A DNA stretch of 64,000 nucleotides, from the NCBI RefSeq assembly GCF_005222915.1, contig NZ_STFX01000020.1, forward strand, positions 62,001 to 126,000, in the 5' to 3' direction. Positions within the stretch are counted from its first letter, which is position 1; each line of letters starts with the position of its first letter. The notes under the pieces are model-generated. The model was not told the DNA's origin and did no database searches. It saw nothing but the letters and a program-made list of their open reading frames with translations. Shown here piece after piece: positions 1 through 64,000 of this stretch. This DNA comes from Rhizobium sp. FKL33. GTDB taxonomy: Bacteria; Pseudomonadota; Alphaproteobacteria; Rhizobiales; Rhizobiaceae. Both the position numbers and the translations under genes were made by a program.

Positions 1-1
1 C

Positions 2-931
2 GAAGGCGACATCACCAATATCGCATCGAAAGTCTCGGGCTATGTCGCGCATGTCGATGTCGTCGCCAATCAGCGCGTCAAGAAAGGCGATACGCTGGTG
101 ACGCTGGACGCCGGCGACTACAAGATCGCCCTCGAACAGGCGGACGCGGCGATCGCAACCCAGAAACTGGCGCTTGAGCGCTTCGACGCCCAGATCGAAG
201 CGGCGCGCGCCGCCGTGGCCGAGGCCGAGGCCTCGAAAACGGCGTTGCAGGCGACGCTGCGCGGCGCTGAAATCACCGAACAGCGCGCCAGCAAGCTCGC
301 CGCCAACAATGCTGGCACGGTGGCCGATCTCGACAATGCGCAGGTGGCGCTCGACCAGGCCAAGGCCAACCTCGCCGGCGCGGATTCGGCCATCGCCTCC
401 GCCAAGGCCAATATTGCCGTGGTGACCGCGCAGAAGGCTGAAGCCGAAAGCCAGATCCGCTCGCTGCAACTGTCGAAGGACAAGGCAGCGCGCGATCTCG
501 GCTTCACCGTGTTGAAGGCGCCGTTCGACGGCGTCGCCGGCAATATCGCCGTCCAGGACGGCGACTTCATTTCGGCCGGCCAGAAACTGGCGGCGCTCGT
601 ACCGGTGACCGAGCTCTATGTCGACGCCAATTTCAAGGAAACGCAGCTCGCCGGCATCCATCCCGGCGCCGATGTGACGCTCGAAATCGACGCGCTCGAC
701 GGCGAAAAGCTGCATGGCGAAGTCGTGTCCATCTCGCCTGCCTCCGGCGCGGTGTTCTCGCTGCTGCCGCCTGAAAATGCCACCGGCAACTTCACCAAGG
801 TGATCCAGCGCATTCCCGTCCGCATCCGGCTGCCGAAGGATGCGCTGGAAAGCGGCCATCTGCGGGCCGGCCTCAGCGTTATCGCCGAGGTCGACAGCCG
901 CACCGGCGATCCTTCGCGGCATCTGAAGTAA
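2..931 (+). CDS. HlyD/EmrA-family membrane-fusion protein (5' partial)
   Basis: Periplasmic adaptor subunit of a multidrug exporter. The reading frame is open from the first base of the window, so the N-terminus (with its membrane anchor) lies upstream; the first visible residues already belong to the lipoyl domain. A long Ala/Glu/Lys-rich alpha-helical coiled coil follows (bases about 130-480), then the second lipoyl half (FTVLKAPFDGVAGNIAVQDG) and a beta-barrel region typical of HlyD_D23 proteins. The MFS permease gene starts 61 bases after the stop, the usual emrA-emrB order. The substrate cannot be told from sequence. Confidence 0.9.
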   Translation, partial: EGDITNIASKVSGYVAHVDVVANQRVKKGDTLVTLDAGDYKIALEQADAAIATQKLALERFDAQIEAARAAVAEAEASKTALQATLRGAEITEQRASKLAANNAGTVADLDNAQVALDQAKANLAGADSAIASAKANIAVVTAQKAEAESQIRSLQLSKDKAARDLGFTVLKAPFDGVAGNIAVQDGDFISAGQKLAALVPVTELYVDANFKETQLAGIHPGADVTLEIDALDGEKLHGEVVSISPASGAVFSLLPPENATGNFTKVIQRIPVRIRLPKDALESGHLRAGLSVIAEVDSRTGDPSRHLK

Positions 932-992
932 GCGCAACCGCCCGTCTTGTTCAACGCGTCGCCCGCAAGGGACGACGGACAGGAGGTCCGCC

Positions 993-2567
993 ATGGCGGC
1001 CACAGCATCCATTCCCGCGCCGCCGGCCGCAGCGGAGGTCGATCCGCGCAGGCTGATCGCCTTCTTCGCCATGGTCTTCGGCATGTTCATGTCGATTCTC
1101 GACATCCAGATCGTCTCGGCCTCGCTGTCGGAGATCCAGGCGGGGCTTAGCGCCAGCAATGACGAAATCGCCTGGGTCCAGACCTCTTATCTGATTGCCG
1201 AAGTGATCATGATCCCGCTGTCGGGCACGCTTGCGCGCGTGCTCTCGACGCGCGTGCTGTTTTCGGTGTCGGCGGCTGGCTTCACCATCGCCTCCGCGCT
1301 CGCCGCCACCGCCACCAATATCGACCAGATGATCGTCTATCGCGCGATCCAGGGCTTTATCGGCGGCGGCATGATCCCGTCGGTCTTCGCCGCGGCCTTC
1401 ACCATCTTCCCGCCGTCCAAGCGCGCTGTGGTCTCGCCGATCATCGGTCTCGTGGCGACGCTCGCGCCCACCATCGGGCCGACGGTCGGCGGCTATCTCA
1501 CCAGCATTTTCTCCTGGCATTGGCTGTTCCTGGTGAATGTCATTCCGGGGATCATCGTTGCGATCACCACCTGGCTGTTCATCGATTTCGACAAGCCCGA
1601 TCATTCGCTGATGAGGAAATTCGACTGGACCGGCCTTGCCGCCATGGCGGTGTTTCTCGGCTCGATGGAATATGTTCTCGAGGAAGGCAACGCCAAGGGC
1701 TGGTTCGACGACGAACATATCGTCATGGGCACCGTCGCTCTGTCCGCCGGCGCGCTGGTGTTCTTCTGGCGAGCCTTCACCGCCGCGTTCCCGATCGTCG
1801 ATCTCAAGGCGTTCAATGACCGCAACTTCGCCTTCGGCTCGATGTTCTCGTTCATCATGGGCATCGGCCTTTACGGTCTGACCTATCTCTATCCGCAATA
1901 TCTCGGGCATATCAGGGGATACGACTCGCTGATGATCGGCGAGACCATGTTCGTGTCGGGCCTGGCGATGTTCTGCACGGCGCCGATCGCCGGGATCATG
2001 TCGAACAAGCTCGATCCGCGCGTGATGATGATGGTCGGCTTCGGCGGGTTCGCGCTATCGAACTACATGATGGCGCATATGACGGCAGACTGGGATTTCT
2101 ACGAGCTGCTGATCCCGCAGATCCTGCGCGGCTTCTCGCTGATGTTCGCCATGGTGCCGATCAACAATGTGGCGCTCGGCACCCTGCCGCCGAGCCGCAT
2201 CGCCAATGCGTCGGGTCTTTACAACCTGACCCGCAATCTCGGCGGCGCCGTGGGGCTGGCGATCATCAACACGCTGATCACCCAGCAGAACAAGGTGCAC
2301 TACGCCCAACTCGCCGAACATGTGAATGCGGCCAATCCGGAAGCGGTGTCGATGATCGCCAATCTGACCGCCAAATATGACGCCGCCGGCATGGATGGAT
2401 CGGCGATCGCCATCCAGAAAGTCGTCGGCATGGTCAATCAGCAGGCCTATGTGATGTCGTTCATCGATATCTTCATGCTTCTGGCGCTGCTGTTCGCCGC
2501 GCTCGTGCTACTGGCGATGACGCTGAAGAAGCCGCGATCCGCCCCGGCTGCGGGCGGCGGTCACTGA
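993..2567 (+). CDS. DHA2-family MFS drug efflux permease (EmrB-like)
   Basis: Fourteen-helix proton-driven inner-membrane exporter of 524 residues, the normal length for EmrB/QacA-type DHA2 permeases. The N-terminal signature MFMSILDIQIVSASLSEIQ is the DHA2 motif in TM1 (usually with LDxTIVNVALP). The motif-C region GPTVGGYLTSIFSWHWLFLV is characteristic of antiporters. The ATG at 993 follows an AGGAGG Shine-Dalgarno sequence. It acts with the adaptor encoded just upstream to pump a hydrophobic or anionic compound across the envelope. No regulator gene is visible in the window for this pair. Confidence 0.93.
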   Translation: MAATASIPAPPAAAEVDPRRLIAFFAMVFGMFMSILDIQIVSASLSEIQAGLSASNDEIAWVQTSYLIAEVIMIPLSGTLARVLSTRVLFSVSAAGFTIASALAATATNIDQMIVYRAIQGFIGGGMIPSVFAAAFTIFPPSKRAVVSPIIGLVATLAPTIGPTVGGYLTSIFSWHWLFLVNVIPGIIVAITTWLFIDFDKPDHSLMRKFDWTGLAAMAVFLGSMEYVLEEGNAKGWFDDEHIVMGTVALSAGALVFFWRAFTAAFPIVDLKAFNDRNFAFGSMFSFIMGIGLYGLTYLYPQYLGHIRGYDSLMIGETMFVSGLAMFCTAPIAGIMSNKLDPRVMMMVGFGGFALSNYMMAHMTADWDFYELLIPQILRGFSLMFAMVPINNVALGTLPPSRIANASGLYNLTRNLGGAVGLAIINTLITQQNKVHYAQLAEHVNAANPEAVSMIANLTAKYDAAGMDGSAIAIQKVVGMVNQQAYVMSFIDIFMLLALLFAALVLLAMTLKKPRSAPAAGGGH

Positions 2568-2581
2568 TCAGGAGAGTGCGC

Positions 2582-2986
2582 TCAGCCGATGCCGTTGAGC
2601 GCCACGACCGCGTTTTCGGGTTCCAGGCTCTCATATTCGACGCCGTCGCCGAAGCCGAGGGTCAGGATCGCCTCGCCGCCGTCATTGGTCAGCGCCACGG
2701 TGCCGTCGCCATTGTCGGTCCAGTTACGGGCCCGCGCCAGGCCGGGCCAGACCTGTTCGCAATCGCCGCCGGCCTGGACTTCGCGCGATCGGGCGCTCAA
2801 GGCCTTGCCGCGGGTGACGATGCAGACAGCGCCGTTCTCCATGTTGGACACGGTGAATTCCCGGTCGTCGGGCTTGCCGATCGACGCCGATGTGACGGGG
2901 TCGATCTTTGCTCCGCTTTCCTGCACAGGCAGATAGACATAGGCGGCGGCGATGATGATTGCCCCGACGGCGAACATGCGAAGCAT
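2582..2986 (-). CDS. Putative AprI/Inh-like exported small protein
   Basis: A 134-residue protein with one N-terminal hydrophobic segment (MLRMFAVGAIIIAAAYVYLP) that is either a signal peptide or an anchor. The mature part carries two cysteines about 20 residues apart (AVCIVTRG and GGDCEQVWPGL), a W-x5-G-x-VALTNDGGE segment and a final short strand. This pattern is like the eight-stranded barrel of the AprI/Inh metalloprotease-inhibitor family (Omp19-like in the order). Its stop lies 14 bases from the convergent MFS gene. No metalloprotease gene is visible nearby, so the family call is tentative and the target unknown. Confidence 0.55.
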   Translation of the reverse strand: MLRMFAVGAIIIAAAYVYLPVQESGAKIDPVTSASIGKPDDREFTVSNMENGAVCIVTRGKALSARSREVQAGGDCEQVWPGLARARNWTDNGDGTVALTNDGGEAILTLGFGDGVEYESLEPENAVVALNGIG

Positions 2987-3091
2987 GGCGTGCCTCCTTC
3001 TTCCGGCGAAAACTCAAGACGTCTCGCAGACAAGAATGCGCGGCAAACCTTACCCGAGTATTAACGATTAACGATCAGGGTAAATCGAACC

Positions 3092-4045
3092 TTAATTCAG
3101 CAGGCTCCGACATTCCGGAACCGGCGTCACCGGGGCCTTGTCGCCCAGGAAGGCGATGAGATTGTCGGCGACGAGATCGGCCATGGCGTTGCGGGTGATC
3201 ACCGATGCCGAGGCGATATGCGGCAGGAGCGAGACATTGTCGAACTCCAGGAGTTCGGCCGGAACGTTCGGCTCGTCGTCGAAAACGTCGAGGCCGGCGC
3301 CGGCGATTTCTTTGGCCTTCAGAGCGTCGATCAGGTCCGGCTCGCTGACCGTCCAGCCGCGGCCGACATTGATCAGCACGCCATTGGGGCCGAGCTTTTT
3401 CAGAATGTCGCGGTTGATGGTGCGATGCGTGTCCGGCGTCTTCGGCACGATGGCGATCAGCGTGTCCACGGTTTCGGCCAGAGCTTCCAGGGTCGGCAGA
3501 TAGTCGTAGGAGACATCTGGCTTTGGCGAGCGGGTGTGATAGCTGATCTTGACGTTGAAGGGCTCCAGCCGCCTGGCAATCTGCTGGCCGATGCGGCCCA
3601 GGCCGTAAAGACCGACATGGCGGCCGCGCAAGGACAGTGGCGACAGGCGAAACGCGCCCTCCTTCACCCAGCGGCCGGCGCGGAGATAGTTCTCCGCCTG
3701 CGGCAGCAGACGGATGGTGTTGATCAGCAGGCCGATCGTGGTGTCGGCGACCTCTTCGTCGAGCACTTCCGGCGTGTTGGAGACCATCACGCCCTTGCCG
3801 GCGGCATAGGCGGCGTCGACGCCGTCATAGCCGACGCCGAAATTGGCGACGATCTTCAGGTTCGGCAAAGCGTCGAAGAGCGGCGGCTTGAAATCGTTGA
3901 AGGTGGTCGCGCCCGTGACCGTCTCGGCCATTTCCGGGGTCACGTCTTCGGGCCGCGCGCTCGGCAGCTCCAGAAGGCGGAAATGCGGCGCGAGCCGTTC
4001 GCGGAATCGCGGATGGGCGCGGCCGACCATCAGGACGGTTTTCAT
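3092..4045 (-). CDS. D-isomer-specific 2-hydroxyacid dehydrogenase (GhrB/GyaR-like)
   Basis: NAD(P)-dependent cytosolic oxidoreductase of 317 residues that should interconvert a 2-keto acid (glyoxylate, hydroxypyruvate or 2-ketogluconate type) and its D-2-hydroxyacid. The Rossmann motif GLYGLGRIGQQIARRL, the substrate loop NFGVGYDGVDAAY, and the catalytic Arg (NVGRG), Glu (DDEPNVP) and His (LLPHIASAS) are all present. I chose the ATG at 4045 because AAAGGTGA lies correctly before it; a GTG nine bases upstream is possible. It begins 11 bases after the LacI-type regulator on the same strand, so the two are probably co-transcribed and the substrate is likely a sugar acid or related compound. Confidence 0.9.
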   Translation of the reverse strand: MKTVLMVGRAHPRFRERLAPHFRLLELPSARPEDVTPEMAETVTGATTFNDFKPPLFDALPNLKIVANFGVGYDGVDAAYAAGKGVMVSNTPEVLDEEVADTTIGLLINTIRLLPQAENYLRAGRWVKEGAFRLSPLSLRGRHVGLYGLGRIGQQIARRLEPFNVKISYHTRSPKPDVSYDYLPTLEALAETVDTLIAIVPKTPDTHRTINRDILKKLGPNGVLINVGRGWTVSEPDLIDALKAKEIAGAGLDVFDDEPNVPAELLEFDNVSLLPHIASASVITRNAMADLVADNLIAFLGDKAPVTPVPECRSLLN

Positions 4046-4056
4046 GAGCGTCACCT

Positions 4057-5079
4057 TTACTTGCGAGGTTTCATCGGCCCGGTCGACTGACGGATGCGCA
4101 TTTCGGGCTTGATCAGATGCAGGCCGTCCGGCTCGTGGCTGCCGGCCAGACGGTCGAGAAGCGCGCGGGCGGCGAGCCGGCCGACTTCCGACTGGCCGTT
4201 CCAGACCGTGGTCAGCGCGGGCGTTGCGATCGAGGCTTCCTCGAGATCGTCATAGCCGGTCACGGAAATGTCGACACCGGAGACGAGGCCGGCGCGGGCG
4301 ATGCCGTTCATCAGGCCGATGGCGACGAGGTCGTTCCAGCACACCGCCGCCGTCGGCTTCATCGGATGGGAGAGAAAATTCACCGCCGCCTCGAATCCAC
4401 CCTGACGGGTGCGGGGGCCGGAAATTCTGAGTTCCGGCAGCACTTCGATATCGGCCTTGCGCAGCGCGTTCACATAGCCCTGATAGCGGTCGCGGCCGGT
4501 CGAGGTCTGGTCGGTGCCGCCGATCATGGCGATGACGCGATGGCCGAGCGAGATCAGATGGTTGGTGGCGAGCGAAATGCCGTAGCTGTCGTCGCCGCGG
4601 AAGGCGGGCAAAGTGACGCCCTCGATCGTGCGGGCCACGAGGATGACCGGCATGCCGTTTTCCTCGGCGAGCTCCAGATCGATCTTCGGCGTGCCGATGG
4701 CCGGCGACATGATGATGCCGTCGCCGCCGAGCTGCAGCATGGTCTCGATGAAATTGCGTTGCTTGTCGACCGAATCGTAGTGATTGGAGAGAATGAAGGT
4801 GTGCTGGCTGCGGTCGAGTTCGCTTTCGATCGCTTTCAGGATTTCGGCGTAAAACGGGTTCATGATGTCATGAACGATGACGCCGATAATTCCGGAGCGG
4901 GAGGTGCGCAAGCTGGCGGCGCGCCTGTTGTAGATATAGCCGAGCGCGCGCGCCTGATCCTTGATCTTTTCCCGCGTGGCCGCAGCCACCAGCGGACTGT
5001 CGCGCAGCGCCAACGACACGGTCGCGGTCGATACGCCCAGCGTTTCGGCGATCGTCGACAGTTTTATCTTCTGAGCCAT
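4057..5079 (-). CDS. LacI-family transcriptional regulator
   Basis: A 340-residue repressor with the classic N-terminal helix-turn-helix (IKLSTIAETLGVSTATVSLALRDSP), the hinge helix (NRRAASLRTSRSGIIGVIV) and a periplasmic-binding-protein-like sensor domain. It is the first gene of a two-gene unit with a 2-hydroxyacid dehydrogenase. The ligand is unknown. An imperfect LacI-type dyad lies 69 bases upstream of its start, suggesting autoregulation. Confidence 0.93.
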   Translation of the reverse strand: MAQKIKLSTIAETLGVSTATVSLALRDSPLVAAATREKIKDQARALGYIYNRRAASLRTSRSGIIGVIVHDIMNPFYAEILKAIESELDRSQHTFILSNHYDSVDKQRNFIETMLQLGGDGIIMSPAIGTPKIDLELAEENGMPVILVARTIEGVTLPAFRGDDSYGISLATNHLISLGHRVIAMIGGTDQTSTGRDRYQGYVNALRKADIEVLPELRISGPRTRQGGFEAAVNFLSHPMKPTAAVCWNDLVAIGLMNGIARAGLVSGVDISVTGYDDLEEASIATPALTTVWNGQSEVGRLAARALLDRLAGSHEPDGLHLIKPEMRIRQSTGPMKPRK

Positions 5080-5147
5080 GCGTCCTCCCAGGAAGCCAGC
5101 CGCCCGACTGCGCCGTTACACGCGCCTGTCGGGCCGCACATTCCTCC

Positions 5148-5159
5148 TAAATCGTTTGA
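5148..5159. promoter_or_regulatory. Possible LacI-family operator
   Basis: TAAATCGTTTGA is an imperfect dyad around a central CG, the usual layout of LacI/GalR-family operators. It lies upstream of the LacI-type gene that starts at 5079 and reads leftward. Four of six half-site positions are symmetric, so this is suggestive only. Confidence 0.35.
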
Positions 5160-5211
5160 GGTATCACATAGCCGCCGCGCCGCAAGGTCGAGGCCATGGA
5201 AAAGCGACGCA

Positions 5212-5727
5212 TTATTCACCGAAACCGTCGTCCTTATCGTTTTCCTGACCGAGATTGCCGTTGATCTTTTTGAGAAGCTTGCAAAATTGGCGCATTTCCT
5301 TGTCGCTGAAGCCGGATAGCGCGAAGGCCTCCGTCGCCTTGACCGCATAGGAAATCGCGCCGACCTGCCGCCGGCCGAGTTCGGTGAGCGCTGCGCGCAT
5401 CTGTCGTCCGTCGCTCTCGTCGGCGACGCGCTTGATGAAGCCCTGCGCCTCCATGCGCGAAAGCGTGCGTGTCATGGTCGGCGGCTTGACGCCGAGCTCA
5501 GTGGCGATTGCGCCCGCCGTCATCGTCTCCTGTGACGAGAGCGCCAGGATCACGCCGTCCTGTCCGGCATAAAGGCCGCTTGCGGATAGCGAGCGCGTCA
5601 GGAAGGTTCGCATGGAACGGGCGGCCTTGGTCAGTTCAGGCTGAAGCGTCCCGGGCTCGTATCTCTCCCTGGACTTGTCCTTCTCCTCGGACTTGTCCTT
5701 TTTGGCCTGTTTGTCTTTCTTGGCCAT
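5212..5727 (-). CDS. MarR-family transcriptional regulator with Lys-rich N-terminus
   Basis: A 171-residue winged-helix regulator. The DNA-binding core is MTAGAIATELGVKPPTMTRTLSRMEAQGFIKRVADESDGR, followed by the wing and the C-terminal dimerisation helices. An unusual highly charged leader (MAKKDKQAKKDKSEEKDKSRER) precedes the fold. The ATG at 5727 follows GGGGCGGGA; the frame stays open far upstream but only this start gives a normal family length. It is divergent from the creatininase-family gene across 72 bases and may control it. Confidence 0.88.
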   Translation of the reverse strand: MAKKDKQAKKDKSEEKDKSRERYEPGTLQPELTKAARSMRTFLTRSLSASGLYAGQDGVILALSSQETMTAGAIATELGVKPPTMTRTLSRMEAQGFIKRVADESDGRQMRAALTELGRRQVGAISYAVKATEAFALSGFSDKEMRQFCKLLKKINGNLGQENDKDDGFGE

Positions 5728-5799
5728 GTCCCGCCCCGCGCTAGGATTTTTTGCTTTCCGTCTGTATGACGTAAGCGGATTGGCAAAGGCAAGGAAAAG

Positions 5800-6582
5800 A
5801 TGATCAACATGCCGGGACCGCCGCCCGGCGGCTGGAGCGACCGCATCGCCATCCTGCCGCTCGGGGCGCATGAATATCACGGGCCGCATCTGCCGCTGGA
5901 GACGGATGCGGTGATCGCAGAAGGGGTGGCGTGGCGGCTCGAGGCGGCGCTCGGGGGGCGCGATGCGGTCCTGCTGCCGGTGGAGCCGGTCGGCTACTCG
6001 CCTGAGCATCTCGATCGGCTGGGCACCCGAAGCCTCGGCTATCAGGAGGCCATCGAACGCTGGCTCGGCATGGCCGAGACGCTGCGCAGGCAGGGCGTCG
6101 GACGCCTGATGCTGCTCAATGCCCATGGCGGCAACTCGCCGCTCCTGCAGATCGTCGCCATGGAGGCGCGCCTGCGTTTCGGCATGCTCTGCGTGGCGAC
6201 CAGCTGGACCCGCTTCGGCATCCCAGTGGCGATCGTGCCGCCGGAAAGAAAGGCTTTCGATATCCATGGCGGCGATATCGAGACGTCTGTGATGTTGGCG
6301 CTCAGGCCCGATCTGGTCGATCGGGCGAAATGCGCCGACTTCGTGTCGCGTCAGGCGGATTTCGCGCGGGACTTCGTCCATCTGCGCGCCTATGGGCCGC
6401 ATGCCTTCGGCTGGATGATGCGCGATCTCAACGACGAGGGCGCGGCGGGCGATGCGCGGCGCGCCAGCGCCGCAAAAGGCGAGGCGCTTCTCGTGCATGC
6501 TGTCTCCGGTCTCGTGGAACTGGTCGACGACATGGCGAGGTTCGACCTCGGCCTGTTTTCGCCAGGGGGACGAGGCGGCTGA
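5800..6582 (+). CDS. Creatininase-family amidohydrolase
   Basis: A 260-residue cytosolic metal-dependent amidohydrolase fold. The metal-binding signatures are present in order: LPLGAHEYHGPHLPLETD near residue 20, LLNAHGGNSPLL in the middle, and FDIHGGDIETSVML later. Family members hydrolyse creatinine or act in cofactor and pyrimidine-like pathways (for example FAPy deformylase); which applies cannot be told. The ATG follows AAGGAAAAG. It is divergent from the MarR regulator, its most likely controller, and converges on the chemoreceptor gene. Confidence 0.88.
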   Translation: MINMPGPPPGGWSDRIAILPLGAHEYHGPHLPLETDAVIAEGVAWRLEAALGGRDAVLLPVEPVGYSPEHLDRLGTRSLGYQEAIERWLGMAETLRRQGVGRLMLLNAHGGNSPLLQIVAMEARLRFGMLCVATSWTRFGIPVAIVPPERKAFDIHGGDIETSVMLALRPDLVDRAKCADFVSRQADFARDFVHLRAYGPHAFGWMMRDLNDEGAAGDARRASAAKGEALLVHAVSGLVELVDDMARFDLGLFSPGGRGG

Positions 6583-6590
6583 GCCGCCTC
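6572..6590. terminator. Hairpin between convergent genes
   Basis: GAGGCGGctgagCCGCCTC forms a compact GC-rich hairpin that overlaps the stop codon of the creatininase gene and precedes the stop of the convergent chemoreceptor gene. It has no T-run, so it may only protect 3' ends or act as a weak bidirectional terminator. Confidence 0.5.
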
Positions 6591-6600
6591 GATCCGGATC

Positions 6601-8493
6601 TCAAGCCGCGCGGCGGACTGACCGGGCCGTCGAGGCGCTCAGGCGGAAGCGCTCCAGCAGTTCATGCAGATGGCGGCTCTGTTCGGAGAGCGACATGCTG
6701 GCGGCGGTGGTCTCCTCGACCATGGCGGCGTTCTGCTGGGTCATCTGGTCCATGTGATTGACCGAGCTGTTGATTTCCTGCAGCGCCGAAGCCTGCTCCT
6801 GGGTCGCCTTGGAAATGGTCTCGATGTGATCATTGACGCGGTTGACCAGGCCCTCGATTTCCAGCAGCGCCTCTCCGGTCGAGCGGACCAGGCCGACGCC
6901 GGTGGAGACTTCCGTCTCCGACTGGTTGATCAGCGACTTGATCTCCTTGGCGGCGTTGGCGGAGCGCTGGGCGAGTTCGCGGACTTCCTGCGCCACGACC
7001 GCGAAACCCTTGCCGGCGTCGCCGGCGCGGGCGGCTTCGACGCCTGCGTTGAGCGCGAGCAGATTGGTCTGGAAGGCGATTTCGTCGATGACGCCGATGA
7101 TCTGGCTGATCTTGCCGGAGGATTCCTCGATGCGGCTCATCGCGGAGACAGCGTCGCGGACGATCGCGCCCGATTTGCCGGCGCTCTGCTTGGTTTCCAC
7201 CATCATCGAGGTCACCTCATGGGCGCGCTGCGAGGTGCTGCGCACGGTGGCGGTGATCTCGTCGAGGGCGGCGGCGGCCTCTTCCAGCGAGGCGGCCTGC
7301 TGTTCGGTGCGGCGGGAGAGATCGTTGGCGGCGGCGCTCAGTTCGCGGGTGTTGTCGTTGATGGTCGAGCCGGAGAGGCGGATGCGTTCGATCGTCGAGG
7401 CGAGCGTTTCCATGGTCGCGTTGACGTTGTTCTGCAGTTCGGCGAAAGCGCCGCGGAATTCGCCCTGCATGGTCTGGGTGAGATCGGCGTCGGCGAGCGC
7501 CCCGATCACGCGGCGCATCGCGCCGACGCCCTTGTCGACCGTGCCGACCAGCTCGTTGACGCTCGAGGCGAAGCGGTTGAGGTCGGGATTGTCGTAATCC
7601 TTGGAAATGCGCAACGAGAAATCGCCGTTGACGGCGGCGGCGACCACGCCGCTGATCGTGTTCTGCAGTTCGGCGCTCTTGGCGTGCATGGCCTGTTCCT
7701 GCGCTTCGAGCTGGCGCATGGCGATGCTGTTCTTCCGGAAGATTTCCATGGCGCGGGCCATTTCGCCGATCTCGTCCTGGCGGGCGGTGCTGTCGACCTC
7801 GCCGGAGAGATCGCCGCCGGCTAGCCGGCTCATCGCGCCGGTCAGCGCCTTGATCGGTCTGGAGATGCCGTTGCGGGCGATGTAGGAGCTGACGCTGCCC
7901 CCGATGATCACGCAGAAGGCCGCGACCCCGATCTGCACCCAGATCGCGAGATCGGCTTCGCTGAGCGCATCGGCGCGGGCGGTCGCCAGGCTTTCGCCCG
8001 AGGATTTGCTGTAGATCTTGACGGCGGCGGTCACCGCCTTCTGCGCGTCGAGCGCCTTGCCGAGCGCGGCTTTCAGCCCCGCAGCGTCGCCGCCGTCCTG
8101 CGCCGTCTTCACCATGGCGCGGATTTGGTCGAAATAGGCGAGGAGCGCTGTCTTCACATCCGCTAGCATCGCTTTTTCGTCAGGGCTCGCCACCTGCTCG
8201 ATCTTCGGCAGCCGCTCCAGCATTTCGCCGGCGCGCTTTTCGGTTTCAGTGGCGAAATCCCCCGCCTTCTCCGGCGCGAGCGCCAGCTGATACGTCATGC
8301 GGCTGATGGCGATAATGTCGACGCGCAGGTCCATGGCTTCACGGGCCATCTCTTCGCGGGTTCCGACCGAGGCCAGCGTGCCGCCGATATCGCGCATGCC
8401 GAGAATGCCGACGCCGGCGATTGCGAGCGACGCCACGGCCATGAAGATCATGACCAGGCCAATTTTCATCTGGATCGGCAGATTCTGCAGCAT
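6601..8493 (-). CDS. Methyl-accepting chemotaxis protein
   Basis: A 630-residue inner-membrane chemoreceptor. TM1 (residues about 11-31) and TM2 (about 185-205) enclose an approximately 150-residue helical periplasmic sensor rich in Ala/Glu (four-helix-bundle type). Two HAMP-like segments follow ([20 protein letters not shown] and a second before residue 340), then the signalling domain with the conserved hairpin [20 protein letters not shown] and flanking Gln/Glu-rich methylation helices. The C-terminus ends SVRRAA and lacks an obvious CheR-docking pentapeptide. It is a stand-alone gene with no che genes nearby. Confidence 0.95.
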
Positions 8494-8690
8494 GAGAGTC
8501 TCTTCCTCGCGGTTTGGGCAGGATACGGATTCTTGTGCGTCGCAAAAATGAATATATAGTAATATAAAATACCCTAGAATTTGCGGAATAATTTATAGGC
8601 TGCGGCTCAGCCCTTTTCGCGCCTGGCTGCTGAAAAGAGCCTCGACAGGCATTTGCGCTCGCCCCTCATCTCTCCTATATAGAGCGCCGA

Positions 8691-8705
8691 TGATATAATA
8701 TTACA
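8691..8705. promoter_or_regulatory. Putative Zur box upstream of the CobW operon
   Basis: TGATATAATATTACA is a near-palindrome (TGWWATA-N-TATWWCA) that matches the alphaproteobacterial Zur pattern TGTTATANTATAACA at all but two positions. It lies 17 bases before the start codon of the CobW-family GTPase gene, where a repressor would block transcription. Zur control of CobW/COG0523 GTPases under zinc limitation is known in many bacteria. Confidence 0.6.
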
Positions 8706-8722
8706 TTCCGCGAGGAAGTCTC

Positions 8723-9850
8723 ATGACCGAAGCCCAGACCGCCAAGCCAATTCCCGTCACCGTGCTCACCGGTTATCTCGGCGCCGGCAAAACGACGCTG
8801 CTCAACCGCATTCTCACGGAGAGCCATGGCAAGCGCTACGCCGTCATCGTCAACGAATTCGGCGAGATCGGCATCGACAACGACCTGATCGTCGAGTCGG
8901 ACGAAGAAATCTACGAAATGAACAATGGCTGCATCTGCTGCACCGTGCGCGGCGACCTGATCCGGGTGGTCGAAGGCCTGATGCGCCGCCCTGGCCGGTT
9001 CGACGCGATTATCGTCGAAACCACGGGTCTCGCCGATCCGGTGCCGGTGGCGCAGACCTTCTTCATGGACGAGGATGTCCGCTCCAAGACCCAGCTCGAC
9101 GCGGTCGTCGCGCTCGTGGACGCCAAGCATCTGCCGCTGCGCCTCAAGGACAGCCGCGAAGCCGAAGACCAACTGGCCTTCGCCGATGTGGTGCTGATCA
9201 ACAAGACCGATCTGGTCGAGCCTCAGGAAGTCAAGCGCATCGAGGAGATTGTGCGCGTGATCAATCCCTCGGCGCGCATCTATCACACCCAGCGCTCGAA
9301 TGTGGAGCTCGGCAAGATCCTCGACGTCGGCGCCTTCGATCTCGAACGCGCCATGGAAAACGATCCGCATTTCCTCGAGCATGGCCATGAAGACCATGTC
9401 TGCGGCCCCGATTGCGATCATCATCACCATGATCACGACCATCATCATCACGATCATGACCACCACCATGATCACGGCCATGACCATGACCACCATCATG
9501 ATCACGACCATGGGCATGATCATCACCATGCCGCGCCGTCCGCCATCCACGACGTGACGGTGCAGTCGATCTCGCTGCGCGGCGGCGAGATGAACCCGAA
9601 GAAGTTCTTCCCCTGGATCGAGAAGATCACCCAGGTGCAGGGCCCGAACATTCTGCGCCTCAAGGGCATCATCGCCTTTGACCAGGACGACGAGCGCTAT
9701 GTGGTGCAGGGCGTGCACATGATCATCGAAGGCAATCACCAGCGCCCGTGGAAGGAAGGCGAAAAGCGCGAAAGCCGCCTCGTCTTCATCGGCCGCGATC
9801 TCGACCGCAAGAAGATCGAGGAAAGCTTCAAGGCCTGTGAGGCCGCCTGA
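8723..9850 (+). CDS. CobW/COG0523-family GTPase with His-rich metal loop
   Basis: A 375-residue metal-handling P-loop GTPase. Walker A is GYLGAGKT (residues 17-24), the metal-binding CxCC motif is C70-I-C72-C73, ETTGLADP is the switch region and NKTD (160-163) gives guanine specificity. Residues about 218-269 are almost only His and Asp, a likely zinc store or sensor. The CobW C-terminal domain follows ([19 protein letters not shown] onward). Such proteins deliver zinc to client enzymes when the metal is scarce. The Zur-like box directly upstream supports a zinc role, although cobalt or nickel cannot be excluded. Its stop overlaps the start of the next gene by one base. Confidence 0.93.
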
Positions 9851-10839
9851 TGCCCACAGTCGCGCCGCTTGATCTGGAAGGCCACGTTTACGGGGCCTTC
9901 TTCCTGGGCGATACGCCGTTTTTCGCCGCCTCTTCGGGTGAAATCCATCGTCTCGACAATGGGCATAAAGTCTCCGAAGCCCATCATGGCCTGTTGACCG
10001 CCGTCGTCGATCCCGTGTCCAAATCACTCATTACCGGCGGGGAAGACGGCAAGGTGTTGCGCATCGCCGCTGACGGCGCGGTCACGCAGGTGGCGGAAGC
10101 GCCGCGCAAATGGATCAACGCCGTGGCGGCCGGTCCATCCGGCGCGGTCGGTTTTGCGCATGGCAAGACGGCGGTTGTCGTCACCGCCGACGGCAAGAGC
10201 CGCGAATTCACCGAAGAGCGCACCATCGAGCATCTGGCGTTTGCGCCCAAGGGCCTGCGCATCGGCGTCGCGCGCTACAATGGCGTGACGCTGCATTGGG
10301 CGGGCACCAATGGCGCGCCCGTCGATCTCGAATGGAAGGGCGCCCACACTTTCGTGACCTTTTCGCCCGATGGCCGCTTCCTCGTCACCGCCATGCAGGA
10401 AAGCGCGCTGCATGGCTGGAAGCTCGACGTGAAGCCGAACGAAGAAACCCGCCATATGCGCATGAGCGGCTATCCCGCCAAGGTGAAGTCGCTGTCCTGG
10501 TCGCCCAAGGGCAAGTGGCTCGCCTCGTCAGGCGCGCCGGCGGCGATCGTCTGGCCGTTCTCGTCCAAGGACGGGCCGATGGGCAAGGCGCCGCTGGAGC
10601 TCGGAACCCGGGCCAATATCATGGTCACGGCGGTGGCGTTTCATCCGAACGAAGAGGTGCTCGCCATCGGCTTCATCGACGGGATGATCCTCGGCGTGCG
10701 CCTGGCCGACGAGAAGGAAGCGCTGCTTCGCCGTCCCGGCAAGGGCGGCATTTCCGGCATGAGCTGGTCGCAGAACGGCAAGCTGCTGGCCTTCGCCTCC
10801 GATGCCGGCGATTGCGGCGTGGTGGACATTTCCGTCTGA
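9850..10839 (+). CDS. WD40-repeat protein linked to CobW
   Basis: A 329-residue beta-propeller protein. Recurrent WD-like blades can be seen, for example VTFSPDGRFLVTAMQESALHGWKLD, LSWSPKGKWLASSGAPAAIVWPFS, VAFHPNEEVLAIGFIDG and MSWSQNGKLLAFASDAGDCGVVD. There is no signal peptide. It overlaps the CobW stop (TGATG) and is therefore translationally coupled to it. I infer a scaffold or client-binding role in zinc-limited cells; no enzymatic motif is visible. Confidence 0.88.
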   Translation: MPTVAPLDLEGHVYGAFFLGDTPFFAASSGEIHRLDNGHKVSEAHHGLLTAVVDPVSKSLITGGEDGKVLRIAADGAVTQVAEAPRKWINAVAAGPSGAVGFAHGKTAVVVTADGKSREFTEERTIEHLAFAPKGLRIGVARYNGVTLHWAGTNGAPVDLEWKGAHTFVTFSPDGRFLVTAMQESALHGWKLDVKPNEETRHMRMSGYPAKVKSLSWSPKGKWLASSGAPAAIVWPFSSKDGPMGKAPLELGTRANIMVTAVAFHPNEEVLAIGFIDGMILGVRLADEKEALLRRPGKGGISGMSWSQNGKLLAFASDAGDCGVVDISV

Positions 10840-10845
10840 TCCGCC

Positions 10846-11265
10846 ATGACCGTGCCAGCCGAATACGCCCATGCGGACCGGGATTTCGAGCGCTTCATGA
10901 CCGCGCTTCTCGATCTCACCACGCTGGAAACGCGTCACCGCGCCTATGCGGTGACGCGCGCCGTGCTGCATGTGTTTCGCGCGCATCTGTCGGTTCATGA
11001 CGCGCTGGTCTTCGCCGACGTTCTGCCTGCAGTGCTCCGGGCGATCTTCGTCGAGAACTGGCGCCCTTCGACCGATATTTCGCCGTTTGCGGACCGCGCG
11101 GCGCTGACACGTGAAGTTCGCGCCAACCGGCGCGATCACAACCTCGCCGATGACGACAGCATCCGGTCGGTGGCCCGCGCGTTGCGCGCCAGCCTCGATC
11201 AGACGGCGCTCGACCGGGCGCTGTCGGGCTTGCCCCATCAGGCGCGGGACTATTGGGCTGCTTAA
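10846..11265 (+). CDS. DUF2267 family protein
   Basis: A 139-residue all-helical protein. The segment LDLTTLETRHRAYAVTRAVLHVFRAHLSVHDALVFADVLPAVLRAIFVENWRP matches the DUF2267 pattern of paired helices with a conserved VLRAIF-x-ENWRP turn. It starts only 6 bases after the WD40 gene and is likely the third gene of the putative Zur-controlled unit. Function is unknown. Confidence 0.8.
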   Translation: MTVPAEYAHADRDFERFMTALLDLTTLETRHRAYAVTRAVLHVFRAHLSVHDALVFADVLPAVLRAIFVENWRPSTDISPFADRAALTREVRANRRDHNLADDDSIRSVARALRASLDQTALDRALSGLPHQARDYWAA

Positions 11266-11425
11266 CCATTGGCCCGTAAATCATGCGGCTTCGGCCTTTT
11301 CCCTGTACATTTGCGCATAATCAGCCTATGAACGCGCCAATTCCGATTTGCGGCGCAGCAAATGGCGTCGCGCGACTTCAGGGGCCCTTGGCCCGCCGGT
11401 CGCAACAGCATCCGAAAGACATGGA

Positions 11426-13429
11426 ATGACAGATATACAAGCTCTTGAGCCGGCGCTTGCCGTCGCGCTCGAAAAACGCGGCTATTCCGATCTGACCCCG
11501 GTTCAGAAAGCCGTGCTCGCGCCCGAACTCGAAGGTCGTGACGCGCTGGTTTCGGCGCAGACAGGTTCCGGCAAGACGGTGGCCTTCGGCCTGGCGCTCG
11601 CGCCGACGCTTCTGGCCGGCAAGGCCCGGTTCGATCGCGCCGCAGCGCCCTTTGCGCTCGCCATCGCGCCCACCCGCGAACTCGCGCTGCAGGTCGCCCG
11701 CGAACTCGAATGGCTCTACGCAGAGGCCGGCGCGCAGATCGCAACTTGCGTCGGCGGTATGGACATGCGCAACGAGCGGCGCGCGCTGGAGCGCGGCGCC
11801 CATATCGTGGTCGGCACGCCCGGCCGCCTGCGCGACCATATCACCCGCAATTCGCTGGATCTCTCGGCCATCCGCGCCGTGGTGCTCGACGAAGCCGACG
11901 AGATGCTCGATCTCGGCTTCCGCGAAGACCTCGAATTCATTCTCGAATCCTCGCCGGAAGACCGCCGGACGTTGATGTTCTCGGCCACCGTGTCCAAGCC
12001 GATTGCGAAGCTGGCCGAAAGCTATCAGCGCGACGCGATCCGCATCGCCACCGCCTCGGAACAGAAGCAGCATGTCGACATCGACTACCGCGCTCTGGTC
12101 TGCGCGCCGTCCGATCGCGACAACGCCATCGTTAACGTGTTGCGCTATTACGAAGCGCCGAACGCCATCGTGTTCTGCAACACCCGCGCCGCCGTCAATC
12201 ATCTGACCGCGCGGCTGCACAATCGCGGATTCACGGTCGTGGCGCTGTCGGGGGAACTCAGCCAGAACGAACGCAGCCATGCGCTGCAGGCCATGCGCGA
12301 CGGTCGCGCCCGCGTCTGTATCGCCACCGACGTCGCCGCCCGCGGCATCGACCTGCCCAATCTCGAACTGGTCATTCACGCCGACCTGCCGACCAACCCG
12401 GAAACGCTCCTGCACCGCTCGGGCCGCACCGGTCGCGCCGGCCGCAAGGGCGTGAGCGCGGTCATCGTGCCGACCAGCGCCCGCCGCAAGGCCGAACGCG
12501 TGCTGCAGGCCGCCACGGTCCGCGCCACCTGGGCTTCGCCGCCCTCCGCCGATGAGGTGAACGCCCGTGACGACGAACGGCTGATGGCCGACGAAATGCT
12601 CACGCGGATTGCCGACGAGGACGAAATCGACATCGGCGCCCGCCTGATCGAAACGCATGGCGCCGCCCAGGTCGCCGCCGCTTTCCTCCGGCTTTACCGC
12701 GCCGGCCGTTCGGCGCCGGAAGAACTGGTCGATATCGGCCAGGTGTTCGATGGCGGCGCCAATCGCCGCCCGCAGCGCGAGGGCGACCGTCCGGCTGCAC
12801 GCGAAGATGCGAGCCCACGCCGCCGCGAGGATTTCGGTCCCAGCGCCTGGGTGTCGCTGTCGGTCGGCCGCAAGCAGAACGCCGAACCGCGTTGGCTGAT
12901 CCCCGTGCTCTGCCGCAATGGCGACATCACGCGCCACGACATCGGCGCGATCAAGATGCAGCAGGACGAAACCTTCGTGCAGATCTCCAACGACAGCCTC
13001 GAGCATTTCCTCGCGGCGATCGGTCCGAACAAGACGCTCGAGCGCGGCATGCGCCTGAAACTCGTCGAGGGCGAGCCGGATCTGCGTCCGACGCGCAGCG
13101 CGCCGCGTTTCGACGGCGATCGCAAGCCGCAGGGCGAGCGCAAGTCCTATGGCGACCGCAAGCCGCTGGACCGCAGCGACGATCGCAAGACCTCCTGGGA
13201 AAAACCGCAGCGCGAAAAGCCCGCGGGCCGTCGCGCCGATGCGACTGCCGATGATTTCGGCGGCGCGCCGAAGAAGAAGTTCGGCCGCAAGCCGGAATTC
13301 GCCGGCGATCGCTCCGCCTATCAGGATCGCCCGCCGGCCGACCGCCCGGGCAAGGACTGGGGCAAGCCTGCCAAGCCCGCCCGCGCCGGCGACGAAAAGC
13401 CCAAGCGCAAGAAGAAGAGCAACGGCTGA
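11426..13429 (+). CDS. DEAD-box ATP-dependent RNA helicase with DbpA-like RNA-binding domain
   Basis: A 667-residue RNA helicase for ribosome assembly or RNA decay, especially in the cold. All core motifs are present: Q motif (GYSDLTPVQKAVL), Walker A AQTGSGKT (44-51), PTRELALQ, LDEADEMLD, SAT, and HRSGRTGRAG. A DbpA/CsdA-type RNA-binding domain follows (WVSLSVGRKQNAEPRWLIPVL to NDSLEHFLAAIG), then a disordered tail of about 120 residues rich in Arg, Asp, Lys and Pro, as in DeaD/CsdA proteins. The frame is open upstream from a TTG at 11348, but homology begins at the ATG at 11426. A strong intrinsic terminator ends the gene. Confidence 0.92.
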   Translation: MTDIQALEPALAVALEKRGYSDLTPVQKAVLAPELEGRDALVSAQTGSGKTVAFGLALAPTLLAGKARFDRAAAPFALAIAPTRELALQVARELEWLYAEAGAQIATCVGGMDMRNERRALERGAHIVVGTPGRLRDHITRNSLDLSAIRAVVLDEADEMLDLGFREDLEFILESSPEDRRTLMFSATVSKPIAKLAESYQRDAIRIATASEQKQHVDIDYRALVCAPSDRDNAIVNVLRYYEAPNAIVFCNTRAAVNHLTARLHNRGFTVVALSGELSQNERSHALQAMRDGRARVCIATDVAARGIDLPNLELVIHADLPTNPETLLHRSGRTGRAGRKGVSAVIVPTSARRKAERVLQAATVRATWASPPSADEVNARDDERLMADEMLTRIADEDEIDIGARLIETHGAAQVAAAFLRLYRAGRSAPEELVDIGQVFDGGANRRPQREGDRPAAREDASPRRREDFGPSAWVSLSVGRKQNAEPRWLIPVLCRNGDITRHDIGAIKMQQDETFVQISNDSLEHFLAAIGPNKTLERGMRLKLVEGEPDLRPTRSAPRFDGDRKPQGERKSYGDRKPLDRSDDRKTSWEKPQREKPAGRRADATADDFGGAPKKKFGRKPEFAGDRSAYQDRPPADRPGKDWGKPAKPARAGDEKPKRKKKSNG

Positions 13430-13437
13430 TTGACATC

Positions 13438-13468
13438 AACGCGCTCCCCTGATCGGGGAGCGCGTTTT
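13438..13468 (+). terminator. Intrinsic terminator after DEAD-box helicase
   Basis: AACGCGCTCCCC and GGGGAGCGCGTT form a perfect 12-base-pair stem around the loop TGATC, followed by TTTT (the final two stem T's plus two more). It starts 8 bases after the helicase stop and also separates it from the convergent gene. Confidence 0.9.
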
Positions 13469-13475
13469 GCATTGA

Positions 13476-13913
13476 TCATGCGAGTTGCAGATGCGGCGCG
13501 CCGTCCGACGTCTTCTCGACCGTGCGGCCATCCGGCCCCAGCGTGCAGACCACGCGCTTTCGGAAAACGTCGAAACTTTCGAATTTCGACACGTTGACCG
13601 GTTCGTCGAAATCGAAGGCCACGCGGATCACGTCGTCCGATCCGTTCATCCGTTGCAGCGACACGACCTTGCCCCGGAAGGGTTTGCCGAGATAGAGCCC
13701 GGAGGCGCTGTCGCCCACCTGCAGCCGGGGCGGCGGTCTGTTGCCGAGGCCGGCGTGCAAGGTGTTCCAGTCGCGAAAGCCATATTGGGCGGCGATCAGT
13801 TCGAGGGATCTGGAATGGGTGACGGGCGAACCCCGGCTGGCCAGCGCGTCACGCAGGCGGCGGGCCTGGGCCTTGATCTCCTCCAGAGAGGGTAGGCGGG
13901 AAGTCTCGCTCAT
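13476..13913 (-). CDS. Glyoxalase-related-domain small protein
   Basis: A 145-residue protein. The N-terminal 65 residues (EEIKAQARRLRDALASRGSPVTHSRSLELIAAQYGFRDWNTLHA) match the glyoxalase-related helical domain that contains a conserved HSxxLELxAxxxGxRDWNTL core. The C-terminal half is a small beta domain (LYLGKPFRGKVVSL...RVAFDFDEPVNVSKFE). The ATG at 13913 has GAGGA in register; an ATG 12 bases upstream lacks a good ribosome-binding site. It is convergent with the helicase gene. The biochemical role is unknown. Confidence 0.75.
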   Translation of the reverse strand: MSETSRLPSLEEIKAQARRLRDALASRGSPVTHSRSLELIAAQYGFRDWNTLHAGLGNRPPPRLQVGDSASGLYLGKPFRGKVVSLQRMNGSDDVIRVAFDFDEPVNVSKFESFDVFRKRVVCTLGPDGRTVEKTSDGAPHLQLA

Positions 13914-14178
13914 GGCGGTCCTCATGGCGGCGTTTCGTGCATGCTTGGGACCCGCATTGCCAAGGCGAAACGCCTCATTGGGAACGATGAAAGAGATCGC
14001 GCCGGAAACTTCACCATGTCCTGAGACCGCGGGCGGCAGGGGTTTCCTTCCCTTGGCCCTGAGCTACGCGGTCCGGCCGCGAAAGTCAAATCAGACGCCT
14101 CAGGTCACTGGCGCGGCCGCGTGAATTTGCGTAAGCGGGTGAGCGTATGTCCTCTGTTCTTGCCGGAATGAACGCGTC

Positions 14179-15075
14179 ATGCCGTTCGAAACGTCGATCC
14201 ATCACCATGTCCGCGCCGAGGCGATCGAGCCGACGATCGCCCAGCGGATGTTGCGGATCGGGCGGGCGCCGCATCGCTGGTTTCATCATCTGGTCCTCAT
14301 CTCGGCCGGTCAGGCCGAGCATCGCCAGGCGGAGACGGCGCGGCAGATCCAGGGGCCGGCGCTGATGCTGGCGCCGCCATCGGAAGGCGAGGCGATCGCG
14401 ATGGCTGCCGGCAGCCATGGTTTTCTGCTCGGCGTGTCGCCCGAGATCATCGCCGAGGCTTTCGGCGATCACGCCGAATCGCCGGCGCTTCGGCTGTTTG
14501 CGGGCGGGATCTCGGTGATCGAGCATCTGACGTCCGCATCGCGTGGCGAATTCACGCTGCTGTTTCAAGGCGCGATCGCCGAGACGCATGCGGCGGGACG
14601 CGGTTCGCGCATGGCCGCCGCCGCCTATATCAGGCTGATCTACATGTCTGCCTGGCGACTGGCTGCGCCCACCGAGCAGGTGACGCCGCATCGGGGCGGC
14701 AGCGGGCCTATCCTGCAGCGCTTCAGGCAATTGGTGGAAACTCATTTCCGCCAGCACTGGGCGGTATCTCGCTATGCGCGGGAACTGGGGGTCAGCATGG
14801 ACCGGCTTCACGCCATCTGCAGCCGCTCGCTCGGACGCGCGCCGATCGAACTCATCCATGACCGGTTGACCCAGGAGGCGCGTCTGCGTCTCGAACGGTC
14901 CGGTCACAGCGTGCAGGACATTTCCGATGCGCTCGGTTTTCGCGATCCGGCCAATTTCAGCCATTTCTTCAAGCGCCGCACCGGGCTTTCGCCCGCCAAA
15001 TATCGCGCGCATACGGCGAGCGCCGTGACAGGCGGCGCGATTCCCGTCTCTTCGGACTATGCCGATTGGCCCTGA
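14179..15075 (+). CDS. AraC-family transcriptional regulator
   Basis: A 298-residue regulator. The N-terminal part (HHLVLISAGQAEHRQAETARQIQGPALMLAPPSEGEAI) looks like a cupin sensor, and the C-terminal 100 residues hold two helix-turn-helix motifs ending in the AraC signature VQDISDALGFRDPANFSHFFKRRTGLSPAKYR. It converges with aglR. No clear target lies beside it; the 250-base region upstream (13914-14178) shows no other gene. Confidence 0.9.
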   Translation: MPFETSIHHHVRAEAIEPTIAQRMLRIGRAPHRWFHHLVLISAGQAEHRQAETARQIQGPALMLAPPSEGEAIAMAAGSHGFLLGVSPEIIAEAFGDHAESPALRLFAGGISVIEHLTSASRGEFTLLFQGAIAETHAAGRGSRMAAAAYIRLIYMSAWRLAAPTEQVTPHRGGSGPILQRFRQLVETHFRQHWAVSRYARELGVSMDRLHAICSRSLGRAPIELIHDRLTQEARLRLERSGHSVQDISDALGFRDPANFSHFFKRRTGLSPAKYRAHTASAVTGGAIPVSSDYADWP

Positions 15076-16095
15076 TCAGGCGTTGGGCGGCGGACAGGTG
15101 GATTCGCGCAGCACCAGTTCCACCGGCCAGATTTCGTGATGGTTGGCGACGTCGCGGCCGGCCAGCATCTGTAGGAGAATGTCGCCGATCCTGACGCCCG
15201 CTTCCCGCATCGAGGAGCGGGTGGTCGACACGGTCGGCACCATATTGTCGGCGTTGATATAGTTGAACACGTCGTCATGGGCGATCAGCGAGATGTCGCG
15301 TCCCAACTGCAGGCCGGCGGACCTCACCGCACGCATCACGCCGAGCGCGCTCATCATTGAGCCGGCGAGCACCGCTGTCGGCGGCTCCGACAGCGCCAGG
15401 AAATCCTGCATGGCGCGATAGCCGGCGTCATCGGTGAACAGGCCGTTGACCACCAGCATATCCGGCGCCTGCAGGCCGCGCTCCTTGATGGCGCGGCGAT
15501 AGCCCTGTTCGCGGTGTTCGGCGAAGACGTCGCCCTTGGCGCCGTTGATCAACCCGATGCGCTTGTGGCCGATATCGAGCAGATAGCCGGTCGCTCGGTA
15601 CATGGCGCCGAGATTGTCGATATCGAGCCAGGCATAGCCGCCGTCCTCGTCGCCGCGGCCATGCACGATGAACGGCATGTTGAGCTCCTTCAAGAACAGC
15701 ATGCGCTCGTCGTCCAGCGTCGGCGTGTGCAGGATCACCGCGTCCACCCGCTTGGAGGCGGCGAGGCGGCGATAGGCGGCGAGCTCGGCCTGCCTGTCCT
15801 CGACCACGGTGATGAGAATGTCGATCTGGCGGGTCTCCAGCCGGCTGCCGAGACCGGCCATGAATTCGGTCGTGTTCGGATCGAAGCCCAGACCCTCGCG
15901 CATGACGATCCCAACCGCGCCCGCTCGACCCGTGGCAAGACCAGCGGCCGAACGGTTGGGGTGATAGCCCAGTTCCTGGGCCAGTCGAAGGATCTTCTCG
16001 CGCGTTTCGAGCTTGACCTCCGGGTAACCTGAAAGCGCGCGGCTGACGGTTGTCTGGCTCATGCCGATGGATTTGGCGAACTCTTTCAAGTTCAT
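15076..16095 (-). CDS. aglR: LacI-family regulator of alpha-glucoside transport
   Basis: A 339-residue repressor: HTH (MNLKEFAKSIGMSQTTVSRALSGYPEVKLETREKIL), hinge (NRSAAGLATGRAGAVGIVM), and a sugar-binding sensor domain. The start at 16095 follows GAGGAGG; the frame continues 63 bases upstream but without family similarity. It is divergent from aglE across 436 bases, the arrangement seen for AglR in Sinorhizobium. It is expected to repress the agl genes until an alpha-glucoside such as sucrose, trehalose or maltose binds. Confidence 0.88.
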   Translation of the reverse strand: MNLKEFAKSIGMSQTTVSRALSGYPEVKLETREKILRLAQELGYHPNRSAAGLATGRAGAVGIVMREGLGFDPNTTEFMAGLGSRLETRQIDILITVVEDRQAELAAYRRLAASKRVDAVILHTPTLDDERMLFLKELNMPFIVHGRGDEDGGYAWLDIDNLGAMYRATGYLLDIGHKRIGLINGAKGDVFAEHREQGYRRAIKERGLQAPDMLVVNGLFTDDAGYRAMQDFLALSEPPTAVLAGSMMSALGVMRAVRSAGLQLGRDISLIAHDDVFNYINADNMVPTVSTTRSSMREAGVRIGDILLQMLAGRDVANHHEIWPVELVLRESTCPPPNA

Positions 16096-16199
16096 GATGG
16101 CCTCCTCGGATTGCCGGCGCCGGGTTGAAACCGTGCATGGCGATCCTCCTGTCGCCATGCCGTCGCCGCACTTTCAAAAATCCTACGATAGGCGCACGA

Positions 16200-16221
16200 C
16201 AATTGAAAGCGCCATCAATTG
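16200..16221. promoter_or_regulatory. Inverted repeat upstream of aglR
   Basis: CAATTGA-N8-TCAATTG is a perfect 7-base inverted repeat enclosing AAGCGCCA, itself close to half of the AAAGCGCTTT palindrome near aglE. It lies 105 bases before the aglR start and could be an operator for AglR autoregulation. Confidence 0.4.
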
Positions 16222-16392
16222 TTTTTTATCAGGCTTGTTGAAGCAGTTCCGGACCTCGGTGTGGCGTCCGCCGGCGTGATAAGTCTGACTTTATCGGTTT
16301 CTCGTTGATCTGAAAAGATAATCCCGATTGATGCACGTTCTGATGACGCGGCGCGTGTAAATTCTTGCCGCTCCACCCTTGACACTCAACCC

Positions 16393-16423
16393 TTAAAGAC
16401 GCTTTAATCATTTAAAGCGCTTT
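16393..16423. promoter_or_regulatory. Tandem LacI-type operators upstream of aglE
   Basis: Two dyads lie close together: TTAAAG-ACG-CTTTAA at 16393-16407 and the perfect palindrome AAAGCGCTTT at 16414-16423 (extended TTAAAGCGCTTTCA). The second has the central CG and A-rich flanks typical of LacI/GalR-family operators. They sit 110-140 bases before aglE in the large aglR-aglE intergenic region (16096-16531), which otherwise shows no gene. They are the most likely AglR sites. Confidence 0.6.
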
Positions 16424-16531
16424 CAATATTCGGGCTCCGGATATTCGAAAGCCTGAGGATAGACGCTTGCAGGGAGGGACGGCAGGCGAAGGCCGCGTCC
16501 TTATTTTATCCGATCCAGGGAGGATTGCCGA

Positions 16532-17893
16532 ATGAAGAAGATCTTTTTGATGTCTGTGGCCGCTATGGCCCTGATGGCGGGCGCCGCCGGCGCAGCCGAC
16601 CTCAAGTTCAAGCCGGGTGAAGACAAGCGCTTCAACTGGGCGAGCTTCGAGGAGTTCAAGGCCGCGCATGGAGACGTGAAGGGCCAGACCTTGACGATTT
16701 TCGGACCGTGGCGCGGTGAGGACGAAGCGCTGGTCAAGTCGATGCTCGCCTATTTCGAAGACGCGACCGGCGCCACCGTCAACTATTCTTCTTCGGAAAA
16801 CTACGAGCAGCAGATCGTCATCGACACCCAGGCCGGCAGCCCGCCCAACATCGCCGTTCTGCCGCAGCCCGGCCTTCTGGCCGACCTCGCCTCGAAGGGC
16901 TTCCTGGCCGATCTCGGCGGTGACGCCGCCAAGTGGATGACCGACAATTACGCCGCCGGCGATTCCTGGGTGAAGCTCGGCAGCTACAAGGGCAAGGACG
17001 GCGCCGAACATTTCTACGCCTTCCCCTACAAGGCCGACCTGAAGTCGCTGGTGTGGTATTCGCCCGACAATTTCGAAGACGCCGGCTATGAAGTGCCCAA
17101 GACTATGGAAGAGCTGAAGGCTCTGACCGAGAAGATCGCCGCCGACGGCCACAAGCCCTGGTGCATCGGCCTCGGCTCGGGCGGCGCGACCGGCTGGCCG
17201 GCGACCGACTGGGTCGAAGACATGATGCTGCGCACGCAGAAGCCCGAAGTCTACGACAAGTGGGTCACCAACGAAATCAAGTTCAACGATCCGGCCGTGG
17301 TCGGCGCGATCAACGAATTCGGCTGGTTCGCCCGCAACGACGCCTATGTCGACGGCGGCGCCAAGGCGGTGGCCTCCACCGACTTCCGCGACAGCCCGAA
17401 GGGCCTGTTCTCCTCGCCGCCCAAGTGCTACCTGCACCGCCAGGCGTCGTTCATTCCGTCCTTCTTCCCGGAAGGCACGAAGCTCGGCCAGGATGCGGAC
17501 TTCTTCTACCTGCCGCCTTACGCCTCCAAGCCTGATCTCGGTAATCCGGTGCTCGGCGCCGGCACGCTGGTCGCGATCACCAAGGATTCGCCTGTCGCCC
17601 GCGCCTTCGTCGCCTGGCTGCAGACGCCGATCGCCCATGAAGTGTGGATGGCGCAGTCCGGCTTCCTGACCCCGTTCAAGAAGGTCAATCCGGACGCTTA
17701 CGCCAACGAGCCCTCCAAGAAGATGGGCGAGATCCTGACCAACGCCACGACTTTCCGCTTCGACGGTTCGGACCTGATGCCCGGCAAGATCGGCGCCGGC
17801 GCTTTCTGGACCGGCATGGTCGATTACGCGGGCGGCAAGTCGGCCGAAGATGTCGGCGCCGACATCCAGAAGGCCTGGGACGCGCTCAAGTAA
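16532..17893 (+). CDS. aglE: Alpha-glucoside ABC transporter substrate-binding protein
   Basis: A 453-residue periplasmic sugar-binding lipoprotein-like or soluble protein with a clear Sec signal peptide (MKKIFLMSVAAMALMAGAAGAA). The mature protein is a family-1 extracellular solute-binding fold (FGPWRGEDEALVKSMLAYFEDATGATVNY, YAFPYKADLKSLVWYSPDNFEDAGYEVPKTMEEL). Length and sequence style fit AglE of rhizobia. It captures alpha-glucosides and passes them to AglFG. The start codon follows GGGAGGA. It is the first gene of the agl operon and lies under the tandem operators upstream. Confidence 0.9.
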   Translation: MKKIFLMSVAAMALMAGAAGAADLKFKPGEDKRFNWASFEEFKAAHGDVKGQTLTIFGPWRGEDEALVKSMLAYFEDATGATVNYSSSENYEQQIVIDTQAGSPPNIAVLPQPGLLADLASKGFLADLGGDAAKWMTDNYAAGDSWVKLGSYKGKDGAEHFYAFPYKADLKSLVWYSPDNFEDAGYEVPKTMEELKALTEKIAADGHKPWCIGLGSGGATGWPATDWVEDMMLRTQKPEVYDKWVTNEIKFNDPAVVGAINEFGWFARNDAYVDGGAKAVASTDFRDSPKGLFSSPPKCYLHRQASFIPSFFPEGTKLGQDADFFYLPPYASKPDLGNPVLGAGTLVAITKDSPVARAFVAWLQTPIAHEVWMAQSGFLTPFKKVNPDAYANEPSKKMGEILTNATTFRFDGSDLMPGKIGAGAFWTGMVDYAGGKSAEDVGADIQKAWDALK

Positions 17894-18007
17894 GGATCCG
17901 GCTCAAAGCCGGCGACACCATCAGGGCGAGGCTGCAGACATCGCGGCCTCCCCGTATTTCAATCACAACAAAAATCAGGTCGCGGTCTTCAGGGGAGGGG
18001 CTCAGCG

Positions 18008-19018
18008 ATGGAGCAATTGCTTTACGCCATAGTGACGATGATCGCCGGGGTGGCGGGCTGCGCCGCCTATTTCTTCCTGTCGAATTTTTTGCTCGACCTC
18101 GTGCTGCCGTCGCGCGGCGCAAACGCCGCCGCGGCCGCCCGCAACATGCGCCGCGCCGCCCTGATCCGGCCCTGGCTGTTTCTCGGCCCGGCGTTCATCG
18201 CGCTGACGCTCTATCTCATCTATCCCGTGATCGAATCGCTCAGGCTTTCTTTCCACGGCAAGGACGGCCAGCAATTCGTCGGCCTCTACAACTACATTTG
18301 GATGTTCGGCGACACCCAGTTCCGCGAGTCGATCTTCAACAATTTCCTGTGGCTGCTGGTGGTGCCGGCGCTGTCGACCTTCTTCGGTCTTGTGGTCGCG
18401 GTGCTGACCGATCGCATCTGGTGGGGCAATATCGCCAAATCGCTGATCTTCATGCCGATGGCGATCTCCTTCGTCGGCGCGGCGGTGATCTGGAAATTCG
18501 TCTATGATTATCGCGATGTCGGCTCCGAGCAGATCGGCATTCTCAACGCCTTCGTGGTCTGGCTCGGCTTTGAGCCGCAGGCCTGGATCACCATTCCCTT
18601 CTGGAACAACTTCTTCCTGATGGCGATCCTGATCTGGATCCAGACCGGCTTCGCCATGGTCATCCTGTCGGCGGCGCTGCGCGGTATTCCCGACGAGACG
18701 ATCGAGGCGGCCGTCATCGATGGCGCCAATGGGTTCCAGATCTTCTTCAAGATCATGGTGCCGCAGATCTGGGGCACCATCGCGGTTGTCTGGACCACGA
18801 TCACCATTCTCGTGCTCAAGGTGTTCGACATCGTGCTCGCCATGACCAATGGCCAGTGGCAGACGCAGGTGCTCGCCAATCTCATGTTCGACTGGATGTT
18901 CCGCGGCGGCGGCGATTTCGGCCGCGGCGCGGCGATCGCTATCGTCATCATGGCGCTGGTCATCCCGATCATGATCTGGAACATCCGCAATGCGCGGGCC
19001 GAGATGGAGGGTCGCTGA
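18008..19018 (+). CDS. aglF: Alpha-glucoside ABC transporter permease AglF
   Basis: A 336-residue inner-membrane permease with an extra N-terminal helix (MEQLLYAIVTMIAGVAGCAAYFFLSNFLLDLVLP) before the usual six-helix core. The EAA loop that docks to the ATPase is EAAVIDGANGFQIFFKIMVPQ. The start follows GGAGGGG-N6. The stop TGA overlaps the aglG ATG by one base. It forms the heteromeric channel with AglG. Confidence 0.92.
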   Translation: MEQLLYAIVTMIAGVAGCAAYFFLSNFLLDLVLPSRGANAAAAARNMRRAALIRPWLFLGPAFIALTLYLIYPVIESLRLSFHGKDGQQFVGLYNYIWMFGDTQFRESIFNNFLWLLVVPALSTFFGLVVAVLTDRIWWGNIAKSLIFMPMAISFVGAAVIWKFVYDYRDVGSEQIGILNAFVVWLGFEPQAWITIPFWNNFFLMAILIWIQTGFAMVILSAALRGIPDETIEAAVIDGANGFQIFFKIMVPQIWGTIAVVWTTITILVLKVFDIVLAMTNGQWQTQVLANLMFDWMFRGGGDFGRGAAIAIVIMALVIPIMIWNIRNARAEMEGR

Positions 19019-20163
19019 TGTATGCGAGCAAGAAATCCCCGCTGATCTGGGTCGTTCACCTCTCCGTGCTGCTGATCGTTGCGCTGTGGACACTGCCAAC
19101 CGCCGGCCTCTTGATCTCCTCCTTCCGCGACAAGAACCAGCTGGCGGTGTCTGGCTGGTGGACATCGCTGTCGACCTCGCGCCAGAATATCGTCTACCGC
19201 GCGCCGTCGCCGGAAGAACAGGTCGAGCGCGACGGCGCTTTCGTGATCTCCGGCAATGCGCTCGAAGGCCGTGGCGGCAAGGTCGCCGCCTGGGGCACGA
19301 ATACGCAGGCGCCCGACACCTACAAGCCCGGCGACAGCGCCGATCTGCGCGACGGCGCCAAGATGACGGTCAAGGAAGACGGCTCGTTCGAGATCACCTC
19401 TGCCACCCGTATGGAAGGTTCGCGCGGCCAGCGTTTCGTGGTGGTCAGCGAGACGCCGGCGCGCTTCACGCTCGACAATTACCGCGAGGTGCTGACCTCG
19501 GCCGGCATCGGCTCGTCCTTCATCAATTCGCTGACGGTGGCGATCCCGTCCACGGTGATCCCGATCCTGGTGGCTGCCTTTGCGGCCTATGCGCTGGCCT
19601 GGATGAAGTTTCCCGGCCGCTCGATCCTGATCGCGGTGGTGGTCGGCCTGCTCGTCGTGCCGCTGCAGATGTCACTCATCCCGCTGTTGAAATTCTACAA
19701 CGGCGTCGGCGCCTTCTTCGGCGTGCCGTCCAAGACCTATCTCGGCATCTGGCTCGCCCATATGGGTTTCGGCCTGCCGCTCGCGATCTATCTCCTGCGC
19801 AATTACATGGCCGGCCTGCCGAAGGAAATCATGGAATCCGCCCGCGTCGACGGCGCCTCGGATTTCGAGATCTTCGTCAAGATCGTGCTGCCCCTGTCCT
19901 TTCCGGCGCTCGCCTCCTTCGCGATCTTCCAGTTCCTGTGGACCTGGAACGATCTGCTCGTCGCGATGGTCTTCCTGGGCGCCGGCAATGACGAACTGGT
20001 GCTGACGGGCCGGCTCGTCAATCTGCTCGGTTCGCGCGGCGGCAATTGGGAAATCCTCACCGCCTCGGCCTTCATCACCATCATCGTGCCGCTTCTGGTG
20101 TTCTTCACCCTGCAGCGCTTCCTGGTGCGCGGCCTGCTCGCAGGTTCGGTGAAAGGCGGCTGA
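19018..20163 (+). CDS. aglG: Alpha-glucoside ABC transporter permease AglG
   Basis: A 381-residue inner-membrane permease. After TM1 there is an inserted periplasmic region of about 120 residues (NQLAVSGWWTSLSTSRQNIVYRAP through SRGQRFVVVSETPARFTLDNY), as in rhizobial AglG. The transmembrane core and the EAA loop (ESARVDGASDFEIFVKIVLPL) follow. It starts at the overlapping TGATG with GGAGG upstream, so it is translationally coupled to aglF. Confidence 0.92.
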   Translation: MYASKKSPLIWVVHLSVLLIVALWTLPTAGLLISSFRDKNQLAVSGWWTSLSTSRQNIVYRAPSPEEQVERDGAFVISGNALEGRGGKVAAWGTNTQAPDTYKPGDSADLRDGAKMTVKEDGSFEITSATRMEGSRGQRFVVVSETPARFTLDNYREVLTSAGIGSSFINSLTVAIPSTVIPILVAAFAAYALAWMKFPGRSILIAVVVGLLVVPLQMSLIPLLKFYNGVGAFFGVPSKTYLGIWLAHMGFGLPLAIYLLRNYMAGLPKEIMESARVDGASDFEIFVKIVLPLSFPALASFAIFQFLWTWNDLLVAMVFLGAGNDELVLTGRLVNLLGSRGGNWEILTASAFITIIVPLLVFFTLQRFLVRGLLAGSVKGG

Positions 20164-20165
20164 CA

Positions 20166-20219
20166 ATGACAGGCGCAATTGAAATCAAAGAAGAAAAATT
20201 CGAGGGAGCAAGCGCATGA
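20166..20219 (+). other. 17-codon mini-ORF between aglG and aglK
   Basis: An ATG at 20166, 2 bases after the aglG stop, opens a 17-codon frame ([17 protein letters not shown]) whose stop TGA overlaps the aglK ATG (ATGA). It has no good ribosome-binding site of its own. It may be a translational-coupling leader or a chance remnant at the position where aglA lies in related genomes. Confidence 0.25.
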
Positions 20220-21220
20220 ACGGGGTGGTTCTCAAGGACGTCAAGAAGTCCTATGGCGCGGTGAAGGTGATCCATGGCGTCGACCTCGAGATCAACAAGG
20301 GCGAGTTCATCGTCTTTGTCGGTCCCTCGGGCTGCGGAAAATCGACGCTTCTGCGAATGATCGCCGGCCTTGAGGAAATCTCTTCCGGTGAGATGTTCAT
20401 CGACGGCGAACTGGTCAACGACGTGCCGCCGTCCAAGCGCGGCATCGCCATGGTGTTCCAGTCCTATGCGCTTTATCCGCATATGACTGTCTACGACAAC
20501 ATGGCGTTCGGCATGCGCATCGCCAAGGCCTCGCAGGTCGAGATCGACAAGCGGGTGCGCGGCGCCGCCGACATCCTGCAGCTCACGCCCTATCTCGATC
20601 GCCTGCCCAAGGCGCTTTCCGGCGGCCAGCGCCAGCGCGTCGCCATCGGCCGCGCCATCGTGCGCAATCCCAAGGTCTTCCTGTTCGACGAGCCGCTGTC
20701 GAACCTGGATGCGGCGCTGCGCGTCGCCACCCGCATCGAGATCGCCAAGCTGCATGAAAGCATGTCGGATGCGATCATGATCTATGTGACGCATGACCAG
20801 GTCGAAGCCATGACGCTGGCCGACCGCATCGTCGTGCTCTCGGCTGGCAAGATCGAGCAGGTCGGCACGCCCTTGGAGCTCTATGAAAATCCGCAGTCGC
20901 TGTTCGTCGCCGGCTTCATCGGATCGCCGAAGATGAACCTGCTCGGCGGCAAGCTCGCCGAACCCTATGGCTGCACGACCATCGGCGTTCGCCCCGAACA
21001 TCTCGATGTCGTCGAGAGCGGCGGTCAATGGAGCGGCAAGGTGATCCATACCGAAAAGCTCGGCGCGGATTCCTATCTCTATCTGGAGATCGGCGCGGAA
21101 GAACCGCTCACCGTGCGCGAGAACGGCACGACCCGCTACAACACCGGCGACACGGTGTCGGTGAAGGCGCAGGAGGGCAAGATGCATCGCTTCGGCCCCG
21201 ACGGTCGCCCCGTCGCCTGA
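20216..21220 (+). CDS. aglK: Alpha-glucoside ABC transporter ATP-binding protein
   Basis: A 334-residue MalK/UgpC-type ATPase: Walker [11 protein letters not shown]-loop, signature [15 protein letters not shown], Walker [15 protein letters not shown]-loop THDQ, and a C-terminal OB-type regulatory domain that is shorter than usual (family about 360). The start follows GAGGGAG. It directly follows aglG; the alpha-glucosidase gene aglA that lies between aglG and aglK in Sinorhizobium is absent. Energises uptake of alpha-glucosides. Confidence 0.92.
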
Positions 21221-21235
21221 GGCCGGATTGACTGT

Positions 21236-21278
21236 ATCAGGCGCATGCGCCACATCCTTGCTCAGGATCGCGCCTGAT
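21236..21278. repeat. Inverted repeat between aglK and aminotransferase gene
   Basis: ATCAGGCGC (21236-21244) and GCGCCTGAT (21270-21278) are perfect inverted copies separated by 25 bases that contain a further small stem. There is no T-run; it could be a weak terminator or an mRNA-stabilising hairpin at the end of the agl operon. Confidence 0.4.
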
Positions 21279-21306
21279 GCGGCGCGACACTGTCATGGAG
21301 CCTCGC

Positions 21307-22473
21307 ATGCCCGCCTTCAATCCTCTTGTAGCCCGCCTGTCGCCGCCGCCCATTCCCTCCGTGCTTGCCTGGGCGCAGGCCTATGACGGCTCGCGCGGCC
21401 CGAAGATCGATCTCAGCCAGGCGGTGCCGGGCTATCCGCCGCACCCGGATATGTTGACGTGGCTTTCGGAAGCCGCAGGCTCGGCAGCCTATACCGGTTA
21501 TGGGGCGATCGAGGGCGAGGATGCGTTGCGGCAGGCTTACGCCGCCCACGTGTCTGGCCTCTATGGCGTCGATGTGACGGCGGCCAATGTCCATATCACC
21601 TCGGGCGCCAATCAGGCGTTCCTCTGCGCCGCCATGGCGGTGGCCGGTCCCGGTGATGCGATTGCGCTGACGCGGCCTTTCTATTTCAACATGGAAACCA
21701 CGCTCGCCATGCTCGGCATCGGCGTCAAGACGGTGGCCTGCCGACAGGAGAACGGCTTCCTGCCCGATTCCGCCGATGTCGAAGCAGTGCTGCAGAGCGG
21801 CGTCAAGGCCTTTGCAGTGGTGAGCCCGAACAACCCCACCGGCGCCGTCTATCCCGCCGATCTGCTCGCCGAGATCTTCGCGCTTTGCCGCAAGCACGAC
21901 GCCTGGCTGATCCTCGATGAGACCTATCGCGATTTCATCGATGGCGAGGCCGCGCCGCATGGGCTGATGTCCGTCGAGGACTGGCAGGAGGGGCTGATCC
22001 TCACCTATAGTTTTTCGAAGTCCTATTGCATTCCCGGCCATCGGCTCGGCGCGGTCATGGGCGGGCCTGCGCTCGTCGATCAGGTCGCCAAGGTGATGGA
22101 CAATCTGCAGATCTGCGCGCCCCGCGCCGCACAGGCCGCCCTCGCAAAGGCCATTCCGGCGCTGGCCGATTGGCGGAGAGCCAACAAGGCGGAGATTTCC
22201 CTGCGTGTCGAGGCGTTGAAGATGGTCATGCAGGCTTTGCCGGACTGGTCGCTCGACGCCATCGGCGCCTATTTCGCCTATATCCGTCATCCCTTTACCG
22301 GCCAGCCCTCCGAGTGTGTCGCGGAGAAACTGGCGCGGGAGGCGGGCATCGTCTGCCTGCCGGGGATCTATTTCGGCGAAGGGCAGGACAACCACCTGCG
22401 CTTCGCCTTCGCCAATGCCGACGCCCAGACGATTGGCCTGTTGACCGAGCGGCTCAAGGACTTCCGGCTCTAG
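21307..22473 (+). CDS. PLP-dependent class I/II aminotransferase
   Basis: A 388-residue fold-type I aminotransferase. The PLP lysine lies in YSFSKSYCIPGHRLG, the Asn-Pro motif in VVSPNNPTGAVYP, the Asp that contacts the pyridine nitrogen in AWLILDETYRDF, and the phosphate-binding Arg in LRFAFANA. I chose the ATG at 21307, which has GGAG six bases upstream; in-frame ATGs at 21277 and 21295 are alternatives. Substrate unknown. It lies between the agl operon and the convergent MttB-family gene and does not obviously belong to either. Confidence 0.88.
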   Translation: MPAFNPLVARLSPPPIPSVLAWAQAYDGSRGPKIDLSQAVPGYPPHPDMLTWLSEAAGSAAYTGYGAIEGEDALRQAYAAHVSGLYGVDVTAANVHITSGANQAFLCAAMAVAGPGDAIALTRPFYFNMETTLAMLGIGVKTVACRQENGFLPDSADVEAVLQSGVKAFAVVSPNNPTGAVYPADLLAEIFALCRKHDAWLILDETYRDFIDGEAAPHGLMSVEDWQEGLILTYSFSKSYCIPGHRLGAVMGGPALVDQVAKVMDNLQICAPRAAQAALAKAIPALADWRRANKAEISLRVEALKMVMQALPDWSLDAIGAYFAYIRHPFTGQPSECVAEKLAREAGIVCLPGIYFGEGQDNHLRFAFANADAQTIGLLTERLKDFRL

Positions 22474-22501
22474 AACCAGAAGTCGTCGCTTACCTATTTG
22501 C

Positions 22502-24046
22502 TCAGCAATAGATCTGCCAGCGCGCGCGAATGGCCTGATCGGCGATCGGATCGATCAGACTTGGGGCGGCGTCGCGGAGTATGCGGTTCTTGCGCTCGAT
22601 CGCCTTTTGCACAAGGTCGGGTCGGCCGAGCTCCACCCATTCCTTCGGGCTCGAACGGTTGGCGACGACGGGATAGACATATTCGGTTTGCATCACCTGC
22701 AGCGTCTGTTCATGGCCGAGATAATGACCCGGGCCTTCCAGGCAAACTGATTTCATCGTGTCGATCGACACGGAATCCTCGGTCACGTCGATGCCGCGCA
22801 CGCAGCGCTGCACCTGGCCGAGCATGTCGTCGCCCAGCACCAGCGATTCCAGGCAGAAGCCGAGCAGCGAGGCATGCATGCCGACCGATTCATAGACCAT
22901 GTTGAGACCCGAGAGACCGGCGAGCACATTGAGAATGCCCTGTTCCCAGCCCGCCTGCATGTCCGGAAGCTTGGAATCCGACATGCCGCCGGCCGCGCCG
23001 CCCGGCAGGCCGTAGAAATGGTGCATCTGGGCGCAGCCGGCCGATAGCAGCCCCTGTTCGCCAGAGCCGCCCGACATCGCGCCGGTGCGCAGATCGGACA
23101 CGAAGGGCCAGGTGCCGAAGATGGCGGGATGGCCCGGCGCCATGGCGTTGACATAGACGACGCCCGCCAGGCATTCGGCGACCGCCTGCACGATGGCGGT
23201 TGCGAGCGGCGCGGGCGCGGTGGCGCCGGCTTGGCCCGCCGACAGGAGCAGAATGGGCATGCCCTCGCGGATGCAATGCTCCATGGTCTGGCAGCTTTCG
23301 GTAGCAAATTTCATCGGCGGCACGACGAAGCAGTTGGAATTCGACACGAAGGGACGCGCCCGCCACTGATCCTCGCCGCCGGCGATCATATGCAGCATCT
23401 CAAAGCCGTCGCTCACATGGGAGGGGTCTGAGAAGCTAGTGCCGACATGTTTGCTCGTGCCGGCGCAGCAGGCGTAAAGCGTGTTCATGTCCATCAAGAG
23501 ATTGTCGGTGACATCACGGCAGACCATGGCGCGCTGGAAAAAATGGATATTGTCGAGGTGATGCACGAGCCTGGAGGCGTCGAGCAGATCCTTTGAGGTG
23601 GATTCGCGATATTCGCGCTTTTCGACATCCACGACATGCACGGCGGCGCCGGCGGTGCCGAAATAGGTGCGGGTGCCCGAAAGCTGCATGTCGAATTTCG
23701 GATCGCGGCCGAACAGCGTGATGTCGCGGGCGGCGACCGCCAGCATGTCCTCGACCAGCGCGCGCGGAAAGCGCAGGCGGCCATCATCGCCCAGCACCGC
23801 GCCGGCCCGGGTCATGACCTCCACGCCCGTCTCCGGCGCCTGCGAGAGACCGATCACCTCGAGCGCCTCGAGCGCCGCTTCATGAATGCGTTTGACGCCC
23901 GCGTCGGTGAGCGGTTTGTACTGCCCGCCGGACAGACCGGGTCGGATCGGCCGGAGATTGTCCGCCAGAGGCGCCGCGCGCTGGGCGACGCGGGCGGCGC
24001 GGCCTCCGGCTCTTCGCGATGCGGATACGGTGCAGACATCATCCAT
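22502..24046 (-). CDS. Trimethylamine methyltransferase (MttB) family protein, non-pyrrolysine
   Basis: A 514-residue TIM-barrel corrinoid-type methyltransferase of the MttB superfamily (SGGQYKPLTDAGVKRIHEAALEALEVIGL, FFQRAMVCRDVTDNLLMDMNTLYAC, LPGGAAGGMSDSKLPDMQAGWEQ). The frame has no internal amber codon, so it is of the non-pyrrolysine class, whose known members demethylate glycine betaine, proline betaine or carnitine-like quaternary amines. The ATG at 24046 follows GGGAGG; the longer frame upstream is not supported. It is divergent from a beta-hydroxyacid dehydrogenase. No corrinoid protein or RamA gene is visible, so the methyl acceptor is unclear. Confidence 0.88.
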   Translation of the reverse strand: MDDVCTVSASRRAGGRAARVAQRAAPLADNLRPIRPGLSGGQYKPLTDAGVKRIHEAALEALEVIGLSQAPETGVEVMTRAGAVLGDDGRLRFPRALVEDMLAVAARDITLFGRDPKFDMQLSGTRTYFGTAGAAVHVVDVEKREYRESTSKDLLDASRLVHHLDNIHFFQRAMVCRDVTDNLLMDMNTLYACCAGTSKHVGTSFSDPSHVSDGFEMLHMIAGGEDQWRARPFVSNSNCFVVPPMKFATESCQTMEHCIREGMPILLLSAGQAGATAPAPLATAIVQAVAECLAGVVYVNAMAPGHPAIFGTWPFVSDLRTGAMSGGSGEQGLLSAGCAQMHHFYGLPGGAAGGMSDSKLPDMQAGWEQGILNVLAGLSGLNMVYESVGMHASLLGFCLESLVLGDDMLGQVQRCVRGIDVTEDSVSIDTMKSVCLEGPGHYLGHEQTLQVMQTEYVYPVVANRSSPKEWVELGRPDLVQKAIERKNRILRDAAPSLIDPIADQAIRARWQIYC

Positions 24047-24147
24047 GCAAACCTCCCTTGCGCCCGAACGGCGCGCTCCCATGCCAAGGATTCCAGCGCG
24101 AACGCGGCAAAGGCGCAATCAAAGGAAAAAGCGCCAATGCAGTGCTA

Positions 24148-24190
24148 GAATTTGTGCATTCGGGGTAAATTTGGCTTTATGCAAAAATTC
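24148..24190. promoter_or_regulatory. Inverted repeat in the mttB-like/dehydrogenase promoter region
   Basis: GAATTTGTGCAT (24148-24159) and ATGCAAAAATTC (24179-24190) are inverted copies matching at 11 of 12 positions, separated by 19 bases. They lie in the divergent promoter region between the MttB-family gene and the dehydrogenase gene. The LysR-type regulator two genes to the right is the obvious candidate to bind here. Confidence 0.55.
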
Positions 24191-24274
24191 GGCGGTGTCT
24201 CAGAAGGCTTATTCTTTGGTTGCCGCACAGGGCGAGGGACGTAAGATTTCCGGCAACAGCAGGAGAACATCTAT

Positions 24275-25180
24275 ATGCGCTACGCCTTTATCGGCCTCGG
24301 TCATCTTGGCCGCAACCTCGCCTCGTCCCTTCTTCGCGCGGGCTTCACTGTCGTCGTCAACGACATCGACCCCAAATGCGCCGAGACGCTCATTGCCGAT
24401 GGCGCCGAATGGGCTGCGACGCCGGAAGAGGCGGCGCGCAAGAGCGATGCCGTCATCACCTGTCTTCCCTCGCCGAAAGTGTCGGAACTGGTGCTGACCG
24501 GCGAGACCGGCATTCTCAAGGGCGCGAAGCCCGGCCAGACCTGGATCGAGATGAGCACGCTGAGCTCTGAAGATGTCGAGCGGTTGTCGGCAATCGCCGC
24601 GAGATCGGGCGTGCGGATGATGGAAAGCCCTGTGACCGGCGGCGTGCACAAGGCGGCAAGCGGCGAAATCACCGTCATCGCCGGCGGCGACAAGGATCTC
24701 TTCGATCTGCACCGCCCGGCGCTCGAGGCCATGGGCGGCGACATCTTTCATGCCGGTCCGCTCGGCAAGGCGGCGGTGATCAAGGTCATCACCAATATGC
24801 TCGCCTTCATCCATCTCATCGCCACGGGCGAAGCGTTGATGCTGGCCAAGCGCGGCGGCATCGATCTCACCGACGCCTTCAACATCATCAAGGCCTCCTC
24901 CGGCAACAGCTTCGTGCATGAGACCGAGGGCCAGGTGATCCTGAACGGCAGCTACAACATCAATTTCACCATGGATCTCGCCATCAAGGATCTCGGTTTT
25001 GCGCTGGGCTTCGGCAAGGAATTCGGCGTGCCGCTCGATCTCGCCAGCCACGCGATGCAGACCTTCATCCGCGCCAAGTCGCTTTATGGCGGCCAGGCCT
25101 GGTCCTCGCAGGTGGTGAAGCTGCTGGAAGACGCCACGGGCACCGATTTGCGGGCGCCGGGCTTTCCGGCAGAGCTCTGA
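24275..25180 (+). CDS. NAD(P)-dependent beta-hydroxyacid dehydrogenase
   Basis: A 301-residue member of the 3-hydroxyisobutyrate/tartronate-semialdehyde reductase family. The N-terminal Rossmann motif is FIGLGHLGRNLA, the substrate-binding signature is MMESPVTGGVHKAASGE, and the catalytic Lys lies in the GKAAVIKVITNML helix (normally GxGxxxKxxNN). The start follows AGGAGAA. It is divergent from the MttB-family gene and co-directional with a LysR regulator, suggesting a shared catabolic role. The true substrate is unknown. Confidence 0.9.
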   Translation: MRYAFIGLGHLGRNLASSLLRAGFTVVVNDIDPKCAETLIADGAEWAATPEEAARKSDAVITCLPSPKVSELVLTGETGILKGAKPGQTWIEMSTLSSEDVERLSAIAARSGVRMMESPVTGGVHKAASGEITVIAGGDKDLFDLHRPALEAMGGDIFHAGPLGKAAVIKVITNMLAFIHLIATGEALMLAKRGGIDLTDAFNIIKASSGNSFVHETEGQVILNGSYNINFTMDLAIKDLGFALGFGKEFGVPLDLASHAMQTFIRAKSLYGGQAWSSQVVKLLEDATGTDLRAPGFPAEL

Positions 25181-25239
25181 GCTTGCAAAAGCGTCGCGGG
25201 CGGCTAGAACAGGACGAACCCAAGCCGCGCGTGCCCCTC

Positions 25240-26154
25240 ATGTCCGAACAGTCTCCGTTTGCCGGTTACCAGCTCCCGCCGCTCGCCTGGCTGCGCGCCT
25301 TCGAGGCCGCCGCGCGGCATGAGAGCTTCACGCTGGCCGCGACGGAACTCAGCCTCACCCAGGCGGCGGTGTCGCATCAGGTGCGGTCGCTGGAAAAGCA
25401 TCTCGGCGTTACCTTGTTCGAACGCCTGCCGCGCAGTTTGCGGCTGACGGAAAAGGGCGCCGCCTATCTGCCGCCGCTGCGCAACAGTTTCGACGAACTG
25501 GCGGCGGCGACCGCCGGGCTTTTTGGTCCTGTCGGTAAGAGAAATCTTACTTTGAGGGTGCCGATTTCTTTCATGGCGCTGTGGCTCGCGCCGCGGTTGC
25601 CGAAATTCGTGGCGCAATGGCCGGATATTTCGCTGCGCATATCCACCGTCGTCTGGGCGCCGGCGGCGAGCGACGATGTCGCCGATGTCGATATCCGCTT
25701 CGGCGACGGGCGTTGGCCCGGGCTCAAATCGACGCTCCTGATGCGGCAGCCGGCTATCGTGGTCGCCGCTCCACATCTGATCCAGGGCAATGACGATGTC
25801 GAGCGGATGCGGACGCTGCTCGAAGCGCCGTCGCTGATCCATGTGACCGGCTATGAAAATCTCTGGCAACGCTTTCTGAAGCTGCTCGGGATTTCGCTTC
25901 CAGCCTCTGCCGGCATCAATGTCGACACGACGATTTCGGCGCTGGAAATGGCCGCCGCCGGCCTTGGTCCGGCGCTCATCCAGTCCGATCTCGCCGAGCC
26001 CTTTCTCAAAAGCGGCCGGCTGGCCAGGGCGCTCGATGCGACCATCGCGCTGGATGAAGCGCATTACATCGTGCAGCCGGAAAGCCAGCGCCGCGTGCGG
26101 CCCGAAGCCCTGCTGTTTCGCGACTGGCTGGCGAAAGAAACCGCCGGCGGCTGA
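25240..26154 (+). CDS. LysR-family regulator (GcvA-like)
   Basis: A 304-residue LysR-type regulator. The winged HTH is LPPLAWLRAFEAAARHESFTLAATELSLTQAAVSHQVRSLEKHLGVTLFERLPRSLRLTEKG, of the GcvA/AmpR subgroup (RAFEAAARHxSFTxAAxEL). A two-subdomain effector-binding region follows. The frame opens at a TTG 57 bases earlier, but similarity supports the ATG at 25240. It probably controls the divergent MttB-family and dehydrogenase genes. Confidence 0.9.
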   Translation: MSEQSPFAGYQLPPLAWLRAFEAAARHESFTLAATELSLTQAAVSHQVRSLEKHLGVTLFERLPRSLRLTEKGAAYLPPLRNSFDELAAATAGLFGPVGKRNLTLRVPISFMALWLAPRLPKFVAQWPDISLRISTVVWAPAASDDVADVDIRFGDGRWPGLKSTLLMRQPAIVVAAPHLIQGNDDVERMRTLLEAPSLIHVTGYENLWQRFLKLLGISLPASAGINVDTTISALEMAAAGLGPALIQSDLAEPFLKSGRLARALDATIALDEAHYIVQPESQRRVRPEALLFRDWLAKETAGG

Positions 26155-26350
26155 CGGGCGCCCGAGGCGCTGGCGCAACTGCTCAATCGCGTCCATCACC
26201 GTCGGAATGACTTCGACGACCGTGTTCCCGTTCCACTCTATGGCCTGCTGAGGACGGGAGGCCGTAATATTTCTAAATCGCGCGCAGCAATTAACCTGAT
26301 TTTTCGGCTTTATCGCTAAAGTAGTGAAAAACGATATTCAGGTGGGGTTG

Positions 26351-27523
26351 ATGCTTCCCAATGTCGATGCTCCGCAGGCGCTAGACAGACTGCTCAGGTT
26401 TCGTCCCGATATCAACGCTTTGCATGAGGCGGAGCGCGGAGAGGCGCGTTGCGCCCATCTCCGCCAATCCATCCTCGTGGGCCTGATTTTTTACAATCTC
26501 TACAACCTCACCAGCGTCTATCTGATGCCGGATATCCTTGCGCTCAGCGTCGCCGCACGCCTTTTGCTGGTGACGCCGATGGCGTTGCTGATCTTCTATC
26601 TTACGCCGAGGGTGAGCGGCGAATATCGCGAAGCCATGGTGGCGGCCGGCGCATTCGGCGCGTTTTCACTGCCCATCCTGCTGTTCTGGCAATCGCAGGC
26701 GCCGCTCTCCGCTTACACCTTTGCCGAACCGCCGCTGGTCAGCGTCTACGCCAATATGCTGTTGATCTTGCGTTTTCGCTATGCGTTCATTTACACGCTG
26801 GCTGCGGCAGCGATTATGCTCCTTGCGGTTCTTGGTAAGACAGAACTTTCTTATGAACTCAAATTCTCGCTGCTCATACAGGGGCTGACGGCGACATTCT
26901 TCGCGCTTTACGCCAACTGGAACGTCGAGAGGAACCGGAGCAGGGCCTTCCTGATCGAGCTTGCGGCCCGTGCGCGGGCTGAAACGGCGGAGCGGGTGGG
27001 CCAACGCTTCCTCGATCAGTCGCTCACCGATCCCTTGACGGGTCTGCCCAATCGCCGCGCTCTCGAACAACGGCTGGAGGCGTCTTTCCGAGACGACGGC
27101 GCACTGGCCCTACTGATGGTCGACGTCGATCATTTCAAGCCTTACAACGATGTGCTCGGTCATCAGGCCGGAGACGCCTGTCTTCGCGACATCGCTCATG
27201 CCCTCGGTCGCGTCTGTCGCGACAGGGGCGCCTATGTCGGTCGTTTCGGCGGCGAAGAATTCACCGTCATTCTGAACGAAGCGGATGAAACCGCGGGACT
27301 GGAGCTGGCGGAGGCGCTGATCGCATCGGTTCGCGCCCGCCACCTGCCGCATCCGTCGCGGTCGGACAGTCTCTCTTTCGTCACGGTCAGCGTAGGCGTC
27401 TGCGTCACGCCGTCGGCGCGCCTGGCGGCCAAGGAACTGATGATCTCGATCGCCGACGAAGCGCTCTATGCGGCGAAGAAAGCCGGACGCAATACGAGCC
27501 GCATCCGGACCTTTCCGCTTTGA
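26351..27523 (+). CDS. Membrane diguanylate cyclase (GGDEF)
   Basis: A 390-residue c-di-GMP synthase. Five or six predicted membrane segments fill residues about 40-200 (MASE-like sensor: LVGLIFYNLYNLTSVYLM, LSVAARLLLVTPMALLIFYL, FSLPILLFW, YAFIYTLAAAAIMLLAVLG). The C-terminal GGDEF domain has the substrate loop DPLTGLPNRRALEQ, the metal site MVDVDHFKPYND and the active GGEEF sequence in GRFGGEEFTV, so it should be catalytic. I chose the ATG at 26351, preceded by AGGTGGGG; a GTG at 26324 is an alternative. It is a solitary gene. Confidence 0.92.
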   Translation: MLPNVDAPQALDRLLRFRPDINALHEAERGEARCAHLRQSILVGLIFYNLYNLTSVYLMPDILALSVAARLLLVTPMALLIFYLTPRVSGEYREAMVAAGAFGAFSLPILLFWQSQAPLSAYTFAEPPLVSVYANMLLILRFRYAFIYTLAAAAIMLLAVLGKTELSYELKFSLLIQGLTATFFALYANWNVERNRSRAFLIELAARARAETAERVGQRFLDQSLTDPLTGLPNRRALEQRLEASFRDDGALALLMVDVDHFKPYNDVLGHQAGDACLRDIAHALGRVCRDRGAYVGRFGGEEFTVILNEADETAGLELAEALIASVRARHLPHPSRSDSLSFVTVSVGVCVTPSARLAAKELMISIADEALYAAKKAGRNTSRIRTFPL

Positions 27524-27526
27524 GAC

Positions 27527-28312
27527 TTACCGGCCTTTCCAGACCGGATCGCGCTTTTCTGCAAAGGCGCGGGCGCCTTCGAGATTGTCCTCGCTGCCAT
27601 AGAGAATATCGACGGTCTTCAGCTGGCGTCGGGTGATCTTGTTCATCGTATCCTGGAATTTCGAACCTTCGGCCTCGCGCACCACTTCCTTGATGGCGGC
27701 ATAGACCAGCGGCGGGCCGCTTTCGAGCAGGCGGGCAAGTTCCCAGGCGCGCTCCATCAGCCGGTCGGCCGCGAGGATTTCGTTGACGAAGCCCCAGCGA
27801 TGGGCCTCCTGCGCATCCAGCCAGCGGCCGGTCAGCAGCATGTCCATGGCGATGTGATAGGGAATGCGCTTGGGCAGCTTGATGGAGGCTGCGTCGGCCA
27901 CCGTGCCGGAGCGGATTTCCGGCAGCGCGAAGGTCGCGTGCTCCGCCGCCAGGATCAGGTCGGTCGACAGGGCGATCTCCAGCCCGCCGCCGCAGCAGAT
28001 GCCGTTGATGGCCGCAATGATCGGCTTGTTGAGATCGCGCAATTCCTGCATGCCGCCGAAGCCGCCGACGCCGTAATCGCCATCCACCGCATCGCCGGCG
28101 GCTGCCGCCTTCAGATCCCAGCCGGGGCAGAAGAATTTCGGACCGGAGCCGGTGATGATGGCGACGCGCAGGCTGTCGTCATCGCGGAAATCCTGGAAAA
28201 TCTTGCCCATGATCCGCGAGGTGATGAGGTCAATGGCGTTGGCCTTGGGCCGGTCGATGGTGACTTCGAGAACGCCGCCCTCGCGGCGGGTTTTGATGGG
28301 GGTGTCGGTCAT
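27527..28312 (-). CDS. Crotonobetainyl-CoA hydratase (CaiD-like enoyl-CoA hydratase)
   Basis: A 261-residue crotonase-fold protein, exactly the CaiD length. The oxyanion-hole segments are GSGPKFFCPGWDLKAAAAGD and NGICCGGGLEIALSTDLILAAEHATFALPEI, and the catalytic Glu is in LPEIRSGTV. In the pathway it hydrates crotonobetainyl-CoA to L-carnitinyl-CoA. The start ATG follows GGGAGA. It is the last gene of the gamma-butyrobetaine/carnitine operon, separated from the ligase gene by a large palindrome. A general enoyl-CoA hydratase is the alternative, but context favours CaiD. Confidence 0.85.
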   Translation of the reverse strand: MTDTPIKTRREGGVLEVTIDRPKANAIDLITSRIMGKIFQDFRDDDSLRVAIITGSGPKFFCPGWDLKAAAAGDAVDGDYGVGGFGGMQELRDLNKPIIAAINGICCGGGLEIALSTDLILAAEHATFALPEIRSGTVADAASIKLPKRIPYHIAMDMLLTGRWLDAQEAHRWGFVNEILAADRLMERAWELARLLESGPPLVYAAIKEVVREAEGSKFQDTMNKITRRQLKTVDILYGSEDNLEGARAFAEKRDPVWKGR

Positions 28313-28355
28313 GCGGGTCTCCCGGTTGTCGTTTTGCAGCTTCTTTGATGAGACC

Positions 28356-28435
28356 GTCATGCTCGGGCTTGTCCCGAGCATCTGCTCAGCCAAACCGTTG
28401 CCGCGGCAGATCCTCGGGACAAGCCCGAGGATGAC
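28356..28435. repeat. Intergenic palindrome (double-hairpin element)
   Basis: The arms 28356-28385 and 28406-28435 are 30-base inverted copies with two mismatches, and the differing bases lie symmetrically. Each arm also folds on itself (CTCGGG-CTTGT-CCCGAG on the left; CCTCGGGACAAGCCCGAGG on the right). It lies between the ligase and the CaiD-like gene of one operon. Repeats with CGGGCTTGTCCCG cores are common in Hyphomicrobiales genomes. Confidence 0.85.
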
Positions 28436-28449
28436 GACTTTGTGCCTTG

Positions 28450-30510
28450 TTACTCTCTCACGCTCACCAGCGCATCCGCCGCGACCACACCGTCAGACAG
28501 CGCCATCAGCGGGTTGATGTCCAGCTCCTCGATCGTCCCGGCATGGGCGATGACGAAATCGGCGGCGGCGGCAATGGCGTCGATGAGCGCAGGCATGTCG
28601 GCCTTGGCCTGGCCGCGATAGCCGTTCAGAAGCTTGGCGATCTTGAGGCCTTGCAGCGCCCGCTCGATTTCGGCTTTTGTGGTCGGTAAGGTCAGCACGG
28701 CGCTGTCCTCGATCAGTTCCACCAGAATGCCGCCGGCGCCCACGGTCAGCACCGGGCCGACGACCGCGTCGCGCATGGCGCCGATGATGAGTTCGGCCAC
28801 CGGCTTGCTGGCCATAGCTTCCACCAGATAGCCCTTTGCCACCGATTGCATCGCCTGGGCGGCGGCCAGCACCTCGGCTTCGGAGCGAAGATTGAGCTTG
28901 ACCGCCCCGGCCTCGGTCTTGTGCGCCACGCCCGAGCCTTTGAGCGCCACGGGGAAGCCGATCTCGGCGGCGGCCTTCGCTGCGGCTTCGGGTGTGGCCG
29001 CGAACAGACCCTTGGGAACCGGCAGGCCGAAGGGGGCGAGCGCCTGTTTGGACTCATGTTCGGTCAGGGTCTTCGGTTCGACTTCGCTTACGGTTTCGCG
29101 CAGCAACGGAAGCGGGGCAGGGCGCGACCAGGCGCGATGGATGCGATGGGCGATCTCGACGGCCGCCAGGGCCTCGTTGATGCCGTAGAAGGCGCCGACG
29201 CCTTCCTGCATCAGCCGGATCGCCACGTCCTCGGGCAGGTTCTCTCCCATCGAGGCGACGATGCCGGCATGGGCCCCGGTTGCCTGTTTGGCTGAGATCA
29301 CCGCCTCCACCGTGGTCATCCAGTCGGCCGGGTCGCAGCGGTCGGCGCGGGGGAAATCGAGCACGATCAGATTGAGCGCGTAGTCGCCCTGCATCATGGT
29401 CGCGAAGGCCGTGGTCTGCTTGTCGCGATTGCCCCAGACGAAGGTGTGGTAATCGAGCGGATTGGAGAGCGTGACCATCTGTCCCAGCGTCTCGCGCAGC
29501 ACGGGCAGTTGCTCGGGCTTCAAGTCGCGGAAGACGATGTCGCGGATTTCGCCGGCGTCGGCCACCAGCGAGGCCTCGCCGCCCGAGCAGCTCATCGAGG
29601 AGACGGTGTTGTCCGCAAGCGGGCCGAAGAGATGCAGGAGTTTCAGGGTCTCCAGAAGCTCCGGCAGTGTCTCGACGCGGCCGATGCCGAGCCGGTCGAG
29701 CACGGCTGAGGACACTTTGTCATTGCCGGCGAGCGAGGCGGTGTGCGACACCGTCGCCTTCTGCGCGGCTTCGGACTTTCCGACCTTCAGTGCGATCACC
29801 GGCTTCTTCAGCTCACGGGCGCGGCGGCCGAGCAGTTCCAGCGTCTCGATATCGTCGAAGCCTTCGATATGCAGGCCGACGGCGGTGACGCGGGGATCTT
29901 CGAGCGCAGCGACGGCCAGAGCGGACAGCCCCGTCTGCGCCTGATTGCCGGCCGTCATCAGATAGGCCAGCGGCAGGCCGCGCGCCTGCATGGAAATGTT
30001 GCAGGCGATGTTGGAACTCTGGGTCAGCACCGCGACGCCGCGGTCGGTTCTCACCATGCCGTGCTGGTCGGGCCAGAGCAGCGCGCCGTCGAGCATGTTG
30101 ATGAAGCCGTAGCAATTGGGGCCGACCACGGCCATGTCGCCTGCGGCCTCCACCAGCTTTGCCTGAAGTTCATGGCCATCCGGCAGTTCCTTGACCGCTT
30201 CGGAAAAGCCCGAGGCGTAGCAGATCGCCCCGCCCGCGCCACGATCGCGCAACTCGCGCATGATATCGATGGTCAAGAGCCGGTTGACGCCGACAAAGGC
30301 GGCGTCGGGGGCGGCCGGAAGATCTGCGACCGAGCGGTAGCAGCGATAGCCATGCACCTCATCCTTGGTGGGATGCACGGGCCAGATCTCGCCCTGATAG
30401 CCCATTTTCTTGCATTGCTCGACAACACGGCCCGCCTCCTTGCCGCCGAACACGGCGATGGATTTGGGGCGGATGAGGCGGGAGAGGGAATCGGGGGAGA
30501 GGGATTTCAT
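28450..30510 (-). CDS. NDP-forming acyl-CoA synthetase (acetate-CoA ligase family)
   Basis: A 686-residue fused ADP/GDP-forming acyl-CoA ligase. Order of domains: CoA-binding Rossmann domain (RPKSIAVFGGKEAG), the succinyl-CoA-ligase-like domain with the phospho-histidine (KATVSHTASLAGN), and the C-terminal ATP-grasp (VALKGSGVAHKTEAGAVKLNL, LDINPLMAL). In this operon the likely reaction is activation of gamma-butyrobetaine (or carnitine) to its CoA ester. The start at 30510 has GGAGAA; the longer frame runs into the adjacent palindrome and is rejected. Confidence 0.88.
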   Translation of the reverse strand: MKSLSPDSLSRLIRPKSIAVFGGKEAGRVVEQCKKMGYQGEIWPVHPTKDEVHGYRCYRSVADLPAAPDAAFVGVNRLLTIDIMRELRDRGAGGAICYASGFSEAVKELPDGHELQAKLVEAAGDMAVVGPNCYGFINMLDGALLWPDQHGMVRTDRGVAVLTQSSNIACNISMQARGLPLAYLMTAGNQAQTGLSALAVAALEDPRVTAVGLHIEGFDDIETLELLGRRARELKKPVIALKVGKSEAAQKATVSHTASLAGNDKVSSAVLDRLGIGRVETLPELLETLKLLHLFGPLADNTVSSMSCSGGEASLVADAGEIRDIVFRDLKPEQLPVLRETLGQMVTLSNPLDYHTFVWGNRDKQTTAFATMMQGDYALNLIVLDFPRADRCDPADWMTTVEAVISAKQATGAHAGIVASMGENLPEDVAIRLMQEGVGAFYGINEALAAVEIAHRIHRAWSRPAPLPLLRETVSEVEPKTLTEHESKQALAPFGLPVPKGLFAATPEAAAKAAAEIGFPVALKGSGVAHKTEAGAVKLNLRSEAEVLAAAQAMQSVAKGYLVEAMASKPVAELIIGAMRDAVVGPVLTVGAGGILVELIEDSAVLTLPTTKAEIERALQGLKIAKLLNGYRGQAKADMPALIDAIAAAADFVIAHAGTIEELDINPLMALSDGVVAADALVSVRE

Positions 30511-30530
30511 AGGCGCAATTCTCCGGAGCT

Positions 30531-30705
30531 TACCCCCCTCTGCCCTGCCGGGCATCTCCCCCTCAAGGTGGGAGATTGGCAGGGGGCGCCTGCACAGGCT
30601 TCAAGTTGTCGTTCGCGTTTGGCGCGGCTTTTGTAAGAGGCAGAACGGCGCTCCATCCGATCTCCCCCCTTGAGGGGGAGATGCCCGGCAGGGCAGAGGG
30701 GGGTA
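30531..30705. repeat. Large palindromic element, copy 1
   Basis: Two 49-base arms (30531-30579 and 30657-30705) are inverted copies with only two mismatches. Each contains CCCTGCCGGGCATCTCC and CCCCTCAAGG(G/T)GGGAGAT. They enclose 77 bases of unrelated sequence. The element fills the gap between the acyl-CoA dehydrogenase and the ligase genes and would form a very long mRNA stem. A second copy of the arms lies at 31914-32070. Confidence 0.9.
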
Positions 30706-30720
30706 GCCGCTTGCTCCATA

Positions 30721-31881
30721 TCAGGCCCCGAACGGCCGCAGCAGATCGCGGCTGATGATATGCCGCTGGATTTCGCTGGTGCCGTCCCAGATGCGCTCGA
30801 CGCGGGCGTCGCGCCAGAAGCGGGCGAGCGGCAGATCGTCCATCAGGCCCATGCCGCCATAGATCTGGATGGCCTGGTCGGTGACGCGGGCGAGCATTTC
30901 CGAGGCGTAAAGCTTGGCCGAGGCGATTTCGCGGTTGGACGGTTTGCCCTGGTCGAGCAGCCAAGCGCCGTGCAGGGTCAAGAAATCGGCGGCGTCGATT
31001 TCGGTGATCATGTCGGCGAGCTTGAAGGACACGCCCTGATTGGCGCCGATCGGCTTGCCGAACTGCTTGCGCTCGGCGGCGTAGGGCACACAGTAATCGA
31101 AGACGCGGCGGGCCCGGCCGACGCAATTGGCGGCCACCGTCAGGCGGGTGCCGTAGAGCCAGTCGTTTGCGAGGTCGAAACCCTTGTGGACTTCGCCGAG
31201 GATCTGCGCCGAGGACAGGCGGCAATCGTCGAAATTGAGGATGCAGTTCTTGTAGCCGCGATGCGAGACGGAATTATAGCCTTCGCGGATCTCGAAGCCC
31301 GGCGTGCCGCGATCGACCAGGAAACAGGTGATCAGCTTCTTGGGACCGCGCGGCGTTTCTTCCTCGCCGGTGGCGATGAAGACGATGACGAAATCGGCGA
31401 TATTGGCGTGGCTGATGAAGTGCTTGGTTCCGTTGACGATCCAGTCGTCGCCATCGGGCTTGGCGAAGCATTTCATGCCGCGGACGTCCGAGCCGGCGCC
31501 CGGTTCGGTCATGGCGAGCGCGTCGAATTTCTCGCCCTTGGTGGCGGGGATCAGATAGCGCTCGCGCTGTTCGGCGTTACAGCCCATCAGAATACCGGAG
31601 GGACGGCCGAAGAACACGGTGAGCGCCATGGAGGCGCGGCCGAGTTCGCGCTCGACCAGCGCGAAGGTGAGGTGATCCAGCCCGGCGCCGCCGACATCCT
31701 CAGGCATATTGCAGCCGAAAAAGCCGAGATCCTTGACCTTCTGGGCGATTTCCTGACCCATTTCCGGCGGCACGAAGCCTTGCTTCTCGACCTGGTCCTC
31801 AAGGGGATAGAGCTCTGTTTCGACGAAGCTCCTGACCGTGTTGACGATCATGTTCTGTTCTTCGGTCAGTCCAAAATTCAT
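30721..31881 (-). CDS. Acyl-CoA dehydrogenase (gamma-butyrobetainyl-CoA dehydrogenase candidate)
   Basis: A 386-residue FAD-dependent acyl-CoA dehydrogenase with normal domain order: N-terminal helices, the beta domain with MTEPGAGSDVRGMK and WIVNGTKHFISHANIADF, and the C-terminal helical domain (ERKQFGKPIGANQGVSFKLADM, IQIYGGMGLMDDLPLARFWRD). In the pathway it would oxidise gamma-butyrobetainyl-CoA to crotonobetainyl-CoA. The position normally held by the catalytic Glu (YEGT) is Asp366 (WDGTSEIQ). It is flanked on both sides by copies of the same palindrome. Confidence 0.9.
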   Translation of the reverse strand: MNFGLTEEQNMIVNTVRSFVETELYPLEDQVEKQGFVPPEMGQEIAQKVKDLGFFGCNMPEDVGGAGLDHLTFALVERELGRASMALTVFFGRPSGILMGCNAEQRERYLIPATKGEKFDALAMTEPGAGSDVRGMKCFAKPDGDDWIVNGTKHFISHANIADFVIVFIATGEEETPRGPKKLITCFLVDRGTPGFEIREGYNSVSHRGYKNCILNFDDCRLSSAQILGEVHKGFDLANDWLYGTRLTVAANCVGRARRVFDYCVPYAAERKQFGKPIGANQGVSFKLADMITEIDAADFLTLHGAWLLDQGKPSNREIASAKLYASEMLARVTDQAIQIYGGMGLMDDLPLARFWRDARVERIWDGTSEIQRHIISRDLLRPFGA

Positions 31882-31913
31882 GGTGTTCTCTCCTTGTTTG
31901 GAGAATGCCGCGC

Positions 31914-32070
31914 ATCCCCCTCTGTCCTGCCGGACATCTCCCCCTCAAGGGGGGAGATTGGATCCCATTGTCCCGCTCGCCCAGCCGAAAGGCCAATTGG
32001 TTGGCGCTGTGAGCGCCACATCCAATCTCCCCCCTTGAGGGGGAGATGCCCGGCAGGGCAGAGGGGGGTA
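31914..32070. repeat. Large palindromic element, copy 2
   Basis: Arms at 31914-31961 and 32022-32070 repeat the arms of the element at 30531-30705 with a few changes (for example CTGTCCTGCCGGACATCTCC, a compensated variant that keeps the inner stem). The 60-base interior differs from that of copy 1. It fills the gap between the carnitine dehydrogenase fusion gene and the acyl-CoA dehydrogenase gene, inside one operon. Confidence 0.9.
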
Positions 32071-32084
32071 ACTACGGTTTCAGC

Positions 32085-33575
32085 TTACTTCTTCTGCCCC
32101 ACAGACCGCCCCGCGCCTTCGGGCGCGGGCAGCTTGGCATGCGCGTCGATCAGCGGCTGCAGCTTCTCCATCACTTCCGGCAGCGGCGGCACGGATTTGC
32201 TCTGGCTGGAAGAGACATGCAGCATCAGATGCTCGCAGGTCGCCACCAGAGAATCGTCAGAGGCGCGGTAGAGCCACAGGAAGGTGTGCAGCTTCTTGCC
32301 ATCGGATGGCAGGATCTGCGCCTTGGTGTAGAGCGCTTCGCCGAGCTTGGTTTCGGCCAGCAGCCGCACATGGTTTTCGACGGTGTAATAGCTGTGGCCG
32401 GCTTCGACATAGGCCATGTCGACGCCGATGAGCCTCAGCAGCGCATCAGCGGAATCGGCGAAGCACTGAGTGTAGCGGAACTCGGTCATATGGCCGTTGT
32501 AATCCACCCAGGACGGATGCACCTTGAGGTCCAGAAGCCGGATCGGCTGCGAAAGATCGGGGGCGGCGGGCTTTGGCGCATTCTTCCAGAGATGGGCCTC
32601 GAACTCAGCGAGCAGCTTGCCGGAGCCCCAGCCCTGGCCGCCATTGGAGCCCTTCAGCGTCTGCATGATGCCGACGAGATTTTCGTCGCGGATGCGCTCC
32701 AGCTCGCGGAATCCGTAAGCGCCGGATTGCGCATCCGACTGGTTGGCGATCTTGTCGACCAGTTCGTCGGTCAGGTCCACCACATCCATCAGCTTGGTCC
32801 AGGGCCAGGACAGGCAGGGGCCGAACTGGGCGATGAAATGGCGCATGCCCGCTTCGCCGCCGGCGATGCGATAGGTTTCAAACATGCCCATCTGCGCCCA
32901 GCGCATGCCGAAGGAGTAGCGGATCACGTCGTCGAGCGTTTCGGTGTCGCAGATATCGTCCTGGATCAGCCACAGGCCTTCGCGCCAGACGGCTTCGAGC
33001 AGGCGGTCGCCGACGAAGGCTTCGATTTCCTTCTTGAGGATCACGCCCTTCATGCCGATGGGCGCGAGCTTGGCCTTCGCTTCTTCCAGCACGGCGGGCG
33101 AGGTCTTCTGGCCACCGACCAGTTCCGCGAGCGGCAGCAGATAGACGGGGTTATAGGGGTGGGCGACGAACATGCGCTCGGGATGCTTCATGTCGCGCTG
33201 CAGTTCGGTCGGCATGATGCCCGAGGTCGACGAGCCGATCAGCGCCTTGGGATCGGCCGCCGCGTCGATCTGGGTGATGACGTTGCGCTTGAGGTCGATC
33301 CGCTCCGGCACCGATTCCTGGATCCAGTCGGCGCTGGCGACGGCTTCCTCGACCGTCTTGTAGAAGGTCAGCTTGCCCTTGGTCGGCAGCGGCGCGGCCG
33401 TCAGCAGGCTATAGGCGCGCTCGGCATTGGCCATGACCTCGCCGATGATGCGCTCGGCTTCCGGATGGGGATCGTACATGGCGGTGTCGATGCCGGCCAG
33501 CACGAACCGCGCCGCCCAGGCCCCGCCGATGACGCCGCCGCCGATACAGGCGGCCTTGTTGATTGTCGCTGTCAT
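32085..33575 (-). CDS. lcdH: L-carnitine dehydrogenase fused to a betainyl-CoA thioesterase
   Basis: A 496-residue bifunctional protein. Residues 1 to about 320 are a 3-hydroxyacyl-CoA-dehydrogenase-type L-carnitine 3-dehydrogenase (NAD motif ACIGGGVIGGAWAARF, residues 9-24; IGSSTSGIMPTELQRDMKHPERMFVAHPYNP). From about residue 345 a hotdog-fold thioesterase follows, with the catalytic signature HPSWVDYNGHMTEFRY (Asp358, Asn360, His362). The first half makes 3-dehydrocarnitine; the second releases glycine betaine from betainyl-CoA, the product of the next enzyme. In Pseudomonas these are separate genes (cdhA, cdhB). The BKACE gene lies 11 bases upstream in the operon. Confidence 0.9.
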   Translation of the reverse strand: MTATINKAACIGGGVIGGAWAARFVLAGIDTAMYDPHPEAERIIGEVMANAERAYSLLTAAPLPTKGKLTFYKTVEEAVASADWIQESVPERIDLKRNVITQIDAAADPKALIGSSTSGIMPTELQRDMKHPERMFVAHPYNPVYLLPLAELVGGQKTSPAVLEEAKAKLAPIGMKGVILKKEIEAFVGDRLLEAVWREGLWLIQDDICDTETLDDVIRYSFGMRWAQMGMFETYRIAGGEAGMRHFIAQFGPCLSWPWTKLMDVVDLTDELVDKIANQSDAQSGAYGFRELERIRDENLVGIMQTLKGSNGGQGWGSGKLLAEFEAHLWKNAPKPAAPDLSQPIRLLDLKVHPSWVDYNGHMTEFRYTQCFADSADALLRLIGVDMAYVEAGHSYYTVENHVRLLAETKLGEALYTKAQILPSDGKKLHTFLWLYRASDDSLVATCEHLMLHVSSSQSKSVPPLPEVMEKLQPLIDAHAKLPAPEGAGRSVGQKK

Positions 33576-33586
33576 ATCGGTTCCTC

Positions 33587-34489
33587 TCAGCGCTTGGTCA
33601 GCTTCAGTTTTTCGCGCACTTCGGCCGGGCCGATGATCCTCGCGCCCATGCCTTCGATGACGCTGCGCGCCTTGTCGACCAGCTGCGCATTGGTGGCGAG
33701 CACGCCCTTGGAGAGGTAGAGATTGTCCTCAAGCCCGACGCGGACATTGCCGCCGGCGAGCACGGCTGCGGCCGGATAAGCGAGCGCGTTGCGGCCGATC
33801 GAGAAGGCAGAGAAAGTCCAGCTCGAAGGCACATTGTTGACCATGGCCATGAAGGTGTTGAGGTCGTCGGGCGCGCCCCAAGGAATGCCCATGCAGAGCT
33901 GGATCAGCACCGGATCCTCGATGCAGCCTTCCTCGACCAGCTGCTTGGCGAACCAGAGATGGCCGGTGTCGAAGGCTTCGATCTCAGGGCGGACGCCGAG
34001 AGCGGTCATCTTCTTGGCCATGGCGCGCAGCATCGACGGCGTGTTGGTCATGACATAGTCGCCGAGCGAGAAGTTCATCGTGCCGCAATCGAGCGTGCAG
34101 ATTTCCGGCAGGCTCTCGGCGACGTGGCTGACGCGTTCGGTGGCGCCGGCCATATCGGTGCCCTGCGGGTTCAGCGGCAGCGGGCTTTCGACGTCGCCGA
34201 AAATCATGTCGCCGCCCATGCCGGCGGTCAGGTTGATGACCACGTCGACTTCCGACTGGCGAATGCGGTCTGTCACTTCCTTGTAGAGATCGTTGCGGCG
34301 CGACGGCGCGCCGGTCTCGGGATCGCGGACATGGCAATGGACCACGGCGGCGCCGGCCTTGGCGGCTTCGATGGCGGAGTCGGCGATTTCCTTCGGCGAG
34401 CGCGGCACATGCGGCGATTTGCCGGCGGTGTCGCCGGAGCCGGTCACGGCGCAGGTGATGAAGACGTCGCGGTTCATATTGAGCGGCAT
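33587..34489 (-). CDS. BKACE family enzyme, 3-dehydrocarnitine cleavage (CdhC-like)
   Basis: A 300-residue zinc-dependent beta-keto acid cleavage enzyme. The metal ligands are in VVHCHVRDP (His51 and His53), and LTAGMGGDM, TLDCGTMNFSL and IQLCMGIPWGAPDD are further family blocks. In carnitine catabolism it takes 3-dehydrocarnitine plus acetyl-CoA to betainyl-CoA plus acetoacetate. The start at 34489 has AGGAGGAA in register. It is the first gene of the operon, divergent from the CdhR-like regulator across 100 bases. Confidence 0.92.
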   Translation of the reverse strand: MPLNMNRDVFITCAVTGSGDTAGKSPHVPRSPKEIADSAIEAAKAGAAVVHCHVRDPETGAPSRRNDLYKEVTDRIRQSEVDVVINLTAGMGGDMIFGDVESPLPLNPQGTDMAGATERVSHVAESLPEICTLDCGTMNFSLGDYVMTNTPSMLRAMAKKMTALGVRPEIEAFDTGHLWFAKQLVEEGCIEDPVLIQLCMGIPWGAPDDLNTFMAMVNNVPSSWTFSAFSIGRNALAYPAAAVLAGGNVRVGLEDNLYLSKGVLATNAQLVDKARSVIEGMGARIIGPAEVREKLKLTKR

Positions 34490-34589
34490 GAATGTTCCTC
34501 CTTGGGGAGCCTTGATGCGCATTCAATGCCGGGTCGGCTTGCTTTGCTTTGCAAATGGCGCAATATTCTAAACATAATCGGAAGTCCTT

Positions 34590-35558
34590 ATGTTTGATCC
34601 TGCTGACCAAATCACCGACCTCGACATCCTCGCTTTTCCCGAGACGACGATGATCCTGTTGTCCGCGGTGATCGAGCCGATCCGCGCGGCCAATCGCATC
34701 GCCGGCCGCACGCTCTATCGCTGGCGGTTGCTCAGCCCGGACGGCAAACCGGTGGAGACGACGGCCGGTATCTGCATCCCGGTGTCGGGCGCCTTCCAGC
34801 CCGAGCGGGACAGCCATCCGCTGTTCGTTGTCGCCAGCTACAACTGGCAGCGCAGCGCGACGCCGGCGATCAAGATGGCGCTGTCGCGCACGGCGCGCCA
34901 TCGCGATGTGATCGTCGGCGTCGAATCGGGCGCCTGGTTGATGGCGGAAGCCAGCCTGCTCGACGACCACAAGGCGACCGTGCATTGGGAGGATTTCGAC
35001 GATTTCACCGCGCGTTATCCGGAAATCGGCACGGTCAAGGAGCGCTATGTCATCGACCGCAAGCGCATGACCAGCGCCGGCGCGGTGCCGACGCTCGATC
35101 TGATGCTGGAGATCATCCGCCGCGGCCATGGCTATTCCATGGCGCTCGAAGTGGCGCGATCCTTCATCTATGAACGCGATGGGGGAGGGCGCGATCTCCT
35201 GCCGTCGCCGCCGACTGCGCCGGGGATCATCGACCGGCGGATTTCTGAAGCCGTGCGGCTGATGGAGGAGACGGTGGACCAGCCGCTATCGCTGGAAAAG
35301 CTCGCGCGGAAAAGCGGCCTGTCGGCGCGGCATCTGCAGAGCCTGTTCAACCAGTCCTTCGGCGTGACGCCGCATGTGCATTATCTGGCGCTGAGGCTGA
35401 ACGCGGCGCGGCGCAAGGTCATCGAGACGCCGGCATCCTTTGCCGAGATCGCGACGGCCACCGGCTTCAATTCGGCCTCGGCCTTCTCGCGATCTTATCG
35501 GCTGCAGTTTCGGGAAAGCCCGTCGGAGACGCGCAAGCGTCTCCGGTCTCCGGGCTGA
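34590..35558 (+). CDS. GATase1-like AraC-family regulator of carnitine catabolism (CdhR/GlxA type)
   Basis: A 322-residue regulator with an N-terminal DJ-1/PfpI-like domain (DLDILAFPETTMILLSAVIEPIRAANRI, GVESGAWLMAEASLLDDHKATVHWED) and a C-terminal AraC double HTH (LEKLARKSGLSARHLQSLFNQSFGVTPHVHY, FAEIATATGFNSASAFSRSYR). CdhR of Pseudomonas, which activates carnitine genes, and GbdR have this architecture. It is divergent from the BKACE-lcdH operon, which it should activate in response to carnitine or a derivative. Confidence 0.88.
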   Translation: MFDPADQITDLDILAFPETTMILLSAVIEPIRAANRIAGRTLYRWRLLSPDGKPVETTAGICIPVSGAFQPERDSHPLFVVASYNWQRSATPAIKMALSRTARHRDVIVGVESGAWLMAEASLLDDHKATVHWEDFDDFTARYPEIGTVKERYVIDRKRMTSAGAVPTLDLMLEIIRRGHGYSMALEVARSFIYERDGGGRDLLPSPPTAPGIIDRRISEAVRLMEETVDQPLSLEKLARKSGLSARHLQSLFNQSFGVTPHVHYLALRLNAARRKVIETPASFAEIATATGFNSASAFSRSYRLQFRESPSETRKRLRSPG

Positions 35559-35573
35559 CCCGTTCTTGAAGGA

Positions 35574-36752
35574 TCAGACGGCGCTCAGCGCGCGTTCGAA
35601 ATCCTCGATCAGATCGTCGCCGTCCTCAATGCCGGCCGACAGGCGCAAGAGACCAGCGGAAATGCCGAGTTCAGCGCGCGCTTCGTCGGTGAGGTTCTTG
35701 TGCGTGGTGGTGGCCGGATGGGTGATCAGGCTCTTCGCATCGCCGAGATTGTTGGAGATCGACACCACATCGAGGCCGTTCTGCAGCGCAAAAGCTTCCT
35801 TCTTGCCGCCCTTGAGCTCGAAAGCCACCAGCGTCGAGCCGCCGGTCATCTGGCGGGCGATGATATCGGCCTGCGGATGGTCGGGGCGGCCGGGATAGAT
35901 CACCCGCTCGATCTTGGGGTGGTTGGCGAGGAAATCGGCGACGCGGGCGGCGTTTTCCGTCTGCTGCTTGATGCGCAGCGCCATGGTTTCCAGGCCCTTC
36001 AGCAGAACCCAGGCGTTGAAGGGCGACATGGCAGGGCCGGTATGGCGGAAATAATCGTGCAGGTTCTCGTCGATCCACTGCTTGTCCGACAGCACGACGC
36101 CGCCCAGGCAGCGGCCCTGGCCGTCGATATGTTTGGTGGCGGAATAGACGACGACATGCGCGCCGAGCTCGAGCGGCTTCTGGAAGAGCGGCGTCGCGAA
36201 GACATTGTCGACGACGACCTTGGCGCCGATCTGGTTGGCGAGCTTGGCGACGCCGGCGATATCGACCACTTCGAGCGTCGGATTGGTCGGGCTTTCCAGG
36301 AAAAACACCTTGGTGTTGGGGCGGATTGCGGCTTCCCAATTGGCGAGATCGCGTCCATCGACGAGGGTGCATTCGACGCCGTATTTCGGCGCCAGCGTCT
36401 CCACCACCCAGCGGCAGGAGCCGAACAGTGCGCGGGCGGCGACGATATGGTCGCCGGCCTTCACTTGGGAGAGGATCGCGGCGGACACGGCGGCCATGCC
36501 CGAGGCGGTGGCGCGGGCGTCTTCGGCGCCTTCGAGCAGGCACATGCGCTTTTCGAACATGTCATTGGTGGGGCTGCCATAGCGGGCATAGATGAAGCCG
36601 GGATCCTCGCCCTTGAAACGGGCTTCGGCTGCTTCCGACGTTTCGTAGACGAAACCTTGGGTCAGGAAGATCGCTTCCGACGTCTCGCCATATTGCGACC
36701 GCAGCGTTCCGCCATGCACCAATTTCGTTGCCGGCCGCCAATTCTTGCTCAT
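35574..36752 (-). CDS. metZ: O-succinylhomoserine sulfhydrylase
   Basis: A 392-residue gamma-family PLP enzyme that makes homocysteine from O-succinylhomoserine and sulfide for methionine synthesis. Motifs are FIYARYGSPTNDMFEKRM, ATASGMAAVSAAIL, FLESPTNPTLEVVDI, the PLP Lys in VVYSATKHIDGQGRCLGG, and STLVAFELKGG. The ATG at 36752 follows GAGGTGG. Its leader holds a SAM-II riboswitch and a terminator, so expression falls when S-adenosylmethionine is plentiful. Confidence 0.93.
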   Translation of the reverse strand: MSKNWRPATKLVHGGTLRSQYGETSEAIFLTQGFVYETSEAAEARFKGEDPGFIYARYGSPTNDMFEKRMCLLEGAEDARATASGMAAVSAAILSQVKAGDHIVAARALFGSCRWVVETLAPKYGVECTLVDGRDLANWEAAIRPNTKVFFLESPTNPTLEVVDIAGVAKLANQIGAKVVVDNVFATPLFQKPLELGAHVVVYSATKHIDGQGRCLGGVVLSDKQWIDENLHDYFRHTGPAMSPFNAWVLLKGLETMALRIKQQTENAARVADFLANHPKIERVIYPGRPDHPQADIIARQMTGGSTLVAFELKGGKKEAFALQNGLDVVSISNNLGDAKSLITHPATTTHKNLTDEARAELGISAGLLRLSAGIEDGDDLIEDFERALSAV

Positions 36753-36769
36753 GTGAACCACCTCAACAC

Positions 36770-36800
36770 AAAAAAACCGGCCGCATAAGCAAGCCGGTTT
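36770..36800 (-). terminator. Riboswitch-controlled intrinsic terminator before metZ
   Basis: On the minus strand AAACCGGC and GCCGGTTT form a perfect 8-base-pair stem that runs straight into a T-run just before the metZ ribosome-binding site. The upstream segment GCCGGGTT (at the 3' edge of the SAM-II motif) can instead pair with AAACCGGC, giving a competing antiterminator. This arrangement supports control by attenuation. Confidence 0.7.
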
Positions 36801-36810
36801 CATCAGAGAA

Positions 36811-36870
36811 CCCGGCCTTTTTAGCTAGTTGTTTAACGTGGCTGCAAGCCGGCCGGCCAAATCACCACGA
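36811..36870 (-). ncRNA. SAM-II riboswitch
   Basis: The minus-strand leader of metZ contains the SAM-II core: CGTGGTGATTTGG, CCGGCCGG, CTTGCAGCCACG, TTAAACAA and GCTAAAAAGG in order. P1 is formed by CGTGG with CCACG, and the downstream GCTAAA segment makes the pseudoknot. SAM-II elements are known ahead of methionine genes in alphaproteobacteria. One unusual base occurs in AACTAGCTAAA, where most members have AGTCGCTAAA. Confidence 0.9.
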
Positions 36871-36979
36871 ATTCCGTGGATTGGCTTAACTCAAACCGCC
36901 TCTGAGGTCAATCACGGGCGATTCGCGCTTGCGTCCGCAAGGTCGGATTTCTATTGTCCCGGCAAAAATAGAGGTTGAG

Positions 36980-38071
36980 ATGGCAGGAATTCTGGCGGAT
37001 CGCGCGATCAGGGCGCTGTGGGACGAGGGACGGCTGAAGGCCGAAAAGCCGCTGGATCACGACCAGATCCAGCCGGCGAGCCTCGACCTGCGTCTCGGCG
37101 CCAAGGCGTTCCGGGTGCGCGCCTCCTTCCTGCCGGGACCGAGCAAGCGTGTGGCCGACAAATTGAGCCGGCTCAGCCTGCATGTCGTCGATCTCAGCGA
37201 CGGCGCAGTGCTCGAAACCGGCTGCGTCTATATCGTGCCGCTGCTGGAGACGATCGATCTGCCGCAGCATCTGTCGGCCTCGACCAATCCAAAGAGCTCG
37301 ACGGGGCGTCTGGATATCTTCACTCGCGTCATCACCGATTACGCCCAGGAATTCGATCAGATCGCGACCGGCTATAGCGGGCCGCTTTACCTCGAAATCT
37401 CGCCGAAGACCTTCCCGATCATTGTTCGGCGGGGGTCGCGCCTGTCGCAGATCCGCTTCCGCGAGGGACAGTCGCTGCTGCGCGAAGACGAGATGTTGTC
37501 TCTGCACCTGGCCGAAACGCTGGTCGCGGCCGAAAGCCCGATCATTTCAGGGTCATCGATCGCTTTGTCCATCGATCTCCAGGGCTCGGGCCCGGACGGT
37601 CTGGTGGGTTATCGCGGCAAGCGCCATTCCGCCGTTATCGATGTGGATGTGAAGGCGGCCCATGACATCTATGATTTCTGGGAGCCGATCTATAGCCGCG
37701 GCCGCAACGAACTGATCCTCGATCCCGATGAATTCTACATTCTCGTGAGCCGTGAAGCGGTGCATGTGCCGCCGCTCTACGCCGCCGAAATGGTGCCGTT
37801 CGATCCGCTGGTGGGTGAATTCCGCGTGCATTACGCCGGCTTCTTCGATCCCGGTTTCGGCCATGTCGAGGCGGGCGGCGCAGGCGCGCGGGCGGTGCTG
37901 GAAGTGCGCAGCCACGACGTGCCGTTCATTCTCGATCACGGCCAGATCATCGGTCGTCTCGTCTATGAGCATATGCGGGAAAAGCCCGAAGCGCTTTACG
38001 GAACAGGGCTCGGCTCGAACTATCAGGCGCAGGGCCTCAAGCTCTCCAAGCATTTCAAGGCGCAGGATTAA
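36980..38071 (+). CDS. dcd: 2'-deoxycytidine 5'-triphosphate deaminase, long alphaproteobacterial form
   Basis: A 363-residue dCTP deaminase/dUTPase-superfamily protein, about twice the length of E. coli Dcd (193). The active-site block is SASTNPKSSTGRLDIFTRVITDY with a further GYSGPLYLEISPKTFPI strand. The second half repeats the trimeric dUTPase-like fold (VPPLYAAEMVPFDPLVGEFRVHYAGFFDPGFG). It supplies dUTP for thymidylate synthesis. The ATG at 36980 follows GAGGTTGAG. It is divergent from the metZ leader. Confidence 0.87.
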   Translation: MAGILADRAIRALWDEGRLKAEKPLDHDQIQPASLDLRLGAKAFRVRASFLPGPSKRVADKLSRLSLHVVDLSDGAVLETGCVYIVPLLETIDLPQHLSASTNPKSSTGRLDIFTRVITDYAQEFDQIATGYSGPLYLEISPKTFPIIVRRGSRLSQIRFREGQSLLREDEMLSLHLAETLVAAESPIISGSSIALSIDLQGSGPDGLVGYRGKRHSAVIDVDVKAAHDIYDFWEPIYSRGRNELILDPDEFYILVSREAVHVPPLYAAEMVPFDPLVGEFRVHYAGFFDPGFGHVEAGGAGARAVLEVRSHDVPFILDHGQIIGRLVYEHMREKPEALYGTGLGSNYQAQGLKLSKHFKAQD

Positions 38072-38079
38072 CGCCAGCC

Positions 38080-38108
38080 TTGACATGCGCCGGTAAGTGA
38101 TGACATTG
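38080..38108 (+). promoter_or_regulatory. Probable sigma-70 promoter of the tRNA-Gly gene
   Basis: A perfect -35 element TTGACA (38080-38085) is followed at 17 bases by ACATTG, a weak -10. This would start transcription a few bases before the mature tRNA 5' end. Confidence 0.4.
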
Positions 38109-38120
38109 AACGCCATCAGA

Positions 38121-38194
38121 GCGGGTGTAGCTCAATGGTAGAGCAGCAGCTTCCCAAGCTGAATACGAGGGTTCGATTCCCTTCACCCGCTCCA
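38121..38194 (+). tRNA. tRNA-Gly(CCC)
   Basis: The cloverleaf is complete: acceptor GCGGGTG paired with CACCCGC, D-arm GCTC-AATGGTA-GAGC, anticodon loop TTCCCAA giving anticodon CCC, T-arm GAGGG-TTCGATT-CCCTT, discriminator T and an encoded CCA. It reads glycine GGG codons. Confidence 0.95.
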
Positions 38195-38384
38195 GAAACT
38201 CCATGTAAATCAATGTTTTGACGTTGAACTGCTTTTCGGGGCAGCCTTGGTGCGTCGTGTCTGCGCCTGTCCAGAAGATTGGATGCGCAAAGGCCTCACA
38301 AAGTCGTGAACGTCATTTTCTTCGCGCTGCGAAATAATCTCTTGATTTTTGTGCGACGCAGCATTACCTTGATACTTGTCATAC

Positions 38385-38489
38385 GGTTACTCCTCCTCCC
38401 AAACCGCTGACGGCGACAGATAGCGCTCCTCCTCCCAAGCTGTCTGTCATAATCAAGCCCGGCGCACCTCCTCCCGCGCCGGGCTTTTT
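38385..38489 (+). ncRNA. Probable cuckoo-type small RNA with three CCUCCUCCC loops
   Basis: Three exact CCTCCTCCC motifs occur at 38392-38400, 38428-38436 and 38467-38475, each in the loop of its own hairpin. Hairpin 1 is CGGTT/AACCG; hairpin 2 is GACAGATAGC/GCTGTCTGTC; hairpin 3 is the terminator. CCUCCUCCC is an anti-Shine-Dalgarno sequence and marks the cuckoo/CcsR RNA family of alphaproteobacteria, which are stress-induced. The 5' end is not certain. No DUF1127 gene, the usual neighbour, is visible. The rest of the gap (38195-38384) shows no gene. Confidence 0.8.
38455..38489 (+). terminator. Intrinsic terminator of the CCUCCUCCC small RNA
   Basis: AAGCCCGGCGC and GCGCCGGGCTT make an 11-base-pair stem with the loop ACCTCCTCCC, followed by a T-run (five T's counting the stem end). 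The third anti-Shine-Dalgarno motif fills the loop. Confidence 0.92.
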
Positions 38490-38506
38490 ATATTCAGCAA
38501 AGTTCT

Positions 38507-39196
38507 TCAGATGCGGCGCAGCGCCTCGGCGTCGGTGATCTGCACCATGCGGCCGCGGATCGAGACGCCTGAGGTCTTGAGCATCGAGAAGGCGCGCGAC
38601 AGCGCTTCCGGGGCGAGACCGAGCTTGCCGGCGAGCAGGCTCTTCTGGAAGGGCAGGCGGAAGGAGTTGGAATTGCCGGCGCCGCTGTGCTGCAGCATGT
38701 CCAGGAGATAATTGGCGACGCGTTGCGGCGCGGTGTGCAGCCGGTCATTGGCGACATTCTCGCGTGCGTCCTGGAGGTGATGGGCGAGCACCCGGAGCAG
38801 CGCCATGGAGAATTCCGGCTCCTCAGCCATGATCTGGCGGATCTTCGCGACGTCGAACCGCGCCAGCGTCACCGGCTCCGCCGCCTGCGCGTTGAAGGCG
38901 TATTTGCAGCCGAGGAACATCGCGCATTCGCCGAAGGTCTCGCCGGGGCCATACACGCCGATATCGGCTTCTTTCCCGTCGCGGGAGAGTCGGAAGAGCC
39001 TGATATAGCCGGAAAGAACCACATAGAAGTTCTCCGCTTCCGCGCCTTCGCGGAACAGGACATCCTTCGCCTCGCCGCTGAACACCGCAGCGCTTTCCAA
39101 GACCCGACGAGCAAGCGTCGGATTGAGCCCCGACATCAGCGGCGTGGATAGCAGGATCTCGCGGTCGCGGTGATTCATCTTCAGCATCTTGTTCAC
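38507..39196 (-). CDS. Crp/Fnr-family transcriptional regulator
   Basis: A 229-residue regulator. The cyclic-nucleotide-binding-like domain spans FREGAEAENFYVVLSGYIRLFRL to GPGETFGECAMF, then a long dimer helix and a winged HTH (LPFQKSLLAGKLGLAPEALSRAFSMLKTSGVSIRGRMVQITD). There is no N-terminal cysteine cluster, so it is not an oxygen-sensing Fnr; it is closer to the Dnr/NnrR type. I chose the GTG at 39196 because CCGGAGGA lies correctly before it; ATGs at 39187 and 39178 are alternatives. An Fnr-type box lies 71 bases upstream. Confidence 0.85.
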   Translation of the reverse strand: MNKMLKMNHRDREILLSTPLMSGLNPTLARRVLESAAVFSGEAKDVLFREGAEAENFYVVLSGYIRLFRLSRDGKEADIGVYGPGETFGECAMFLGCKYAFNAQAAEPVTLARFDVAKIRQIMAEEPEFSMALLRVLAHHLQDARENVANDRLHTAPQRVANYLLDMLQHSGAGNSNSFRLPFQKSLLAGKLGLAPEALSRAFSMLKTSGVSIRGRMVQITDAEALRRI

Positions 39197-39266
39197 GATT
39201 GTCCTCCGGAGTTGAACCGAAAATCTTTCCCTTTCATCAAGTGTAGCTAAAAGCCGGCACGGGGAA

Positions 39267-39280
39267 TTGATTTCGATCAA
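39267..39280. promoter_or_regulatory. Fnr/FixK-type box
   Basis: TTGAT-TTCG-ATCAA is a perfect match to the Fnr/FixK/Dnr consensus TTGAT-N4-ATCAA. It lies 71 bases upstream of the Crp/Fnr-family gene, suggesting control by an Fnr-type protein or by the gene's own product. Confidence 0.75.
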
Positions 39281-39301
39281 TGCTTGGAGTGCGAACAGCA
39301 A

Positions 39302-39323
39302 AAACCCGGCCGAAGCCGGGTTT
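39302..39323 (-). terminator. Intrinsic terminator of the RND efflux operon
   Basis: AAACCCGGC and GCCGGGTTT form a 9-base-pair stem with a CGAA loop (TTCG on the minus strand). On the minus strand it is followed by a short T-run and lies 11 bases beyond the stop of the RND permease gene. Confidence 0.85.
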
Positions 39324-39333
39324 AAGAATGGTT

Positions 39334-42300
39334 TTATTCCGCCGCCAACGGCCTGTCGCCGACATCGTTGGCGGGCGGCGTCGTGTTCTTGGACGCCGGC
39401 CGCGCCGGACCCGCGTCGAGCGCGTTGAGGCGCTCTTCGAGGCTCGAGATAGTCCGGCTGTTCTCTGTGAGAATACGGGTAAGCTCCACGGTCTCCAACG
39501 CCTCGGGTTCGGCTTCGCGCTTGCCCACCAGGCGACCCAGCGCCCAGCCGAGCGCGCGCGAGATATCGTCGATGATCAGGAAGAAGCTCGGCACCACAAC
39601 CAGCGACAGAACGGTCGATACGATGATGCCGCCGATCACCGCGATCGCCATCGGCGCACGGAAGGCCCCACCTTCGCCGACGCCGAGCGCCGAGGGTAGC
39701 ATGCCCGCGGACATGGCGATCGAGGTCATGATGATCGGCCGGGCGCGCTTGCGACCCGCCTCCACCATCGCGTCGGAGCGTTTCATGCCCTGATGGATCA
39801 TCTCGATGGCGAAATCGATCAGAAGGATGGCGTTTTTCGCGACGATGCCCATCAGCATCAGGATGCCGATCAGCACCGGCATCGACAGGGCATTGTTGGT
39901 GGCCAACAGCGCCACTGCGACACCGCCGGTGGCGAGAAGCAGCGAGAAGATGATCGTGATCGGCTGCAGCACGTTCTGGAACAGAACCACCAGCACCGTG
40001 AACATCAGAAGCAGGCCGAGCAGCATGGCGTTGCCGAAGCCGGCCACCATTTCCTTCTGCACCTTGGCGTCGCCGCTCTCGACGATCTTGACGCTCGGGG
40101 GCAGTTTGGCGTCGTCAACGGCCTTTTTGAAGGCGTCGGTCGCGGGGTCGAGCGCTACGCCCTTGGGCAGGCTGGCGCCGACGGTCACCACACGGCTGCG
40201 GTCATAGCGCTTAATGACGCTCGGACCTTCCGAATAGCTAATTTCGGCCACCGACGATAGCGGCACTGACGCGCCCGACGCGGTCGGCAGCTTGATGGCG
40301 CGCAGTTCAGCCATGCTACGCCTGACCGAGAGATCGAGCTGCACACGGATCGGGATCATGCGGTCGTCGAGATAGACTTTCGACAGCGCCGTATCGACAT
40401 CGCCGATGGTCGCCACGCGCACGGTTTCCGAAAGCGTGGCGGTGGTGATGCCGAGCCGCGCCATCCGCACCGGATCCGGCTTGATCTGGATTTCCGAGCG
40501 CGGCAGAGCGCCTTCCGAGCCGACATTCTGCAGCTTCGGCTCTTGGCGAAGCTTGGCTTCGAGCACGGCCACGGCGTTGTCGAGATCTTCGGCGTTCGAC
40601 GAGGTGAAATTGAAGGCGATGTCGCGTTCGCCGCGATCGTTCAGCTTGAGGACGCGGGCGTCGGGAATGTCGGCGATCTTCTGGAAGATCTCTTCTTCGA
40701 TCACCCATTGCGGCACCGTGCGGCCCTTGATCTCCATCTTCGGCACGAACTGACCGACGAGCGGCAGGCGAGCGGCGACGTCGTTGACCAGTTTCTTCAG
40801 AAGCGAGTGCTCGATCTTCTTGAGATTGACGTAGATGGCCGCGCGGCGGCGCTCGAGATCGCCCTTGGGGGATGAGCCGCCGAGCACGAAGATGTTTTCG
40901 ATCGTCGGCATGTCCTTGATGCGCGCATAGATCTCGGACGTTGTGGCGTCGGTTTCGTCGAGCGAAGCGCTGGGCGGCAGTTCGAGCGACAGAATCACGC
41001 GGCCGGAATCTTCCGGCGGCATGAAGCTGCCCGGCACCTGCATGAGAAGCGCGAAGGAGCCGAACAATAGACCGAGAGTCACGACAAACGTGCCGTAACG
41101 GCCATACCAGCGGCGTGTCAGCGCGCGCACGACAGCCGTATAGCCGCGCATGATCCAGCCGTCGCGGTCATGCTCGTGACCGACATTTGCGTCGGAGGCG
41201 CGCATGAGATAGGCCGCCATCAGGGGCGTGATCAATCGCGCCACCGCGAGCGAGAAGAACACCGAGATGGCCACGGTGAGGCCGAATTGGATGAAGTACT
41301 GTCCGGCGATGCCGCCCATGAAGGAGACAGGCGCGAAAACGGCGATGATGGTGAAGGTGGTGGCGATCACCGCCAGGCCGATTTCGTCTGCAGCCTCGAT
41401 CGCCGCCCGATACGGCGTCTTGCCCATCTTGATGTGGCGGGCGATGTTTTCGATCTCGACGATGGCGTCGTCGACCAGAATGCCGGTCGCCAGCGTCAGC
41501 GCCAGGAAGCTCACGAGATTGAGCGAGAAGCCTAGCATATCCATGACCCAGAAGGTCGGGATCGCCGACAATGGCAGCGCGACGGCCGAGATCAGCGTGG
41601 CGCGCCAGTTCCGCAGGAACAGGAACACCACGATGACGGCGAGGATCGCGCCTTCGATCAGCGTGTGCATGGCGGCTTCGTAATTGCCGTAGGTGAAGTA
41701 GACGGCGTCGTCCACAAGCTCGATCCGCACATGCGGGTAGCTCTTGCGGATGGCGTCGAGCTCCGTCGCCACGGTTTCGGCCACTGTCACTTCGCTCGCG
41801 CCCTTGGAGCGGAACACCGCGAAAGAGACCACAGGGTTGCCATTGAAGCGCGAGAAAGAGTCGGGCTCCTCATAGGAGTCGCGGATCGTGCCGAGATCGG
41901 CAAGCCTCACGAAGCGGCCATTGCCGACGGAAATCGTCGTATCGGCGAGTTGCTTGACGTTGCGCTGGTCGCCGAGGGTTCGGATCGCCTGTTCGGCGCC
42001 CGCCAGCTGGCCGCGGCCGGAGCCGAGATCGGCGTTGGTGCTGCGCAGCTGCGCGTTCACATCCGCCGCCGTCACGCCATACGCGTTCAGCTTGTCGGGG
42101 TCGAGATCGATCTGCACCTCGCGGTCGACGCCGCCATAGCGATCGATACGGCCGACGCCGGGCTTGCCCTGCAGCGCGCGCTTGACCGTGTCTTCCACGA
42201 ACCAAGACAATTCCTCGAGCGTCATGTCAGGCGAAGAGACGGCGAAGGTCTGGATGGCCGAGCCTTCGACGTCGATCTTGGTCACTTCAGGCGTGTCGGC

Positions 42301-42666
42301 GGTGGCCGGCAGGTCGGCCTGGATGCGGTCGACCGCGTCCTTGACGTCCTGCAACGCCTTGTCGGTCGGCACTTCCAGCTTGAAGACGACGGAGGTTGTG
42401 GACACGCCGTCATTGACCGTCGACTGCATATAGTCGACGCCGGTGATGCCGGCGACGGCGTCTTCGATTTCGCGCGTCACCTGCGTTTCGAGTTCAGACG
42501 GCGAGGCGCCGGATTGGGTGACGCTGACCGAGATGACGGGGACGTCGATATTCGGAAAGCGCGTGATCGGCAGATCGTAGAACGCCTTCAACCCGAGAAA
42601 CATCAGCAGGAAGAAGGCGAGGATCGGAGCGATCGGATTGCGAATGGACCAGGCGGAGAAGTTCAT
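39334..42666 (-). CDS. RND-family efflux permease (AcrB/HAE1-like)
   Basis: A 1110-residue inner-membrane proton-driven pump. It shows the RND layout: TM1 start MNFSAWSIRNPIAPILAFFLLMF, a large periplasmic loop, TM4 with the proton-relay Asp pair in TLATGILVDDAIVEIENI, a second loop, and TM10-12 (LIGILMLMGIVAKNAILLIDFA). The C-terminus carries an extra charged tail of about 80 residues with a short coiled coil (ILTENSRTISSLEERLNALD). It works with the adaptor encoded 15 bases upstream; no outer-membrane factor gene is present. Substrates are unknown, probably hydrophobic drugs. Confidence 0.95.
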   Translation of the reverse strand: MNFSAWSIRNPIAPILAFFLLMFLGLKAFYDLPITRFPNIDVPVISVSVTQSGASPSELETQVTREIEDAVAGITGVDYMQSTVNDGVSTTSVVFKLEVPTDKALQDVKDAVDRIQADLPATADTPEVTKIDVEGSAIQTFAVSSPDMTLEELSWFVEDTVKRALQGKPGVGRIDRYGGVDREVQIDLDPDKLNAYGVTAADVNAQLRSTNADLGSGRGQLAGAEQAIRTLGDQRNVKQLADTTISVGNGRFVRLADLGTIRDSYEEPDSFSRFNGNPVVSFAVFRSKGASEVTVAETVATELDAIRKSYPHVRIELVDDAVYFTYGNYEAAMHTLIEGAILAVIVVFLFLRNWRATLISAVALPLSAIPTFWVMDMLGFSLNLVSFLALTLATGILVDDAIVEIENIARHIKMGKTPYRAAIEAADEIGLAVIATTFTIIAVFAPVSFMGGIAGQYFIQFGLTVAISVFFSLAVARLITPLMAAYLMRASDANVGHEHDRDGWIMRGYTAVVRALTRRWYGRYGTFVVTLGLLFGSFALLMQVPGSFMPPEDSGRVILSLELPPSASLDETDATTSEIYARIKDMPTIENIFVLGGSSPKGDLERRRAAIYVNLKKIEHSLLKKLVNDVAARLPLVGQFVPKMEIKGRTVPQWVIEEEIFQKIADIPDARVLKLNDRGERDIAFNFTSSNAEDLDNAVAVLEAKLRQEPKLQNVGSEGALPRSEIQIKPDPVRMARLGITTATLSETVRVATIGDVDTALSKVYLDDRMIPIRVQLDLSVRRSMAELRAIKLPTASGASVPLSSVAEISYSEGPSVIKRYDRSRVVTVGASLPKGVALDPATDAFKKAVDDAKLPPSVKIVESGDAKVQKEMVAGFGNAMLLGLLLMFTVLVVLFQNVLQPITIIFSLLLATGGVAVALLATNNALSMPVLIGILMLMGIVAKNAILLIDFAIEMIHQGMKRSDAMVEAGRKRARPIIMTSIAMSAGMLPSALGVGEGGAFRAPMAIAVIGGIIVSTVLSLVVVPSFFLIIDDISRALGWALGRLVGKREAEPEALETVELTRILTENSRTISSLEERLNALDAGPARPASKNTTPPANDVGDRPLAAE

Positions 42667-42681
42667 GTTCCGGGGTCCTCG

Positions 42682-43872
42682 TCAGTTCGAAGCGGTTTGT
42701 TGGGCGCGAACCGGGGCGATGCGGTCGCCGTCGCGCACGAAGACGCCGGCCTTTTCGACCACGACATCCTTGTCCTTCAAGCCGGAAGCGATCTCGACAT
42801 AGTCGCCGTCTGCGACGCCGGTTTGCACCTTGGTCATGCCGACCACGCCGTCCACGACCTTGCGGACATAGTCGCCGTCCTTTTCGGCCGTCACCGCCGT
42901 CAAGGGGAGGGACAGGACCTTGCGCTGCGAGATGATGATCTCCGCGGAGGCAAACATGCCGGCCCGGGCGAGACTGGCGTCCGCGATTGCAATTTTGACC
43001 TTGCCGAGACGGCTCGTCTGATCGACCACGGGATCGATGATGCGCACCACGCCTTCGACGCGGGTCGAAGTGCCGGCGATGGAAAGATTGACCTTCTGCC
43101 CCTGCTTGAGCTTCAGGAGATCGCCTTCGGCGACATCGGCCTGAAGTTCGATCTTGCCGTCACGGATCAGCGTGAACAGCGGGTTGCCCGAGGCGCTGGC
43201 GATGGCGCCGATCTTGGCGTTGCGCTCGGTGACGATCCCGGCGACTGGCGCTTTGAGTTCGGTGCGCGACAGCGACAGCTCAATATCCGCCAGCTGACTG
43301 CGCGCGACATCCAGATCCGCCTTGTTGGCGGCGATGGTCTGTTCGGCGGCGCGGGTGCGGGCCTTTGCGGCTTCCGCCTCGGACTGCAACTGCTCGAGCT
43401 GGGTCTGCGAAACGGCCTTTGTGCGGATCAGGGTGTCGGCGCGCTCGGCCTGGCGAACGGCTTCGGCTTCATTGGTTCTGGCTTCGGCCAGCTGAGCCTC
43501 ATACTGGGCGCCCACCGCTTCCGTCTTGGCGATGGTGGCGAGATATTGCTGCCTCTGCAGCTGGAGCGCGTCGCGGCTCAGCGTCGCAAGCACCTGGCCG
43601 GCTTGAACCACATCGCCGACATCCGCCTTCAGCTCTTCGATGCGAACGCCTTCCACCTGCGGCTGGACATAGACGGTTTCAACCGGCTGGATTGTGCCGG
43701 AGGCGATGACGCGATCGGTGAGCTCCCGCTCGGCGACTTCGGTCACGCGGATGGCCGGAAGATTCTGCGCGGCAGGCGCGGCGGGCGCCGGCGTTTCCGC
43801 ACCCCATGCGTAGCCGGCCGGCGCGAGCGCCGAGGACGCGATCAAGACAGCGAATATGATGTTTCTAGGCAT
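42682..43872 (-). CDS. RND efflux periplasmic adaptor subunit
   Basis: A 396-residue AcrA/MexA-type membrane-fusion protein with signal peptide MPRNIIFAVLIASSALAPAGYAWG. The lipoyl half-motifs (TVYVQPQVEGVRIEELKADVGDVVQAGQVLATL and TELKAPVAGIVTERNAKIGAIAS) flank an alpha-helical hairpin rich in Ala/Glu/Gln, followed by beta-barrel and membrane-proximal domains. The start at 43872 is supported by the signal peptide; the frame upstream of it is not coding. It pairs with the RND permease. Confidence 0.92.
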   Translation of the reverse strand: MPRNIIFAVLIASSALAPAGYAWGAETPAPAAPAAQNLPAIRVTEVAERELTDRVIASGTIQPVETVYVQPQVEGVRIEELKADVGDVVQAGQVLATLSRDALQLQRQQYLATIAKTEAVGAQYEAQLAEARTNEAEAVRQAERADTLIRTKAVSQTQLEQLQSEAEAAKARTRAAEQTIAANKADLDVARSQLADIELSLSRTELKAPVAGIVTERNAKIGAIASASGNPLFTLIRDGKIELQADVAEGDLLKLKQGQKVNLSIAGTSTRVEGVVRIIDPVVDQTSRLGKVKIAIADASLARAGMFASAEIIISQRKVLSLPLTAVTAEKDGDYVRKVVDGVVGMTKVQTGVADGDYVEIASGLKDKDVVVEKAGVFVRDGDRIAPVRAQQTASN

Positions 43873-44040
43873 TCCTGAACTTCCCTGGCCGGTTGGCGCC
43901 TGGAACCCTGTTCCTCGGGCGGCTTCAACACATTCAATACGCAAATTGGATGAACCGGGATTTAAACATCCTCGCCGCGGGTCTTCTCGCCAGCGCATCC
44001 CTTGAGCGTCTATTTGGCCACGGTTTTGATCCCGCACAAG

Positions 44041-44065
44041 TGCCGTCAATATGGCATTGACGGCA
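44041..44065. promoter_or_regulatory. Perfect 25-base palindrome upstream of the RND operon
   Basis: TGCCGTCAAT and ATTGACGGCA are perfect 10-base inverted copies around ATGGC. The site lies about 170-190 bases upstream of the adaptor gene and about 85 bases beyond the stop of the ornithine cyclodeaminase gene. It has no T-run. It looks like an operator for a dimeric (for example TetR-type) repressor, but a terminator role for the ocd gene is possible. Confidence 0.5.
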
Positions 44066-44150
44066 AATACCAGACCCAGTCTCTGTTAACAAATGTGAAT
44101 GTCGCTATTATGTCACGGTCAACCCGGTTTTCCGACGCCTCCGCGTTTGG

Positions 44151-45197
44151 TCAAGCGACGGAACGCAGCAGCATGCCGTAAAGATCGCGCGGCTCGTCCG
44201 GATCCGCCAGCAGATCGAGCTCCTCGTAAACGCCATTCGCGGTCAACTGATCCCGCAGGTAACGGAGCGCGGAGAAATCCTCGATGGCGAAGCCGACGCT
44301 GTCGAACAGGGTGATCTGGCGGGCGCTCTTTCGTCCTTCGGTCTGGCCGGAAATGACGCGCCAGAGTTCTGTGATCGGATGGTCGCGGTCGAGCTGCTGG
44401 ATCTCGCCTTCAATCCAGGTCTGGGGCGGATATTCCACGAAGATGTCGGCGCGCAAGACGATGTCGCGGGCGAGCTCCGTTTTGCCCGGGCAGTCGCCGC
44501 CCACCGCGTTGATGTGGACGCCTTCGCCGACCATGTTGTCATGCAGCACGGTGGCGCTTTTCTTGTCGGCGGTGACGGTGGTGATGATGTCGGCGCCGGC
44601 GACCGCTTCTTCCGCCGTCTTGGCTTCGACGATCGTGAAGCCGCGGTCGGCGAGATTGGCGGCGCATTTGCGGGTGGCGGAGGGGTCGATGTCGTAAAGG
44701 CGCAGTTTGTCGATGCCGAGCACGGCCTTGAAGGCCAGCGCCTGGAATTCCGACTGCGCGCCATTGCCGATGATGGCCATGGTCTTTGCGCCCTTGGGAG
44801 CGAGATATTTCGCCGCCATGGCCGAGGTCGCCGCCGTGCGCAGCGCCGTCAGAATGGTCATTTCAGTGATCATCAGCGGATAGCCGTTGGACAGATCCGA
44901 GAGCACGCCGAAGGCGGTCACGGTCTGGCGGCCGCTGCGGGTGTTGGCGGGATGGCCGTTGACATATTTGAAGCCGTAGAGCGCGCCGTCGCTGGTGGGC
45001 ATCAGCTCGATCACGCCGTCATCGCAATGGGAGCCGACGCGGGGCGTCTTGTCGAACACCTCCCAGCGGCGGAAGTCCTCTTCGAGATAGGCGACGAGTT
45101 CGGTGATGAAGCGTTCGACGCCAATCTTCATGACCAGCTTCATCATGCTGTCGACGCTGACGAAAGGCACGACATTCAGTTTGGGCATCGCGTTCAT
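44151..45197 (-). CDS. ocd: Ornithine cyclodeaminase
   Basis: A 348-residue NAD-dependent enzyme that converts L-ornithine to L-proline and ammonia. Motifs are the substrate region GFKYVNGHPANT, TALRTAATSAMAAKYLAP, the Rossmann stretch MAIIGNGAQSEFQALAF, and ADIITTVTADK, and NAVGGDCPGKTELARDIV near the catalytic Asp. It starts at the ATG overlapping the arginase stop (TGATG), with AGGAG upstream. With arginase it forms the route arginine to ornithine to proline. Confidence 0.93.
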   Translation of the reverse strand: MNAMPKLNVVPFVSVDSMMKLVMKIGVERFITELVAYLEEDFRRWEVFDKTPRVGSHCDDGVIELMPTSDGALYGFKYVNGHPANTRSGRQTVTAFGVLSDLSNGYPLMITEMTILTALRTAATSAMAAKYLAPKGAKTMAIIGNGAQSEFQALAFKAVLGIDKLRLYDIDPSATRKCAANLADRGFTIVEAKTAEEAVAGADIITTVTADKKSATVLHDNMVGEGVHINAVGGDCPGKTELARDIVLRADIFVEYPPQTWIEGEIQQLDRDHPITELWRVISGQTEGRKSARQITLFDSVGFAIEDFSALRYLRDQLTANGVYEELDLLADPDEPRDLYGMLLRSVA

Positions 45198-46117
45198 CAA
45201 AAGCTCCTTGTGGGTCTGTCCATCACCTGCTTGCCGAGAAGGCTCGCGGCGAGATCGGCCATCAGGATCGCGGTGCGACCCCGTTCATCGAGAAAAGGGT
45301 TGAGTTCGACCAGATCGAGACTGGTGACGAGGCGGCTGTCATGCAGAAGCTCCATCACCAGATGCGCCTCGCGGAAGGTCGCGCCGCCGGGAACGGTTGT
45401 GCCGACGGCAGGCGCGATCGACGGGTCGAGAAAATCGACGTCGAGGCTGACATGCAGCAGGCCATTCGCGTCCTTCACCTTTTTCAGGAAGCGCTTCAGC
45501 GGGGCGGCGATGCCTTCCTCGTCGATCATGCGCATGTCGACGATGTCGACGCCGGCGGCGGTGATCAGCCGGCGCTCTTCGGGATCGACGCTGCGAATGC
45601 CGATCATCGACACGTTGTTGGGGTCGACAGGGGCGACGACGTCAGGGAAATAGCCCTCAAAGCCCGGCTGGCCGGTGAAATAGGCGACCGGCGTGCCGTG
45701 CAGATTGCCGCTGTCGGTGGTGTCGAGCGTATGGAAATCGGTATGGGCGTCGAGCCAGAGCACGAAAAGCGGTCGGCCCAGCATTTGCGCCCGGCGCGCA
45801 ACGCCGGTAACCGTGCCGGCAGAGAGACTGTGGTCGCCACCCATGAACACGGGAAAGCCGTCTTCGGTCGCCTCAAAGGCGGCGGCGTCCAGCGCTTCGA
45901 TCCAGGCGATGGTCTGGTCGAGCTTCTTGATCGCCTTGTTGGGGTGGCTGTGCTGGCGCGGCGCCATGGGCTTCACGTCGCCCGTGTCGACCACCTGATG
46001 GCCGAGTTCGGTCAGGCTTTCGGCCAGACCCGCCGCCCGATAGGCCGCCGGCCCCATATCGCATCCCTTGCGTCCCGCTCCATCCTGAACCGGCGCGCCA
46101 ACGAGTTTCACCAGCAT
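45197..46117 (-). CDS. Arginase
   Basis: A 306-residue manganese enzyme that hydrolyses arginine to ornithine and urea. The metal ligands are visible in GGDHS (His96), DAHTDFH (Asp123, His125, Asp127) and DVDFLDP (Asp226, Asp228). I chose the ATG at 46117 because GAGGGG lies in register; an ATG at 46141 lacks a ribosome-binding site. It is the first gene of a two-gene operon with ocd, divergent from an AsnC-type regulator, the usual arrangement for arginine catabolism in this group. Confidence 0.92.
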   Translation of the reverse strand: MLVKLVGAPVQDGAGRKGCDMGPAAYRAAGLAESLTELGHQVVDTGDVKPMAPRQHSHPNKAIKKLDQTIAWIEALDAAAFEATEDGFPVFMGGDHSLSAGTVTGVARRAQMLGRPLFVLWLDAHTDFHTLDTTDSGNLHGTPVAYFTGQPGFEGYFPDVVAPVDPNNVSMIGIRSVDPEERRLITAAGVDIVDMRMIDEEGIAAPLKRFLKKVKDANGLLHVSLDVDFLDPSIAPAVGTTVPGGATFREAHLVMELLHDSRLVTSLDLVELNPFLDERGRTAILMADLAASLLGKQVMDRPTRSF

Positions 46118-46134
46118 CGCTAACCCCTCTTCAC

Positions 46135-46217
46135 TTGCCATGATTTGACCATCGTCATCTGGCGAAGTGAACAGAGATAATTGGCAAAAGAGCCGCTATG
46201 GCTTATCAAAATGGCAA
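46135..46217. promoter_or_regulatory. Repeated TGGCAA motifs between arginase and the AsnC-type regulator
   Basis: Three related motifs occur in the divergent promoter region: TTGCCAT (46135-46141, inverted), TTGGCAA (46181-46187) and ATGGCAA (46211-46217). They may be half-sites for the Lrp/AsnC protein encoded next to them. Confidence 0.4.
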
Positions 46218-46238
46218 ATCAAACCGACAGGTTCCGCC

Positions 46239-46676
46239 ATGGACGAGTTAGACCAGAAACTCATCACGCTTCTCAGGCACAATGCGCGGCGGAGCATTTC
46301 CGACCTCGCGATAGAACTGGGGGCTGCGCGGGCGACCGTGCGCAGCCGCATGGAGCGGCTGGAGGAGACAGGGGAGATCGTCGGCTATACGGTGATCCTG
46401 CGCTCGGACACCAGCGCGCTGCCGGTGCGCGGCATCATGATGATTGAGGTCGAGGGCCACAAGACCGAGCGCGTGCTGAAGGCGCTCAACGGCTTTTCGG
46501 AAATTTCCGCCGTCCACACCACCCATGGGCAGTGGGACCTGGTGGCGGAACTGGGCGCCGCCGACCTGCCCGGCTTCGACGAATTGCTCAAGCGCATCCG
46601 TCTCGTGCCGGGGGTGGCGAGCAGCGAGACGACGCTCTATCTCACCACGCCGCGCAGCACGCGGGCGCGGCTCTGA
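46239..46676 (+). CDS. Lrp/AsnC-family transcriptional regulator
   Basis: A 145-residue regulator: N-terminal HTH (MDELDQKLITLLRHNARRSISDLAIELGAARATVRSRMERLEETGEIVGYTVIL) and C-terminal RAM ligand-binding domain (IMMIEVEGHKTERVLKALNGFSEISAVHTTHGQWDLVAEL). The start at 46239 is set by the family; the frame opens earlier. It is divergent from arginase and probably activates arginine catabolism in response to arginine or ornithine. Confidence 0.92.
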   Translation: MDELDQKLITLLRHNARRSISDLAIELGAARATVRSRMERLEETGEIVGYTVILRSDTSALPVRGIMMIEVEGHKTERVLKALNGFSEISAVHTTHGQWDLVAELGAADLPGFDELLKRIRLVPGVASSETTLYLTTPRSTRARL

Positions 46677-46681
46677 AACGA

Positions 46682-46708
46682 CAATGGCGGGGCCGAGCCC
46701 CGCCATTG
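46682..46708. terminator. Hairpin between lrp-like gene and pgk
   Basis: CAATGGCGGGGC and GCCCCGCCATTG form a perfect 12-base-pair stem with a CGA loop between two convergent genes. T-runs are poor on both sides, so it is best called a bidirectional 3'-end hairpin. Confidence 0.65.
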
Positions 46709-46730
46709 ATGATCTTGATGTGAAACCCGA

Positions 46731-47927
46731 TCAGGACTTCAGCACATCCACGCCCGGCAGCGGTTTGCCTTCCATCCATTCCAGGAATGCGCCGCCTGCG
46801 GTCGAGACATAGGTGAAGTCGTCGGCGACGTCGGCATGATTGAGCGCCGAGACGGTGTCGCCGCCGCCGGCGACGGAGACGAGCTTGCCGGCCTTGGTCT
46901 CTTCGGCGGCGAACTTCGCGACCGAGACGGTGGCGGTGTCGAAAGGCCCGATTTCGAAAGCGCCGAGCGGGCCGTTCCACACCAGCGTTTCCGCCTTGGC
47001 GATCCAGTCGTTCACCGCCTTGATCGAGTCCGGGCCGACATCGAGCGCCATGGCGTCGGCGGGAATTGCGGCGACGGCGACGGTTTCATTGGTCGCATTG
47101 GCCTTGAACTCGCGGGCCACGACGACGTCGGTGGGCAGCACGATGGCGCAGCCGGCGTCCTGCGCTTCGGCCAGGATCGCCTTGGCGGTGTCGGCCAGAT
47201 CATGCTCGCAGAGCGACTTGCCGACATCGATCCCTTGGGCGGCCAGGAAGGTGTTGGCCATGCCGCCGCCGATCACCAGCGCGTCGACCTTGCGGACGAG
47301 ATTCTTGAGCAGGTCGATCTTGGTCGAGACCTTGGCGCCGCCGACAATCGCCACCACCGGACGCTTCGGATTGCCGAGGCCGGCTTCCAGCGCTTCGAGT
47401 TCGGCCTGCATGGTGCGGCCTGCATAGGCTGGCAGATGATGCGCGAGGCCTTCGGTGGAGGCATGGGCGCGATGGGCGGCCGAGAAGGCGTCGTTGACAT
47501 AGATGTCGCCATTGGCGGCCAGCGCCTTGACGAAGTCCGGATCGTTCTTCTCTTCACCCTTGTGGAAGCGGGTGTTTTCCAGCAGCAGGATGCCGCCGTC
47601 TTCGAGCGAAGCGACCGCAGAGCTTGCCGCGTCGCCGATGCAGTCGCTGGCGAAATGCACGCGACGATCGAGCACGGCTTCGACGGCGGACTGAATGACG
47701 GCCAGCGAGAATTCCGCTTCCGGACCGCTCTTGGGACGGCCGAAATGGGCGAGCAGGATCACCTTGGCGCCTTTGTCCGACAGTTCGAGGATCGTCGGCG
47801 CGACGCGCTCGATGCGGGTGGCATCGGTGACTTTGCCGTCCTTGCAGGGCACGTTGAGATCGACGCGGACCAGAACGCGTTTGCCGGAAATGTCGGTGAG
47901 ATCATCGAGGGTCTTGAAGGACGCCAT
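46731..47927 (-). CDS. pgk: Phosphoglycerate kinase
   Basis: A 398-residue glycolytic kinase (1,3-bisphosphoglycerate + ADP to 3-phosphoglycerate + ATP). It shows the N-terminal signature [12 protein letters not shown], the substrate Arg region LLAHFGRPK and [15 protein letters not shown], the hinge [13 protein letters not shown], and the nucleotide site [11 protein letters not shown] and [11 protein letters not shown]. The start at 47927 follows GGAAAG. It is separated from gap and tkt by a cation antiporter gene. Confidence 0.96.
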
Positions 47928-48008
47928 GTTCTTTCCATTCGCTTGGGTGGGGTTTCCGGTGCGGACCATACACCGCCGCGCGACGGATTCAAGCGCTCAT
48001 TGCCCTGC

Positions 48009-49817
48009 TCAGGCGCCAGCGGATCGCGCCTTCAGCCGCGCCCAGAGATCCCGGAAATTCAGGAACAATGGCAGCTTTCCACCCGGATCGACCGACTCCA
48101 TCGAGATTCCGATGGACGAGATATGATTGTGCTCGTCGATGTCGCGCACGATCAGAATAATCGAGCCGAAACGCACGCGATCGGCATATTCGGCGCGTCC
48201 GCCGAGCCGCGCCATCATCAACTCGCCCACGGTCATCGACTTCTCGATCTCGGTCAGAAGCCCTGGCCCATAGGCCGCGTCGAGTTCGCGGGCAGGGCGA
48301 CCGGGAGAGATCGAGAAAGTGCCGAAGAACTGTTCGTCTTCGGGGTCCAACTCCGCCTTGTCGGCGAAGAGCTTGTCGAGCAGCGGAATGAAAGCGGGGG
48401 TGACGAAGAGATAGACGATATCATTCTCTTTCAGCCGTCCCGCATATTGGTAGCGCATCGACCTGCTGTCGCGGATGACCAGCGACGGCATGGCCCAGCG
48501 CGGCAGGCGGGCGCCGTTGGCCACCGGGCAGCCGGAGATGACGCGATAGGAGACGAGTTCGTGATTGACGGCGCGAGGCAGATCGAGCTCGAGACGGTCG
48601 ACGGAGCCGACCTGCTTGGGGATGATCAGGCCCAGGCGCTTGGCGATCGGCTTGATCGTCCAGCCCTGCACGATCAGCGACACCAGCACGATGATGAAGG
48701 TGATGTTGAAGAAGGCCTGGCCGTTTTCCAGGCCGTTGATGATCGGCAGGATCGACAGCAGAATTGAGACTGCCCCGCGCAAGCCGACCCAGGCGACGAA
48801 GGTGATTTCCTTCTGGTGGAAATCGAAGGGCAGCATGCAGAGCCAGACGGCGATCGGCCGGGCGAACAGGATCAGGAACAGGCCGAGAAGCACGGCCGGA
48901 ATCGCGATGATATGAAATTCGGACGGGGTGGCCAAAAGGCCGAGCATGATGAACATAATGATCTGGGCGAGCCAGGTCATGCCTTCCTGGAAGCGCTTGA
49001 TGGCGAGTTTCGCCTGCACCTCGCGATTGCCGGCGAAGAGGCCTGCGACATAGACGGCCAGGAAGCCGCTGCCGCCGATCACGCCCGTGAAGGAGAACAC
49101 CAGAAGCGACAGCGCCAGCACGAGGATGGGCGCCAGCCCCTTGTCTTGAACGAAGCGGTTGGCGACGGTGACGATGATCCAGCCTCCGGCCAGGCCGCTG
49201 ATCACGCCGATGCCCATTTCTTCGAAGAAACTCAGCAGCACATGCCAGTCGAGATCGGCGACGCCATGGCCGCCGGCGACGAGTTCGACCAGGGTGACGG
49301 TCAGGAAGATCGCCATGGGGTCGTTGGTGCCCGATTCCACTTCCAGCGTCGAGGTGATCTGGTCGCGAATGTTGACGCCGCCGATCCGGAGCAGGAAAAA
49401 CACCGCCGCCGCGTCCGTCGACGCCACGATCGAGCCGAGCAGCAGGCCTTCGAGGAAGGAAAAGCCGAGCAGCGCCATGGCGCCCAATGCGAAGAGGCCT
49501 GCGGTGATCAGGACGCCAAAGGTGGCCAGCGAAATCGCGGGCAGCGCAGCGATGCGGAAGGCGCGGATCGGCGTGCCGAAACCGGAGTCGAACAGGATGA
49601 CGGCCAGCGCCAGCGAGCCCAGCCAGTAGGCGGCCTGGTTGTTGGAAAAATTGATCCCGAGGCCGTCAACGCCGGTGAGAAGGCCGATGCCGAGGAAGAG
49701 CAGCAGAAGGGGCGCGCCGAAGCGAAAGGCGATCAGGGAGGACATGGCGGCGAGAAGCACCAGCGACGCGCCGACCAGAACGACCAGGTAAAACCCTTCC
49801 AAACCCGTCTTCTCCAC
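48009..49817 (-). CDS. Potassium/proton antiporter (NhaP2/CvrA-like, CPA1)
   Basis: A 602-residue inner-membrane antiporter. About twelve membrane segments hold the CPA1 features LAVILFDSGFGTPIRAFR, GSIVASTDAAAVFFLLR and LEVESGTNDPMAIFL (the conserved Asp of the ion site). After residue 400 a cytosolic part follows: a TrkA-C-like domain (LELDLPRAVNHELVSYRV, LKENDIVYLFVTP) and a CorC/HlyC-associated domain at the end. It extrudes K+ (or Na+) in exchange for protons. It is inserted between gap and pgk on the same strand. Confidence 0.9.
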   Translation of the reverse strand: MEKTGLEGFYLVVLVGASLVLLAAMSSLIAFRFGAPLLLLFLGIGLLTGVDGLGINFSNNQAAYWLGSLALAVILFDSGFGTPIRAFRIAALPAISLATFGVLITAGLFALGAMALLGFSFLEGLLLGSIVASTDAAAVFFLLRIGGVNIRDQITSTLEVESGTNDPMAIFLTVTLVELVAGGHGVADLDWHVLLSFFEEMGIGVISGLAGGWIIVTVANRFVQDKGLAPILVLALSLLVFSFTGVIGGSGFLAVYVAGLFAGNREVQAKLAIKRFQEGMTWLAQIIMFIMLGLLATPSEFHIIAIPAVLLGLFLILFARPIAVWLCMLPFDFHQKEITFVAWVGLRGAVSILLSILPIINGLENGQAFFNITFIIVLVSLIVQGWTIKPIAKRLGLIIPKQVGSVDRLELDLPRAVNHELVSYRVISGCPVANGARLPRWAMPSLVIRDSRSMRYQYAGRLKENDIVYLFVTPAFIPLLDKLFADKAELDPEDEQFFGTFSISPGRPARELDAAYGPGLLTEIEKSMTVGELMMARLGGRAEYADRVRFGSIILIVRDIDEHNHISSIGISMESVDPGGKLPLFLNFRDLWARLKARSAGA

Positions 49818-50056
49818 ACAATGCGCCCATTCGAGCGGGGCGCGCTCGTCACCATAATCTGTTCAAATCATTGAGCCGCAACCGGAATTTGGGGCGGCAA
49901 CGCGAACGGCGCTCCGCGCCGACGGCAAATCATCAGGCCCATATTGGACGACAATGAGGCTGTTGTCACACGCAAAGAAGAAAATTTTGCGTTGCAAAAT
50001 GTCCCGCGATCAAGTCGAGCGGCAATAGATGCGGATGCCGGGCAAGGATAGGCTCA
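49818..50056. other. Intergenic region upstream of the antiporter gene
   Basis: No gene is seen in this part of the 302-base gap. The notable structure is ATTTTGC-gtt-GCAAAAT (49984-50000), a perfect 7-base inverted repeat that could be an operator for the antiporter gene, whose start lies about 170 bases away. The right end of the gap holds the gap-gene terminator. Confidence 0.4.
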
Positions 50057-50088
50057 AAAGAAAACGCCCGCGGCTAATGCCGCGGGCG
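50057..50088 (-). terminator. Intrinsic terminator after gap
   Basis: CGCCCGCGGC (50065-50074) and GCCGCGGGCG (50079-50088) form a perfect 10-base-pair stem with a four-base loop. On the minus strand it is followed by TTTTCTTTT, a good termination tail, 31 bases after the gap stop. Confidence 0.92.
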
Positions 50089-50119
50089 AATGAGCGTCAA
50101 TGGATCCGGAAGATCGGGA

Positions 50120-51130
50120 TCAGATGAGCTTGGCGAAGGCGACGGCGGTGTCGCACATGCGGTTCGAGAAGCCCCATTCATTGTCGTACCAGGTCAGGAT
50201 ACGAACGAAATTGCCTTCCATGACCTTGGTCTGGTCGATCGCGAAGATCGAGGAGTGGGAGTCATGGTTGAAGTCGCGCGACACGAGCGGCTCTTCGGTA
50301 TAGCCGAGCACGCCCTTGAGCGGGCCGTCGGCGGCAGCCTTGATGGCGTCGTTGATTTCCTGCGCGGTGGTGTTGCGCTTGGCGACGAATTTCAGGTCGA
50401 CGACCGAGACGTTCGGGGTCGGCACACGGACCGACGAACCGTCGAGCTTGCCCTTGAGTTCCGGCAGCACGAGGCCGACGGCCTTGGCGGCGCCGGTCGA
50501 GGTCGGGATCATCGAGAGAGCGGCGGCGCGGGCGCGGTACAGATCCTTGTGCATCTGGTCGAGCGACGGCTGGTCGTTGGTGTAGGAGTGGATCGTGGTC
50601 ATGAAGCCATGATCGACGCCGACGAGGTCGTTGAGCACCTTCACCACCGGCACCAGGCAGTTGGTGGTGCAGGAGGCGTTGGAGATGACCAGGTGATCCT
50701 TGGTCAGCTTGTCATGGTTGACGCCGTAGACGACGGTCAGGTCGGCGCCGTCGGCCGGTGCCGAGACGATGACGCGCTTGGCGCCGGCGGTCAGGTGAGC
50801 GGCGGCCTTGTCGCGGCTGGTGAAGATGCCGGTGCATTCGAAGGCGATGTCGACGCCGAGTTCGGCATGCGGAAGCGTGGCCGGATCCTTGACGGCGGTC
50901 ACCTTGATCGGCTTGCCGCCATTGATGATGATGGCGTCGCCTTCGACCTTCACATCAGCCGGGAAACGGCCATGGATCGAGTCGTAGCGCAGAAGATGCG
51001 CATTGGTTTCGACCGGGCCGAGGTCGTTGATGGACACGACTTCGATGTCGGTGCGGCCGGATTCGACGATCGCGCGCAGGACGTTGCGGCCGATGCGGCC
51101 AAATCCGTTGATGCTTACCTTGATAGCCAT
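50120..51130 (-). CDS. gap: Glyceraldehyde-3-phosphate dehydrogenase
   Basis: A 336-residue type I GAPDH. The NAD motif is [13 protein letters not shown], and the catalytic Cys154 lies in SNASCTTNC. The histidine partner lies in [10 protein letters not shown], and [12 protein letters not shown] is the C-terminal signature. The start at 51130 follows GGAGAAA. It lies 79 bases downstream of tkt on the same strand, forming a carbon-metabolism block, and ends at a strong terminator. Confidence 0.97.
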
Positions 51131-51209
51131 AGTGCTATTTCTCCGCTTGGGACGTGATGGGACGGTCATAGGGCGGCAGACCGGCCTTGCAGCCGGTCTG
51201 CCGCGTAGA

Positions 51210-53186
51210 TCAGGCGAGCTTGGCGACGACGGCGTCGGCGATCGCTTCCGGCGTGATGCCGAAATAGCTGTAAAGCTCCTTGTACGGGCCGGAAGCGCCG
51301 AAGCCCTTCATGCCCACGAACACGCCGTCGGAGCCGATGAAGCGGTCCCAGCCCTGGCGGATGGCGGCTTCGACGCCGACCTTGACCTTGGCCGAGCCGA
51401 GGACGGAGGCCTTGTATTCGTCCGACTGGGCTTCGAACAGTTCGAAGCTCGGCGCCGAGACGACGCGGGCTGCGATACCCTTGTCGGCGAGCAGCGCCTT
51501 GGCCTTCACGGCGATTTCGACTTCCGAACCGGAGGCGAAGATGGTCGCCTGGGCGTCGGCGGCGTCCTGCAGCACATAAGCGCCCTTGGCCGAGAGATTT
51601 TCGGCCGAATAGGTGGTGCGCATGGCGGCGAGGTTCTGGCGGGTGAGCGCGATGCCCGAGGGATGATCCTTGGCTTCGAGCGCGGCCTGCCAGCATTCCA
51701 CCGTCTCGGTGGCGTCTGCCGGGCGGAACATCACCAGGTTCGGGATGGCGCGCAGCGCGGCCATCTGTTCCACCGGCTGGTGGGTCGGGCCGTCTTCGCC
51801 CAGCCCGATCGAGTCATGCGTCAGCACATGGATGACGCGGATGCCCATCAGCGCGGCGAGGCGGATCGACGGACGGCAATAGTCCGAGAAGATCAGGAAG
51901 CCGCCGGAATAGGGGATCAGGCCGCCGTGCAGCGCAATCCCGTTCATCGCCGCCGCCATCCCATGTTCGCGGATGCCGTAATGCAGGTAACGGCCCGAGA
52001 AATCGGTGGGGGTGATCGAGGCGGTCTGGCTGGTCTTGGTGTTGTTGGAGCCGGTCAGGTCGGCCGAGCCGCCGATCGTCTCGGCGACCACGCCGTTGAT
52101 GACTTCCAGCGCGTCCTCGGAGGCCTTGCGGGTTGCGACCGTCGGCTTGGTTTCGGCTAGCTTCTGCTTGTAGGCCGACACGGCGCCCGAAAGGGCAGCC
52201 GGCAATTCGCCGACGAAGCGGCGGTTGAACTCGTCCTTCTTGGCCGATGCCTGCAGGCGACTGGCCCAGGCCTTATGCGCATCGGCGGAGCGAGTTCCGG
52301 ATTCGCGCCAGGCCGAGAGCACGTCGGCGGGCACCACGAAGGCTTCCGATTCCCAGTTCAGCGCCTTGCGGGCTGCGGCGATTTCGTCGGCGCCGAGCGG
52401 CGAGCCGTGCACCTTGTGGGTGCCGGCCTTGTTGGGGGCGCCGAAACCGATCACCGTCTTGCAGGCGATCAGGGTGGGCTTATCGGACTTCTGGGCGGTT
52501 TCGATCGCGGCGGCGATCGCTTCCGGATCATGGCCGTCGACGGCGATGGTGTTCCAGCCCGAGGCGCGGAAGCGGGCGTGCTGGTCGGTGGAGTCGGCCA
52601 TGGAGACCGCGCCATCGATGGTGATATTGTTGTCGTCCCAGAAGACGATCAGCTTGTTGAGCTTGAGATGGCCGGCCAGCGAAATCGCTTCCTGGCTGAT
52701 GCCTTCCATCAGGCAGCCGTCGCCGGCGAGCACATAGGTGAAGTGATCCTGAAGATCGCTTCCGAATTCCAGCTCGAGCTTCTTTTCGGCGATCGCCATG
52801 CCGACGGCGGTGGCGATGCCCTGGCCGAGCGGACCGGTGGTCGTCTCGATGCCGGAAGCGTGGCCGTATTCGGGGTGGCCGGCGGTCTTGGCGTGCAGTT
52901 GGCGGAACGACTTGATGTCGTCGATCGTCATGTCCTCATAGCCGGTGAGGTAGAGGAGCGAATAGAGCAGCATCGAGCCATGGCCGGCGGACAGCACGAA
53001 GCGGTCGCGGTCGGGCCAGTTCGGAGCCTTGGGGTCGAATTTCAGATAGCGGGTGAACAGCACAGTCGCCACATCGGCAGCGCCCATCGGCAGGCCAGGA
53101 TGACCCGAATTGGCCTTTTCCACGGCGTCCATGGAGAGGAAACGGATCGCATTCGCCATCCGGTCGTGTGTTTCGCGTGAGATCAT
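51210..53186 (-). CDS. tkt: Transketolase
   Basis: A 658-residue thiamine-diphosphate enzyme of the pentose phosphate pathway. It shows [34 protein letters not shown] at the N-terminus, the ThDP motif GDGCLMEG...DNNITIDG, and the pyrimidine-domain block [17 protein letters not shown]. The frame is open 135 bases further upstream, but the family starts at the ATG at 53186 (or the ATG at 53159). It is the first gene of the tkt-gap block and divergent from the DUF4164-zapA genes. Confidence 0.96.
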
Positions 53187-53428
53187 GTCGTCGACGGCTC
53201 CGGAAAATGGAAGGAGGCAGCCTTGTCGACTGCCGTCAAAGCAGGGGACACATAGCAGTTGGGCGGACTGAGTCAACAAATACGCTGAAAATACGCGCAT
53301 ATGCGCGAGGCTTGCGGCCAATATTTGTGCGCCACCCGCCGGATGGTTTCAGGGGCAGGCCGGAAAGCCAACGAAACGGCACTGCAACTCTTCCACAGAA
53401 TAGCCTGATTTACCGACATTTTGATCGA
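53187..53428. other. Intergenic region between tkt and DUF4164
   Basis: No gene is seen here. The main structure is CGCGCATATGCGCG (53294-53307), a perfect 14-base palindrome about 110 bases upstream of tkt that could be an operator. Confidence 0.4.
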
Positions 53429-53458
53429 TTGACGGATGAAGGAGCCTTCCCTTACTAT
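53429..53458 (+). promoter_or_regulatory. Probable sigma-70 promoter for DUF4164-zapA
   Basis: TTGACG (53429-53434) and TACTAT (53453-53458) are separated by 18 bases, a good housekeeping promoter about 80 bases before the DUF4164 gene. Confidence 0.5.
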
Positions 53459-53540
53459 CAGGCCTCTCGCACGGTGAGCGCAGCAGGGGCGATTCGCCGC
53501 TTTTTGGATGACAGGAACGATGCAAGCAGGGCCAGCAGTC

Positions 53541-53792
53541 ATGTCGGCTTTCGAGGAGTTGCGCCGCGCGCTCGGAGACCTCGACCGCGCGATCGACCGA
53601 CGGTTCGATCGGGAGCGCGACTCGGCCGAACTCGAGGCGGAAGTCCGGCGCACGCATGCGGATCGTTCCCGGCTGGCGCAGGAGCTGGACCATTCGCAGT
53701 TCCGGGCCAATCGCCTCGAAGAAGTCAATCGCGAAGTCTCGAGACGCCTCGTGACGGCCATGGAAACAATCAGGGCGGTTCTCGACCGCTGA
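53541..53792 (+). CDS. DUF4164 family coiled-coil protein
   Basis: An 83-residue, almost wholly helical and highly charged protein (MSAFEELRRALGDLDRAIDRRFDRERDSAELEAEVRRTHADRSRLAQELD...). It matches the small coiled-coil DUF4164 proteins encoded just before zapA in Hyphomicrobiales. In-frame ATGs at 53520 (AGGAA just upstream) and 53508 are alternative starts. It may assist ZapA or FtsZ-ring assembly, but that is inference from its position. Confidence 0.8.
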   Translation: MSAFEELRRALGDLDRAIDRRFDRERDSAELEAEVRRTHADRSRLAQELDHSQFRANRLEEVNREVSRRLVTAMETIRAVLDR

Positions 53793-53815
53793 CAGACCGG
53801 TGTGGGTGCGTAGGC

Positions 53816-54187
53816 ATGGCTCAAGTCACAGTGACGATCGACGGCAAGTCCTATCGCATGGCCTGCGAGGAGGGACAGGAAGCGCATCTGACCGGGCTGG
53901 CCCAGAATTTCGATCAATATGTCATCCATCTGAAACGCCAGTTCGGCGAGATCGGCGACCTCCGCCTGACCGTGATGGCGGGCATCATGGTGATGGATGA
54001 ACTGTTCGAAGCCAATCGAGCCAAGAACGAACTGCTCGACGAAGTCGAGACGCTTCGCAAAACGCGCGAAGGCGTGACCGCCGCGGCCGAACGCAATGAC
54101 GCCGCTGTTGCGGGCATGATCAGCGAGATCGCCCAGCAGGTGAAGGAAATCTCCGCCAAGCTCGAAGGGCCTCGGGAACAGGCTTAG
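53816..54187 (+). CDS. zapA: Cell division protein ZapA
   Basis: A 123-residue FtsZ-ring-associated protein. The N-terminal fold is MAQVTVTIDGKSYRMACEEGQEAHLTGLAQNFDQYVIHLK, with GDLRLTVMAGIMVMDELFEA and a C-terminal coiled coil (AKNELLDEVETLRKTREGV...), all typical of ZapA. It promotes bundling of FtsZ filaments at the division site. It lies 23 bases after the DUF4164 gene and just before 6S RNA, an order common in proteobacteria. Confidence 0.92.
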   Translation: MAQVTVTIDGKSYRMACEEGQEAHLTGLAQNFDQYVIHLKRQFGEIGDLRLTVMAGIMVMDELFEANRAKNELLDEVETLRKTREGVTAAAERNDAAVAGMISEIAQQVKEISAKLEGPREQA

Positions 54188-54269
54188 CGTATCTCAGCTT
54201 TTTCGAGCCGCATCCCTTTTGTTTCCCCAGAAAATCATTATATTGAAGTTGCGATCTGCGCTCCTCGGC

Positions 54270-54425
54270 AGGAAAACTTTTCCTTGGGGCCATACTCGAT
54301 CTTATGGGAGCTGTCCCTGTTTTGGCCTGTGGGCTGGAGCACATGGCGCCCACCTACTTTTGTAGGCGCCCAGGATCGAACTTCCACCGGTCGTCGTGGA
54401 TCGCACTCTTCCCCAAGCTTTCGTC
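54270..54425 (+). ncRNA. ssrS: 6S RNA (SsrS)
   Basis: About 100 bases after zapA, CTTGGGG (54283-54289) and CCCCAAG (54411-54417) form the closing stem of a long, mostly self-complementary hairpin with an open middle (GGAGCTGTCCCTG... and ...CCAGGATCGAACTTCC), the 6S layout that mimics an open promoter and binds sigma-70 RNA polymerase. Location after zapA is the conserved site for ssrS. Exact ends are approximate. The folate gene ygfA, the usual downstream neighbour, is not present. Confidence 0.75.
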
Positions 54426-54636
54426 ACCCGCAGATGCGGGTCTTCCTGAGATAAGGTTTTCCATGGAAATCCGTCGCCCATTCGCGGCGGATCGCGCATT
54501 TCTTATCGGTTGCGGCGGCGTCTTCCGAATACAGGGCTGTCGTGGCGCTGGAGGAAACATTGGACGGACCGCCCGTCGCGGTGGCCGCGACAAGAAAAGC
54601 AAGAATAGTCATCGCCGTCATGACGAAGTATTGCAT
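54424..54636 (-). CDS. Small secreted hypothetical protein
   Basis: A 70-residue protein with a signal peptide (MQYFVMTAMTILAFLVAATATG) and a short mature part of about 45 residues that holds two cysteines (KKCAIRREWATDFHGKPYLRKTRICG). The ATG follows GGGAGG, with a nine-base spacing. The Cys-Arg-rich ending resembles small periplasmic proteins of this order. I do not recognise a family. Its 3' end abuts the 6S RNA gene on the other strand. The gap to the next gene (54637-54774) shows nothing else. Confidence 0.55.
   Translation of the reverse strand: MQYFVMTAMTILAFLVAATATGGPSNVSSSATTALYSEDAAATDKKCAIRREWATDFHGKPYLRKTRICG
54426..54441 (+). terminator. Hairpin just after 6S RNA
   Basis: ACCCGCA and TGCGGGT form a tight 7-base inverted repeat directly downstream of the 6S closing stem, followed by CTTCC. 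It may end 6S transcription. It also covers the stop of the small antisense gene. Confidence 0.45.
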
Positions 54637-54774
54637 TGCGGTGGCCTCCCTCTCAACTGGACATGCAGTTGATTAGGATGCTTTTAAGCATAGGTCTGTT
54701 CCCAAGGGAACAGGATTCTTTTAGAGTTTCTTAAAACGTTGCGCCGCGTTGCAGCAAGAAAGTATGAACAGGTT

Positions 54775-55215
54775 TCACATTCCCAGCATTTTCTGTTGTA
54801 AATCCGTGGGTAAGCGCCTGGGGCGGCCCGCGGCGTTGATGATCGCGATGGTCACTGACGCCTCCATCAACCGCACATTCTCCCTCAAAATCGTCTGACG
54901 CAGCACCATGCGCGCGCCGGCGGCTGTCTCGGTCCGGGTCAGGATCGTCAGAATATCGTCCATGCGCGCGGAGGCGAGGAAATCGATATCCATATGCCGG
55001 ACGACGAAGGCGGCCTTCTCGCCCTCCACGGTCATGTCGGCTTGTTCCACGCCGAGACAGCGCAGGAAGTCGGTGCGGCCGCGCTCCAGGAAATGCAGGT
55101 AGCGCGCGTGATAGACCACGCCGGAAAAATCGGTGTCCTCGTAATAGACGCGCTGCGTCAGGCGGTGGCCTTCGGGCGTCAACGCGCCGGCGAGCGGGAT
55201 CATTGTCTGGGTCAT
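54775..55215 (-). CDS. ybgC: YbgC/FadM-family acyl-CoA thioesterase
   Basis: A 146-residue hotdog-fold thioesterase. The active-site signature YYEDTDFSGVVYHARYLHFLERGRTDFLR (catalytic Asp in EDTD) and VVRHMDIDFLASARMDD are characteristic of the Tol-Pal-associated YbgC family. The start at 55215 has AAGGAT; a longer frame exists but is not supported. No tol-pal genes are seen in the window, so the Tol link is by family only. Confidence 0.9.
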   Translation of the reverse strand: MTQTMIPLAGALTPEGHRLTQRVYYEDTDFSGVVYHARYLHFLERGRTDFLRCLGVEQADMTVEGEKAAFVVRHMDIDFLASARMDDILTILTRTETAAGARMVLRQTILRENVRLMEASVTIAIINAAGRPRRLPTDLQQKMLGM

Positions 55216-55351
55216 GGGTAATCCTTCGTCACGTCGATCGCGCTGTACACGCCCTCCGATCAAAGTCCAAGACGCAACGCGGCGCCTTCGCCCTTGTTTG
55301 GCCCCGGCGCCGACGATAGAGCTAGCGCAGCCAGCATGAAGGAGGAGCGCC

Positions 55352-57133
55352 ATGTCCGGTCAACACGAAAAGCGTCGTCTGAGGTCGCAGGACTGGTTCG
55401 ACAATCCCGACCATATCGACATGACCGCGCTCTATCTCGAGCGTTTCATGAATTACGGCGTCACGCCCGAAGAGCTTCGGTCCGGCAAGCCGATCATCGG
55501 CATCGCCCAGTCCGGCAGCGATCTCACGCCCTGCAACAGGCACCATGTCGATCTCGCCAAACGCGTCCGTGACGGCATCCGCGACGCGGGCGGCATCCCG
55601 ATCGAGTTTCCGACCCATCCGATCTTCGAAAACTGTAAGCGCCCCACCGCAGCGCTCGACCGCAATCTCGCCTATCTCGGTCTCGTGGAAGTGCTGTACG
55701 GCTATCCGCTCGACGGCGTGGTGCTGACGACGGGCTGCGACAAGACGACGCCGTCAGCGATCATGGCCGCCTCCACCGTCGACATTCCCGCCATTGTTCT
55801 CTCGGGCGGGCCAATGCTGGACGGCTGGCATGAAGGGGAATTGGCGGGCTCCGGCACGGTCATCTGGCGCATGCGGCGCAAATTCGGCGCCGGCGAGATC
55901 GACCGCGAGGAATTCCTGCAGGCCGCGCTCGATTCCGCCCCCTCGATCGGCCATTGCAACACGATGGGGACGGCCTCGACCATGAACGCGCTTGCCGAGG
56001 CGCTCGGCCTGTCGCTGACCGGCTGCGGCGCGATCCCCGCCGCCTATCGCGAGCGCGGTCAGATGGCCTATCGCACCGGCCGCCGCGCCGTCGAAATCGT
56101 CTGGGAGGATCTGAAGCCGTCCGACATTCTGACGCGCGACGCCTTCCTCAACGCCATCAAGGTCAATTCCGCCATCGGCGGCTCCACCAACGCCCAGCCG
56201 CATCTCGCGGCCATGGCCAAGCATGCCGGCGTCGAACTTTATCCCGAGGACTGGCAGGTTCACGGCTTCGACATTCCGCTGCTCGCCAATGTTCAGCCGG
56301 CGGGCGCCTATCTCGGCGAGCGTTATCATCGCGCCGGCGGCACGCCGGCGGTCATGTGGGAGTTGATGCAGGCCGGAAAGCTTGCGGGCGACTGTCGCAC
56401 GATCACCGGCAAGACCATGGCGGAAAACCTGGAAGGCCGCGAAGCGGTGGACCGGGAGGTCATCCGTCCCTATGCCGAGCCCCTGAAAGACCGCGCCGGT
56501 TTCCTGGTGCTCAAGGGCAATCTCTTCGATTTCGCCATCATGAAGATGAGCGTGGTCTCCGAGGATTTCCGCAGCCGCTATCTCTCGGAGCCGGGTCGCG
56601 AAGGCGTGTTCGAGGGCAAGGCGGTGGTGTTCGACGGCTCGGAAGACTACCACGCGCGTATCAACGACCCGGCGCTGGATATCGATGATCGCACGATCCT
56701 CGTCATTCGCGGCGCGGGGCCGCTGGGCTGGCCTGGATCTGCCGAGGTGGTCAACATGCAGCCGCCGGATCATATCCTCAAGCGCGGCATCAAGAGCCTG
56801 CCGACCATCGGCGACGGGCGCCAGTCCGGCACCGCAGACAGCCCTTCGATCCTCAACGCGGCGCCGGAAAGCGCCGCCGGCGGCGGGCTGGCCTGGGTGC
56901 GCAGCGGCGATGTCATCCGCATCGATTTCAATGAGGGCCGCTGCGACATGCTGGTGGATGAGGCCGAGATTGCCAGGCGCAAGCAGGACGGCATCCCCGC
57001 CGTGCCAGCCGACGCGACGCCCTGGCAGCGGCTATACCGCCAGACGGTCACGCAACTGTCCGACGGCGCGGTGATCGAGGGCGCGGCGGACTTCCGCCAG
57101 ATCGCCAAGACGCCGCCCCGGCACAATCACTGA
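55352..57133 (+). CDS. xylD: D-xylonate dehydratase (IlvD/Edd family)
   Basis: A 593-residue iron-sulfur dehydratase. Three Cys that bind the cluster are visible: Cys61 (LTPCNRHH), Cys129 (TTGCDKTTP) and Cys202 (GHCNTMGTA). The N-terminus (SQDWFDNPDHIDMTALYLERFMNYG) and the C-terminus ending PRHNH are characteristic of Caulobacter-type XylD. It converts D-xylonate to 2-keto-3-deoxy-D-xylonate in the non-phosphorylating pentose pathways. L-arabinonate dehydratase is the alternative. The ATG follows GGAGGAG. No other xyl genes lie beside it. Confidence 0.87.
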   Translation: MSGQHEKRRLRSQDWFDNPDHIDMTALYLERFMNYGVTPEELRSGKPIIGIAQSGSDLTPCNRHHVDLAKRVRDGIRDAGGIPIEFPTHPIFENCKRPTAALDRNLAYLGLVEVLYGYPLDGVVLTTGCDKTTPSAIMAASTVDIPAIVLSGGPMLDGWHEGELAGSGTVIWRMRRKFGAGEIDREEFLQAALDSAPSIGHCNTMGTASTMNALAEALGLSLTGCGAIPAAYRERGQMAYRTGRRAVEIVWEDLKPSDILTRDAFLNAIKVNSAIGGSTNAQPHLAAMAKHAGVELYPEDWQVHGFDIPLLANVQPAGAYLGERYHRAGGTPAVMWELMQAGKLAGDCRTITGKTMAENLEGREAVDREVIRPYAEPLKDRAGFLVLKGNLFDFAIMKMSVVSEDFRSRYLSEPGREGVFEGKAVVFDGSEDYHARINDPALDIDDRTILVIRGAGPLGWPGSAEVVNMQPPDHILKRGIKSLPTIGDGRQSGTADSPSILNAAPESAAGGGLAWVRSGDVIRIDFNEGRCDMLVDEAEIARRKQDGIPAVPADATPWQRLYRQTVTQLSDGAVIEGAADFRQIAKTPPRHNH

Positions 57134-57160
57134 TCCATTCGGTGGCCGATCCGGCTTTCG

Positions 57161-57190
57161 AACGCCTGCGTAGAAACAACGCAGGCGTTT
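57161..57190 (+). terminator. Hairpin terminator after xylD
   Basis: AACGCCTGCGT and ACGCAGGCGTT form a perfect 11-base-pair stem with a seven-base loop, followed by TTG. It separates xylD from the repair operon. Confidence 0.75.
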
Positions 57191-57198
57191 GTCATAGC

Positions 57199-57227
57199 TT
57201 GCACTTTAAGTTTTCGGAACATAAAGT
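57199..57227 (+). promoter_or_regulatory. Promoter of the radical SAM/UdgX operon, probably leaderless
   Basis: TTGCAC (57199-57204) and TAAAGT (57222-57227) are spaced by 17 bases. Transcription would begin at or next to the ATG at 57234, which has no Shine-Dalgarno sequence, so a leaderless mRNA is likely. The -10 element lies inside the LexA box. Confidence 0.5.
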
Positions 57228-57231
57228 GAAC
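57217..57231. promoter_or_regulatory. LexA (SOS) box
   Basis: GAAC-ATAAAGT-GAAC is an exact match to the alphaproteobacterial LexA direct repeat GAAC-N7-GAAC (GTTC-N7-GTTC on the other strand). It ends two bases before the start codon and overlaps the predicted -10 element, so LexA would block transcription until DNA damage. Confidence 0.8.
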
Positions 57232-57233
57232 GC

Positions 57234-58469
57234 ATGGTTCAGCTCAAGATTCGGGACAAGCTCGCGATCCTTTCGGATGCCGCGAAATATGACGCCTCCT
57301 GCGCCTCCTCGGGAACCGCCAAGCGCAATTCGGCTGACGGCAAGGGGCTCGGCTCCACCGAAAGCATGGGCATCTGTCATGCTTACGCGCCGGATGGGCG
57401 GTGCATCTCGCTGCTCAAGATCCTGATGACCAATTTCTGTATCTATGACTGCGCCTATTGCATCAACCGGGCGTCGTCGAATGTGCAGCGTGCGCGTTTC
57501 ACGCCCGACGAGGTCGTCTGGCTGACGATCGAATTCTATCGCCGCAATTATATCGAGGGCCTGTTTCTCTCCTCTGGCATCATCAAATCGCCCGACGACA
57601 CGATGGCGGATATGGTGCGCATCGCCCGCGACCTGCGACAGGTCCACAGTTTCAGGGGCTATATCCACCTCAAGACCATTCCGGACGCCGCGCCTGCCTT
57701 GGTCGAGGAAGCAGGGCTCTACGCCGATCGCCTGTCGATCAACATCGAATTGCCGCAGGACCAGTCGGTCACGCGCTATGCGCCGCAGAAAAGCCCGGTG
57801 TCGATCCGCAAATCCATGGCCGATCTCCGCCTCAAGATCGACGAACATTCCGAACCGAGCCCGATCACCAAGAAGAAGAAGCGCTTCATGCCGGCGGGCC
57901 AGAGCACGCAGATGATCATCGGCGCTGACGCCTCCACCGACGAAGATATTCTCGTGCGCAGCGAAAGCCTCTATTCCGGCTATCAGTTGCGGCGCGTCTA
58001 TTACTCCGCCTTCAGCCCCATTCCGGATTCGTCCTCGGCGCTGCCGCTGATCAAGCCGCCCTTGATCCGGGAACATCGGCTCTACCAGGCCGACTGGCTG
58101 ACGCGGTTCTACGGCTTTTCCGCCCGCGAGATCATGTCGGCGCAACCGGGCGGTATGCTGGATCTCGATCTCGATCCGAAACTGGCCTGGGCGCTCGCCA
58201 ATCGCGCCGTCTTCCCCGTCGACGTCAACAAGGCGGCGAAGGAAACGCTTTTGCGCGTGCCGGGCTTCGGCTCCAAATCGATCGGCCGCATTCTGACGTC
58301 GCGGCGCATCAAGTCGCTGCGCTACGACGATCTCGTCCGGCTCGGCGCTGTGATGAGCAAGGCGCGACCCTTCATCGCCTGTGTCGACTGGAACCCGCGC
58401 GGCCTCACCGATTCCGAAGGGCTGAAGGCGAAATTCCAGCCTGCGCCGCAGCAATTATCGCTGTTCTGA
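57234..58469 (+). CDS. Putative DNA modification/repair radical SAM protein
   Basis: A 411-residue protein of the radical SAM repair-associated family. The cluster ligands are Cys69, Cys73 and Cys76 (FCIYDCAYC, CX3CX2C). Upstream is the family-specific stretch KLAILSDAAKYDASCASSGTAKRN and GICHAYAPDGRCISLLKIL. A C-terminal helix-hairpin-helix DNA-binding motif is seen (LLRVPGFGSKSIGRIL). It always tends to sit beside the DUF4130/UdgX gene, as here, and the stop overlaps that gene by one base (TGATG). The LexA box upstream supports a role in DNA damage; the reaction is unknown. Confidence 0.92.
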   Translation: MVQLKIRDKLAILSDAAKYDASCASSGTAKRNSADGKGLGSTESMGICHAYAPDGRCISLLKILMTNFCIYDCAYCINRASSNVQRARFTPDEVVWLTIEFYRRNYIEGLFLSSGIIKSPDDTMADMVRIARDLRQVHSFRGYIHLKTIPDAAPALVEEAGLYADRLSINIELPQDQSVTRYAPQKSPVSIRKSMADLRLKIDEHSEPSPITKKKKRFMPAGQSTQMIIGADASTDEDILVRSESLYSGYQLRRVYYSAFSPIPDSSSALPLIKPPLIREHRLYQADWLTRFYGFSAREIMSAQPGGMLDLDLDPKLAWALANRAVFPVDVNKAAKETLLRVPGFGSKSIGRILTSRRIKSLRYDDLVRLGAVMSKARPFIACVDWNPRGLTDSEGLKAKFQPAPQQLSLF

Positions 58470-59926
58470 TGGTCTCGGTCATCCTGCCGAAACTGGGCTT
58501 TGCAGAGGCCTGGCGGAGCGAGGCGCGGGCGCTCCTCCTGAAAGGCGCGCCGCCCGAGTCCGTCTCCTGGCGGCTCGACGGCGAGGGCGGCGATCTCTTC
58601 GGCGGCTTCGACCTGACGGATGAGGGAAAATATACGCCGATTGCAGAGCCGCGCAGTCCCACCGCCTTCCTGCCGCTCGCCGAGGCCGCGCTCTGCCATT
58701 CCGGCCCGGAGCGCTTCAGCCTTCCCTATCGCCTGCTGTTCCGGCTGCAGGCCGATCGCAGCATCCTGCAGGATCAGTCCGACCGTGACGTCGCGGCCAT
58801 CATGGCGATGGAGAAATCCGTCCGGCGCGATAGCCACAAGATGAAGGCCTTCGTCCGTTTCCGCGAAGTTGGAGGGGAGGGGATCAGACGGCGTTTCGCC
58901 GCCTGGTTCGAACCAGACCATTTTATCCTCGAGCGCACGGCGCCCTTCTTCGCTCGCCGATTCGCCGATATGGACTGGATGATCGTCACCCCGGGCGCGG
59001 CGGCGCTGTTCCTCGACGGCGCCTTGTCGATCTCGCCCTGCGAGGGCCGGCCCGATATGCCCGAAGACGCCGCCGACGATCTCTGGCGCACCTACTATCG
59101 GAACATCTTCAATCCCGCCCGGTTGAAGGTGAAGGCGATGAAGAGCGAGATGCCGGTCAGATACTGGAAGAACCTTCCCGAGGCCCGGCTCATTCCCGAG
59201 CTCATCGCCGGCGCCGAACGGCAGGTGCAGGAGATGCGCGCGGCCATGCCCACACTGCCGTCTCCGCGCGCAGAGCGTATTCTCAGCCGGGTGGGGCAGG
59301 TCGATCTTCCCGATGCCGGCAAGGTTCCGGAGACGCTCGACGAAGCGCGGACACAAGCGCGGCATTGCACCCGCTGCGACCTCTATTGCAACGCCACGCA
59401 GACCGTGTTCGGCGAAGGTAATCCGCGCAATCCCCTGATGTTCGTCGGCGAACAGCCGGGCGATCAGGAAGATCTCGCCGGACGTCCCTTTGTCGGCCCC
59501 GCCGGAAAACTGTTCGACGCCGCTCTTGCGGAAGCCGGCATCGACCGTGCCCAGGCCTATGTCACCAATGCGGTCAAGCATTTCAAATTCGAGCCGCGCG
59601 GCAAGCGTCGCATCCACAAGCGGCCTGATAAAGGCGAGGTGATCGCCTGCCGGTGGTGGCTGGATCTGGAGCGTCAGTTCACCCGGCCGAAGATGATCGT
59701 GGCTCTCGGCGCTACAGCCGCCTATGCGGTTACCGGACATGGCGAGGACATTCTCAAACGACGCGGCAGTGTAGAGCGCCTTGAAGACGAGACGCGCGTT
59801 TTCATCACCATCCATCCATCTGCCGTGCTCAGGGCTGGGTCGGCTGACGCCGTGGCCGAAGCGCGCGGCGCCTTCATTGCCGATATGAGACGACTGGCGC
59901 GGGCTTTTTCCGATCTTGGCCCCTGA
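58469..59926 (+). CDS. DUF4130-UdgX fusion: uracil-DNA crosslinking protein
   Basis: A 485-residue fusion. Residues 1 to about 250 match the radical-SAM-linked DUF4130 repair domain (RDSHKMKAFVRFREV, ERTAPFFARRFADMDWMIVTP, YYRNIFNPARLKVKAM). Residues about 290-485 are a family 4-like uracil-DNA glycosylase with Fe-S cysteines (CTRCDLYC, Cys300, Cys303, Cys307), the motif GEQPGDQEDLAGRPFVGPAG and the C-terminal HPSAVLR. The UdgX hallmark KRRIH (residues 379-383) is present; in UdgX the His bonds covalently to the abasic site left by uracil. It is translationally coupled to the radical SAM gene and shares its LexA box. Confidence 0.92.
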   Translation: MVSVILPKLGFAEAWRSEARALLLKGAPPESVSWRLDGEGGDLFGGFDLTDEGKYTPIAEPRSPTAFLPLAEAALCHSGPERFSLPYRLLFRLQADRSILQDQSDRDVAAIMAMEKSVRRDSHKMKAFVRFREVGGEGIRRRFAAWFEPDHFILERTAPFFARRFADMDWMIVTPGAAALFLDGALSISPCEGRPDMPEDAADDLWRTYYRNIFNPARLKVKAMKSEMPVRYWKNLPEARLIPELIAGAERQVQEMRAAMPTLPSPRAERILSRVGQVDLPDAGKVPETLDEARTQARHCTRCDLYCNATQTVFGEGNPRNPLMFVGEQPGDQEDLAGRPFVGPAGKLFDAALAEAGIDRAQAYVTNAVKHFKFEPRGKRRIHKRPDKGEVIACRWWLDLERQFTRPKMIVALGATAAYAVTGHGEDILKRRGSVERLEDETRVFITIHPSAVLRAGSADAVAEARGAFIADMRRLARAFSDLGP

Positions 59927-59953
59927 AGGTCACGACGCAGCGCCTTCGGCGGA

Positions 59954-61420
59954 TCAACGTTTCAGCGACAAGCCGACAAGTCCGGTCAGCGTTTCCTGTG
60001 ACGCCGAGCCCTTTTGCGACGAACGCTCCCAGGCGACATCCGCCGTGACGTCGAGCGAGCGCGACACGCCCCAGGTGAGGCCGGCGCCGAGATCGTAGAC
60101 GGTCTGGTTGGCGGCGGCGGATTTGTAGTCGCGCCAGGTGGTTCCGGCCGAGAGCTTACCCTTCAGCTCGTCGATGATCACCTGGGTCAACGCCATGTCG
60201 GCAGTATAGGCGATGGAGCCGCTCGACCCGGCGGAGGTGGACGGTTCGATTTCGGTCTTGAGGCCGAATTCGACATCCGTGCCGCGATGCGGCGACCAGT
60301 TGGCGTCGCCGTTTATGGTCAGGCCGGACAGGGAATCCAGCCTGCCGTCCTTGAAGTCGGCGACCGTATAGCCGGCGCCGAGCTCGCCGCGGAGCTTTTC
60401 GCCCATGTCGAACTCCACGCCGGTCTTGGCGGCGTAGAGATCGGCGTCGCGCATATAGCCTGTGCTGTCGCGCTCATTGTCATAGATCATCCGGCCATAG
60501 GAGGCCTCGATGAAGGGAATGATCGCGGGCGACAGCTCATAGCCCAGCCGTCCGCGCAGCGTGGCGGTGTTCTGGTTGCGATCCGACTGATCCAGATTCT
60601 GACCGCTCGAAAGCGTGGCGTCGCCATAGGTTTCGCGCTCGAAATCGAAGCCGAGCGTGCCGCGAATCAGGCCGAGATCGCGGGTTATCGACGCCCCGGC
60701 CGTCCAGGTGGCAACCTCAGCCTGGTTAGTGGCGCCGTCGATGGCGTTGGCGTCGCCGATATCTTCGCGCGCGAGGCTGTAGCCGGCGGTCAAATTGGCG
60801 ATCGTGTCGTTGGAGATGTCGAGCCGCAGCGCGGCGTTGATGCTGCCTTCCGGATCATCGCTCTTGAAGCCGCTGAGCGTTTTCTGCCAGGTTCCGCTGG
60901 TGTCGATCCGCAATTCATGCTGGGACCAGTTGGAGGTCAGAGACCCTTTCAAACCGGCCTGGAGATAGGAGCGGGTCTTGGTCGCATCGCCGGACTTTTC
61001 TTTTTCGAAGCCGGCGCCGCTGCTGATCGTCGGTCGGAAGGTGAAGGTCCCGATCGGGATGCCGGGCGTCTCCTCGCTTTCGGCGGCGCGGGGACGAAGT
61101 TCATCTACGCCTTGGTCCGGCAGATTCTGCCGACCGAGGTCCTGTCGGAGGGTTGCGTCGTCCACGGCATTCTGGTCGAGATCGGGATCTCGAGCCGGCT
61201 GTGTGTCCTGCGTTGTCTCGTCGGCCGCCTGTGGATCTGCGTTCTGTTCTGCCGTGGGATCGCCGGCAGACCAATCCGTGTTGGGCTTGACGCCTGGAGT
61301 GGTCGGCTGCGCGCTTTGCGCTTGAACATCCGCTGCGGAAACGAGCGCTACGCCCGCCGCGATCAGCAGCGTGGAGAACATGCGCGACTTGAAGCGGGCG
61401 TCGTGGGCGCGTCTGGACAT
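59954..61420 (-). CDS. Outer-membrane beta-barrel protein (BBP2-like)
   Basis: A 488-residue exported protein. A Sec signal (FSTLLIAAGVALVSAADVQAQ) is followed by a low-complexity Asp/Gln/Thr-rich linker of about 100 residues, then about 350 residues of alternating beta strands ending in LTGLVGLSLKR, as expected for an outer-membrane barrel of the BBP2 type. The start at 61420 is set by the signal peptide; there is no strong ribosome-binding site. Function is unknown; related barrels are often near polysaccharide genes, and the next gene makes a Kdo precursor. Confidence 0.8.
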   Translation of the reverse strand: MSRRAHDARFKSRMFSTLLIAAGVALVSAADVQAQSAQPTTPGVKPNTDWSAGDPTAEQNADPQAADETTQDTQPARDPDLDQNAVDDATLRQDLGRQNLPDQGVDELRPRAAESEETPGIPIGTFTFRPTISSGAGFEKEKSGDATKTRSYLQAGLKGSLTSNWSQHELRIDTSGTWQKTLSGFKSDDPEGSINAALRLDISNDTIANLTAGYSLAREDIGDANAIDGATNQAEVATWTAGASITRDLGLIRGTLGFDFERETYGDATLSSGQNLDQSDRNQNTATLRGRLGYELSPAIIPFIEASYGRMIYDNERDSTGYMRDADLYAAKTGVEFDMGEKLRGELGAGYTVADFKDGRLDSLSGLTINGDANWSPHRGTDVEFGLKTEIEPSTSAGSSGSIAYTADMALTQVIIDELKGKLSAGTTWRDYKSAAANQTVYDLGAGLTWGVSRSLDVTADVAWERSSQKGSASQETLTGLVGLSLKR

Positions 61421-61591
61421 GCGAACCGGTTGATTTGCGTCAATGATTACCCATTGGTAAAGGACCAAGGTTAATGAAGTGTTTCCGATCACGGCTTTGA
61501 ACCATCGCTTGGAGCAGCGGACGGAAGCCTTAAATCGATTTTTAACCTCCGCCTCTCTGGACAAGCGCATCGGAGGGAGTAAACCACCCAC

Positions 61592-62587
61592 ATGAACGAG
61601 AACATTCTGAAATTCACCGAGAGCGACGCTGCTCTTTCCGCGATCCGCACCATCCGAGCCGAGAAATCAGGTCTTGCCGATCTCGAAAAGGCGCTGTCGA
61701 ACGGGTTGTCGGAGAGCTTCACCCAGGCGATCTCCCGTCTGGGCAGTATTGCGGGCCGTGTGATCGTGACCGGCATCGGCAAGAGCGGTCATGTCGGCGC
61801 CAAAATCGCCGCGACGCTCGCTTCCACCGGCACGCCCGCTTTCTTCGTGCATCCGGTTGAGGCCAATCACGGCGATCTCGGTATGATTACGCCCGATGAC
61901 GCCATCATCGCTCTGTCCTGGGGCGGCGAAAGCACCGAGCTACAGGGCATCCTTGCCTATTCCCGGCGTTTTTCGATTCCGCTGATCGCGGTCACATCAG
62001 GGGCGGATTCGACCTTGGCGCGCAGCGCGGACATCGTGCTGTGCCTGCCGAAATCGCAGGAAGCCTGCCCGCATGGGCTCGCGCCAACGACATCCGCGCT
62101 GATGCAGCTGGCCATCGGCGACGCCATTGCGGTGGCGCTTCTTGAAGCCCGGGGCTTCACGGCGGGCGATTTCAAGACGTTCCATCCCGGCGGCAAGCTG
62201 GGCGCGACGCTGTCGCATGTCCGCGATGTCATGCATGTCGGCGAGCGCGTGCCGCTGGTGCCGAAGGGCACGTCGATGCCCGAGGCGGTGCTGGTGCTGT
62301 CGCGCAAGCGGTTCGGTTGCGTCGGCGTGGTGGATGAAGACGGACGCCTGTGCGGCATCGTCACCGAAGGCGATATGGCGCGAAATCTGGCCCGCGATCT
62401 CTCGGTGCTGGATGTCGACGACGTTATGACGCCCAATCCGAAGACGGTGAAGGAAACCGTGTTGGCCGCGACGGCCATGGCCCTTCTGGAGCAGCACAGC
62501 ATTTCGGCGCTGATCGTCATCGACGATGACCAGCGTCCCCAGGGCATCGTGCATTTCCACGATCTGCTCCGGATCGGAGTCGCCTGA
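61592..62587 (+). CDS. kdsD: KpsF/GutQ-type arabinose-5-phosphate isomerase
   Basis: A 331-residue sugar isomerase. The SIS domain (GRVIVTGIGKSGHVGAKIAATLASTGTPAFFVHPVEANHGDLGM) is followed by two CBS domains (RDVMHVGERVPLVPKGTSMPEAVLVLS and DVMTPNPKTVKETVLAATAMALLEQH). It makes D-arabinose 5-phosphate from D-ribulose 5-phosphate, the first step to Kdo for lipopolysaccharide. The start follows GGAGGGAG, with long spacing. It is divergent from the barrel gene. Confidence 0.93.
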   Translation: MNENILKFTESDAALSAIRTIRAEKSGLADLEKALSNGLSESFTQAISRLGSIAGRVIVTGIGKSGHVGAKIAATLASTGTPAFFVHPVEANHGDLGMITPDDAIIALSWGGESTELQGILAYSRRFSIPLIAVTSGADSTLARSADIVLCLPKSQEACPHGLAPTTSALMQLAIGDAIAVALLEARGFTAGDFKTFHPGGKLGATLSHVRDVMHVGERVPLVPKGTSMPEAVLVLSRKRFGCVGVVDEDGRLCGIVTEGDMARNLARDLSVLDVDDVMTPNPKTVKETVLAATAMALLEQHSISALIVIDDDQRPQGIVHFHDLLRIGVA

Positions 62588-62601
62588 GGAAGCAGACGGC
62601 G

Positions 62602-63060
62602 TCAGCCGGCCTCCACCACCAGATCCGCGCCATCGGCGCCGATCACCTTGACCTTGGCGCCTGCGGGAAGATCCGGTCCCTTGACGACCCAGACCGTATC
62701 GCCGAGCTTTACCCGGCCAAAGCCGTTGTGGATGGGATCGATGAGATCGCCCATGCGGCCGACCAGGCTCTGGGCGCGGCGATTGAGCAAAGGCTCGTCG
62801 CTATCGCCGCCCCTTCGACGCAGCCAGCCCCTGCCGACGAACAGGAAGAGGCAGGAGAGGGCGGCAAAAGCCAGCCATTGAAGTTCCCAGGACCACCAGA
62901 GCGCATCCCAGGCCGCGAGCGACACGCCGCCGATCGCAACGGCGGCGAGCCCGACCCAGATCAGGAAATTGCCGGGCAGCAGGATTTCCGCCGCCAGCAG
63001 GGCTGCGCCCAAGATCACCCAGCTCCATGGACCCAGCGACTGGATGAGACCCATGATCAT
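62602..63060 (-). CDS. NfeD family membrane protein
   Basis: A 152-residue protein with two or three N-terminal membrane segments ([57 protein letters not shown]) and a C-terminal OB-fold domain ([46 protein letters not shown]). It pairs with an SPFH protein in membrane microdomains. Its ATG overlaps the SPFH stop by four bases (ATGA), a coupled pair. Confidence 0.92.
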
Positions 63061-64000
63061 GACTGGCCGTCCGTGCGCGGAGCGAAGGGATTGACCACCG
63101 GCGTCGAGGCCGGGGCAACGCGGGTGACGGGGCGAGGCGGCGTTCCGTCGGACCCGAACACTTCTTTCGCAATCGCGCCGATGCCGCCGAGCGATCCGAT
63201 CAGCGAGGACGCCTCCATCGGCATCAGCACGATCTTGGAATTGCCGGCGGTGCCGATCGCAGTCAGGGCTTCCGTGTATTTCTGCGCCACGAAATAGTTG
63301 ATCGCCTGAACGTCGCCGGCGGCGATGGCTTCCGACACCATCTGCGTCGCCTTGGCTTCGGCTTGCGCCATGCGCTCGCGGGCTTCGGCCTCGCGGAACG
63401 CCGCTTCGCGCTCGCCCTCGGCTTTCAGGATCGCAGCCTGCTTGGCGCCTTCGGCCTTCAGGATCTGCGAGGCGCGGAAGCCCTCCGCCTCCAGCACCTG
63501 GGCGCGCTTCTCGCGCTCGGCCTTCATCTGTCGCCCCATGGATTCGACGAGATCGGCGGGCGGGGTGATGTCCTTGATCTCGACGCGGGTGATCTTGATG
63601 CCCCAGGGATTGGCGGCGTCGTCGACAGTGCGCAGCAGACGCTCATTGATCGTGTCGCGGTTGGAGAGAAGTTCGTCGAGATCCATCGAACCCATGACCG
63701 AACGGATATTGGTCATGGTCAGGTTAAGGAGCGCCTGGTTGAGATTGGAAATCTGATAGGCGGCCTGGGCGGCGTTCAGCACCTGGTAGAAGGCCACCGC
63801 ATCGGCGCGCACCGAGGCGTTGTCCTTGGTGATCACTTCCTGCGTGGGCACGTCGAGCACCTGCTCCATCACATTCATCTTCGCGCCGATCGTGTCGATG
63901 AAGGGGATGATCAGGTTGAGGCCGGGATGCAGCGTCCGCGTATATTTCTGGAAGCGTTCGACGGTGTAGTTATAGCCCTGCGGCACGGTCTTGATGCCGG
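63057..64000 (-). CDS. SPFH/band-7 stomatin-like protein (QmcA type), N-terminal partial
   Basis: The last 314 or so residues of a membrane scaffold protein; the frame is open through the window end, so the N-terminal anchor is missing. The visible start [37 protein letters not shown] is the classic beginning of the SPFH domain. The long coiled coil ([55 protein letters not shown]) and a Gly/Pro tail follow. It oligomerises in the inner membrane and recruits NfeD, membrane proteases or transporters. Confidence 0.93.

What the first reader, a model, noticed from the sequence alone, without database searches (positions are those of the whole stretch)
38385..38489. Triple-hairpin small RNA with three CCUCCUCCC anti-Shine-Dalgarno loops
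Three exact CCTCCTCCC motifs each sit in the loop of a separate hairpin, the last being the terminator. This is the pattern of the cuckoo/CcsR RNAs, but with no DUF1127 gene attached and placed directly downstream of tRNA-Gly. It could compete for ribosome-binding sites of many mRNAs.
Basis: partly seen in the sequence, partly recalled or inferred. Interest (0 to 1): 0.65.

Follow-up and report, generated by a model that had tools for sequence, protein, structure and literature searches.

The report
Standalone ar14 (cuckoo-type) small RNA
A small regulatory RNA with three identical loops that can block the ribosome-binding sites of messenger RNAs; it belongs to a known family of plant-associated bacteria, and this copy sits in a slot beside a tRNA gene that two sister species leave empty.

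Summary
Window 38372-38491 (+) folds into three hairpins, each with an unpaired CCUCCUCCC loop, the third being the terminator. It is a full-length Rfam RF02344 (ar14) match, 97.3 bits, threshold 58.8, and its stems covary. ar14 is the published family of NfeR1 of Sinorhizobium meliloti, which has its own promoter; a missing DUF1127 gene is therefore ordinary. It is not a CcsR RNA by the covariance model (17.5 bits, threshold 65.3).

The copy is shared with two close Rhizobium species, with a conserved promoter block behind a divergent spacer, so its own promoter is likely. The genome has five ar14 matches. This one lies between tRNA-Gly(CCC) and crp; in two sister species these genes are adjacent without it. 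In the 13 best of 269 plasmid matches, similarity runs from about the -35 to the terminator, so it looks like a compact mobile copy.

Verdict: new member of a known kind. In passing: ar14 on phage/provirus contigs, 18 of 18 tested, many of them near-identical; paper searches listed nothing describing this.

The parts
38121..38194 (+). tRNA-Gly, anticodon CCC; neighbour, not part of the RNA.
38195..38316 (+). divergent spacer between tRNA and promoter block
   Evidence: 80/130 and 60/123 aligned positions identical to the two orthologues, 62% and 49%
38317..38371 (+). conserved promoter block (left edge set by eye): TTGATT (38342-38347), 17 bases, TACCTT (38365-38370), with TGCGACGCAGCATTA between the hexamers
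   Evidence: 51/55 and 53/55 identical in orthologues; a like signature in 23 of 63 rows examined. The strict sigma-70 scan found no site
38372..38491 (+). ar14 small RNA
   Evidence: RF02344, 97.3 bits, model 1-123 of 123; z = -7.48
38376..38413 (+). hairpin 1, loop motif CCTCCTCCC 38392-38400
   Evidence: weakest helix among other copies: outer part 69.6% and 54.6%, inner part 85.3% and 64.8% of cells paired
38415..38448 (+). hairpin 2, loop motif 38428-38436
   Evidence: 9 of 10 pairs with double changes in 40 copies, 93.5% of cells paired
38455..38491 (+). hairpin 3 = terminator with T5 tail, loop motif 38467-38475
   Evidence: 9 of 11 pairs with double changes in 40 copies, 99.3% of cells paired.
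38507..39301 (-). convergent Crp/Fnr-type regulator gene, the other side of the slot
   Evidence: PF00027 and PF13545; 93% identical in G002 and G003
36929..38071 (+). dCTP deaminase gene upstream of the tRNA, used to trace the locus
   Evidence: PF06559 and PF22569; match in 57 of 61 genomes

Best explanation
It is a standalone ar14 (NfeR1-family, cuckoo-type) trans-acting small RNA. It is transcribed from its own promoter at about 38342-38370 and ends at its third hairpin. Each rigid stem presents an unpaired CCUCCUCCC that pairs with purine-rich Shine-Dalgarno stretches (GGGAGGAGG and shorter) and so blocks translation of several mRNAs; the three loops are redundant. This copy entered the gap between tRNA-Gly(CCC) and crp in the ancestor of three close Rhizobium species, probably as a compact unit of promoter plus RNA related to plasmid-borne copies. 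Shown here: family, structure, covariation, promoter-block conservation, a slot without the RNA in two sisters. Inferred: transcription, pairing in the cell, targets, gain rather than loss, direction of transfer.
For: RF02344 full-length match, 97.3 bits against 58.8. Three hairpins with open loops. Covariation: on 19 copies 24 of 32 pairs change on both sides, on 40 copies 29 of 32; covariation score and cells paired are reached by 0 of 500 shuffles in both; slid controls pair 27-49% of cells against 84-88%. Motif: of 49 ar14 rows of the genus, 22 hold three exact motifs inside the match, 22 two, 2 one and 3 none; all three are intact in the window copy and both orthologues. Promoter block 93% and 96% identical in the orthologues, spacer 62% and 49%. 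Locus kept in G000, G002, G003; tRNA and crp adjacent without the RNA in G004 and G008. In the 13 best of 269 plasmid records similarity begins at 38336-38348, near the -35, and ends at 38485-38491. Mechanism: passages on NfeR1 report three redundant aSD motifs that silence target mRNAs. In this genome GGGAGGAGG-N3-11-ATG occurs 10 times against 1 for the reversed pattern; two of the 10 are ar14 loci read backwards, and five start open frames of 164 aa or more, with duplex energies of -20 to -24 kcal/mol.
Against: No RNA data. In S. meliloti only one of six copies was reliably detected by Northern blot in the conditions tested, so this copy may be silent. No strict sigma-70 promoter was called. 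The published NfeR1 operator motifs TGCA-N6-GCAT and TGC-N11-GCA are absent upstream. The proven NfeR1 target ntrB is not convincing here: its start region offers only GGGAG. CCTCCTCCC is about as frequent in the genome as its reverse, 51 against 44. GGAGGAG-N4-11-ATG being 138 against 18 mostly reflects ordinary Shine-Dalgarno sites, so targets are not resolved; three of the eight remaining nine-base sites start frames of only 15-40 residues. The promoter signature was written after looking at the sequences, and most plasmid rows were chosen because their match reached the promoter. Loop invariance in the 40-row alignment is partly by choice, since rows without three CTCCTCC were dropped.
Confidence: 0.82

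Rival explanations
1. It is a CcsR-type cuckoo RNA, part of a DUF1127-RNA operon that lost its protein gene.
For: Same loop motif; DUF1127 matches lie near two other ar14 loci of this genome.
Against: CcsR1 model 17.5 bits, threshold 65.3; no DUF1127 match on contig C15; the orthologues in two species have none within 3 kb either, by tblastn with two DUF1127 queries; a conserved promoter block lies directly upstream.
Confidence: 0.05
2. The RNA is made by read-through from tRNA-Gly and processed.
For: Same strand, 177 bases downstream, and no terminator was called between them (the same scan also missed the RNA's own terminator).
Against: The spacer diverges while the block before the RNA is conserved. 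In G003 the complete tRNA is about 41 kb away, yet RNA and promoter block are kept.
Confidence: 0.08
3. A relic paralogue: a well-formed but silent duplicate, only its terminator being used, for instance at the end of the convergent crp.
For: Only one of six S. meliloti copies was reliably seen by Northern blot; the locus is limited to three of nine genomes of the genus.
Against: RNA is 113/120 identical to both orthologues and promoter block 51/55 and 53/55, against 62% and 49% in the spacer; all three loops intact in all three species.
Confidence: 0.15

Closest known systems
NfeR1 / ar14 family (Rfam RF02344; Sinorhizobium meliloti SmelC397)
   Same: Length, three hairpins, CCUCCUCCC in each loop, third hairpin as terminator; a likely promoter of its own
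   Different: Promoter: published LsrB and NtrC motifs absent, TGCRNYGCA element instead; no clear ntrB site. The S. meliloti chromosome was not at hand, so locus and sequence were not compared directly
SmelA075 / SmelA099 (S. meliloti; three and four such hairpins)
   Same: Same loop motif and modular hairpins; the pSymA stretch at the printed SmelA075 position aligns with the window copy. The C38 pair in this genome shows four motifs each
   Different: The pSymA copy lacks the promoter signature of the window class
CcsR1-4 of Rhodobacter sphaeroides (RF02791)
   Same: Loop motif (the Rfam title names it); 'cuckoo' concept
   Different: Co-transcribed with ccaF1 (DUF1127) and cut out by RNase E; covariance model not met

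Membership tests
ar14 (RF02344) | covariance model above gathering score | tested here: met
   97.3 against 58.8 bits, positions 1-123 of 123
ar14 (RF02344) | three hairpins, each with CCUCCUCCC unpaired, stems variable | tested here: met
ar14 (RF02344) | terminator as last hairpin | tested here: met
   38455-38491 with T5; the simple scan did not list it
ar14 (RF02344) | discrete transcript of about 123 nt | not testable with these tools
   no RNA data
NfeR1 (as the S. meliloti regulator) | LsrB site TGCA-N6-GCAT and NtrC site TGC-N11-GCA upstream | tested here: not met
   none in 38196-38391
NfeR1 (as the S. meliloti regulator) | 8-nt pairing with the ntrB start region | tested here: not met
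   only GGGAG in 75 bases around the start; sequence reading plus one duplex computation
NfeR1 (as the S. meliloti regulator) | Hfq independence | not testable with these tools
   published for NfeR1 (passage)
CcsR1 (RF02791) | covariance model above gathering score | tested here: not met
   17.5 against 65.3 bits
CcsR1 (RF02791) | co-transcribed with a DUF1127 gene | tested here: not met
   no PF06568 match on C15

The most novel reading that the evidence does not exclude
The window copy belongs to a mobile subclass of ar14 with a shared palindromic operator (TGCRNYGCARCATTA between -35 and -10). It spreads as a unit of about 150 bases (promoter to terminator) among rhizobial plasmids and into chromosomal slots such as this tRNA-Gly/crp gap, while other ar14 RNAs ride in the DNA-metabolism region of phages. 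Mobile elements would then regularly bring their own dose of anti-Shine-Dalgarno RNA and retune translation in the host.
Probability: 0.3. Interest if true: 0.5.

Novelty: new member of a known kind. Interest (0 to 1): 0.27.

Why it matters
As a family member it is ordinary. It adds a likely recent gain: the slot is filled in three close species and empty in two sisters. It also adds a promoter-defined subclass shared with plasmids. If ar14 copies are cargo of plasmids and phages, the multiplicity of cuckoo RNAs would have a simple source, and one could test whether incoming elements change translation of host genes.

Tried and rejected
CcsR membership was rejected by covariance score and by the absent DUF1127. 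tRNA read-through is disfavoured. Conservation of the tRNA-Gly linkage outside close relatives was not found: of 80 named dCTP deaminase loci with up to 4 kb on each side, 1 (L126, Rhizobium sp. G21) shows a cluster of two or more motifs on one strand. L125 belongs to G003, whose RNA lies beyond the stretch fetched. The 80 are the best of 575 relatives found.

The NfeR1-ntrB pairing was looked for and not supported. A common plasmid neighbourhood was looked for. Of 12 plasmid places taken at even steps from a spread list of 60, 5 had no annotation in the stretch; the other 7 showed mixed neighbours, two of them a DUF1127 gene. Cold-shock, virB11 or repABC genes beside plasmid copies were seen in several but not all, so no rule is claimed. 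Two of the 13 best promoter-spanning plasmid hits (H2, H8) were not fetched. In the other plasmid rows listed the match covers the RNA or part of it without the -35. The window copy finds no relative in the named phage collection, nor do two phage-contig copies.

Rows dropped or not given. One search used 49 of the 51 matches that one search counts in the nine genomes; two fell outside its capped list. Before the covariation count rows were dropped: copies under 80 bits, G008_C401 and G008_C449 (fewer than three loops), L217 (left out by hand as near L216), identical stretches such as L236 and L219; L223, L239 and L240 were not given. Of the 40 rows left, A1 holds 19 picked by hand and A2 all 40.

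Full report
Observation. The window holds exactly three CCTCCTCCC, all on the + strand within 84 bases. The stretch 38372-38491 folds into three hairpins (-47.3 kcal/mol, z = -7.48), the motif is unpaired in each loop, and the last hairpin ends in T5.

Identity. It matches Rfam RF02344 (ar14) over the whole model at 97.3 bits, gathering score 58.8. The same search gives CcsR1 only 17.5 bits against 65.3, and ar7 24.1 against 60. The own genome has five ar14 matches, four over the cut-off and one at 58.6 bits just under it. In 61 genomes (own plus 60 relatives) 45 have a match at E <= 0.001 and 37 one over the cut-off; 0 of 14 control genomes do.

Literature. From the abstract and passages of PMC10746234: ar14 is the family of NfeR1, with three hairpins each bearing the identical CCUCCUCCC; the motifs act redundantly; NfeR1 is 123 nt and Hfq-independent; it has its own promoter and silences ntrBC. 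From passages of PMC7143759: six copies in S. meliloti, only one reliably seen by Northern blot in the conditions tested. From passages of PMC3927594: SmelA075 and SmelA099 carry three and four such hairpins, with several copies per genome and fragmented synteny. From passages of PMC10253847: CcsR RNAs are co-transcribed with a DUF1127 protein and cut out by RNase E. The 2015 paper on the cuckoo RNA family (PMC4615179) is not held.

Structure test. I aligned 19 copies, picked by hand as the window's promoter class and near kin (A1), and 40 copies of all classes (A2), and counted the window's own fold on them. A1: 87.6% of cells paired, 24 of 32 pairs with changes on both sides. A2: 83.8% and 29 of 32. 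Covariation score and cells paired were reached by 0 of 500 shuffles in both; further pair types by 0 and 1 of 500. Slid controls paired 27-49%. Hairpins 2 and 3 are firm; hairpin 1 aligns less well between copies. In A2, 8 of 9 bases of the first and third motif are invariant, and every base of the second is at least 90% conserved, but the rows were chosen for having three CTCCTCC cores. Without that choice, 22 of 49 genus rows hold three exact motifs inside the match, 22 two, 2 one and 3 none.

Place and history. In nine genomes of the genus I examined 49 ar14 rows (the window copy and 48 listed hits; one search counts 51 in all) by neighbouring genes. Two loci are kept in 9 of 9. In G004 tRNA-Gly and crp are 12 bases apart and in G008 about 100, with no RNA between. 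In G003 the complete tRNA lies about 41 kb before the RNA, and a 3' part of the tRNA lies about 150 bases before the RNA, as an inserted element would leave it. The others are not resolved. In G005 the tRNA and crp lie on different contigs, and a second tRNA-Gly(CCC) lies near crp. In G007 deaminase and crp lie on different contigs and no tRNA-Gly was called in either stretch. In G001 crp is not beside the tRNA. In G006 the deaminase was not found. None of the stretches fetched around these genes in G001, G005 and G007 shows a motif cluster. So the copy was most likely gained in the three-species lineage, though loss elsewhere is not excluded.

Promoter. Against G002 and G003 the promoter block is 51/55 and 53/55 identical, the RNA 113/120 in both, the tRNA-side spacer 62% and 49%, and the bases after the terminator 33% and 62%; the left edge of the block was set by eye. 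A signature like TGCRNYGCARCATTA is met in 23 of 63 rows examined: 10 of 49 genus rows (in one, G006_C95, the pattern fits an upstream copy) and 13 of 14 plasmid rows (one place counted twice, one row also a genus row). The pattern was written after seeing the sequences, and most plasmid rows were chosen for a match that reaches the promoter. Against that, a strict sigma-70 scan found none, and the published LsrB and NtrC motifs of NfeR1 are absent.

Plasmid kin. 269 of 72,556 plasmid records match the window stretch 38300-38495. In the best 13 the match starts at 38336-38348, near the -35, and ends at 38485-38491; the best is Rhizobium gallicum pRgalR602c with 80.1%. In the rows listed after these the match covers the RNA or part of it. 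In the best 13, then, the similarity covers the transcription unit and little else. The direction of transfer is not shown.

Mechanism. The loops are open and identical, so pairing with start regions is the natural reading and is what was tested for NfeR1 in print. In this genome GGGAGGAGG-N3-11-ATG is found 10 times, the reversed control 1 time. Two of the ten are ar14 loci read backwards; of the other eight, five start open frames: two flavin reductases, an aldehyde dehydrogenase by my own reading, a LacI-type regulator and an ABC transporter ATPase; three start frames of 15-40 residues. Predicted duplex energies of the five are -20 to -24 kcal/mol. These are candidates only. The ntrB start region has only GGGAG.

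Phage observation, outside the question. The pattern of three motifs hits 61 stretches of IMG/VR; a control with the same bases in another order hits 9, one of them shared. 18 of 18 tested stretches hold ar14 over the gathering score; they are not independent, as seven of them carry the same 121 bases and two more share another sequence. I scanned ten proteins from five loci. In L249, L252, L254 and L271 phage DNA helicase, Cas4-type exonuclease or exonuclease families appear; in L258 a primase/helicase-like gene; two of the ten proteins, both from L271, match no family. Stretches of about 1.5 kb on each side of a related helicase in four named rhizobial phages, including 16-3, hold no ar14. 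Paper searches showed nothing that describes it; only titles and abstract beginnings were seen, and one search found no paper.

Conclusion. A standalone ar14 RNA, new only as a member and by its place.

Noticed in passing
L271:5113-5233 and 17 other viral-contig loci: ar14 RNAs on phage/provirus contigs, near phage DNA helicase and exonuclease genes in four of the five loci scanned; several copies are identical. 61 stretches carry the triple motif against 9 for the control pattern. None around the helicase of four named rhizobial phages.
   Followed up: partly
window 38342-38370; L218, L220, L221, L235-L240: A palindromic TGCRNYGCA sits between the -35 and -10 hexamers of the window class and of plasmid copies, in several with a like stretch further upstream; the regulator is unknown.
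   Followed up: partly
L218:2659-2865, L221:2672-2878, L239:4659-4865, L219:3715-3921: Cold-shock protein genes lie within about 600 bases of four plasmid ar14 copies; in three of the four about 120-140 bases upstream on the same strand.
   Followed up: partly
G000:C38:3650-3794 and 7577-7714: Two further ar14 loci of this genome about 4 kb apart, each with four CCTCCTCCC motifs; one has a DUF1127 match 318 bases upstream.
   Followed up: no
L084 and L092: In G004 and G005 an ar14 match starts 36-38 bases after a DUF1127 match, a CcsR-like arrangement.
   Followed up: no
window 22885-22984 (-): Rfam PYLIS_3 (pyrrolysine insertion sequence of mttB) match, 48.8 bits, in a Rhizobium; perhaps an echo of mttB-like coding sequence.
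   Followed up: no
window 36800-36878 (-) and 54250-54406 (+): SAM_alpha riboswitch before a Cys/Met-metabolism PLP enzyme gene, and 6S RNA.
   Followed up: no
G003:C2:116725-158011: About 41 kb between a complete tRNA-Gly and a duplicated 3' part of it, probably an integrated element.
   Followed up: no
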